Of a stretch of 35,571 nucleotides of DNA, positions 1 through 35,571 are shown one piece after another. The translations under genes and the position numbers were made by a program. Below the pieces are notes generated by a model, which searched no databases, was not told the origin of the DNA, and saw only the letters and a list, made by a program, of their open reading frames with translations. The DNA is from Lachnospiraceae bacterium (GTDB lineage Bacteria > Bacillota > Clostridia > Lachnospirales > Lachnospiraceae), in assembly GCA_017465475.1 (NCBI GenBank), contig JAFTWC010000054.1, positions 1 through 35,571 on the forward strand, written 5' to 3'. Each line of letters opens with the position of its first letter. Within the stretch, counting starts at the first letter, position 1.

Positions 1-2088
1 AAGTTTGATAAGCTTACTTCTCACGACATTACGTTTGTAGGTATTATTCAGACAGCAAGGGCCAGCGGACTTACAGAGTTCCCTGTTCCGTATGTTTTGA
101 CCAACTGCCATAACAGTTTGTGTGCGGTAGGCGGTACCATTAACGAAGATGACCACATGTTTGGTCTTTCTTGTGCAAAGCGTTACGGCGGTATTTATGT
201 TCCGCCGCATCAGGCTGTTATCCATCAGTTTGCAAGAGAAATGCTGGCAGGCGGCGGGAAGATGATTCTCGGTTCCGACAGTCATACCCGTTACGGAGCA
301 TTGGGTACCATGGCAGTGGGCGAGGGCGGACCGGAGCTTGTGAAACAGCTTCTTAATAAGACTTATGATATTAATATGCCGAAGGTAGTGGGCGTACATA
401 TGACCGGTAAGCCGGCAAAGGGTGTAGGTCCGCAGGATATTGCACTGGCAATTATCGGTGCAGTATTTGCTAACGGCTATGTAAACAATAAGGTAATGGA
501 ATTTTTCGGTGAAGGCGTTCACAATATGAGCGTGGATTACCGTATCGGTGTGGACGTTATGACCACGGAGACCACATGTCTTTCCTCCATTTGGGAGACT
601 GACTCCGCTGTGGAAGCGTTCTATGAGATGCATGGACGTAAGGAAGATTACAAGGAGTTAAAGGTGGCTCCTGTAGCTTACTACGATGGTATCATTGAGG
701 TGGAGCTTGATAAGATTCGTCCGATGATTGCAATGCCGTTCCATCCGAGCAATGTGTATACTATTGCAGAGTTAAAGGCAAACTTGGAAGATATCTTAGC
801 TGAGGTTGAGAAGAAGGCACTTGTCAGTCTTGATAACAATAAGGTAACTTACAAGCTTCGCGATAAGATTCGTAACGGTAAGCTTTACATTGAACAGGGT
901 GTTATTGCAGGTTGTGCAGGTGGTGGCTTTGAGAATATTTGTGATGCAGCAGATATCTTAAAGGATAAGTTCATCGGTAATGATGAGTTCTCTTTAAGCG
1001 TATATCCGGCCAGCCAGCCGATTTTCATGGAGCTGGTTAAGAACGGCAGAGTGGCAGAACTTATGCGTGCAGGCGCTACGATCCGTACCGCATTCTGCGG
1101 ACCGTGTTTCGGTGCAGGCGATGTTCCGGCAAACAATGGTCTCAGTATTCGTCATTCTACCCGTAACTTCCCGAATCGTGAAGGTTCCAAGGTTACCAAC
1201 GGTCAGATTGCTTCCGTTGCGCTTATGGATGCACGTTCCATTGCGGCAACTGCGGCAAACAAGGGCTTCTTAACCGGTGCGGATGAGCTTGATACCGTAT
1301 TTACGAAGCCGGCATACTATTTTGATTCTTCCATTTACGAGAATAGAGTATACTTCGGCGCAGGAAAGCCGGATAAGGATGCGGAAGTGAAGTTCGGACC
1401 GGGTATCGTAGACTGGCCGGCAATGTCCGCTTTGACCGACGATATGTTGTTAAAGGTAGTTTCCGAGATTCACGATCCGGTTACCACCACCGACGAGTTG
1501 ATTCCGTCCGGTGAGACGTCCTCTTACCGTTCCAACCCGTTAGGACTTGCTGAGTTTACCCTTTCCAGAAAGGACCCGGCATATGTGGGTCGTGCCAAGG
1601 AAGTACAGAAGGCAGAAAAGGCAAGAATCGCAGGGGCATCCATTAGTGAAGCAAATGCGGAAGTTGCGGCTGCGTTCGATAAAGTAGCAAAGCAGATGGA
1701 AGTAAATCCGGCAGCCACCGAAATCGGTAGTGTCATCTACGCAACCAAGCCGGGTGACGGTTCCGCTCGTGAGCAGGCGGCAAGCTGTCAGAAGGTTTTA
1801 GGCGGTCTTGCGAACATTGCAAAGGAATACGCTACGAAGCGTTATCGCAGTAACCTTATTAACTGGGGTATGCTTCCGTTCTTAATCGACGGAGAATTAC
1901 CGTTTAAGAACGGTGACTACATCTTCTTAAAGGATATTAAGAAGGCTGTGGTTGAGAAGCAGTCCGAGATTACTGCGTATGTGGTAGGGGATACACTCAC
2001 TCCGTTTACCGTACGTCTCGGGGAACTGACCGACGATGAGCGTGAGATTATTACCAAGGGATGTCTCATTAACTACTACAGAGGGTAA
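1..2088 (+). CDS. Aconitase-superfamily hydratase (YbhJ-like), 5' partial
   Basis: The reading frame is open from base 1, so the gene begins outside the window; an in-frame TTG at 97 is not a start. 695 codons are visible. The three [4Fe-4S] ligand cysteines of aconitases are in place: one in GCAGGG (window codon 305) and two in CGPC (codons 366 and 369). The substrate-site motif DSHT is at codons 93-96, and [11 protein letters not shown] resembles the aconitase arginine-loop motif. These imply a [4Fe-4S] (de)hydratase acting on a hydroxy-polycarboxylic acid. The overall pattern fits the uncharacterised hydratase group related to E. coli YbhJ better than canonical AcnA/AcnB or LeuC, so the substrate is not assigned. 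It is followed by a hairpin and is not clearly in an operon with the next gene. Confidence 0.85.
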
Positions 2089-2145
2089 ACACATATGACT
2101 TGTGGAATGTAGGGTTACAAAATCATAGAAATAATAAGAATCAGA

Positions 2146-2185
2146 ACAGCTCGACCGAAGAAGAATGGGTTCTCGGTCGGGCTGT
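2146..2185 (+). terminator. Hairpin downstream of the hydratase gene
   Basis: ACAGCTCGACCGA pairs with TCGGTCGGGCTGT (one U-G pair), and the stem is extended by AGAA/TTCT around a small loop. The hairpin starts 57 bases after the stop codon. The tail (ATTCATG) is a poor U-tract, so it may be a weak terminator or an mRNA-stabilising 3' hairpin. Confidence 0.6.
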
Positions 2186-2256
2186 ATTCATGTGGTGCAA
2201 AGTTTTGAAAATTTGCATTACATTATTTCTTTTATGTAAAAAAAGGAGAGGTTAAA

Positions 2257-4023
2257 ATGAAAAAGAAGGTTTTTGCCGGAATTTTGTTTGGGACAATGTT
2301 ATTTTTTTCCATGGGGTGCGGAAAAGAAAATGGGAATAATCAGGGGGAGGAGCTGACACCTACAGTCGTACCGACGCAGGAAGCGAAAATGACGGAAATA
2401 CCGGAAACGATACCGACAGAAGTTCCGGTGGCTACAGATGTTCCGAAGGCAACCGCTACACCGGCGGTGGATATCAGTAAGTTTGCTTTGGCGAAGTATC
2501 CGACGGTACATGCAGATGTTCCGGACCCGGATATTATCCGTGTGGGGGAGAATTATTATATGACCAGTACCACCATGAATCTTTGTCCGGGTGTGCCGGT
2601 TATGAAGTCTACGGATTTAGTACATTGGCAGATTGTCAATTATGTGTATAACATTCTGGAAAACGATGAACTGGGGCGGTTGGATAACGGCAAGGATATG
2701 TATGCCAGAGGTTCCTGGGCTTCTTCTTTGCGGTATAATGAAGAAGATGGTTTGTATTATGTGGGATTTAACAGCAACAATCACGGATTTTATCTGTTCA
2801 CCACGGATGATATCGAGAACGGTACTTGGAAACGGTATAAGATGAACGGATATTTACATGATCCGGGGTTGCTTTTTGATAACGGAAATCTGTACGGTCT
2901 TTCTGCCAGCGGCGGAACCTGCAGATTACAGCAGTTGCGTTTGAATGAAGAAAACTCTACGGTAGAGGCCGTCGGTGCGGCAAAGCCGATTTTTACCGCA
3001 AAGGGATGGTCTTTATGGGAAGGCGCCCATGCTTATAAAATCGGGGACTACTATTATGTATGTATTATTGCGTCTCCGGAAAATAAGTGGATGCGTACTC
3101 AGCTTTGTTACCGTTCTAAGAGTCTGCTTTCCGGTACATGGGAAGAAAAGATTATTTATCAGGGCGGTTCCGGAAACAACGGCGCAGGCCTTGCCCAAGG
3201 CGGTCTTGTACAGACTCAGAACGGAGACTGGTATGGCTTCTTATTCCAGGACAGAGGCAGTGTGGGACGTGTGCCGTCCATCGTGGCAGTCGAGTGGAAG
3301 GACGATTGGCCGATGATGGGGACTTACGCCATGAACGGAAAGTTCCTTGCAAACCAATCGGATATGCCGATGCGAATTCAGCTTCCGGACAGTGGCTTGG
3401 AAAACTATTTTGTTGCAGATGATTCCTTTGATTATGCCGAAGGGGAAACGCTTGACTTGGTATGGCAGTGGAATCATAATCCGGTAGAGGAATTTTGGTC
3501 CGTAACGGAGCGACCGGGATATTTAAGACTGACTACCGATCGGGTGGTGAACCATATCTATGAAGCCCACAACTCCCTGACTCAGAGAACCGTGGGACCG
3601 AAGTGTGAGACGGAGACGAAGGTATCCGTGGCGGGATTAAAGAGTGGGGACTATGCGGGAATTGCTGCAATTTCCGAACATTACGGTATGATAGGTGTAT
3701 ACTGTGACGAAAAAGGTGACAAGTATATCTATCAGGCAAACGGACAATTTAAGACTTCCTTTGATGCTTTCAATGCAAAGACGGAAGAGCCGCTTGGTGA
3801 CGATGCAGAAGTATGTCTTAAAATTTCCTATGATTTAGCCGGAAATCGAGCCAACTTCCTGTACAGTTTTGACGGAGAGAACTGGACGGAGCTCGGTAAT
3901 CAAATGCAGCTTGGTTTTTCCACCAATACCACATTTATGGGAACCAGAAGCTTTTTGTTCTGCTATGCAACAGAACAAGCCGGAGGTTATGCGGATTTTG
4001 ATTACTACAAAGTGAACCAATAA
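2257..4023 (+). CDS. Lipoprotein glycoside hydrolase, family 43 (beta-xylosidase/arabinofuranosidase-like)
   Basis: 588 aa. A lipoprotein-type signal (MKKK, then a hydrophobic stretch ending at SMGC) gives a candidate lipidated cysteine, although the -3 residue is not the usual Leu. A Pro/Thr/Glu-rich linker covers about residues 30-75. The five-bladed GH43 domain follows. PDPDIIRV holds the likely catalytic base (Asp90), and WEGAHAYKIGDYYYV holds the likely general acid (Glu255). From about residue 390 there is a beta-rich lectin-like C-terminal domain of the sort found on GH43 beta-xylosidases. The enzyme is probably tethered on the outer face of the membrane, removing xylose or arabinose from plant hemicellulose. 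The exact substrate cannot be read from sequence. The ATG is preceded by AAGGAGAGG. No sugar transporter or regulator adjoins it. Confidence 0.87.
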   Translation: MKKKVFAGILFGTMLFFSMGCGKENGNNQGEELTPTVVPTQEAKMTEIPETIPTEVPVATDVPKATATPAVDISKFALAKYPTVHADVPDPDIIRVGENYYMTSTTMNLCPGVPVMKSTDLVHWQIVNYVYNILENDELGRLDNGKDMYARGSWASSLRYNEEDGLYYVGFNSNNHGFYLFTTDDIENGTWKRYKMNGYLHDPGLLFDNGNLYGLSASGGTCRLQQLRLNEENSTVEAVGAAKPIFTAKGWSLWEGAHAYKIGDYYYVCIIASPENKWMRTQLCYRSKSLLSGTWEEKIIYQGGSGNNGAGLAQGGLVQTQNGDWYGFLFQDRGSVGRVPSIVAVEWKDDWPMMGTYAMNGKFLANQSDMPMRIQLPDSGLENYFVADDSFDYAEGETLDLVWQWNHNPVEEFWSVTERPGYLRLTTDRVVNHIYEAHNSLTQRTVGPKCETETKVSVAGLKSGDYAGIAAISEHYGMIGVYCDEKGDKYIYQANGQFKTSFDAFNAKTEEPLGDDAEVCLKISYDLAGNRANFLYSFDGENWTELGNQMQLGFSTNTTFMGTRSFLFCYATEQAGGYADFDYYKVNQ

Positions 4024-4043
4024 AATAAATTTCCAAAAAATAC

Positions 4044-4072
4044 TTGATTTTTCTTGATTTAGGTGTTATAGT
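4044..4072 (+). promoter_or_regulatory. Sigma-A promoter of the rimP-nusA-infB operon
   Basis: TTGATT (4044-4049), a 17-base spacer and TATAGT (4067-4072) lie just after the GH43 stop codon. Initiation near 4079 gives a leader of about 210 nt before rimP. CTTGATTT occurs twice, ten bases apart, across the -35 region. Confidence 0.7.
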
Positions 4073-4098
4073 ATCATTTGGTAGCATAAAGGTTGAGC

Positions 4099-4275
4099 AA
4101 AGAGTGGACGAAAGTCCACTCTTTCTTGTTGGGTTCCAACAAGAAAGAGTGCTCTCCGAGGGATGTGCACTCGCGCGTATGGAAGATGTCGCTGAAGCGA
4201 CCGCGCTCGGCACGCAAGTTTCGCAAGCGAAACTTGATAAGAGTGCCCTCCGCTAGAATGCGCAGCTCGTGCGAA
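4099..4275 (+). repeat. Nested inverted-repeat element in the rimP leader
   Basis: A dense set of palindromes fills the 5' leader. Hairpin A pairs AAAGAGTGGAC with GTCCACTCTTT around GAAA (4099-4124). Hairpin B pairs CACTCTTTCTTGTTGG (4117-4132) with CCAACAAGAAAGAGTG (4136-4151) and cannot form together with A. Further on are GAGTGC/GCACTC (4147-4152, 4167-4172), GTCGCT/AGCGAC (4188-4201), and AAGTTTCGC/GCGAAACTT (4216-4234). AAGAGTGC(C/T)CTCCG occurs twice. It looks like a dispersed REP-type element or a structured regulatory leader. The two open frames across it have no coding character. Confidence 0.7.
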
Positions 4276-4291
4276 ACAAAAAGGAGATTTT

Positions 4292-4759
4292 ATGGCAAAA
4301 AGAGACGATTACGAACAGAAGACTGAGGCTCTGCTTCTTCCGATTATGGAGCGAACAGGCTTTGAGCTTGTAGATGTGGAGTATGTAAAGGAAGGCAGCA
4401 ATTATTATTTACGCGCCTACATTGACAAGGAGGGCGGTATTACCATTAACGACTGCGAGGCTGTCAGCAGAGAGTTAAGTGATTTGTTGGATGTGGAGGA
4501 TTTTATTCCGGAAGCATACATTTTGGAAGTAAGTTCTCCGGGACTGGGCAGACAGTTAAAGAAAGAAAAGGATTTTGCCCGCAGCATCGGTGAAGATGTA
4601 GAAGTAAAGTTATATAAGCCGCTTAACAAGCAGAAGGAATTCGAAGGGGAGCTTGTAAGTTATGATGAAGAAAACATTGTGCTCGGCATTTCGGAAAATG
4701 AAACAATAACGATTCCGAGAGAGAGCATTGCAATGATAAAGTTAGCAATACATTTTTAA
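4292..4759 (+). CDS. rimP: Ribosome maturation factor RimP
   Basis: 155 aa, full length. RimP assists late maturation of the 30S subunit. The family pattern is clear: an N-terminal alpha/beta domain with GFELVDVEYVKEG, the strongly conserved EVSSPGLGRQLKKEKDF near the middle, and a C-terminal SH3-like barrel ending in IAMIKLA. The start is an ATG preceded by AAAAAGGAG. It is the first gene of the conserved rimP-nusA-ylxR-ylxQ-infB-rbfA order, 29 bases before nusA, and follows a structured leader with its own promoter. Confidence 0.96.
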   Translation: MAKRDDYEQKTEALLLPIMERTGFELVDVEYVKEGSNYYLRAYIDKEGGITINDCEAVSRELSDLLDVEDFIPEAYILEVSSPGLGRQLKKEKDFARSIGEDVEVKLYKPLNKQKEFEGELVSYDEENIVLGISENETITIPRESIAMIKLAIHF

Positions 4760-4788
4760 AATTCAGAAAAAACGATAAGGAGGATATT

Positions 4789-5901
4789 ATGGACGCAAAG
4801 GAATTAATTGAGGCATTAAACCTGTTGGAGAAGGAGAAAGGAATCAGCAAGGACATTTTGTTGGAGGCAATTGAGAATTCTTTAATCGCTGCCTGTAAGA
4901 ACAATTACGGTAAAGCAGACAATATTAAAGTAAACATTGACAGAAAGACCGGTGAAGTTGTAGTTTGGGCGGAGAAGAGAGTTGTGGAAGAAGTAGAGGA
5001 CGAAGTAGAAGAGATTTCTCTTGCGGAAGCAACCATTAAGTTCCCGGCAGACAAGTATGAAATTGGTGATACCGTAAATATTGAGGTAACACCGAAGAAC
5101 TTCGGTCGTATTGCGGCACAGAAGGCAAAGCAGGTAGTGGTACAGAAAATCCGTGAAGAAGAGCGTAAGGCAATCTACACCCAGTACAGCGAAAAGCAGA
5201 GGGAAGTAGTTACCGGCGTGGTACAGAGATATCATGGGAATAACATTAGTGTTAATTTGGGAAAATGCGAAGCTATCTTAATGGAAAGCGAGCAGATCCG
5301 CGGCGAGATATATCGTCCGAATGACCGTATTAAGGTTTATGTAATGGAAGTAAAGGAAACTACTAAGGGGCCGCGTGTTACGGTTTCCCGTTCTCATCCG
5401 GAGCTTGTAAAGCGTTTGTTTGAAGAAGAAGTTACGGAAATCAGAGATGGTGTGGTAGAGATTAAAGCAGTATCACGTGATGCAGGTTCCAGAACTAAGA
5501 TGGCAGTAAAGTCCAACGATGCCAATGTGGATCCGGTAGGTGCATGTGTCGGAGTAAACGGTGCTCGTGTTAATGCGATTGTTAATGAACTTCGCGGAGA
5601 GAAAATCGATATTATCACTTGGAGCGATATTCCGGAAGTATTGATTGAGAATGCACTGAGTCCGGCAAAGGTTGTTTCCGTAACGGTAGATACCGAGGAG
5701 CGCACTGCACAGGTAATCGTTCCGGATTATCAGCTTTCTCTTGCTATCGGCAGAGAAGGTCAGAACGCAAGACTTGCTGCAAAGTTAACCGGATATAAGA
5801 TCGATATTAAGTCCGAGCTTGCACAGGGAACGGCAAAGCCGAAAAAGAAGGCGAATGCCGGATACTATGACGATATGGGCAACTGGATGGGCGAAGAATA
5901 A
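4789..5901 (+). CDS. nusA: Transcription termination/antitermination factor NusA
   Basis: 370 aa. NusA binds RNA polymerase and nascent RNA and modulates pausing, termination and antitermination. The layout is that of the short Firmicutes form: an N-terminal polymerase-binding domain (about 1-125), an S1 domain (about 135-200), and two KH domains. KH1 includes DPVGACVGVNGARVNAI and KH2 includes LAIGREGQNARLAAKLTGY. The acidic repeats of E. coli NusA are absent, as is usual in Firmicutes. AAGGAGG precedes the ATG. Confidence 0.97.
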   Translation: MDAKELIEALNLLEKEKGISKDILLEAIENSLIAACKNNYGKADNIKVNIDRKTGEVVVWAEKRVVEEVEDEVEEISLAEATIKFPADKYEIGDTVNIEVTPKNFGRIAAQKAKQVVVQKIREEERKAIYTQYSEKQREVVTGVVQRYHGNNISVNLGKCEAILMESEQIRGEIYRPNDRIKVYVMEVKETTKGPRVTVSRSHPELVKRLFEEEVTEIRDGVVEIKAVSRDAGSRTKMAVKSNDANVDPVGACVGVNGARVNAIVNELRGEKIDIITWSDIPEVLIENALSPAKVVSVTVDTEERTAQVIVPDYQLSLAIGREGQNARLAAKLTGYKIDIKSELAQGTAKPKKKANAGYYDDMGNWMGEE

Positions 5902-5918
5902 AGAAGGGATTGATGGTA

Positions 5919-6191
5919 ATGAAAAAGATTCCGCTTCGTAAATGTACCGGTTGCGGTGAAATGAAGACAAAAAAAGAATTGATTCGTGTATTAAAAACGC
6001 CGGAAGACACTATAGTATTAGATAGAACAGGGAAAAAGAACGGTAGAGGTGCTTATCTCTGTAATCAGGCAGAGTGTTTCAGGAAAGCCAGAAAAAGTAA
6101 AGGACTGGAGCGTTCCTTACAATGTGCGATTCCGACTGATGTGTATGATACATTGGAAAAGGAGCTGACGAGTGGTGACGCAGAAGAATGA
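5919..6191 (+). CDS. ylxR: YlxR-family RNA-binding protein (RnpM)
   Basis: 90 aa from ATG 5919. An in-frame ATG at 5913 is also possible: GAAGGG at 5903-5908 is 4 bases from 5913 and 10 from 5919. The start at 5919 gives the usual family N-terminus MKKIPLRKCTGCGEMK. The conserved GRGAYLC motif follows at mid-protein. In Bacillus subtilis the family member (RnpM) binds RNase P RNA and modulates RNase P. It lies between nusA and the L7Ae-like gene as in other Firmicutes and overlaps the latter by 20 bases, suggesting translational coupling. Confidence 0.92.
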   Translation: MKKIPLRKCTGCGEMKTKKELIRVLKTPEDTIVLDRTGKKNGRGAYLCNQAECFRKARKSKGLERSLQCAIPTDVYDTLEKELTSGDAEE

Positions 6192-6540
6192 TACCGCTAC
6201 ATGTGAAGCCGTAAGAAAGAAAATATTGTCTTATATCGGCCTGGCACAGAAAGCAGGAAAAGCAGCTGCCGGAGAATTTTTGACGGAAAAAGCGATTCAG
6301 GAAAAGAAAGCAAAAATCGTAATTATTTCCGAAGAAGCATCCGGGAATACTCAAAAAAAATTTATCGATAGTGCTACCTATTATTCCGTACCGGTATATT
6401 TGTTCGGTGAAAAGGAAGAATTAGGGCATGCGATGGGAAAAGAGTTTCGGGCATCGTTAGCTATCACAGACGAAGGATTGGCGACAGCAATTGTAAAACA
6501 ACTGGCAATTTTAGAACATGAGGATCAACGACGGAGGTAA
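6172..6540 (+). CDS. ylxQ: L7Ae/L30e-family ribosomal-like protein YlxQ
   Basis: 122 aa with a GTG start at 6172, seven bases after AAAAGGAG; a second GTG at 6175 is possible. The N-terminal part ([19 protein letters not shown]) and the middle ([19 protein letters not shown]) match the L7Ae/L30e kink-turn RNA-binding fold of the YlxQ group. It probably binds structured RNA; the exact ligand is not established here. It overlaps the end of ylxR and is followed after seven bases by infB. Confidence 0.9.
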
Positions 6541-6547
6541 AACATAC

Positions 6548-9421
6548 ATGGCAAAAATGAGGGTAAGTGAACTTGCAAAGGAATTGGATATCCAGAGTAA
6601 GGACATTATTAGTTATCTGAACGGCTTCGGTCTGGAAATTAAGAGTCACTCCAGTAACCTGGATGATAAAATGATTTCTTTGATTCGCGGTAACGTTTCT
6701 GTGAACGGCGGAAAGCTGTTGGTGGGAAATAGTACCGATTCTGCAAAGAAGGATGATGCGGAGAAGAAGCCTGTAAAGAAAACCGAAGGAAAGCCGGAAA
6801 ATAAAGAAAAACCGGTAGCTGAGAAGAAGACGGCAGAAAAGGAAGCTTCGGTACCGGCAGAAAAGAAAGAGGAAAAACCGGTGGAGAAAAAAGAAGAACC
6901 GGCAGAAAAGAAAGAGGAGCCGGCCCGCATTAATATTTTAGGTAATGTATATGTTCAGCAGGCGGAACGTCAGGCAGCAAAGGCTGCTGCACAGGCTCAG
7001 GCAGCAAAGGAAGCCGGAAATCGTCCGCAGGGTGATCGTAGATCCGGAGATCGTCCGCAGGGACAGAGGACCCCGGGAGATCGTTCGCAGGGAGATCGTT
7101 CGCAGGGTGACCGCAGATTCGGAGACCGCCCGCAGGGACAGAGGACCCCGGGAGATCGTTCGCAGGGTGACCGTAGATTCGGAGACCGCCCGCAGGGACA
7201 GAGGACTCCGGGAGATCGCCCGCAGGGTGACCGTAGATTCGGAGACCGCCCGCAGGGACAGAGGACCCAGGGGGATCGTCCGCAGGGTGACCGCAGATTC
7301 GGAGACAGACAGCAGGGAAATCGTCCGCAAGGCGGTATGGGCCAGAGACCGCAAAACGGCGGATTCAATAAAGAACGTTTCTTTGACAAGGATGCAGATA
7401 AGGATGCAGTTCAGAAGAGACCGGCTGCACGTGGACGTAATGATGCCAGAAACGGTGCAGCAAGCAGTATTAAGGCGGATTTTGCAAATGAACTGACAAA
7501 AGAGCAAAGAGTGGCAGCATTCAGCCATCGTGATCGTGATAAGGAAAGAGAAAAGAAAAAGGATCGCGAAATGGATGATATGTCCATGGAGAAGATGCTG
7601 AAGAAGAAGGATCCGAATCGCAAGGGTGCTTTTATTAAACCTGAAGTGGTAAAGCCGGTGGAAGAAGAAATTAAGTCCATTGTAGTTCCGGAAGTAATTA
7701 CGATAAAAGAACTTGCTGATAAGTTAAAGCAGCCGGCATCCGCCTTGGTAAAGAAGTTATTCCTTGCAGGAAAGATGGTTTCCATTAATCAGGAGATTAC
7801 GTTCGAAGAGGCTGAAGAGATTGCTTTAGAATATGATTGTATTGCAGAGAAAGAAGTTAAGGTTAATGTTGTAGAAGAGCTTCTTAAGGAGGCAGAAGAA
7901 GATGAGAGCTTAATGGAAAAGCGTCCGCCGGTTGTCTGTGTTATGGGTCACGTTGACCACGGTAAGACTTCTCTTTTGGATGCGATTCGTGAAGCAAATG
8001 TTACCTCCCGTGAAGCCGGCGGTATTACACAGCACATCGGTGCGTATACTGTTGAGGTAAACGGTGAGCAGATTACCTTCTTAGATACTCCGGGACATGA
8101 AGCATTTACTTCCATGCGTATGCGTGGTGCAAAGTCTACGGATATTGCGATTCTCGTAGTAGCAGCGGATGACGGTGTAATGCCGCAGACCGTAGAGGCA
8201 ATTAACCATGCGAAGGCTGCAGGAATTCAGATTATTGTTGCGGTAAATAAGATTGATAAACCGAGTGCAAACGTAGAGCGTGTAAAGCAGGAGCTTACGG
8301 AGCATGAGTTAGTAGCGGAAGACTGGGGCGGTGACACCATTTTCGTACCGGTATCCGCGCACACGAAGGAAGGTATCAATCAGCTTCTTGAAATGGTACT
8401 CCTTACTGCGGAGATGTGTGAATTGAAGGCAAATCCGAATCGTAAGGCAAGAGGTATCGTAATCGAAGCACAGCTTGATAAGGGAAAAGGCCCGGTAGCA
8501 ACCATTTTAGTACAGAAGGGAACCCTTCGTGTAGGTGACATTGTTGCCATCGGTTCTGCGTATGGTAAAGTACGTGCCATGATGGATGATAAGGGACGCA
8601 GAGTAAAGGAAGCAACCCCGTCCACACCGGTAGAAATTTTAGGTCTTAATGAAGTTCCGAATGCCGGTGAAATCGTGATGGCATGCGATAATGAGAAAGA
8701 AGCTAGAAATATCGCGGAAGCATTTATTGCACAGGGCAAGGAACGCCTCATTGCAGATACTAAGGCGAAGCTTTCCTTAGATGGTTTATTCTCCCAGATT
8801 CAGGCAGGTAACATTAAGGAACTCAACCTTATCGTTAAGGCTGACGTACAGGGTTCTGTAGAGGCAGTAAAGCAGAGTCTTCTTAAACTCAGTAATGAAG
8901 AAGTTGCCATTCGTATTATCCACAGCGGTGTAGGTGCGGTAAATGAATCCGACGTTACGCTTGCAAGTGCATCCAATGCGATTATTATCGGATTTAATAT
9001 CAGACCGGATAATCAGGCAAAGGAAATGGCAGACCGTGAAAAGGTTGACGTGAGATTATATCGCGTTATTTATAACGCAATTGAAGATGTAGAAGCTGCA
9101 ATGAAGGGACTTTTAGACCCGGTATTTGTAGAAAAGGTAATCGGCCATGCGGAGGTTCGTCAGGTATTCAAGGCTTCCGGTCTTGGTATGATTGCAGGTT
9201 CTTATGTTCTTGACGGTAAGATTGTACGTGGCTGTAAGGCTCGTATTTCCCGTGAAGGCGAGCAGATTTTCGAAGGCGAGCTTGCATCCTTAAAGCGTTT
9301 CAAGGATGACGTTAAAGAAGTTGCAACCGGTTACGAGTGCGGTCTTGTATTTGAAAAGTTCAATGATTTGCAGGAGTTTGACCAGATTGAACTTTATGTA
9401 ATGGAAGAGGTACCGAGATAA
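6548..9421 (+). CDS. infB: Translation initiation factor IF-2
   Basis: 957 aa from ATG 6548, with GGAGG ten bases upstream; the frame is open a little further back. IF-2 delivers initiator tRNA to the 30S subunit. Order: an IF2_N domain (residues 1-50), a Lys/Glu/Pro-rich linker (about 55-130), a Gly/Arg/Gln/Asp-rich repeat block (about 155-262), a charged Lys/Arg/Asp segment, a second IF2_N domain ([21 protein letters not shown]), and the GTPase domain with [13 protein letters not shown] near residue 466, DTPGHEAF and NKID. The C-terminal beta-barrel and initiator-tRNA-binding domains follow. The TAA shares its last base with the ATG of rbfA. Confidence 0.98.
7021..7332 (+). repeat. 60-bp tandem repeat inside infB
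   Basis: A GGACAGAGGA landmark recurs at 7061, 7136, 7196 and 7256. The spacings are 75, 60 and 60 bases, so the first unit carries an extra 15-bp block. The 60-bp unit encodes 20 residues built of five-residue blocks ([20 protein letters not shown]). It lacks stop codons in several frames, which creates long false open frames on both strands. Confidence 0.92.
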
Positions 9422-9810
9422 TGAGAAAAAACAGTGTAAAAAATACACGGATTAATGCTGAGGTCCAGAGAGAACTCAGCACCTTAATCCGTGAGGAGTG
9501 TAAAGACCCGCGCATCCACCCGCTTACTTCGGTGGTTGCGGCGGAGGTTGCACCGGATTTAAAAACGGCAAAGATTTATATCAGTGTGCTGGGAGATGAG
9601 GATGCGATTGCAAATACCTTAAAGGGGTTAAAGAGCGCAGCATCTCATTTGCGTTCCAAACTTGCTAAGTCGTTAAATCTTCGTAATACGCCGGAGCTTA
9701 CCTTTGTAGGAGATCGTTCCATTGCGTACGGCGTGTCTATGTCCAAGTTAATCGATGACGTAACGGCAAATCTTCCGGACCGTTCGGAGGAAGAAGCGGA
9801 CGAGGAATAA
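9421..9810 (+). CDS. rbfA: Ribosome-binding factor A
   Basis: 129 aa. RbfA is a KH-fold factor that binds the 30S subunit during 16S rRNA 5'-end maturation. Family features are RINAEVQRELSTLIREECKDPRI at the N-terminus, then TSVVAAEVAPDLKTAKIYISVLG, and LNLRNTPELTFVGDRSIAYG. The ATG overlaps the infB stop codon by one base (TAATG), so translation is probably coupled. Confidence 0.97.
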   Translation: MRKNSVKNTRINAEVQRELSTLIREECKDPRIHPLTSVVAAEVAPDLKTAKIYISVLGDEDAIANTLKGLKSAASHLRSKLAKSLNLRNTPELTFVGDRSIAYGVSMSKLIDDVTANLPDRSEEEADEE

Positions 9811-9874
9811 AAGAAAGGCATCGTTTGGCGTTATAGAAACAGGCGGTAGCATTTAAGAAACGGAGGGGGATTCG

Positions 9875-10834
9875 TTGGAGTTATTTCAGTTAGTAAATGA
9901 GGCAAAAACCATTGCCATTGCGGGACATGTACGCCCTGACGGAGATTGTGTGGGTTCTTGCCTCGGATTATACAATTATTTGACGGAAGCCGTAGCCGGA
10001 AAACAAATTGATGTTTACCTGGAAACGGTTCCGGCTGCGTTTTCCTTTCTGAAAAATAAGGAACAAGCCCTGAAAGAAGCCAAAAAAGAAAAGACCTATG
10101 ATTTGTTTATTGCACTGGATTGCGGTAGCAGAGACAGATTAGGCTTTACGGAAGAGCTGTTCCTTTCCGCAAAGCATACGGTAAATATTGATCATCATAT
10201 CAGTAATACCATGTTTGCGGAATACAATCACGTAGAAGGAGATTCCAGTTCTACCTGTGAGGTATTATGTGGATTTTTAGAGGATTCCGGGATTGGTAAG
10301 GAGACGGCAGAGTGTTTGTATCTGGGTATTGTACATGATACCGGTGTGTTTAAACATTCCAATACCTCCCGCAAAACCATGGATACCGCAGGATACTTGC
10401 TGGAAAAAGGTGTTTCGGCATCTCAGGTGATTGATGATTCTTTTTATCGTAAGACTTATATGCAGAATCAGATTTTGGGACGTTGTTTATTGGAGAGCAT
10501 TCTTATGCTTGACGGCAAAATTATTTTTTCCTATGTATCTCAAAAGATGATGCAGCTTTACGGAGCTGTTCCGGCTGATCTGGACGGGATTATTGATCAA
10601 CTTCGGGTAACGGAAGGTGTTGAAGTTGCCATTCTGGTCAGAGAAGAAGGAGTACGGGAACATAAGGTCAGCATGCGTTCCAACGGTAAAGTGGATGTAA
10701 GCAAAATATGTTGTTTGTTTGGCGGCGGAGGTCATAAGATGGCATCCGGATGTATGATGAACGGTTCGGTACATGATGTAATCAATAATCTTTCCGGACA
10801 AATTGAGCATCAGCTTAAGGAATATACGGAATAG
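9875..10834 (+). CDS. nrnA: DHH/DHHA1 phosphoesterase, NrnA-type nanoRNase/pAp phosphatase
   Basis: 319 aa. The start is TTG 9875, six to eight bases after GGAGGGG; no ATG fits the conserved N-terminus. Metal-binding motifs are HVRPDGDCVGS (residues 18-28) and the family-defining DHH at 106-108 (NIDHHISN). The DHHA1 domain ends with GGGGHKMASG (283-292). NrnA enzymes degrade 2-5 nt RNAs and dephosphorylate 3'-phosphoadenosine 5'-phosphate. The position between rbfA and truB is typical in Firmicutes. The 64 bases before it show no terminator, consistent with the same operon. Confidence 0.93.
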   Translation: MELFQLVNEAKTIAIAGHVRPDGDCVGSCLGLYNYLTEAVAGKQIDVYLETVPAAFSFLKNKEQALKEAKKEKTYDLFIALDCGSRDRLGFTEELFLSAKHTVNIDHHISNTMFAEYNHVEGDSSSTCEVLCGFLEDSGIGKETAECLYLGIVHDTGVFKHSNTSRKTMDTAGYLLEKGVSASQVIDDSFYRKTYMQNQILGRCLLESILMLDGKIIFSYVSQKMMQLYGAVPADLDGIIDQLRVTEGVEVAILVREEGVREHKVSMRSNGKVDVSKICCLFGGGGHKMASGCMMNGSVHDVINNLSGQIEHQLKEYTE

Positions 10835-10843
10835 GAGCGGTGC

Positions 10844-11758
10844 ATGGACGGAATCATCAATATTTATAAAGAGGCAGGGTACACTTCCTTTGATGTGGTA
10901 GCCAAGCTCCGGGGAATTTTAAAAGAACGGAGAATGGGACATACGGGAACGTTAGATCCCCAGGCGACGGGAGTTCTTCCGGTGTGTGTAGGAAAAGCGA
11001 CTAAGCTTTGTGAATTGCTTTTGGATAAAGAGAAAGCGTATGAAGCTGTCATGCTTTTGGGAGTTACCACAGATACAGAGGATATGACCGGCACGATTTT
11101 AACGGAAACGGATGCCCGGATAACGGAAGAACAAATTCGTTCTGCGACTATGAAATTTACCGGAGAGTACGGACAGGTGCCGCCGATGTATTCCGCCTTA
11201 AAGGTGGACGGGAAACGCTTATACGAACTGGCAAGAGAAGGAAAGGAAATAGAGCGTAAACCGAGAACGGTGGAGATATTTGAAAATGAACCGTTGTCCT
11301 TTGAAAAAGATGAAGAAGGCTTTGTAAAGACGGTTACGCTCAGAGTACGTTGCTCGAAAGGAACCTATATCCGGAGTTTGCTTCGGGATATGGGAGAGTT
11401 TTTAGGTTGCGGTGCCTGTATGAAATCTCTTGTAAGAACGCAGGCAGGGGCGTTTTTTGCTGATACGGCACTTACACTTGACCAGGTGGAGCAGGCAAGA
11501 GATGAGGGACGACTTTCGGAAGTGATTTTGCCGATTGATTCGTTTTTGATGAAATATCCGGCGGTGACGGTAGAACCGGAGTTTGAAAAGTATTTGTATA
11601 ACGGAAATCAGTTGAGTATGGACATGTTAACAGAACAGATATTGCCTGCTGACGGAGACGGATTCCGGGTGTACGATACCAACGGAAAGTTAATTGGTTT
11701 GTATCTGTATTGTTTGACGAAAAAGCAGTTACAGCCGGAAAAAATGTTTTTACCTTAG
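10844..11758 (+). CDS. truB: tRNA pseudouridine(55) synthase
   Basis: 304 aa. TruB makes pseudouridine 55 in the T-loop of tRNAs. The catalytic Asp38 lies in GHTGTLDPQATG. Other family motifs are YSALKVDGKRLYELAREG and CSKGTYIRSLLRDMGEFLG, and the C-terminal PUA-like region is short. ATG follows GGAGCGGTGC, nine bases after the nrnA stop. ribF follows at once, as in many Firmicutes. Confidence 0.96.
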   Translation: MDGIINIYKEAGYTSFDVVAKLRGILKERRMGHTGTLDPQATGVLPVCVGKATKLCELLLDKEKAYEAVMLLGVTTDTEDMTGTILTETDARITEEQIRSATMKFTGEYGQVPPMYSALKVDGKRLYELAREGKEIERKPRTVEIFENEPLSFEKDEEGFVKTVTLRVRCSKGTYIRSLLRDMGEFLGCGACMKSLVRTQAGAFFADTALTLDQVEQARDEGRLSEVILPIDSFLMKYPAVTVEPEFEKYLYNGNQLSMDMLTEQILPADGDGFRVYDTNGKLIGLYLYCLTKKQLQPEKMFLP

Positions 11759-11778
11759 ATTAAAGGAAGGTGAGCCCG

Positions 11779-12696
11779 GTGCTAAGGATTACAAATCGTT
11801 CGGAATATCTTCCGGTACAGACAGCGGTTACCATAGGAAAGTTTGATGGATTTCACTTGGGTCACCAAAGTTTGCTTAAGACTGTCCTTAAAGAAAAAGC
11901 ACACGGATATGCATCTTGCGTGGTATCTTTTTTGGCAGGAACCGAAAACTGTCGAAATATGATTTACACAAGGGATGAAATGCGGAAATTGTGTGAAGCC
12001 ATGGGGATTGATGTACTGGCGGAATATTCATTGGATGAATCCATGAAAGAAATGACGGCAGAGCAATTCATTTCCGAGGTGCTTTGTGAAAAATTACAAG
12101 CCAAGGTCATTGTGGCAGGGGAAGATTTTCGGTTCGGGAAAGGACGAGCCGGGGATGTGAAATTGTTGCAGACATTGGAAGAACGATACGGGTATCGCAC
12201 CGTAATTGTACCAAAGGTTACGGAAGCGGAAATTCGTATCAGCAGTACCGGGATTCGGGAACTACTGAAAGAAGGAAAGCTTTCCGAGGCAAATGCACTT
12301 TTGGGAAGACCTTACGGGGTGTTTGGAGAAGTGTTGCACGGAAAGAAACTGGGACGGACGTTGGGATTTCCTACCATGAATCTGATTCCGGCCACGGAAA
12401 AGTTGTTGCCTGCTTACGGAGTTTATGTTACAAGGACGAAAGTAGACGGGCAATGGTATGACGGAATTACCAATATCGGTCTCAGACCGACGGTGGACTC
12501 GGATGAACGGGTCAGTGTAGAGACATATCTGTTTGAGTATGAAGGAGATTTGTACGGAAAGCAGGTAGAAGTTCAATTTACAGCATTTTTACGTCCGGAA
12601 CAAAAGTTTGCGGATGTGGAGCGTTTAAGAAGTGCGATGCAGAAGGATTTGGAAGATGCGAAAGCACTACTTGAAAAAAAAGACAGAATCATATAA
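11779..12696 (+). CDS. ribF: Bifunctional riboflavin kinase/FAD synthetase
   Basis: 305 aa from GTG 11779, chosen because AAAGGAAGG (11762-11770) is eight bases upstream. An upstream in-frame GTG at 11770 lies inside that ribosome binding site. The N-terminal FMN adenylyltransferase domain has GKFDGFHLGHQSLL (residues 20-33) and ISSTGIRELLKEG. The C-terminal flavokinase domain has GRTLGFPTMNL, TNIGLRPTV and ETYLFEYEGDLYG. It makes FMN and FAD from riboflavin. It closes the rimP-infB-truB operon. Confidence 0.95.
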   Translation: MLRITNRSEYLPVQTAVTIGKFDGFHLGHQSLLKTVLKEKAHGYASCVVSFLAGTENCRNMIYTRDEMRKLCEAMGIDVLAEYSLDESMKEMTAEQFISEVLCEKLQAKVIVAGEDFRFGKGRAGDVKLLQTLEERYGYRTVIVPKVTEAEIRISSTGIRELLKEGKLSEANALLGRPYGVFGEVLHGKKLGRTLGFPTMNLIPATEKLLPAYGVYVTRTKVDGQWYDGITNIGLRPTVDSDERVSVETYLFEYEGDLYGKQVEVQFTAFLRPEQKFADVERLRSAMQKDLEDAKALLEKKDRII

Positions 12697-12752
12697 AATA
12701 AGAGTGTTTGTGATAAAACAAAAACGTGTGAGGTACGTAAGAGGAGGAAAAC

Positions 12753-14441
12753 ATGGATTTTGATGTATTTGAAGTCGTTATTGCTTTGGCGGCAGGGTTG
12801 GGACTCTTTTTATATGGTATGAAGTTGATGAGCGAAGGCTTGGAAAAGGCAGCCGGAGCAAGACTTCGTAAGATTTTGGAGGCAGTGACTAAGAACCGTT
12901 TTCTGGGATGCTTGATGGGTATTTTGTTTACCGCTGTGGTACAATCATCCAGTGCAACTACGGTTTTGGTTGTTAGTTTTGTAAATGCCAGCTTGATGGA
13001 TTTGTTCCAGGCTGCCGGCGTTATTTTAGGTGCCAACATCGGTACAACCATTACGGCACAGCTTATTGCGTTTAACTTAAGCGATGTGGCTCCGTTCTTC
13101 TTAATCGGCGGTGTCATTATGGTTATGTTCTTTAAGCAGCCGATGGTAAAACGTATCGGAGAGGTTATCTTAGGTTTCGGTATGTTGTTCTTTGGTATCA
13201 GCGTTATGTCCGGCGGTATGGCAACTTTAAAGGAATCCGATATGATTAAGGATGTGTTAGGTTCCTTAACCAATCCGTTCATTGCAGTGTTCGTAGGCTT
13301 TATTGTTACTGCGATTTTGCAAAGTTCTTCTGCGACAGTCGGTATTGTACTTTTGATGGCATCTCAGGGATTGATTCCGCTTGAGATTTGTTGTTTCATC
13401 ATTCTTGGTTGTAATATGGGCTCCTGTGTATCCGCGCTTATTGCAAGTATCGGCGGAAAGAAGATGGCAAAGCGCGCAGCACACATTCATTTTATTGTAA
13501 ATATTATCGGTTCTGCAGTGATTATGGTTGTGTTATTCCTGGTTCAGGAGCCGATTTTGGAAGCAATTCGTTCCATTTCCACCGCGATGGGTATTGAAGA
13601 TGTGTATGTAAACGGTGTGAATGCTAAGATTGCCCGTGATGTGGCGAATACTCATCTTATTTTTAAGGTGTTCCAAGTACTGGTATGTTTCCCTCTTGTA
13701 AATCCGATTGTGAAACTTACCTACAAGATTGTGCCGGGCGAAGACAAGAAAGCAGACAATATGCATCTCGAGTATATCGGAGAGAACAGTGTATTCTCTA
13801 CTACGGCAGCACTTCCGAATATTATCGGAGAGACTACCCGTATGGCGGATATTGCCATTTCTAACTTATCGAAAGGTATTGATGTATTGTTTACCAAGGA
13901 TGAGGATGCAATTGCAGAAATATATGAAACCGAAAAATCGGTTAATTTCTTAAATGAGCAGATTACCAACTATCTTGTAAAAGCGAATCAGTTGTCACTT
14001 CCGGTGGAAGACCGAAAGCTTCTCGGCGGTTTGTTCCATGTGGTAAATGATATTGAGCGTATCGGTGACCATGCAGAGAATATGGCAGATGCGGCAACTC
14101 AATTAATTAATGATAACTTAAGTATGAGTAAGTATGCAGAAGAGCAGATTCGTGATATGTTTGAAAAAACAAAGACGTTGTTACAGTATTCTTTGGATGC
14201 GTTTGAGAAGAAACACGAAGAGCATTTACGCGATATTCTTATCTTAGAGGATGAAATCGATGAGTTAGAACGTTCCTTACAGGAAGGTCATGTAGAGCGT
14301 TTGACCAAGGGTGAGTGTGATGCGGAAACCGGTATGATTTTTACCGATGTTGTTTCCAATATTGAGCGTGTGGCAGATCATTCCACCAATATTGCGTTTT
14401 CCATTATGACGGATGTAAAGAAGCCGGACTTGAAAGATTAA
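12753..14441 (+). CDS. Na+/phosphate cotransporter with C-terminal PhoU-like domain
   Basis: 562 aa. The N-terminal half has many hydrophobic segments and the inverted NptA/PNaS-family repeat: two QSSSAT motifs at about residues 64 and 190, each near a Gly-rich segment (VILGANIGTTITAQL; FIILGCNMGSCVSAL). From about residue 340 the protein is soluble and helical, with two PhoU-like repeats (HVVNDIERIGDHAENMA; VVSNIERVADHSTNIA). It is predicted to import phosphate with sodium, with the PhoU-like part acting as an internal regulator. AGAGGAGG precedes the ATG. It lies in the same direction between the ribF and ylxM-ffh units. Confidence 0.93.
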   Translation: MDFDVFEVVIALAAGLGLFLYGMKLMSEGLEKAAGARLRKILEAVTKNRFLGCLMGILFTAVVQSSSATTVLVVSFVNASLMDLFQAAGVILGANIGTTITAQLIAFNLSDVAPFFLIGGVIMVMFFKQPMVKRIGEVILGFGMLFFGISVMSGGMATLKESDMIKDVLGSLTNPFIAVFVGFIVTAILQSSSATVGIVLLMASQGLIPLEICCFIILGCNMGSCVSALIASIGGKKMAKRAAHIHFIVNIIGSAVIMVVLFLVQEPILEAIRSISTAMGIEDVYVNGVNAKIARDVANTHLIFKVFQVLVCFPLVNPIVKLTYKIVPGEDKKADNMHLEYIGENSVFSTTAALPNIIGETTRMADIAISNLSKGIDVLFTKDEDAIAEIYETEKSVNFLNEQITNYLVKANQLSLPVEDRKLLGGLFHVVNDIERIGDHAENMADAATQLINDNLSMSKYAEEQIRDMFEKTKTLLQYSLDAFEKKHEEHLRDILILEDEIDELERSLQEGHVERLTKGECDAETGMIFTDVVSNIERVADHSTNIAFSIMTDVKKPDLKD

Positions 14442-14482
14442 AGGTCATTATAAAATTTTATTGGGATTATCAAGAAAAATAC

Positions 14483-14511
14483 TTGACAGATACATAAATA
14501 TCTGATACACT
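14483..14511 (+). promoter_or_regulatory. ylxM-ffh promoter with a palindromic spacer
   Basis: TTGACA (14483-14488), a 17-base spacer and TACACT (14506-14511). The spacer carries the inverted repeat CAGATA-CATAAA-TATCTG (14487-14504), a possible operator lying between the -35 and -10. Initiation is predicted near 14518, inside the left arm of the next hairpin. Confidence 0.75.
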
Positions 14512-14551
14512 ACCACCTGTAAAGAAAAATACTTTACAGGTGGTGTTTTTT
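14512..14551 (+). terminator. Terminator hairpin overlapping the ylxM ribosome binding site
   Basis: Perfect 13-bp arms ACCACCTGTAAAG (14512-14524) and CTTTACAGGTGGT (14532-14544) surround a seven-base loop. They are followed by G and six Ts (14546-14551), one base before the ylxM ATG. The AGGTGG in the 3' arm is the only Shine-Dalgarno for ylxM. The element can both terminate read-through from the phosphate transporter gene and mask the ribosome binding site. Confidence 0.8.
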
Positions 14552-14552
14552 G

Positions 14553-14906
14553 ATGGAAGAAGTGAATGAGCTTTTGGAACTTGCTATGCTGTACGATTTT
14601 TACGGCGAGTTGTTAAAGGAGCACAACAAGCAGATATTCGAGGACTATATTTTAAATGACCTTTCTTTGTCCGAGATTGCGGACGCGGAGGGGATTACAA
14701 GGCAAGGTGTCCACGACATGGTGAAGCGTTGCAGTAAGCAGCTTCGCGGATATGAGGAGAAACTCCATCTGGTAGAAAAGTTTAATAAAACGAAAGAGTG
14801 TGTCGAAAAGATAAATAAACTTTTAGGACACAGCTACGATACAGGGAATTTGGATGACCTAAAGGAAGCCAGAGGGTTAACCGAAGAGATTCTTAATTGG
14901 TTATAA
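14553..14906 (+). CDS. ylxM: YlxM/p13-like SRP-associated DNA-binding-type protein
   Basis: 117 aa from ATG 14553. The frame opens with a TTG one codon earlier, but that overlaps the T-tract. Residues about 20-75 form a sigma-70 region 4-like helix-turn-helix (LSLSEIADAEGITRQGVHDMVKRC), and the C-terminal half is helical. YlxM is the conserved gene before ffh in Firmicutes. In streptococci the homologue interacts with the signal recognition particle. ffh follows after nine bases. Confidence 0.92.
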   Translation: MEEVNELLELAMLYDFYGELLKEHNKQIFEDYILNDLSLSEIADAEGITRQGVHDMVKRCSKQLRGYEEKLHLVEKFNKTKECVEKINKLLGHSYDTGNLDDLKEARGLTEEILNWL

Positions 14907-14915
14907 GGAGGAGTT

Positions 14916-16256
14916 ATGGCATTTGACAGCCTTTCGGAAAAGCTGCAAGGGATTTTTAAAAATCTGCGAGGCAAAGGACGTCTTTCCGAAGCAGATGTAA
15001 AGGCGGCTCTGAAAGAGGTTAAAATGGCTCTTTTGGAGGCTGACGTAAACTTCCGTGTAGTAAAGAGTTTTGTAAAGACAGTAGAAGAACGCGCCATCGG
15101 ACAGGATGTATTAAACAGCCTGACTCCGGGGCAAATGGTGATAAAGATTGTTAACGAGGAAATGGTGGCATTACTTGGTTCCGAAACAACGGAATTGACG
15201 TTTTTACCGGGCAATGAAATTACTGTTATTATGATGTGTGGTTTGCAGGGTGCTGGTAAAACTACCATGGCGGCGAAATTGGCAGGTCAGTTTAAGAGTA
15301 AAGGGAAGCGTCCGCTTCTCGTGGCTTGTGACGTGTATCGTCCGGCAGCAATTGACCAGCTCATTATTAACGGTGAAAAGGTGGGCGTTCCGGTATTTTC
15401 CATGGGGGATAAAAATAACCCGGTGGATATTGCAAAAGCAGCCTTAGAGCATGCAAAGAAAAATAATAATAACGTTGTTTTGGTAGATACCGCCGGACGA
15501 CTTCATATTGATGAAGTACTGATGGAGGAATTGAAACAAATAAAGGAAGCATTAAATGTAACCAATACATTGCTTACCGTAGATGCAATGACCGGTCAGG
15601 ATGCGGTTAATGTGGCAGAAACCTTTGAGAAAGAAATCGGGATTACCGGTGTTATCATTACGAAACTTGACGGTGACACCAGAGGCGGTGCGGCACTTTC
15701 CATTCGTTCCGTTACCGGTCGTCCGATTCTGTATGCAGGTACCGGTGAAAAGTTGACCGATGTGGAGCAGTTTCACCCGGACCGTATGGCTTCCCGTATT
15801 TTAGGTATGGGTGATATCCTAACTCTTATCGATAAGGCCCAGGCTGAATTCGATATGGAGAAAGCTAAGGAGATGGAAAAAAAGTTAAAGAAGGCTGAGT
15901 TCGACTTTAACGATTTGCTTGAGCAGACCGAGAACATGAAAAAGATGGGTGGTATTAATTCCATCATGAACATGCTTCCGGGTGTAGGGAATCAGCTGAA
16001 GGGCATAGAGTTAAACGACGATATGTTCAAAGGCATGATAGCGATTATTCGCTCCATGACTCCGGCAGAGCGTTCCAATCCGGCACTTTTAAATCCTTCC
16101 CGTAAGCGCAGAATTGCGGCAGGAGCAGGGGTGGATATTTCTGAAGTAAACCGTCTTGTAAAACAGGTGGAAGGTCAGAAGAAGATGATGAAGCAGCTTT
16201 CCGGTATGATGGGAGGCAAAGGAAGACGAGGCTTTAAGATGCCGTTCGGATTCTAA
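14916..16256 (+). CDS. ffh: Signal recognition particle protein Ffh (SRP54)
   Basis: 446 aa. Ffh targets nascent membrane and secreted proteins to FtsY and SecYEG. N domain residues 1-90; GTPase G domain with GLQGAGKTT (109-117), DTAGRLHIDE, TKLDGDTRGGAALS; and the methionine-rich M domain from about 300 with the RNA-binding segment SRKRRIAAGAGVDISEVNRL. It ends in GGKGRRGFKMPFGF. GGAGG precedes the ATG. It forms a unit with ylxM. Confidence 0.98.
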   Translation: MAFDSLSEKLQGIFKNLRGKGRLSEADVKAALKEVKMALLEADVNFRVVKSFVKTVEERAIGQDVLNSLTPGQMVIKIVNEEMVALLGSETTELTFLPGNEITVIMMCGLQGAGKTTMAAKLAGQFKSKGKRPLLVACDVYRPAAIDQLIINGEKVGVPVFSMGDKNNPVDIAKAALEHAKKNNNNVVLVDTAGRLHIDEVLMEELKQIKEALNVTNTLLTVDAMTGQDAVNVAETFEKEIGITGVIITKLDGDTRGGAALSIRSVTGRPILYAGTGEKLTDVEQFHPDRMASRILGMGDILTLIDKAQAEFDMEKAKEMEKKLKKAEFDFNDLLEQTENMKKMGGINSIMNMLPGVGNQLKGIELNDDMFKGMIAIIRSMTPAERSNPALLNPSRKRRIAAGAGVDISEVNRLVKQVEGQKKMMKQLSGMMGGKGRRGFKMPFGF

Positions 16257-16329
16257 CTGAGTTTGCTTTCGAGACGAAGCGATTCGTTTTGAAGATACAT
16301 GTAAAAAGTTTCAAGGAGGTGAAATTAAA

Positions 16330-16575
16330 ATGGCAGTAAAGATCAGATTAAAGAGAATGGGTCAGAAGAAGGCACCTTTCTATAGAATCGTTGTTGCAGA
16401 TTCCAGATCTCCGCGTGATGGTAGATTCATCGAGGAAATCGGTATCTACGATCCGACCAAGGAGCCGAGCGTTTTCAACGTAAACGAGGAGGCTGCTAAG
16501 AAGTGGCTTGCTGACGGCGCACAGCCGACCGAGACCGTTGCTAAGTTATTAAAGAAGGCCGGTATCGAGAAGTAG
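16330..16575 (+). CDS. rpsP: Small ribosomal subunit protein bS16
   Basis: 81 aa, normal length. [24 protein letters not shown] is the family signature and the remainder ([21 protein letters not shown]) also matches S16. AAGGAGGTG precedes the ATG. The rpsP-khpA-rimM order is conserved in Firmicutes. The 73 bases before it hold a small GCGA-loop hairpin but no clear promoter, so transcription from ffh is likely. Confidence 0.97.
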
Positions 16576-16626
16576 GAATAGGATGTGCGGGTACGGCAGT
16601 ATCCGGAAAGGGCAAGGTGTGTAGTA

Positions 16627-16857
16627 ATGAAAGAGTTGGTTAAGGTTATTGCTATGGCACTTGTAGATCATCCGGAGGCAGTCGAGGTGACCGAGAAGGA
16701 AACCGAGAAGTCGATTGTCGTCGAGTTGCGTGTGGCACCGGAAGATATGGGTAAGGTAATCGGCAAACAGGGCCGTATTGCAAAAGCTATCCGTACTGTG
16801 GTAAAGTCCGCAGCTGCCGGAGACGACAAAAAGGTAGTCGTTGAAATACTACAATAA
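16627..16857 (+). CDS. khpA: KH-domain RNA-binding protein KhpA (YlqC)
   Basis: 76 aa from ATG 16627, seven bases after AAGGTG. The frame is open upstream to 16585, but that part has no family match. It is a single KH domain with the loop GKVIGKQGRIAKAIRTVVKSAA. KhpA pairs with KhpB/Jag in Gram-positive bacteria and binds many RNAs, affecting cell elongation and translation. It lies between rpsP and rimM. A terminator-like hairpin begins 12 bases after its stop. Confidence 0.94.
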   Translation: MKELVKVIAMALVDHPEAVEVTEKETEKSIVVELRVAPEDMGKVIGKQGRIAKAIRTVVKSAAAGDDKKVVVEILQ

Positions 16858-16869
16858 TGCCAATACTGA

Positions 16870-16910
16870 GGGCTGCTTGGTCTTTTTGACCGGGCAGCCC
16901 CTTGGGTTTT
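16870..16910 (+). terminator. Terminator-like hairpin after khpA
   Basis: GGGCTGCTTGGTC (16870-16882) pairs with GACCGGGCAGCCC (16888-16900) over 13 bp, including two U-G pairs, with a five-T loop. The tail is CTTGGGTTTT, an interrupted U-tract, so termination is probably partial. The 3' arm can alternatively pair with GGGCTGCC at 17066-17073. Confidence 0.65.
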
Positions 16911-16916
16911 ATGTAC

Positions 16917-17049
16917 GCGGGAGCATCGAAATTTCCTACGAGAACACGCTCTCGCTCCTAAAACAACGTAGCAGTACTAGGCTCGATAAAACCTCGCCAA
17001 GTGCTGACGTTGTTTTAAGGTTCTCTTTAGGAAGTTTCGATGCTCCCGC
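16917..17049. repeat. 133-nt near-perfect palindrome between khpA and rimM
   Basis: Outer arms of 22 nt (16917-16938 and 17028-17049) match at 21 of 22 positions; they start GCGGGAGCATCGAAA and end TTTCGATGCTCCCGC. Further pairs are GAGAAC/GTTCTC and AAAACAACGT (16960-16969) with ACGTTGTTTT (17007-17016), then an imperfect AGCA.../...TGCT extension. A small extra hairpin, CGAGA/TCTCG, sits asymmetrically on the left arm. It has no coding character. It could be a MITE-like insertion or a very stable RNA hairpin. The rest of the 333-base gap, 17050-17191, is A-rich and otherwise featureless. Confidence 0.88.
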
Positions 17050-17191
17050 TTAGGCAGGAAAAGAAGGGCTGCCGAAAAAAAGAACAAGCAGAAATGCGTA
17101 AAAACCAAGAAACAAATTAAAAACGAATATAAATCATTTAGATAATATTTGACATAAAGAAACTAAGACGGATAAAGAAAGGAGTTTGTTT

Positions 17192-17710
17192 ATGGATAAA
17201 GATAATATGCTTCGTGTGGGTGTCGTTACCACAACTCATGGTGTACGTGGAGAGGTGAAGGTATTCCCGACTACGGATAACCCGGCGCGTTTTAAGAAGC
17301 TTAAGAAGGCTTATTTGGATTTGGGAAGAGAGTTGCTTCCGGTGACCTTAGAAGGCGTGAAGTTCTTTAAGCAGATGGTTATCGTGAAGTTTAAAGAGAT
17401 AAATGATATGGATAAGGCAGCTACCTATCGGAATAAGGACATTTTAATCGATAGAGAAGATGCCATGCCGTTAAAAGAAAATGAGTTTTATATCTGTGAC
17501 CTTATCGGTCTTAAAGTATTTACTGATGAGGGAGAAGAACTGGGTGTGCTTAGTGAGGTACTTCAGACCGGAGCAAATGATGTATATGAAGTAACTTTGC
17601 CGAATAAGGAAACGGTGTTAATTCCGTACATCGAAGATTGTGTGAAAGAGATTTCCTTGGAAGATGGAAAGGTAATCGTTCATCTGTTGCCTGGGTTGTT
17701 GGATTTATAG
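17192..17710 (+). CDS. rimM: 16S rRNA processing protein RimM
   Basis: 172 aa from ATG 17192, seven bases after AAAGGAG. An upstream in-frame TTG at 17186 is discarded. RimM binds S19 and assists 30S head assembly. The N-terminal RimM domain shows LRVGVVTTTHGVRGEVKVFPTTDNPARF, and the PRC-barrel-like C-terminal domain includes FYICDLIGLKVF and VLIPYIEDCVKEI. It normally sits directly before trmD. Here a terminator and two extra genes intervene. Confidence 0.96.
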   Translation: MDKDNMLRVGVVTTTHGVRGEVKVFPTTDNPARFKKLKKAYLDLGRELLPVTLEGVKFFKQMVIVKFKEINDMDKAATYRNKDILIDREDAMPLKENEFYICDLIGLKVFTDEGEELGVLSEVLQTGANDVYEVTLPNKETVLIPYIEDCVKEISLEDGKVIVHLLPGLLDL

Positions 17711-17739
17711 GTACAGTTTCATAATTCAGATTGCATTTT

Positions 17740-17785
17740 GCACCATCAGACGATAAAGATATTGTTTGATGGTGCTTTTGTTTTA
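17740..17785 (+). terminator. Rho-independent terminator of rimM
   Basis: GCACCATCAGAC (17740-17751) pairs with GTTTGATGGTGC (17764-17775), one G-U pair, followed by TTTTGTTTT. It begins 29 bases after the rimM stop and ends the ylxM-rimM region. Confidence 0.9.
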
Positions 17786-17805
17786 TCTAAAATTAAGCAA
17801 TGCTA

Positions 17806-17833
17806 TTGATGGAACCCGGTTCGGTGGTATAAT
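17806..17833 (+). promoter_or_regulatory. Promoter of the EcsC-like gene
   Basis: TTGATG (17806-17811), a 16-base spacer and a perfect TATAAT (17828-17833) lie 20 bases after the rimM terminator. The predicted transcript starts only about 15 bases before the start codon. Confidence 0.75.
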
Positions 17834-17855
17834 AGACAAAAAGGGAGGGAGTATA

Positions 17856-18653
17856 ATGGTTTCAAAGAAAAGCGCTTTGGATACGGAATGGATGCAGTTT
17901 CAAAAGAAAGAGAAAAAGTTTCTGGATAGCCGAGTGGAAAAGAAGGATACTTTTTTGAATAAGAAGCTGGAGGAGAAGGTGCCGCCTAAATTACAAGGGA
18001 CGTTAGATACTGCGTTTGCCAAGGCCTTCGGTATGATTTTTGAGAAAGGCACCGGTATCATTGAGAAGACCTATAAGAAGGAAGAACTACAAAAAAGCTT
18101 CAAGATTAATGAGTACGCAGATGAAATCTGGCAGACCAGAGGGTCATTAAAGGTTTTTGAAAAGAAAGCTGAGAGTGCCGGCCGGTTAAATATGTTGGTG
18201 TCCGGTGCTACGGGAATCGGTATGGGAGCATTTGGAGCAGGACTTCCGGATATTGCATTGTTTGTTGGATTCATTCTGCGAAGTGTGTATGAAATAGCAT
18301 TGGATTACGGCTTTGAATATGAAAGTGAGGCAGAGCGATGCTTTATTCTTATGATTATCGAAGGGGCGGTATCTTATGGAACAGACTTATGCCGGATTGA
18401 TGAGCGGATAAATGCGTATATCGGGCGAAATGAGTTGCCGACAGGTTACAGCGAAAAGCAACAGATTGAACGGACGGCGGCCGGACTTTCCAAGGAATTG
18501 TTGTATATGAAGTTTTTACAGGGGATTCCCATTGTGGGCGTTGTGGGAGGCGCTTATGATGTGGTTTATTTAAAAAAGATTACGGAGTATGCGAATCTGA
18601 AGTACAAAAAAAGATTTTTACTAAAAAAGAAAAATGAAATAGTCATCCATTGA
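17856..18653 (+). CDS. EcsC family protein
   Basis: 265 aa from ATG 17856 with GGGAGGG upstream; the frame is open earlier, but that part overlaps the promoter and terminator. The charged N-terminal third is Lys-rich. The EcsC-family core follows: a Gly-rich hydrophobic stretch (SGATGIGMGAFGAGLPDIALFVGFILRSVYEIAL), then YGFEYESEAERCFILMIIEGA, and near the end a second hydrophobic GIPIVGVVGGAYDVVYL segment. The biochemical role of the family is unknown; Bacillus EcsC is encoded beside the EcsAB transporter, which is absent here. It is a single-gene unit, with its own promoter and a terminator after it. It separates rimM from trmD. Confidence 0.87.
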   Translation: MVSKKSALDTEWMQFQKKEKKFLDSRVEKKDTFLNKKLEEKVPPKLQGTLDTAFAKAFGMIFEKGTGIIEKTYKKEELQKSFKINEYADEIWQTRGSLKVFEKKAESAGRLNMLVSGATGIGMGAFGAGLPDIALFVGFILRSVYEIALDYGFEYESEAERCFILMIIEGAVSYGTDLCRIDERINAYIGRNELPTGYSEKQQIERTAAGLSKELLYMKFLQGIPIVGVVGGAYDVVYLKKITEYANLKYKKRFLLKKKNEIVIH

Positions 18654-18682
18654 TTTAAATGTGTTTCGTTGATGAGAGAAAG

Positions 18683-18715
18683 GCCTGCAAAGCTAAAATG
18701 CAGGTCTTTATTTTA
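18683..18715 (+). terminator. Terminator of the EcsC-like gene
   Basis: GCCTGCA pairs with TGCAGGT around AAGCTAAAA, followed by CTTTATTTTA. It lies about 30 bases after the stop codon. Confidence 0.8.
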
Positions 18716-18796
18716 GAGGAAAAAAGTTTGATGTGTATTATACATTGCGTTTGAAGGTAAAAAAGGAAAACAGATAGTAGCTTGTATGGCCATTAG

Positions 18797-18832
18797 GTAC
18801 CGTAGAGAGTGCGCTCTTTACGGTACTTTTTT
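18797..18832 (+). terminator. Second terminator with no gene in front of it
   Basis: GTACCGTAGAGAG (18797-18809) pairs with CTCTTTACGGTAC (18814-18826) apart from one mismatch, with loop TGCG and six Ts. No protein gene lies between it and the previous terminator, 80 bases earlier. It may back up that terminator, insulate the fic promoter, or end a short untranslated RNA. Confidence 0.85.
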
Positions 18833-18833
18833 A

Positions 18834-18862
18834 TTGAAAAAGCAACGTTCATAAGTTATAAT
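18834..18862 (+). promoter_or_regulatory. Promoter of fic-trmD
   Basis: TTGAAA (18834-18839), a 17-base spacer and TATAAT (18857-18862). The -35 begins two bases after the T-tract of the preceding terminator. This is the nearest promoter seen upstream of trmD. Confidence 0.8.
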
Positions 18863-18899
18863 ATAGTTTATAGTAACTTTCGGAAAGGCTGGTTTTCTT

Positions 18900-19658
18900 A
18901 TGGAGTATAATACTACAGTGAATAACAACTTAATATATACGTTGCTTACCGAACAAAAGCATCAGATTCGAAACGGTATTTACGGCTATACACAGAGAGA
19001 ACTTGCGTATAATTCCAACAAAATCGAAGGAAGTACGCTTACAAAGGAACATACAGCATCTTTGTTTGAAACAGGAAGTATTTATACGGATACCGATGAA
19101 GTCTATAAAGCGAAAGATATTGAGGAGATGCAGGGACATTTTGCAATGTTCAATGCAATGCTCAATACACTTTCTGAGCCTTTGAATGAGCAGGTAATGA
19201 AGCTGTTTCATAAGCAGTTGAAACAGTGTGTGTTTGAGGATATCGCAAACGGATATAATATTGGAGAATATAAAGCCAGAAGAAATTATGTGGGAGATAT
19301 TGATACAGCTACTCCGGATGAAGTGGAACAGATGATGCAGGAATTGCTTTCATGGTATCACAACGCAGATAAGAATTTGGAAACGCTTGCGTTGTTTCAT
19401 GCAAGATATGAAAAGATACATCCGTTTCAAGACGGAAACGGCAGGACGGGGCGCTTGATTTTATTCCGGGAGTGTCTGAAATATGCAATTTGTCCGTTTG
19501 TATTGCAGGATGAAGATCGACCGGTGTATCTGTCGGCAATCAGGAAAGCACAGACAATAGAGGATATGACTTCATTGGTTGCATTGATGAAAAAAGGACA
19601 GATAAGATATTTAGAGAAATTGGACGGTTGCTTGATGGAAGCACCGAAGGAAGGATAA
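18900..19658 (+). CDS. Fic family protein (AMPylase-type, N-terminal inhibitory motif)
   Basis: 252 aa. The catalytic loop HPFQDGNGRTGR (residues 174-185) matches HPFx(D/E)GNGRxxR exactly, with catalytic His174. The autoinhibitory motif (S/T)xxxE(G/N) is present as SNKIEG at residues 39-44, near the N-terminus, which places it in the class with an intramolecular inhibitory helix. Fic enzymes usually transfer AMP to hydroxyl groups of target proteins; the target is unknown. No separate antitoxin gene adjoins it, and the built-in motif may make one unnecessary. The ribosome binding site (GAAAGG) is rather far from the ATG. trmD begins three bases after its stop, so the two share a transcript. 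It is not a usual member of the rimM-trmD cluster. Confidence 0.93.
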   Translation: MEYNTTVNNNLIYTLLTEQKHQIRNGIYGYTQRELAYNSNKIEGSTLTKEHTASLFETGSIYTDTDEVYKAKDIEEMQGHFAMFNAMLNTLSEPLNEQVMKLFHKQLKQCVFEDIANGYNIGEYKARRNYVGDIDTATPDEVEQMMQELLSWYHNADKNLETLALFHARYEKIHPFQDGNGRTGRLILFRECLKYAICPFVLQDEDRPVYLSAIRKAQTIEDMTSLVALMKKGQIRYLEKLDGCLMEAPKEG

Positions 19659-19661
19659 CTT

Positions 19662-20453
19662 ATGAATTTTTATATAATGACATTATTCCCTGATATGGTA
19701 GAACAGGGCTTGAATACGAGTATTATCGGAAGAGCGACGGAAAAGGGGCTGCTGTCCATTAAGGCAGTGGACATCCGAGCGTTTTCCGAGGATAAGCACA
19801 AGCGGGTGGACGATTATCCGTATGGCGGTGGCGCCGGTATGGTCATGGCGCCGGACCCGGTGGTAAAGACCTGTGCCTATGTAAAAAGTTTGATTCCGGA
19901 GGAACGCAGAGAAAAGACGAAAGTGGTGTATCTGACACCACAGGGAGAGACCTTTACTCAGAAAAAAGCAGAAGAATGGGCAAAGGAAGAGGATTTGATT
20001 TTCCTTTGCGGTCATTATGAAGGCATTGATGAACGTGCTCTTGAGATGGTAGTGACAGATATGGTGTCTGCCGGAGATTATGTACTGACCGGCGGCGAAC
20101 TTCCGGCTATGATGATGATTGATGCTGTGTCCCGCCTGGTACCCGGAGTATTGAATAATGAGGCTTCCGCTGAATTTGAGAGTTTCCAGGACAATCTTTT
20201 GGAGTATCCGCAGTATACCCGACCGGAAGAATACGAAGGACGAAAGGTGCCGGAAGTGCTTTTATCCGGACATCATGCCAATATTGAAAAGTGGCGTCGG
20301 GAAAAGTCCATTGAGCGGACATTGGCGGCTCGTCCGGATTTGTTGAAAGATGCGGTGCTGTCAAAGAAGGAGAAACAGTATTTGGACAAGCTTTTGGCAG
20401 AAAAGTGCCGGGATGAGGAAAAATCAGTTGTTCAGGACGGCGTGGCGGAATAG
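19662..20453 (+). CDS. trmD: tRNA (guanine37-N1)-methyltransferase
   Basis: 263 aa. TrmD methylates G37 next to the anticodon from S-adenosylmethionine, preventing +1 frameshifting, and is essential in many bacteria. Family motifs: MNFYIMTLFPDM start, HKRVDDYPYGGGAGMVM, LCGHYEGIDERA, and the trefoil-knot segment VLTGGELPAMMMIDAVSRLVPGVL. Its ribosome binding site (GAAGGAAGG) lies inside the last codons of the fic gene, three bases upstream. This makes trmD dependent on the fic transcript unless there is an internal promoter. Confidence 0.97.
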   Translation: MNFYIMTLFPDMVEQGLNTSIIGRATEKGLLSIKAVDIRAFSEDKHKRVDDYPYGGGAGMVMAPDPVVKTCAYVKSLIPEERREKTKVVYLTPQGETFTQKKAEEWAKEEDLIFLCGHYEGIDERALEMVVTDMVSAGDYVLTGGELPAMMMIDAVSRLVPGVLNNEASAEFESFQDNLLEYPQYTRPEEYEGRKVPEVLLSGHHANIEKWRREKSIERTLAARPDLLKDAVLSKKEKQYLDKLLAEKCRDEEKSVVQDGVAE

Positions 20454-20494
20454 CGTTAAGCGATGGAAGAAACCGAAATTACAGGAGATTTTAC

Positions 20495-21445
20495 ATGAAC
20501 TTTTATTTTGCCCCAATGGAGGGGATTACCGGACATATTTACAGGAGAGCGTTTCATAAGTTTTTTCCGGCACCGGACACCTATTTTACGCCCTTTATTT
20601 CTCCGGATGGAAATAAGATTTTACGAAACAAAGAGAAGCGGGATGTGTTGCCGGAGAATAATGCCGGGATGAAAGTGATTCCCCAGATTATTACGAACCG
20701 TGCGGATTACTTTTTAATGGCAGCAGAGTACTTAAAGAGTGAGTATGGTTATACGGAAGTGAATCTTAACCTTGGTTGTCCGTCGGGAACCGTGGTTTCG
20801 AAAGGAAAAGGGTCCGGTTTTTTGTCTCGTCTTAATGAGCTGGAACGTTTCTTTGCTGAAGTGTTTGAAAAATGTAGTTTAGATGTTTCGGTAAAGACCA
20901 GAGTGGGACGGACGGATGCAGATGACTGGGAAGAAATCTTAGGATTGTTTCAGAAGTTTCCGATTCAGGAATTGACGGTGCATCCGCGGATTCAGAAGGA
21001 TTTTTATAAAGGGCAGATAAGGATGGAAACCTTTGCGTATGCTTATGAAAACTGGAATGGACCACTTTGTTATAACGGAGATATTTTTACAAAAGAAAGT
21101 TATGAGAAGTTAGTGAGTCGGTTCCCTAAGTTAGAAAGTGTGATGCTTGGAAGAGGGTTATTAAGTGATCCTTATTTAATCGGACGATTACGAGAGGAAG
21201 TATTACCGGAAGAAGCTTCCCGTAGGGCCACTGTTCGTGAGTTTCACACACAGCTCATGGAAGAATACGGGGCGGTGTTGTCCTGCGACCGGGATTTGTT
21301 ATATAAAATGAAGGAATTGTGGTTTTATTTGCTGGATAGTTTTGAAGATAGCGAAAGAGCACGAAAGCAGATTCGTAAGTGTGAAAAACTCAGTGAGTAT
21401 AAGGTGATTGTAGCGGATTTGTTTGATAATCATAAGTTGTTGTAA
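20495..21445 (+). CDS. tRNA-dihydrouridine synthase family protein
   Basis: 316 aa. This is an FMN-dependent TIM barrel that reduces uridine in tRNA. It shows the family start APMEGITGHIYRRAF, the active-site segment NLGCPSGTVVSKGKGSGFL with catalytic Cys95, VKTRVGRTD, and LTVHPRIQKDFYKG. The length is typical of Dus proteins. The subfamily (DusB-like or another) cannot be settled by eye. AGGAGATTTTAC precedes the ATG, and it follows trmD by 41 bases, consistent with one tRNA-modification transcript. Confidence 0.93.
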   Translation: MNFYFAPMEGITGHIYRRAFHKFFPAPDTYFTPFISPDGNKILRNKEKRDVLPENNAGMKVIPQIITNRADYFLMAAEYLKSEYGYTEVNLNLGCPSGTVVSKGKGSGFLSRLNELERFFAEVFEKCSLDVSVKTRVGRTDADDWEEILGLFQKFPIQELTVHPRIQKDFYKGQIRMETFAYAYENWNGPLCYNGDIFTKESYEKLVSRFPKLESVMLGRGLLSDPYLIGRLREEVLPEEASRRATVREFHTQLMEEYGAVLSCDRDLLYKMKELWFYLLDSFEDSERARKQIRKCEKLSEYKVIVADLFDNHKLL

Positions 21446-21478
21446 CGGACAGTGATTTTTTTGGAAGGGGGCAATCGG

Positions 21479-22213
21479 ATGAAAACGGATATTGAAAAGG
21501 CATTGGCGAAAATTGAATTTGAAAACCGGGAAGATAATCGTTTTCATACTCCTTACGATAAAGAAATAGAGTTTTATCAAAGCATAAAAATGGGAAATGT
21601 GGAAGAGGCAATGCAGCTGGTACGACCGTTTGACAGTGACGGCCTTGGGGTGTTAAGTGAAGACCGGTTGCGAAACTTAAAGTATCATTTGATTATTACC
21701 ATTGCGTTTATTACCCGTTACTGTATTGAAGGCGGAATGGAGATGGAAGAGGCCTATAATCGCAGTGATATTTACATTCGTCGAATTGATGTGATGCAGA
21801 ATGAAGAGGAGATTGTTGCCGTTCACGGGGAATTGGTAGAAGCCTATGCAAAGCGAATGCGGAGTATTCGAAAGAAAACCATGTATTCCAGAGCAATTAT
21901 TATTTGTCTGGAATATATTTATGCCCATCTTCATGTGAAGATTACATTAGAGGATTTAGCCAAGGAAACCAAGCTTAGTCCTACCTATCTTTCCAAGTTG
22001 TTTCATAAGGAAGTCGGGGTCTCGGTATCTCAGTATATTATGCAAAAGCGAATTGAAGCAGCTGAGAAGATGCTTCGGTATACGGAGTTTTCTTCGGCGG
22101 AGATAGCAAATAGTTTGTGCTTTTGCTCCGAGAGTCATTTTATTTCCATGTTCAAGAGATATGTAAAAGTAACACCGAGAGAGTACCGGGAGCAACAGTT
22201 CCATAGTCGATAA
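21479..22213 (+). CDS. AraC family transcriptional regulator
   Basis: 244 aa from ATG 21479 with GGAAGGGGG eight bases upstream. Residues about 145-240 form the double helix-turn-helix of AraC/XylS proteins: ITLEDLAKETKLSPTYLSKLFHKEVG, then SSAEIANSLCFCSESHFISMFKRYVKVTPREYR. The N-terminal 140 residues lack the cupin sugar-binding domain and resemble the helical sensor region common in Lachnospiraceae AraC regulators. The ligand is unknown. The gene directly precedes a GH5 glycosidase that has a GAATCT/AGATTC inverted repeat upstream, so control of that gene is a fair inference. Confidence 0.92.
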   Translation: MKTDIEKALAKIEFENREDNRFHTPYDKEIEFYQSIKMGNVEEAMQLVRPFDSDGLGVLSEDRLRNLKYHLIITIAFITRYCIEGGMEMEEAYNRSDIYIRRIDVMQNEEEIVAVHGELVEAYAKRMRSIRKKTMYSRAIIICLEYIYAHLHVKITLEDLAKETKLSPTYLSKLFHKEVGVSVSQYIMQKRIEAAEKMLRYTEFSSAEIANSLCFCSESHFISMFKRYVKVTPREYREQQFHSR

Positions 22214-22244
22214 AATGAGAATATATTTTTGATAAAAAGAAAAA

Positions 22245-22263
22245 GAATCTGATAGTAAGATTC
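22245..22263. promoter_or_regulatory. Candidate operator upstream of GH5
   Basis: The inverted repeat GAATCT-GATAGTA-AGATTC (22245-22263) lies about 60 bases before the GH5 start codon, in the only intergenic space between the AraC gene and GH5. No convincing sigma-A promoter is visible, as expected for an activator-dependent promoter. Function is inferred only. Confidence 0.35.
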
Positions 22264-22320
22264 CGAGTTTCGTGATAGACTTTGAGTATAGAAAAGAAAG
22301 ACATTCGAAGGAGGTTTACC

Positions 22321-23271
22321 ATGAAAGAATTTGTTGGATTTAAAAAAGGTGTAGATTTAGGCGGTTGGTTGTCTCAGTGTGATTATAGTTTGGAACGTTT
22401 GAATCACTTTATTGAGGAGCAGGATTTGGCTAAGGTGGCATCCTGGGGGGCTGACCATGTAAGACTTCCCTTTGACTATAATATTGTTCAGAACGAAGAC
22501 GGTAGTTTTATTGAAGACGGATTTGCGCGTATTCAGAAGGCAATTGACTGGAGTAAAAAGTACGGTCTTAAGATTGTCTTGGATTTACATAAGACGAAAG
22601 GTTTTTCCTTTGATGCAGGGGAGAAAGAAAGCGGATTTTTCGATAATGAAAAATTGCAGGATGGTTTCTATGCTCTTTGGGAAGAAATGGCGAAGCGGTT
22701 CGGAACTGATACCGAGTATGTGGCTTTTGAGTTGTTAAACGAGATTACGGATCAGTCATTTATTGGTGCTTGGAACCGTATATCCGCGGAATGTATTAAG
22801 AGAATTCGGAAGTATGCTCCGGATGTATTCATTTTATTGGGAAGTTACTGGAATAATGCACCGGAGGCTGTAAAGGATTTGGGAGCACCGGCAGACGATA
22901 AGATTGTTTTTAATATGCATTGTTATGACCCGCTTAAGTTTACACATCAGGGGGCATATTGGACCGATCAGATTGTGAAGGAAGAGCGTTATTCCTTCGA
23001 AGAGATGAATATAGATGCTTCTTATTTTAAGGAAAGATTTGCATCTGCAGTGGAAACAGCAGAAAAGTATAACACGGCGCTTTACTGCGGAGAGTACGGC
23101 GTCATCGACCAGGCAACCCCGGAAGATGCCTTAAAGTGGTATAAGGCGATTCATGAAGCTTTTGAAGAGCTTGGCATCGGTAGAAGTGCATGGAGCTATA
23201 AAGAAATGGATTTCGGTTTGTCTGATGAACGCATGAGTGGCGTAATTGAAGAACTGGTGAAGTATTTATAA
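22321..23271 (+). CDS. Glycoside hydrolase family 5 (cellulase/endoglucanase-like), no signal peptide
   Basis: 316 aa from ATG 22321 after GAAGGAGG; the frame is open 13 codons upstream, without conservation. A (beta/alpha)8 GH5 fold is indicated by KKGVDLGGWLSQ at the start, GADHVRLPFDYN, the acid/base pair Asn140-Glu141 in FELLNEIT, NMHCYDPLKFTHQG, and the nucleophile Glu258 in CGEYGVID. No signal peptide, anchor or carbohydrate-binding module is present, so it probably hydrolyses imported beta-gluco- or manno-oligosaccharides in the cytoplasm. It follows the AraC regulator and ends at a terminator before rplS. Confidence 0.92.
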   Translation: MKEFVGFKKGVDLGGWLSQCDYSLERLNHFIEEQDLAKVASWGADHVRLPFDYNIVQNEDGSFIEDGFARIQKAIDWSKKYGLKIVLDLHKTKGFSFDAGEKESGFFDNEKLQDGFYALWEEMAKRFGTDTEYVAFELLNEITDQSFIGAWNRISAECIKRIRKYAPDVFILLGSYWNNAPEAVKDLGAPADDKIVFNMHCYDPLKFTHQGAYWTDQIVKEERYSFEEMNIDASYFKERFASAVETAEKYNTALYCGEYGVIDQATPEDALKWYKAIHEAFEELGIGRSAWSYKEMDFGLSDERMSGVIEELVKYL

Positions 23272-23278
23272 GTTCAAT

Positions 23279-23313
23279 AGGCTGCAGGTCGAAAGCGGCT
23301 TGCAACCTTTTTG
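23279..23313 (+). terminator. Terminator of GH5
   Basis: AGGCTGCAGGTCG pairs with CGGCTTGCAACCT, with wobble pairs and one mismatch, and is followed by TTTTT. It begins seven bases after the GH5 stop and separates it from the rplS promoter. Confidence 0.8.
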
Positions 23314-23333
23314 TTCAAAATTGTAAAAAGTGC

Positions 23334-23362
23334 TTGCATTCTAAAGAAATCTATGGTATAAT
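23334..23362 (+). promoter_or_regulatory. rplS promoter
   Basis: TTGCAT (23334-23339), a 17-base spacer and TATAAT (23357-23362), 21 bases after the GH5 terminator. The predicted leader is about 72 nt. Confidence 0.82.
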
Positions 23363-23368
23363 CATCGA

Positions 23369-23433
23369 TTGTGAGACAAGATGTTCCGCTGTACCGGGAT
23401 TCGGTAGTAAGAATGTCCAATTTTTTAAGGAGG
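23369..23433 (+). ncRNA. Candidate L19 leader (autoregulatory rplS 5' UTR)
   Basis: The leader folds as an outer stem, GATGTTC with GAATGTC (two G-U pairs), and an inner stem, TACCG with CGGTA, around GGATT, just before the AAGGAGG of rplS. Firmicutes L19 mRNAs carry a known leader of similar size that is thought to bind L19. The match here is by position and structure only. Confidence 0.5.
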
Positions 23434-23440
23434 TCGCAAC

Positions 23441-23788
23441 ATGAACGACATTATTAAGAACATTGAAGCAGCTCAGTTAAAGGCTGAAGTTACCGAGTTT
23501 TCCGTGGGTGATACCGTACGCGTACACGCAAAGGTAAAAGAGGGTAACCGTGAGCGTATCCAGATTTTCGAGGGAACCGTTTTAAAGAGACAGAACGGTG
23601 GCGCAAGAGAGACCTTTACTGTAAGAAAGACATCCAACGGTGTTGGTGTTGAAAAGACTTGGCCGGTACATTCTCCGATCGTTGAGAAGATCGAAGTTAT
23701 CCGTCGCGGTAAGGTTCGCAGAGCGAAGCTTAACTACTTACGTGACAGAGTTGGTAAGAAGGCAAAGGTTAAAGAACTTGTAAAATAA
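23441..23788 (+). CDS. rplS: Large ribosomal subunit protein bL19
   Basis: 115 aa, standard length. L19 lies at the 30S-50S interface. Family sequence: [83 protein letters not shown] precedes the ATG. In many Firmicutes it follows trmD directly; here three accessory genes lie between, and rplS has its own promoter. Confidence 0.98.
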
Positions 23789-23794
23789 GTTGAT

Positions 23795-23828
23795 GAAAGG
23801 GACAATGCAAATTGTCCCTTTCGGTTTA
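23795..23828 (+). terminator. Perfect hairpin after rplS
   Basis: GAAAGGGACAAT (23795-23806) pairs perfectly with ATTGTCCCTTTC (23811-23822) around GCAA. The tail is GGTTTA, so termination towards lepB is probably incomplete. Confidence 0.75.
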
Positions 23829-23886
23829 TCTGAGGGTTAGTATGTAGTGCAGGCTTATATGAGGGAATAGATGAAAGGGTGAAACT

Positions 23887-24486
23887 ATGGCAGGATACGA
23901 TTTTGATTTAGGAGATAACAGAAAGAAAAAGAAAATCAAAAAAAGAATTATCAATATTGTTTTATTGGTTTTAGAAACCGCTGTGGTCATTGCACTTGCT
24001 TTTCTATTGGTTCGGGTGGCATTAGAGCGTACGGTAGTTCCCGGGGAGTCCATGGCACCGACCCTGGAAGCAGATATGCCGATTATGATTAATAAATTGT
24101 CATATGTTAAGAACGGTCCGGAGCGGTTTGATGTAATTGTGTTTGAACAGGAAGGCGAAGAACATAGTTATTATCATGTAAAAAGAGTTATCGGATTGCC
24201 GGGTGAAACAGTACAAATCATCAACGGATTTGTTTATATTAACGGTACTCAGTTGAAAGAAGTCGTAAAAGATCTGCCGAAGATTCATTTGTCGGGACTT
24301 GCCGAAGAAACGATGACACTGGATGAAGATGAATACTTTGTGTTGGGTGATAATCGGAATAAAAGTGAAGACAGCCGATTTGCCAATATCGGAAATGTGA
24401 CAAGAGAACAAATTGTGGGGAAAGCGTGGTTGCTGTTAAAGCCGTTTAATTTTATTTCCCAGATGAATTTAGAGAAAAACGAATAG
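23887..24486 (+). CDS. lepB: Type I signal peptidase
   Basis: 199 aa. It has a basic cytoplasmic N-terminus (residues 10-20) and one membrane segment (about 21-44), then the extracytoplasmic catalytic domain. The Ser-Lys dyad is Ser55 in PGESMAPTL and Lys99 in HVKRVIGLPGE; the box VLGDNRNKSEDSR is also present. It removes signal peptides from exported proteins, such as the NlpC/P60 hydrolase later in this window. The lepB-rbgA-rnhB order after rplS is common in Firmicutes. Confidence 0.96.
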   Translation: MAGYDFDLGDNRKKKKIKKRIINIVLLVLETAVVIALAFLLVRVALERTVVPGESMAPTLEADMPIMINKLSYVKNGPERFDVIVFEQEGEEHSYYHVKRVIGLPGETVQIINGFVYINGTQLKEVVKDLPKIHLSGLAEETMTLDEDEYFVLGDNRNKSEDSRFANIGNVTREQIVGKAWLLLKPFNFISQMNLEKNE

Positions 24487-24528
24487 TTGATTTGTATAAA
24501 GCAGAGGATTGCTAAACGGAGGTGTAAA

Positions 24529-25425
24529 ATGCAGTATCAGTGGTATCCGGGACATATGAGTAAGGCAAAACGCCAGATTCAGGATGAACTTAAACTGGTA
24601 GATGTTATTATAGAATTGGTAGATGCGCGGATTCCGTACAGTTCGAAGAATCCGGACATTGAAAAGTTTGCAGGAAACAAGCCGCGTGTGCTTTTATTAA
24701 ACAAGGCGGATTTGGCGGATGAGATTCGTACCAAAGAGTATAAGACTTATTATGAGAAAAAAGGATATTTTGTACTGACGGTGAATTCCAAAGCCGGTTC
24801 CGGCGTGAAAAACGTTTTGAATGTGGTAAAGGAAGCCTGCAAGGAGAAGCGTGAACGTGATTTAAAGCGCGGTATCATCGGCAGACCGCTCCGGGCTATG
24901 ATTGTAGGAATTCCGAATGTGGGAAAATCCACCTTTATCAATGCTTTTGCAGGAAAGAGCGTTACCCTTGTGGGAAATAAGCCGGGTGTAACAAAGGGGA
25001 AGCAGTGGATTCGTTTGAATAAGGAACTGGAGCTTTTAGATACACCGGGTATTTTGTGGCCAAAGTTTGAGGATCAGCAGGTTGGTCTTCGTATTGCATG
25101 GATTGGTTCCATCAATGAGGATATTTTGGATGTCAGAGAGCTTGCAATGACACTCCTTACGTATTTATATGAAGAATATCCGGGAGTAATCAATGCCAAG
25201 TATGGTATCGAAGAGTGTGCCGACGGATTTGAAGCACTGGACCGGGTGGCAAGAAAGCGCGGGTGTCTCAAAAAAGGCGGCGAGGCGGATATTGAGCGTG
25301 CTTCCGGTATTATAATGGACGATTACCGTGCCGGAAAGATTGGACGGATTACGTTGGAACGGGTAGAGAAGGCGACGGTTAAGGTGACAGACGATTCCGA
25401 GGCTGTTTCGAAGGAAGAAGCATAA
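24529..25425 (+). CDS. rbgA: Ribosome biogenesis GTPase RbgA (YlqF)
   Basis: 298 aa from ATG 24529 after CGGAGGTG; the frame is open 14 codons upstream into the gap after lepB. It is a circularly permuted GTPase, with NKAD (58-61) before the P-loop GIPNVGKSTFINAF and then GVTKGKQW and DTPGILWPK. The N-terminal WYPGHMSKAKRQI is typical. RbgA drives late assembly of the 50S subunit. The C-terminal helical ANTAR-like part contains AKYGIEECADGFEALDRVARKRGCL. Confidence 0.96.
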   Translation: MQYQWYPGHMSKAKRQIQDELKLVDVIIELVDARIPYSSKNPDIEKFAGNKPRVLLLNKADLADEIRTKEYKTYYEKKGYFVLTVNSKAGSGVKNVLNVVKEACKEKRERDLKRGIIGRPLRAMIVGIPNVGKSTFINAFAGKSVTLVGNKPGVTKGKQWIRLNKELELLDTPGILWPKFEDQQVGLRIAWIGSINEDILDVRELAMTLLTYLYEEYPGVINAKYGIEECADGFEALDRVARKRGCLKKGGEADIERASGIIMDDYRAGKIGRITLERVEKATVKVTDDSEAVSKEEA

Positions 25426-25500
25426 ATTGGTTTAATAAAGGAATTTGCGTATCTGGAATGATTTGGCGTAGTTAGGTTTACGAAAGATGGGGAGCTTGTT

Positions 25501-26304
25501 ATGGCAGAAAAGATGGATGTAATAAAAGAGGCGCTGGCAGCTGCTTCACCGGAAGTGTTGGAAGAGGTCATTGCACAGTATGCCGATGATACTCGAAGCG
25601 GTGTGATGAAGTTAATCGAACAGGCGAGAAAGCGGAAAGAAAAGTTTTTGGCAGAGTGTGCCAGAATGGACGGAATGCTTGCTTACGAACGGGAATACGG
25701 GGATTATAATGTGGTCTGCGGTATTGACGAAGTAGGCAGAGGACCTCTTGCAGGTCCGGTGGTGGCAGCCTGTGTGGTTCTGCCGAAGGATTGTCGAATT
25801 TTATATTTGAACGATTCCAAGCAATTATCCGAGAAAAAGAGAGAAGAATTGTTTCCGGAAATTTTAGATAAGGCAGTAGCTTATGGTATCGGTTGTGTAT
25901 CCCATACAGTGATAGATGAGATTAATATCTTACAGGCTACCTATCGTGCCATGAGGGAAGCAATGCAGAAAATGGCAGAGACGTGTGGTGCACCGGATGT
26001 ACTTCTTAATGATGCGGTGACCATTCCGGGAGTGAATGAGCTGTTTGGCGGAAAAAGCGTAAAACAGGTACCGATTATTAAGGGAGACGCAAAGAGCCTG
26101 TCCATCGCGGCTGCCAGCGTCATTGCAAAGGTGACCAGAGACCGGATGATGGTGGAGTTTGATAAGGTGTATCCGGGGTATGGCTTTGCCGGAAACAAGG
26201 GGTACGGTTCCGCAGAACACATGGAGAAGTTGCGGAAGGACGGGCCGTGTCCGATTCACAGACGGAGTTTTATAAAGGGGATTTTGGGAGAAAAAGAGAA
26301 CTAA
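25501..26304 (+). CDS. rnhB: Ribonuclease HII
   Basis: 267 aa. It degrades the RNA strand of RNA-DNA hybrids and nicks at single ribonucleotides. Catalytic acids: Asp76 and Glu77 in GIDEVGRGPLAGP, a further Asp in LNDAVTIPG, and KGDAKSLSIAAASVIAKVTRD. An N-terminal extension of about 70 residues precedes the catalytic domain, as in the long Firmicutes form. The end GYGSAEHMEKLRKDGPCPIHRRSF is typical. ATG 25501 follows GGGGAG. Confidence 0.96.
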   Translation: MAEKMDVIKEALAAASPEVLEEVIAQYADDTRSGVMKLIEQARKRKEKFLAECARMDGMLAYEREYGDYNVVCGIDEVGRGPLAGPVVAACVVLPKDCRILYLNDSKQLSEKKREELFPEILDKAVAYGIGCVSHTVIDEINILQATYRAMREAMQKMAETCGAPDVLLNDAVTIPGVNELFGGKSVKQVPIIKGDAKSLSIAAASVIAKVTRDRMMVEFDKVYPGYGFAGNKGYGSAEHMEKLRKDGPCPIHRRSFIKGILGEKEN

Positions 26305-26311
26305 AAACAAG

Positions 26312-26355
26312 AATGCTATGTCATTACAAATGTTTTGACATAGCATTGTTTATTT
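26312..26355 (+). terminator. Terminator of rnhB
   Basis: AATGCTATGTCA (26312-26323) pairs perfectly with TGACATAGCATT (26336-26347), followed by GTTTATTTG. The 3' arm includes a TTGACA that may serve the next gene. Confidence 0.75.
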
Positions 26356-26363
26356 GTTATTCT
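26335..26363 (+). promoter_or_regulatory. Possible promoter for the FlhB-like gene
   Basis: TTGACA (26335-26340), 17 bases, then TATTCT (26358-26363). The -35 is embedded in the 3' arm of the rnhB terminator. The -10 is only a four-of-six match. Confidence 0.45.
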
Positions 26364-26388
26364 TATAGTAGTGAAGGGAGGTGCCACA

Positions 26389-26673
26389 TTGGAGGAACAA
26401 AGGAGTAAAATAGCAGTTGCGTTGGAATACGAGCCTTCCGAGGAGGCACCGAAGATTGTGGCTTCCGGGCGCGGTTATGTGGCGGAAAAGATTATTGAAC
26501 GTGCGGTAGAAGGAAATGTGCCGTTACACAAGGATGATAAGTTAGCGAAGACACTTTCTAAGCTTGAAATCGGTGATGCCATACCGCCGGAACTATATGA
26601 AGTGGTGGCAGAGGTATTATTATTCGTCGATAAGGTGGATAAGATAAAAGGGAAAGTAAAAAAATCGTTGTAA
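26389..26673 (+). CDS. ylqH: FlhB C-terminal-domain-like protein (YlqH family)
   Basis: 94 aa. The start is TTG 26389, six bases after AAGGGAGGTG; the upstream GTG at 26371 would lie before that ribosome binding site. The sequence AVALEYEPSEEAPKIVASGRGYVAEKIIERA...VPLHKDDKLAKTLSKLEIGDAIPPELYEVVAEVLLFV matches the cytoplasmic domain of flagellar export protein FlhB. The membrane part and the NPTH autocleavage site are absent. Bacillus has the same stand-alone protein (YlqH) after rnhB; its function is unsettled. No flagellar genes are in this window. Confidence 0.9.
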   Translation: MEEQRSKIAVALEYEPSEEAPKIVASGRGYVAEKIIERAVEGNVPLHKDDKLAKTLSKLEIGDAIPPELYEVVAEVLLFVDKVDKIKGKVKKSL

Positions 26674-26700
26674 AGGGGACGAAATTGGGAGGATAGCTAT

Positions 26701-27075
26701 ATGGGAATGGAGAGTAAGCCTGTTTCTTGGAACCGACGACGTATCGGCAACCAGCAGGAAACAAAAGTACAGGAGTATTTACAAATACACGGCTATGAGA
26801 TTGTTGCCAGAAACTTCTATACGAAGCACGGTGAAATTGATTTGATTGCGAAAAAAGACGATTATTTGGTGTTTATAGAGGTGAAGTACCGTGCCGATGA
26901 GCGGTTCGGAGCTCCGGAGGCTGCTGTAGATTTCAGAAAACAGAGGAAAATTATTGCGGCAGCACAATATTATTTATATAAGAACCGAATTCCTTTTGAT
27001 ACACCGTGCCGGTTTGATGTGGCAGGAGTAATTGGAAACGAGATAAGAATTACGGAGAACGCATTTTGTATGTAG
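26701..27075 (+). CDS. yraN: YraN family protein (UPF0102, PD-(D/E)XK nuclease-like)
   Basis: 124 aa from ATG 26701 after GGGAGGATAGC. Family core: GNQQETKVQEYLQIHGYEIVARNFYTKHGEIDLIA, then VFIEVKYR. Glu45, Asp47, Glu60 and Lys62 form the pattern of a PD-(D/E)XK nuclease active site, though activity is not established for the family. It sits after rnhB and ylqH as in Bacillus. Translation probably runs from the same transcript as ylqH. Confidence 0.92.
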   Translation: MGMESKPVSWNRRRIGNQQETKVQEYLQIHGYEIVARNFYTKHGEIDLIAKKDDYLVFIEVKYRADERFGAPEAAVDFRKQRKIIAAAQYYLYKNRIPFDTPCRFDVAGVIGNEIRITENAFCM

Positions 27076-27151
27076 TTTTTATAGAGACACAACCTTTGAA
27101 ATGACATATATTTGAGTAATGAGCGGAAGGAAAGTTAATAGGAATCAGCGT

Positions 27152-28000
27152 ATGGATCATAAATTACAGTTACTGAATACAAAGGAAATGACAGTTTCGG
27201 GTACTTCAGTCCCGTTTTTATATTTTAAGCGTCTGGCAGAGCACAAAGCAGTAAAACACGGTTGTTCTACAAGAGTAGGCGGAGTCAGTGTGGGTAGTTT
27301 TTCTTCCATGAATCTGGGCTTTGGCCGCGGAGATGCGGATGAAACTGTGTTAGAAAATTATGACAGGATTTGTAATGCCATTGGGGTTGCTAAGGAGCAA
27401 GCGGTGCTTCCGGATCAGGTGCATGATACGGTGGTGCGGAAAGCGACCAAAGCAGATTGCGGAAAGGGGATTAGTAGACCTCGTGATTATGAATGTGTGG
27501 ATGCACAGATTACCAATGAACCGGGTGTGGCGTTAGTGGTGTTTGGTGCGGATTGTGTACCGGTGTTTTTCTATGATCCGGTGGCAAAGGCCATCGGTAC
27601 AGCTCATGCGGGGTGGCGTGGGACCATTGGACGGATTGCCGAAAAGACAGTACAGGCTATGGAAAAAGAATTCGGAAGCAAGAGGTCGAATATCGAAGCT
27701 TATATCGGTGTGTCTATCTGCGGTGACTGTTACACCGTAGGCGGAGAGGTGGCAGAGCGTTTTATGAAGGAGTTTCCTGAAGCGACGAGGCAGACACCGA
27801 AACAAGAGAAGGATGGTACTTGTCAGTTAGATTTGTGGCAGGTGAACCGTATCATATTAGAGCAAGCCGGTATAACGCCGGAACATATTGTCATCGGAGG
27901 CGTTTGTACAAAATGTCATTCCGATGTGTTATACTCTCACAGAGTACACGGGAACGACAGAGGCAGCCTGGCAGGGGTCCTGATGCTGGCAGAAGAGTAA
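27152..28000 (+). CDS. pgeF: Purine nucleoside phosphorylase, multicopper-oxidase-like (YfiH/YlmD family)
   Basis: 282 aa from ATG 27152, with TAGGAATC nearby; an in-frame ATG at 27119 would add 11 residues but has no ribosome binding site. Zn- and phosphate-site motifs: CSTRVGGVSVGSFSSMNLGF, LPDQVHD, FGADCVPVFFYD, and GTAHAGWRGT; near the end are GVCTKCHSDVLYSHR and GNDRGSLAGV. Members were called polyphenol oxidases (laccase-like) but act as adenosine/inosine phosphorylases. The closest named relative by size is Bacillus YlmD. Confidence 0.92.
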   Translation: MDHKLQLLNTKEMTVSGTSVPFLYFKRLAEHKAVKHGCSTRVGGVSVGSFSSMNLGFGRGDADETVLENYDRICNAIGVAKEQAVLPDQVHDTVVRKATKADCGKGISRPRDYECVDAQITNEPGVALVVFGADCVPVFFYDPVAKAIGTAHAGWRGTIGRIAEKTVQAMEKEFGSKRSNIEAYIGVSICGDCYTVGGEVAERFMKEFPEATRQTPKQEKDGTCQLDLWQVNRIILEQAGITPEHIVIGGVCTKCHSDVLYSHRVHGNDRGSLAGVLMLAEE

Positions 28001-28113
28001 TTTTTGAAGATGCAACGATGCAAAAAAGAAAGATAATGAATGAAAGATAGAAATATTGTGCATAACTGCCGGAGTAAGCTGTGTGCGGCAGTGGCATGGA
28101 AATCGAGGTACGT

Positions 28114-29430
28114 ATGGCAAAGAAATTACAAGAACATATAATTAAAGAAGTACTCCCGGGAAGTATTGCAGAAGAGTTGGAAATCGAAGCAGGAGATGTG
28201 CTTGTTTCTATTAACGAACAGCCGATTAAGGATGTGTTCGATTATCGGTATCTGTCTGAGGATGAGGAACTGGTCCTTCTTATTAGAAAGCAGGACGGTG
28301 AAGAATGGGAGCTGGAAATCGAAAAGGACGCTTATGAGGATTTAGGCTTGGTATTTGAGGATGGTTTGATGGATGAATACCGTTCCTGTCGGAATAAATG
28401 TATATTCTGTTTTATTGACCAGATGCCGCCGGGAATGCGGGATACCCTCTATTTTAAGGATGATGACGCAAGACTTTCCTTTTTACAGGGAAATTATATT
28501 ACGTTGACCAATCTTTCCGAAGAGGATATGGAACGGATCTTGTTCTATAAGTTGTCACCGATTAATATTTCCGTGCATACAACCAATCCCGAACTACGCT
28601 GTAAGATGTTAAATAATCGATTTGCAGGCGATGCATTGGATAAAATTAAGCGTTTTTATGATGCGGGGCTTGAGATGAACGGTCAGATTGTGCTTTGTAA
28701 AGGATACAATGACGGAGAGGAACTGGAGCGTACCATACATGATTTGACGGCATATTTGCCGCTCATGCAAAGTGTGTCCGTGGTGCCCATGGGGATGACG
28801 AAATTTCGTGATAATTTAACGCAGGTGGAACCGTTTACGAAGGAAGATGCGGTGGAAGTTATCGGGATTATAAAGAAGTGGCAGGAAATCATTCAGAAGC
28901 ATTACGGTACCCGGATGATTCATGCCAGTGACGAGTGGTATTTGCTGGCAGGACTTCCGCTTCCGGCAGAGGAAGAGTATGAAGGGTATCCGCAGTTGGA
29001 AAACGGTGTGGGGATGGTACGGTCTATGAACGAAGAAGTAGATTGGTGTCTGAAAGAACTTACGGGAGATGAGCGTGTGCGGAAGCTGACCCTTGTAACC
29101 GGTACCTTGGCAGAGCCGGTGATTCGTGAGCAGGTAGAAAAGATTCAAAAAAAGTATCCGAAGGTGGATGCAAAGGTAGTTGCCGTTCGGAATGACTTCT
29201 TCGGGGAGCGGATTACTGTAGCAGGATTGGTGACGGCTCAGGACATTATTGCACAGTTAAAAGGCAAGGAGTTAGGTGATGTTTTATTGATTCCGGAGGT
29301 CATGCTTCGTAACGGTGAGGAGGTCTTTTTAGATGATTTAAAAATTTCTGATGTGGAAAAGGCTTTACAAACCCGCGTCGGTATTGTAAAATCAGATGGA
29401 GAGGCTTTCGTACATGCCGTAATTGAGTAG
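28114..29430 (+). CDS. DUF512 family radical-SAM-like protein with N-terminal PDZ domain
   Basis: 438 aa from ATG 28114, chosen for GAGG five bases upstream. Residues 1-80 look like a PDZ fold (IIKEVLPGSIAEELEIEAGDVLVSIN). The canonical [4Fe-4S] motif CX3CX2C is present: Cys92, Cys96, Cys99 in CRNKCIFCFIDQMP. The middle contains LQGNYITLTNLSEEDMERI and ISVHTTNPELR. The C-terminal DUF512 region includes TLVTGTLAEP and VRNDFFGERITVAGLVTAQD. It is predicted to use S-adenosylmethionine radical chemistry on an unknown substrate. It often lies next to der in Clostridia, as here. Confidence 0.92.
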   Translation: MAKKLQEHIIKEVLPGSIAEELEIEAGDVLVSINEQPIKDVFDYRYLSEDEELVLLIRKQDGEEWELEIEKDAYEDLGLVFEDGLMDEYRSCRNKCIFCFIDQMPPGMRDTLYFKDDDARLSFLQGNYITLTNLSEEDMERILFYKLSPINISVHTTNPELRCKMLNNRFAGDALDKIKRFYDAGLEMNGQIVLCKGYNDGEELERTIHDLTAYLPLMQSVSVVPMGMTKFRDNLTQVEPFTKEDAVEVIGIIKKWQEIIQKHYGTRMIHASDEWYLLAGLPLPAEEEYEGYPQLENGVGMVRSMNEEVDWCLKELTGDERVRKLTLVTGTLAEPVIREQVEKIQKKYPKVDAKVVAVRNDFFGERITVAGLVTAQDIIAQLKGKELGDVLLIPEVMLRNGEEVFLDDLKISDVEKALQTRVGIVKSDGEAFVHAVIE

Positions 29431-29462
29431 TTGATTTTTGAAAGTGAGGATAAATTCCTAAG

Positions 29463-30794
29463 ATGAGTAATCCGATTGTAGCTATCGTGGGACGCCCGAA
29501 TGTGGGAAAGTCCACGTTGTTTAATGCCCTTGCGGGGGAACGTATTTCTATTGTAAAAGATTATCCGGGTGTAACCCGTGACCGTATTTATGCGGATGTG
29601 ACATGGTTAAATTATAAGTTCACCATGATTGATACCGGCGGTATTGAGCCGGAGACGAAAGATAAGATGCTTACCTACATGAGAGAGCAGGCACAGATTG
29701 CCATTGATACGGCAGATGTGATTGTGTTCTTAACCGATGTGCGTATGGGTCTTGTGGATGCGGACTTTAAGGTGGCGGATATGTTACGTCGCTCCGGCAA
29801 GCCGGTAGTTCTTACCGTTAATAAAGTTGACGATTTTGACAAGATGCAGGCAGATGTGTATGAGTTTTATAACTTGGGTATCGGTGACCCGATTCCGGTA
29901 TCCGGTGCATCCCGTCTGGGTTTTGGTGAGTTGTTGGATGCCATTGTAGAGTATTTCCCGGCACCGGTTGATGGTGAGGAAGAGGAAGAACTTCCGAAAA
30001 TTGCGGTGGTAGGAAAGCCGAACGTAGGTAAGTCTTCTATTATTAACAAATTGACCGGCGAAAACCGTGTTATTGTATCGGATATTGCAGGTACCACTCG
30101 TGATGCTATTGATACGGTGGTAAAGTTTGATGAAAAGGAATATATATTTATCGATACGGCAGGACTGCGTCGTAAGAACAAGATTAAAGAGGAAATCGAA
30201 CGGTTCAGTATTGTTCGTACTGTTAGTGCGGTAGAGCGGGCCGATGTTGTGGTTGTGGTTATTGATGCTACGGAAGGTGTGACCGAGCAGGATGCAAAGA
30301 TTGCCGGTATTGCCCATGAACGCGGAAAAGGTATCATCATTGCCGTGAACAAGTGGGATGCGGTAGAAGATAAGGATGACAAAACCATTTATCGTCAGAC
30401 AGAGCGTATTCGTGAGATTCTTTCTTTTATTCCGTATGCGGAGATTATCTTTATTTCCGCAAAGACCGGACAGCGTATGACGAAGATTTTTGAGAAGATT
30501 GATTTAGTTATTCAGAGCAGAACCTTGCGTATCCAGACCGGTGTGCTCAATGAAATTCTTATGGAGGCGACTTCCTTACAGCAGCCGCCGTCCGATAAGG
30601 GTAAGAGACTGAAGATTTTCTTTATGACCCAGGTGGCTGTAGGACCGCCTACCTTTGTGTTGTTTGTTAATACGAAGGAACTGATGCATTATTCGTATCA
30701 ACGTTATATTGAAAACAAGATTCGTGATACCTTCGGTTTTGTAGGAACTTCATTGAAGTTCATTATTAGAGAACGTGAGGATTCCGCGAAATAA
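29463..30794 (+). CDS. der: Ribosome biogenesis GTPase Der (EngA)
   Basis: 443 aa with two tandem GTPase domains, the family hallmark. The first P-loop is GRPNVGKST (residues 10-18) and the second is GKPNVGKSS (184-192). Switch motifs DTGGIEPETK and DTAGLRRKNK, plus NKVD and NKWD specificity motifs, are present. The C-terminal KH-like domain includes RLKIFFMTQVAVGPPTFVLFVN. Der assists 50S assembly and is usually essential. The ribosome binding site (GTGAGGA) is weak and distant. Confidence 0.97.
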   Translation: MSNPIVAIVGRPNVGKSTLFNALAGERISIVKDYPGVTRDRIYADVTWLNYKFTMIDTGGIEPETKDKMLTYMREQAQIAIDTADVIVFLTDVRMGLVDADFKVADMLRRSGKPVVLTVNKVDDFDKMQADVYEFYNLGIGDPIPVSGASRLGFGELLDAIVEYFPAPVDGEEEEELPKIAVVGKPNVGKSSIINKLTGENRVIVSDIAGTTRDAIDTVVKFDEKEYIFIDTAGLRRKNKIKEEIERFSIVRTVSAVERADVVVVVIDATEGVTEQDAKIAGIAHERGKGIIIAVNKWDAVEDKDDKTIYRQTERIREILSFIPYAEIIFISAKTGQRMTKIFEKIDLVIQSRTLRIQTGVLNEILMEATSLQQPPSDKGKRLKIFFMTQVAVGPPTFVLFVNTKELMHYSYQRYIENKIRDTFGFVGTSLKFIIREREDSAK

Positions 30795-30830
30795 TTGAAA
30801 CAGTAAAGCAGAAACGGTAGGATAAGTAAT

Positions 30831-31481
30831 ATGATTTGGCGTATTGCAATTTGTTTAATTTTAGGCTATGCAATTGGATGTATTTCTACGGGATATATTG
30901 TAGGAAAGGCACAGAAAGTAGATATCAGAAAGTACGGAAGCGGAAATGTAGGAACTACCAATGCGTTACGTACACTCGGTAAAAAGGCAGCATTGATTAC
31001 TCTTTTGGGCGATGTGTTAAAGTGTGCAATCCCTGTGATTTTGATTAAGTATGTCTTTTTTAAAGAGTTACCGGAAACGGATTTGTTAGGGTTATACACA
31101 GCACTTGGTGCGGTACTCGGACATACCTTCCCGTTTTACCTGAAATTTAAAGGCGGTAAGGGAATTGCTGTATTGGTAGGTACGATTTTGACTTTTGACT
31201 GGCGTATTTTTTTGATTTGTGTGGCCACATTTTTCCTCATTTTAGCACTGACCCGTTTTGTATCATTGGGCTCATTGGTGATGGAAGTGGAATTTGTTAT
31301 ATGGGTAGCGTTGACAAGACCGGGAGATTGGCATATGCTTGCTTTAAGCGCAGTATTTGCAGTGCTTGCATTCTATACCCATAGAGAGAATATTAAGCGT
31401 TTGCTTCACGGAACCGAGAATAAAATCGGACAAAAGGTAAAAATACCGAGGGAAGAGGAAGCAAAAGAGAACGAGCAATAA
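30831..31481 (+). CDS. plsY: Glycerol-3-phosphate acyltransferase PlsY
   Basis: 216 aa, an integral membrane protein with five predicted segments. It transfers acyl groups from acyl-phosphate to glycerol-3-phosphate in phospholipid synthesis. The three family motifs are present: GSGNVGTTNALRTLG, GHTFPFYLKFKGGKGIA, and HRENIKRLLHGTENKIG. AGGATAAGTAAT precedes the ATG. It stands before gpsA, whose product supplies its glycerol-3-phosphate substrate. Confidence 0.97.
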   Translation: MIWRIAICLILGYAIGCISTGYIVGKAQKVDIRKYGSGNVGTTNALRTLGKKAALITLLGDVLKCAIPVILIKYVFFKELPETDLLGLYTALGAVLGHTFPFYLKFKGGKGIAVLVGTILTFDWRIFLICVATFFLILALTRFVSLGSLVMEVEFVIWVALTRPGDWHMLALSAVFAVLAFYTHRENIKRLLHGTENKIGQKVKIPREEEAKENEQ

Positions 31482-31581
31482 CAAATAAGAGACTTATATC
31501 GGGAATCCGTGTAGGGAAAAGCGTATGGAAAGAAATGAAAGGGATATGCGTTACACAGAACGCATGGAATAGGTGGACGGT

Positions 31582-32595
31582 ATGAAAAAAGTTACGGTTT
31601 TAGGCGCAGGTACATGGGGCGTTGCGCTTACCATATTGTTAGCCGGGAACGGTCATGAGGTGACGCTTTGGTCAAAGTTTGAAGCAGAAACCGGTGCACT
31701 TGCGGCAAATCGTAGTGAAATTAAAAATTTACCGGGAGCGGTTTTGCCGGATAGTGTGAAGCTTACCAACGATTTGGCAGAGGCGGCAGCAAACGGCCCG
31801 GACTTAATTGTAAATACAGTAATTTCTCCGAAGGTAAGAGAAGTATCGAAAGCACTTTCTTCTTATATAAAGGAAGGTACCGTAATTGTCAATGCGTCAA
31901 AGGGAATCGAACATGGTACCTTGTATACGATGACAGATGTGATTTCCCAGGAAATTCCGCAGGCAAAAGTGGCGGTGATTTCCGGACCGAGTCATGCTGA
32001 AGAAGTAAGCCGTCATATTCCGACCACGGTTGTGGCAGGTGCGGCAGAAAAAGAAGTAGCGATGTATGTTCAGGATATGTTTATGAATACCTATTTTCGA
32101 GTGTATACCAGTCCGGATGTACTTGGAATCGAAATCGGAAGTGCATTAAAGAATGTAATCGCTTTAGCTGCTGGCGCTATTGACGGATTAGGTTATGGAG
32201 ACAATACGAAAGCGGCGCTGATTACCAGAGGAATTGTAGAAATTTCCAGACTGGGTGTTGCTATGGGAGCAAGAACAGAATCTTTTGCGGGGCTTTCCGG
32301 TATTGGCGATTTGATTGTAACCTGTACCAGTAACCACAGCAGAAACCATAATGCAGGATATTTGCTGGGAAAAGGAAAATCCCTGGAAGAAGCAAAAAAA
32401 GAAGTCGGTCAGGTAGTGGAAGGTGTCAATTCCGCGCAGGCAGCTTTGGCTCTTGCTGATAAGTACGGTGTAGAGATGCCGATTGTGGAACAAGTGAATG
32501 CGGTATTGTTTGAAGATAAACCGGCAAAAGATGCGTTAAAAGAGTTGCTTGTTCGTGAAAAAGTAACAGAATATAGTTCTCTTAGTTGGGAATAA
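31582..32595 (+). CDS. gpsA: Glycerol-3-phosphate dehydrogenase [NAD(P)+]
   Basis: 337 aa from ATG 31582, five bases after AGGTGG; the GTG at 31573 overlaps that ribosome binding site. The Rossmann motif GAGTWGVAL is at the N-terminus. NASKGIEHGTL, ISGPSHAEEVSRHIPT, IGSALKNVIALAAGAIDGLGYGDNTKAALITRG and GLSGIGDLIVTCTS are the catalytic-domain signatures. It reduces dihydroxyacetone phosphate to glycerol-3-phosphate for PlsY. The gap before it holds the small inverted repeat ATGCGTT/AACGCAT (31546-31565). Confidence 0.97.
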   Translation: MKKVTVLGAGTWGVALTILLAGNGHEVTLWSKFEAETGALAANRSEIKNLPGAVLPDSVKLTNDLAEAAANGPDLIVNTVISPKVREVSKALSSYIKEGTVIVNASKGIEHGTLYTMTDVISQEIPQAKVAVISGPSHAEEVSRHIPTTVVAGAAEKEVAMYVQDMFMNTYFRVYTSPDVLGIEIGSALKNVIALAAGAIDGLGYGDNTKAALITRGIVEISRLGVAMGARTESFAGLSGIGDLIVTCTSNHSRNHNAGYLLGKGKSLEEAKKEVGQVVEGVNSAQAALALADKYGVEMPIVEQVNAVLFEDKPAKDALKELLVREKVTEYSSLSWE

Positions 32596-32619
32596 TGGGA
32601 TTCCCCTTTGGCATATACT
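32589..32619 (+). promoter_or_regulatory. Candidate sigma-E promoter of spoIVA
   Basis: GGAATAAT (32589-32596), a 15-base spacer and CATATACT (32612-32619) resemble the mother-cell sigma-E consensus (GKMATATT, 13-15 bases, CATACAnT). spoIVA is a known sigma-E target in Bacillus. The -10 falls at the start of the loop of the overlapping hairpin, and the predicted start (near 32626) is downstream of the 5' arm. Confidence 0.6.
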
Positions 32620-32647
32620 GTAACAGCAGAGCCAAGGGGGATTTTTT
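32600..32647 (+). terminator. gpsA terminator whose 3' arm holds the spoIVA Shine-Dalgarno
   Basis: ATTCCCCTTTGGC (32600-32612) pairs with GCCAAGGGGGAT (32631-32642) over an 18-base loop, with one U-G pair and one slip. Six Ts (32642-32647) follow and directly abut the spoIVA ATG at 32648. AAGGGGG in the 3' arm is the only ribosome binding site available to spoIVA. Confidence 0.8.
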
Positions 32648-34123
32648 ATGGAAACGTTTGATTTATACAAAGACATGAAGCTTCGTACCGGCGGAGAAAT
32701 CTACATAGGAGTAGTAGGGCCTGTCAGGACCGGAAAATCTACGTTTATCAAACATTTTATGGATGAGATGGTTCTTCCGGTGATTACGGAGGAGGCAGAA
32801 AAAGAGCGTGCGGTGGATGAACTTCCTCAGTCGGCACAGGGCCGCACCATTATGACTACGGAACCGAAGTTTATTCCGAAGGATGCGGCAAAGATTTCTT
32901 TTCAGGACGGAACCGGTGTAAAGATTCGTCTTATTGACTGTGTGGGATATATGGTAGAAGGGGCTGCCGGTCATATGGAGGGTGAAAAGGAACGCATGAT
33001 TAAAACACCTTGGTTTGACACGGAAATTCCGTTTACCAAAGCTGCGGAAATCGGAACAGGAAAAGTAATTAAAGAACATGCTACAGTTGCGGTACTTGTA
33101 ACCGCAGACGGAAGTTTCGGAGAACTTTCAAGAGAAAGCTATGAACTCCCGGAAGAACGAACAGTGACGGAATTAAAGCGCCTTGGAAAGCCGTTTGTTG
33201 TACTGTTGAATTCTGCAAGACCGAGAGCAACAGAAACGGAAGAATTGGCGAAAGAATTGTCGGAACGATATGATGTAACGGTACTGCCTACAGATTGTAC
33301 AAAACTGGAGAAGAACGAATTGACAAAGGTATTGGAAGAACTTTTGGCTGCATTTCCTGTTAGTGAAATGTTGTTTCGTTTACCGAAGTGGGTGGATTTG
33401 TTGGAAAACACTCACGAAATAAAGAAAGAAGCAATGGAACATGCAAAAGAGCTTATGCTTCGGAATCGTCGGATTCGGGATGTAAGGGAGCAAAAAGATT
33501 TTCCGGAAGGGACTTATTTTGAACGTATTCTACCGGCTACGGTTTATATGGAAAATGGTAAGGTTGAATACTGTTTGAATCCGAAAAAGGAATATTACTA
33601 TCATATGTTAAGTGATTTGTTAGGATGTGAAGTGACCGGAGAACGCAGGTTTTATCAAATCTTAAAAGAACTTGCAGGAAAACGTGCAGAATACGAAAAA
33701 ATTGCAGATGCCTGTGCGGAGGTGGAACAGAAAGGATATGGCGTTGTGCTTCCGGCAACCAATCAGTTGGAAATTTCAACACCGGAAATCATTAAGCAGG
33801 GTGGAAAGTTCGGTGTAAAGATTCGGGCGACAGCACCGTCTGTACATATGATTCAGGCAAATATTGTGACAGAAATTGCACCGATTGTAGGTAGTGAGGA
33901 ACAGGCAAGAGATTTGATTTCCTATATGACGAATCAGGGAGAAAACGGTGAGTCAGGATTACGTACGGCAAGTATTTTCGGGAAGACGGTAGATAAGTTG
34001 GTAGAAGAAGGCGTACATGCGAAAATCGGAAATATTAACGAGGAATGTCAAACGAAACTACAGGAGTCGATTGAAAAAATCATTAACGAAAGCAATGGCG
34101 GCGTAATTTGTTTCATTATTTAG
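32648..34123 (+). CDS. spoIVA: Stage IV sporulation protein A, spore coat morphogenetic ATPase
   Basis: 491 aa, full length. SpoIVA polymerises on the forespore outer membrane using ATP and forms the base layer of the spore coat. It shows the N-terminal METFDLYKDMKLRTGGEIYIGVVGPVRTGKST with Walker A (residues 24-32), RTIMTTEPKF, LIDCVGYMVEGAAGH (Walker B region), and the conserved C-terminus ESNGGVICFII. Its presence points to a spore-forming lineage. It is the strongest taxonomic marker in the window. There is no terminator before the next promoter. Confidence 0.98.
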   Translation: METFDLYKDMKLRTGGEIYIGVVGPVRTGKSTFIKHFMDEMVLPVITEEAEKERAVDELPQSAQGRTIMTTEPKFIPKDAAKISFQDGTGVKIRLIDCVGYMVEGAAGHMEGEKERMIKTPWFDTEIPFTKAAEIGTGKVIKEHATVAVLVTADGSFGELSRESYELPEERTVTELKRLGKPFVVLLNSARPRATETEELAKELSERYDVTVLPTDCTKLEKNELTKVLEELLAAFPVSEMLFRLPKWVDLLENTHEIKKEAMEHAKELMLRNRRIRDVREQKDFPEGTYFERILPATVYMENGKVEYCLNPKKEYYYHMLSDLLGCEVTGERRFYQILKELAGKRAEYEKIADACAEVEQKGYGVVLPATNQLEISTPEIIKQGGKFGVKIRATAPSVHMIQANIVTEIAPIVGSEEQARDLISYMTNQGENGESGLRTASIFGKTVDKLVEEGVHAKIGNINEECQTKLQESIEKIINESNGGVICFII

Positions 34124-34136
34124 ATGAAAAATTTGG

Positions 34137-34156
34137 TAAAAGTGCCTAAAAGTGCT
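34137..34156 (+). promoter_or_regulatory. 10-bp tandem direct repeat upstream of the NlpC/P60 promoter
   Basis: TAAAAGTGCC (34137-34146) is followed at once by TAAAAGTGCT (34147-34156). The repeat lies 28 bases before the -35. One-helical-turn spacing suits a regulator binding as a direct-repeat dimer. Function is inferred. Confidence 0.35.
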
Positions 34157-34184
34157 GTAAATCCAAAAAACTTTCACCACAATG

Positions 34185-34213
34185 TTGACAAAAACACAGA
34201 ATCTTGCTATAAT
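34185..34213 (+). promoter_or_regulatory. Perfect-consensus sigma-A promoter of the NlpC/P60 gene
   Basis: TTGACA (34185-34190), a 17-base spacer and TATAAT (34208-34213), with an extended -10 (TGC before TATAAT). This is the strongest vegetative promoter match in the window. Confidence 0.9.
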
Positions 34214-34282
34214 AGGCGATGTAACAAAATTTAATAAATATGTAACATTTCCATAGAGATTTTGTTTTGGAGGTACTTTTTG

Positions 34283-35359
34283 ATGAAGGTGAAGCATGGG
34301 GCGGCACTGGCACTGGTATTCGGTACAGTGATTTCGCTGATCGGACCTGCTACCACAGCAAATGCAGCTGTAGTAACAGGCGGCAATGCACTGGGTGGGT
34401 ATTCCGTTGTTTCCAACGATTTTTTTGTAAATGCTGTAGAAGAGAATAAGGATGATACAACCGAGCTTTTTTCAAAGACGTCTGTTCCGGAAGGAATTGC
34501 GTTTGCGGATGTTACAGATGCGTTAAATGTGAGAAAAGGACCGGGGACGAATTATTCCCGTGTTGGTAAGCTGGGTAAGAATGCACATTGTATTGTTGAA
34601 TCCGTAGAAAACGGTTGGGCAAAGATTACCTCCGGTAAGGTGAAGGGATATTGTTCTACCGAATACCTTATTATGGGTGAGAAAGCTGTGAAACTTGCAG
34701 AGTCTCTCGGTACTTTAACCGCTACCGTAAACAAAGGTATCATCAATCTCAATGTACGTTCCACTCCGGATACTACTGCAGATAATATCATCGCAAAAGT
34801 AAGTGGCGGAGAGAGCTTTAAGGTTGTAAAAGAAGTTGTTATCAGTAAAAATGACCCGGAAGCAAAGACGTTTGTTCAGATTCAGTGGAACTCCGATGCT
34901 GAGCAGAATGCAGAGGCATATGTAAGTTCTGAATTTGTTACTGTTGCATACAAGTACAAAGAAGCAGTAGAAAGCAGCAATTACGGTGATGGTGTGTCCA
35001 CACTTCGTGCCAACTTGCTTGACTATGCGCAGAGATTCCTCGGAACTCCGTATGTATGGGGCGGAAACAGCTTAACCAAAGGTGTAGACTGTTCCGGTTT
35101 TGTTCAGCAGGTATTTAAGGCATATGGATATTCCACTCCGAGAGTGTCCAGAGATATGGCCAGAAAGTATACTACGATTTCCAGATCTGAAGCCAAGGCC
35201 GGTGATTTGGTATTCTATCACAACTTAAAGACCGGTGTGGTTGACCATGTGGCTATTTATATGGGCAATGGTAAGATTATTCATTCTTGTAACGGAGTCG
35301 AGATTTCCAATGTAAACTATCGTACCGTTTATAAGTATGCAAGAGTTATTTGGGATTAA
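34283..35359 (+). CDS. Secreted SH3-domain NlpC/P60 peptidoglycan hydrolase
   Basis: 358 aa from ATG 34283, eight bases after GGAGGT. A Sec signal peptide (residues 1-28, cleavage predicted after ANA) is followed by two bacterial SH3 domains: one around residues 75-135 (ALNVRKGPGTNYSRVGKLG) and one around 155-220 (NLNVRSTPDTTADNIIAKV). The C-terminal NlpC/P60 domain starts at about 245 with FLGTPYVWGGNS, catalytic Cys270 in DCSGFVQQVF and His322 in DHVAIYMGNGKIIHS. It probably cleaves cell-wall peptides (gamma-D-Glu to diamino acid) in growth or separation. Its own strong promoter and terminator make it a single-gene unit. Confidence 0.94.
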   Translation: MKVKHGAALALVFGTVISLIGPATTANAAVVTGGNALGGYSVVSNDFFVNAVEENKDDTTELFSKTSVPEGIAFADVTDALNVRKGPGTNYSRVGKLGKNAHCIVESVENGWAKITSGKVKGYCSTEYLIMGEKAVKLAESLGTLTATVNKGIINLNVRSTPDTTADNIIAKVSGGESFKVVKEVVISKNDPEAKTFVQIQWNSDAEQNAEAYVSSEFVTVAYKYKEAVESSNYGDGVSTLRANLLDYAQRFLGTPYVWGGNSLTKGVDCSGFVQQVFKAYGYSTPRVSRDMARKYTTISRSEAKAGDLVFYHNLKTGVVDHVAIYMGNGKIIHSCNGVEISNVNYRTVYKYARVIWD

Positions 35360-35378
35360 TAAAATAAGAGGTAACTAT

Positions 35379-35416
35379 GACTGCACATTGTTGAAAAACA
35401 GTGTGCAGTCTTTTTT
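35379..35416 (+). terminator. Terminator of the NlpC/P60 gene
   Basis: GACTGCACATTGT (35379-35391) pairs with ACAGTGTGCAGTC (35398-35410), one T-G pair, followed by six Ts (35411-35416). Confidence 0.9.
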
Positions 35417-35451
35417 GTGTGTATGAAAACTGTAGGTTTGTCAAACATTTG

Positions 35452-35571
35452 TTACACTGACATACGATATTCCCTTAGTACCTGACTGGGAGTTTTCCAT
35501 CCCAGGGGTCTCATAGGAAAGTTGTTATAGTCCCTACGATTATACAGTTTTAACTGATTGGCGAAGTCATC
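35452..35571 (-). mobile_element. C-terminal end of an rve-type DDE transposase (IS element entering from the right)
   Basis: Read on the minus strand from the window edge, 39 codons are open and end at TAA (35452-35454). The sequence contains LKLYNRRDYNNFPMRPLGW and KTPSQVLREY, the typical C-terminal tail of IS3/IS481-like integrase-core transposases (NxxPxxxLGWKTPxxVL). The rest lies outside the window, so intactness cannot be judged. The bases between the stop and about 35431 should include one end of the IS; TGTAGGTTTGTC at 35431 is a possible tip. It is convergent with the NlpC/P60 gene. Confidence 0.8.

Follow-up and report, generated by a model that had tools for sequence, protein, structure and literature searches.

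A proposed insulator superposed on a sigma-E-type promoter at the start of spoIVA in Lachnospiraceae

At the start of spoIVA in a Lachnospiraceae bacterium, a hairpin, a run of Ts, the Shine-Dalgarno (SD) sequence and a sigma-E-type promoter are laid over one another, and this combination is confirmed in the window, by which we mean the whole stretch of 35,571 nucleotides that was analysed. We propose that positions 32590-32647 form a superposed insulator and promoter, a reading that we consider likely on the basis of sequence comparison and calculation, in which RNA running in from the upstream gene would be stopped or have its SD masked while RNA made by sigma-E polymerase would be translated. 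Specifically, polymerase arriving from gpsA would copy both arms, the hairpin would form, and polymerase would be stopped at the U-run, presumably by intrinsic termination. If the polymerase passes, the SD of spoIVA would be held in the long stem and the read-through RNA would stay untranslated, a step that calculation supports. In the sporulating mother cell, sigma-E polymerase would start at about 32626, between the arms, and the resulting RNA, having the 3' arm only, would form no stem, leave the SD free and allow SpoIVA to be made. With a divergent upstream gene the pairing would be absent, and the promoter match and the SD would usually remain.

Materials and methods

SpoIVA was found in 10 of 10 genomes of the window's genus (the nine relatives being eight 'Lachnospiraceae bacterium' records and one 'Roseburia' record), in 257 of 397 of its family and in 146 of 196 drawn from the order, and the compared genomes are partly drafts. 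The comparison is based on 305 spoIVA loci, of which the window's own is L001; eight duplicates were dropped, giving 255 loci of the window's family and 42 from other families of the order. The family loci fall short of all 257 genomes with SpoIVA, those left out including several with partial genes, and 252 of the 255 remained once near-identical upstreams were removed. The 255 were assembled as a first set of 135 and a second set of 120, with one script for both; the orientation pattern had been seen in the first set before the second was fetched. A locus was scored as having the hairpin at z of -2 or below with SD pairing of at least 0.6, where z is measured against shuffled 5' parts, a threshold that was chosen after the tallies of both sets; the z measure itself was introduced for both sets together, and its mean is threshold-free. 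Upstream orientation was called by a codon score trained on SpoIVA codons, and the orientation test leaves out 10 and 7 of the 255 loci, which are without an upstream gene call. L071, with no codon-score call and a Pfam family match, was entered as divergent in the tree test only.

Results

The features of the junction are collected in Table 1. On direct reading of the sequence, the gpsA stop codon TAA occupies 32593-32595 and the spoIVA ATG begins at 32648, with 52 nt between the two genes, and the ATA of the -35 (32592-32594) overlaps that stop codon. The stem is of 11 bp with one U-G pair, and between its arms lie 18 nt that include a small 4-bp inner hairpin; the first C of the CATATACT -10 is also the innermost stem base, and the ATA is 17 nt upstream of the -10. 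The preliminary description had reported a stem and six Ts before the spoIVA ATG, an SD within the 3' arm, a sigma-E-like -10 at the start of the loop and a distance of 52 bases from gpsA, and each of these was borne out, the first base of CATATACT being also the last of the 5' arm. Textbook terminators have a shorter gap than these 18 nt between their arms. A ribosome ending gpsA halts 6 nt before the 5' arm, where it could delay folding.

Table 1. Coordinates of the gpsA-spoIVA junction in the window.
Feature	Positions	Strand	Basis
gpsA (glycerol-3-phosphate dehydrogenase), upstream gene from which RNA could run in	31582..32595	+	Pfam NAD_Gly3P_dh N- and C-terminal domains
-35 of the sigma-E-type promoter, GAATA	32590..32594	+	Sequence; ATA peak at 15-17 nt upstream of the -10 across the family
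Hairpin 5' arm, TCCCCTTTGGC, within the promoter spacer	32602..32612	+	Fold; co-variation of the arms across the family
-10 of the sigma-E-type promoter, CATATACT	32612..32619	+	Sequence; -10 match in 230/252 loci
Transcription start region, predicted from the -10	32623..32629	+	Inference
Hairpin 3' arm, GCCAAGGGGGA	32631..32641	+	Fold
SD of spoIVA, AAGGGGG, within the 3' arm	32634..32640	+	Sequence; opening cost 12.8 vs 1.5 kcal/mol
T6 run, terminator-like tail and SD-ATG spacer	32642..32647	+	Sequence; directly abuts the ATG
spoIVA, 491 aa	32648..34123	+	Pfam SpoIVA ATPase, middle and C-terminal domains

The segment 32560-32670 folds at -29.4 kcal/mol (z -2.75), with 2 of 200 shuffles as good, and z is -3.9 when the 5' part alone is shuffled. 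The calculated cost of opening the SD of the window's spoIVA is 12.8 kcal/mol in the read-through RNA and 1.5 kcal/mol in the promoter-started RNA; when the start site is swept from 32623 to 32631, the cost is 2.6-2.9 kcal/mol, as computed over seven nucleotides set one base upstream of the SD. Across 201 co-directional loci the mean is 12.48 kcal/mol for RNA from upstream versus 2.90 for RNA from the predicted start, with a difference of at least 4 kcal/mol in 170, while for 16 divergent loci the means are 3.28 and 2.04 and a difference of that size occurs in none, the calculation leaving out loci without a usable -10 (18 of the 219 co-directional, 3 of the 19 divergent). These calculations support the view that read-through RNA would have its SD masked and promoter-started RNA would not, and with it the preliminary claims that RNA from gpsA hides the ribosome binding site and that RNA from the internal promoter, whose start is predicted, lacks the 5' arm and has a free SD.

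The sigma-E promoter consensus of B. subtilis places an ATA some 16 nt ahead of a CATA-type -10, a pattern with which the window promoter, ATA-17-CATATACT, agrees. Of the 252 non-redundant family loci, 230 carry a -10 matching at least five of six positions (CATA.A.T) at a distance of 28-72 nt from the ATG, most commonly 34-39 nt, versus 64 loci on average in shuffles; all six positions match in 173 of the 230 (8 on average in shuffled upstreams). An ATA stands 15-17 nt upstream of the match in 144 of the 252 loci, versus 8 on average in shuffles, the spacing being 16 nt in 102 loci, 17 in 24 and 15 in 18, with other spacings (8 to 29) in 1-18 loci each. In the window's own genome a sigma-E gene scores 363.5 bits, above the curated cut-off of 348.6. 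Together these results uphold the internal sigma-E-like promoter first noted from the window, and on such sequence matches the putative promoter is a family-wide signature at spoIVA. In C. difficile, as the excerpted account states, a sigma-E promoter has been mapped before both spoIVA and sipL (PMC3789822).

The arms of the hairpin co-vary across the family, as two comparisons show. When arms were swapped among 122 loci, the mean minimum free energy rose from -25.8 for native arms to -19.7 (30 permutations, lowest mean -20.6), and mean SD pairing went from 0.80 to 0.66 (highest permutation 0.71). The type of 5' arm also follows the type of SD: loci with a GAGG-type SD have 17 CCTCC and 6 CCCC arms, those with an AAGGGG-type SD have 6 and 88 (p=6e-11), in a table that excludes the 113 of 230 loci with other arm types. 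Within the genus, alignment shows a nearly invariant 3' arm with little variation informative for compensatory changes, pairing being held mostly by sliding C and G runs with few clean compensatory pairs, so that the evidence for co-variation stands at the family level. The check for covarying arms suggested in the preliminary description came out positively across Lachnospiraceae and yielded little clean compensation inside the genus. Outside the family the picture is mixed, with 11 of the 42 spoIVA loci from other families of the order passing the hairpin threshold.

If the structure guards against run-in RNA, the hairpin is to be expected only where RNA can run in. By the threshold, it is present in 155 of 219 co-directional loci and 1 of 19 divergent loci (p=2e-8). 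The threshold-free mean z separates the two orientations in each set, at -3.31 for 119 co-directional versus -0.42 for 6 divergent loci in the first (Mann-Whitney p=0.0017) and -3.44 for 100 versus +0.17 for 13 in the second (Mann-Whitney p=2.5e-7). The last 7 nt before the ATG hold on average 4.64 and 4.56 Ts in co-directional loci of the first and second set and 2.33 and 2.00 in divergent ones, and at least four Ts are found there in 137 of 153 hairpin loci versus 3 of 19 divergent loci. The hairpin occurs in 37 of 48 loci adjoining gpsA and in 116 of 167 with another co-directional neighbour. What divergent loci mostly retain is a promoter match: 16 of the 19 have a -10 match and 8 have an ATA at 15-17 nt (5.5 and 0.8 in shuffles), and L216, L253 and L279, for example, have both the -10 and the SD but no complementary 5' arm. 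Ordinary genes of the window's own genome, taken at 20-400 nt from their neighbour, show no such contrast, the threshold being passed by 21 of 458 starts with a co-directional neighbour and 3 of 90 with a divergent one.

The dependence on orientation was also assessed on a tree of 195 proteins, along which the orientation label changes 14 times. Nine supported independent tree pairs gave, for the hairpin, 6 for, 0 against and 3 tied (median p 0.031, range 0.008-0.25). Applied to the T-run by itself, the test gave 4.7 for, 0.0 against and 4.3 tied of nine tree pairs (median p 0.0625), so that its dependence on orientation is only suggestive once the tree is taken into account. A few random pairings in the T-run test had one pair against. 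Hairpin and T-run change together rather than apart, in 16.4 versus 0.2 of 33 tree pairs.

The divergent neighbours, most of them genuine genes, match a Pfam family in 17 of 19 cases and include LysR regulators, 3-dehydroquinases, S-methyltransferases, RNase H and others; those of L256 and L282 had no Pfam match, and the match of the L205 neighbour is just below the cut-off. At L037 and L261 the neighbours are distant (603 and 516 nt), so an intervening gene could have been missed. One divergent locus, L122, is an exception and scores as having the hairpin (z -3.2), and 64 of the 219 co-directional loci are below the threshold, some of them perhaps through wrong start calls.

Discussion

From the orientation test we infer that the 5' arm and the T-run are maintained by selection against spoIVA being expressed from transcription that runs in, and the contrast of 155 of 219 with 1 of 19 loci supports the insulation of spoIVA from upstream RNA that had been suggested for the window. 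The hairpin could be the terminator of the upstream operon and nothing else, which a compact genome has crowded onto the spoIVA leader, with the hiding of the SD as a by-product. The window's hairpin has the G+C-rich stem and directly following U-run of a terminator and lacks the short loop, and a generic terminator scan for loops of 3-8 nt did not list it because of that loop limit. A near-universal T-run among hairpin loci speaks for termination, as does the distribution of separate upstream terminators, which were found in 12 of the 35 co-directional loci most clearly without the hairpin (1.2 in shuffles) versus 7 of 150 with it (2.0 in shuffles; p=7e-6), in 5 of 27 with an in-between hairpin score, and not in the other 23 of the 35. 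Median upstream gaps in co-directional loci are 130 and 151 nt without the hairpin versus 79 and 78 nt with it, and these longer gaps, together with the separate terminators, favour a terminator role. Of 30 loci with at least 180 nt upstream, where a separate terminator would have room, 19 nevertheless keep the hairpin over the SD, and this favours masking as well. Moreover, a sigma gene behind sigE in the window's own genome has its SD covered by a stem although only 3 of the last 7 nt are Ts, an instance of masking without a full T-run. We regard termination as the sole function as unlikely, and prefer the superposed insulator and promoter, in which run-in RNA would be either terminated or masked.

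Three further explanations were weighed. The hairpin might belong to the working spoIVA mRNA, transcribed from a promoter further upstream, and serve as a leader switch or translation brake, for which the excerpted report on B. subtilis sigG, whose mRNA carries a 5-bp hairpin brake at its ribosome binding site, offers a precedent (PMC5942855). The position of the -10 match in 230 of 252 loci speaks against such a leader, as do the missing hairpin of divergent loci that keep the match in 16 of 19 cases and an Rfam search of 32300-32900, which gave no family above its cut-off and only mir-204 at 17 bits (cut-off 48.4); we judge it very improbable. Still less credible is that the repeat serves as an operator in the DNA, bound by a spoIVA regulator such as SpoIIID, which lowers spoIVA and sipL expression in C. 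difficile according to the excerpted account (PMC3789822): the arm sequences vary between loci with the pairing kept, and the repeat tracks the orientation of the neighbour, which would be unexpected for an operator of spoIVA. Both the leader and the operator reading were rejected. Lastly, a C-rich promoter spacer could pair with a G-rich SD by chance, and arms taken from other loci do still partly pair (0.66 versus 0.80 native), but the mean z of -3.44 against shuffled 5' parts in co-directional loci of the second set, the association of arm types and the orientation dependence leave this reading next to no probability.

The principle of masking that we propose for spoIVA is already known. 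In phage T4, the excerpts of PMC3014915 describe a long early RNA of gene e (lysozyme) whose fold covers the initiation region; late promoters lying close upstream of the ribosome site give RNA that lacks the 5' stem strand and is well translated. Such folding of upstream-started RNA is described there for soc, 49 and I-TevI as well. In gene e, as would be the case in spoIVA, the read-through RNA is masked and the RNA from its own promoter is free of the 5' strand. A terminator tail is not described for T4 in those excerpts, whereas the spoIVA stem has a T-run, its promoter is of the sigma-E type and the upkeep of its hairpin depends on the orientation of the neighbour. Closer in biology is sigG of B. 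subtilis, a sporulation gene after the spoIIG operon, for which the excerpted report proposes that read-through RNA from PspoIIG is kept from translation by a large hairpin, one that RNA from the sigG promoter is unable to form (PMC5942855). It shares with spoIVA a read-through hairpin that masks and an own-promoter RNA that escapes; the gene and the sigma factor are different, and a U-run, a role in termination and a dependence on orientation are not described for sigG in that excerpted text. The spoIVA hairpin resembles an intrinsic (Rho-independent) terminator in its G+C-rich stem, its directly following U-run and its position past a gene end, and differs in that its 3' arm contains the SD, its U-run is the SD-ATG spacer, and a promoter -10 and start region lie between its arms. 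The literature that we searched yielded no account of such a design for the spoIVA or sipL genes of Lachnospiraceae. What is new at spoIVA is the fusion with a terminator-like U-run, the family-wide upkeep with varying arms and the dependence on neighbour orientation.

If the proposal is correct, a compact genome would have a way of silencing a developmental gene that adjoins a growth gene, at no cost in extra DNA. The orientation test then amounts to a natural experiment, in which the hairpin is absent from spoIVA where read-through from the neighbour is impossible, and selection against read-through becomes directly testable. Mutations in such promoter spacers may affect insulation rather than promoter strength, and a superposed insulator-promoter could be a compact part for synthetic circuits. 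We further suggest, as a somewhat favoured extension, that a terminator, SD mask and promoter within about 60 nt constitute a reusable insulator design of the order, one that would be selected on sigma-E genes (spoIVA, sipL) and probably on some ordinary promoters, rebuilt many times with new arms and discarded where read-through has ceased to be possible.

Other genes in the window's own genome bear on this extension. Among 979 SD-bearing gene starts in 1,295,161 bases (the window and pieces of 80 other contigs), 48 have a masked SD at z of -2 or below, and 15 of these, spoIVA included, also have at least four Ts in the last 7 nt. Of the 21 co-directional starts at 20-400 nt that pass in this genome, 10 have the T-run; among 201 family spoIVA loci of that kind, 144 pass, 129 of them with the T-run. 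The 15 also include sipL, recognised by Pfam SipL and LysM domains; we take its product to work together with SpoIVA. In 31 sipL loci (30 further genomes and the window's own) the hairpin is present in 14, and in 12 of these a -10-like element, with an ATA 16 nt upstream, lies between the arms. Seven of the 17 sipL loci without the hairpin start 10-17 nt after the preceding gene, in an operon-like position that does not account for about ten others, and no divergent neighbour was called among the 31. Coat localisation in C. difficile needs both SpoIVA and SipL, as described in the excerpted account (PMC3789822). The sigma gene just behind sigE in the window's own genome, presumably sigG by its position, has an SD-covering stem with a z of -5.2, in agreement with the sigG case of B. 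subtilis.

Other SD-masking stems in the same genome and an inverted repeat in other spoIVA leaders

In the genome of the window, a long stem also covers the Shine-Dalgarno (SD) sequence of the sigma gene directly after sigE (L416), which is assigned as sigG by position only, and this stem is apparently the counterpart of the hairpin proposed to block translation of sigG read-through RNA in B. subtilis. At three further loci on other sequence pieces of this genome (L377, L321, and L339), an SD-masking stem and a T-run are present, and a sigma-A-like -10 was seen by eye within or at the stem's loop; the promoter-in-hairpin layout may therefore extend beyond sigma-E genes. The genes concerned are those of an FMN oxidoreductase and an XRE-type regulator, and a small ORF for which Pfam gave no match.

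The very stable stem of the ylxM-type gene looks like a case of attenuation or autoregulation rather than insulation, since a promoter-like TTGACA-17-TACACT, identified by eye, lies 5' of the stem's 5' arm, so that the gene's own mRNA would contain both arms.

Seven spoIVA leaders from other families of the order (L098-L101, L104, L168, and L173) have in common a ATGTACCCATACA-like inverted repeat, which in all seven is located between the -10 and the SD and is an element distinct from the SD-masking hairpin of the window. After spoIVA in the window, a sigma-70-type promoter match precedes an ORF whose product, judged by eye, looks like a secreted SH3 and NlpC/P60-type protein.

Coordinates of the features (z, fold energy against shuffled sequence)
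Feature	Location	Details
Stem over SD, sigma gene after sigE	L416:2217-2297	z -5.2
One of the three genes with a sigma-A-like -10 (FMN oxidoreductase, XRE-type regulator, small ORF)	L377:11640-11719	
As above	L321:9780-9858	
As above	L339, reverse strand, gene 13963-14391	
SD-masking stem and T-run, ylxM-type gene	window 14470-14560	z -6.6
ylxM-type gene	window, ATG at 14553	Pfam PF04297
Sigma-70-type promoter match	window 34185-34213	12/12, TG before -10
ORF after promoter match	window 34262-35359
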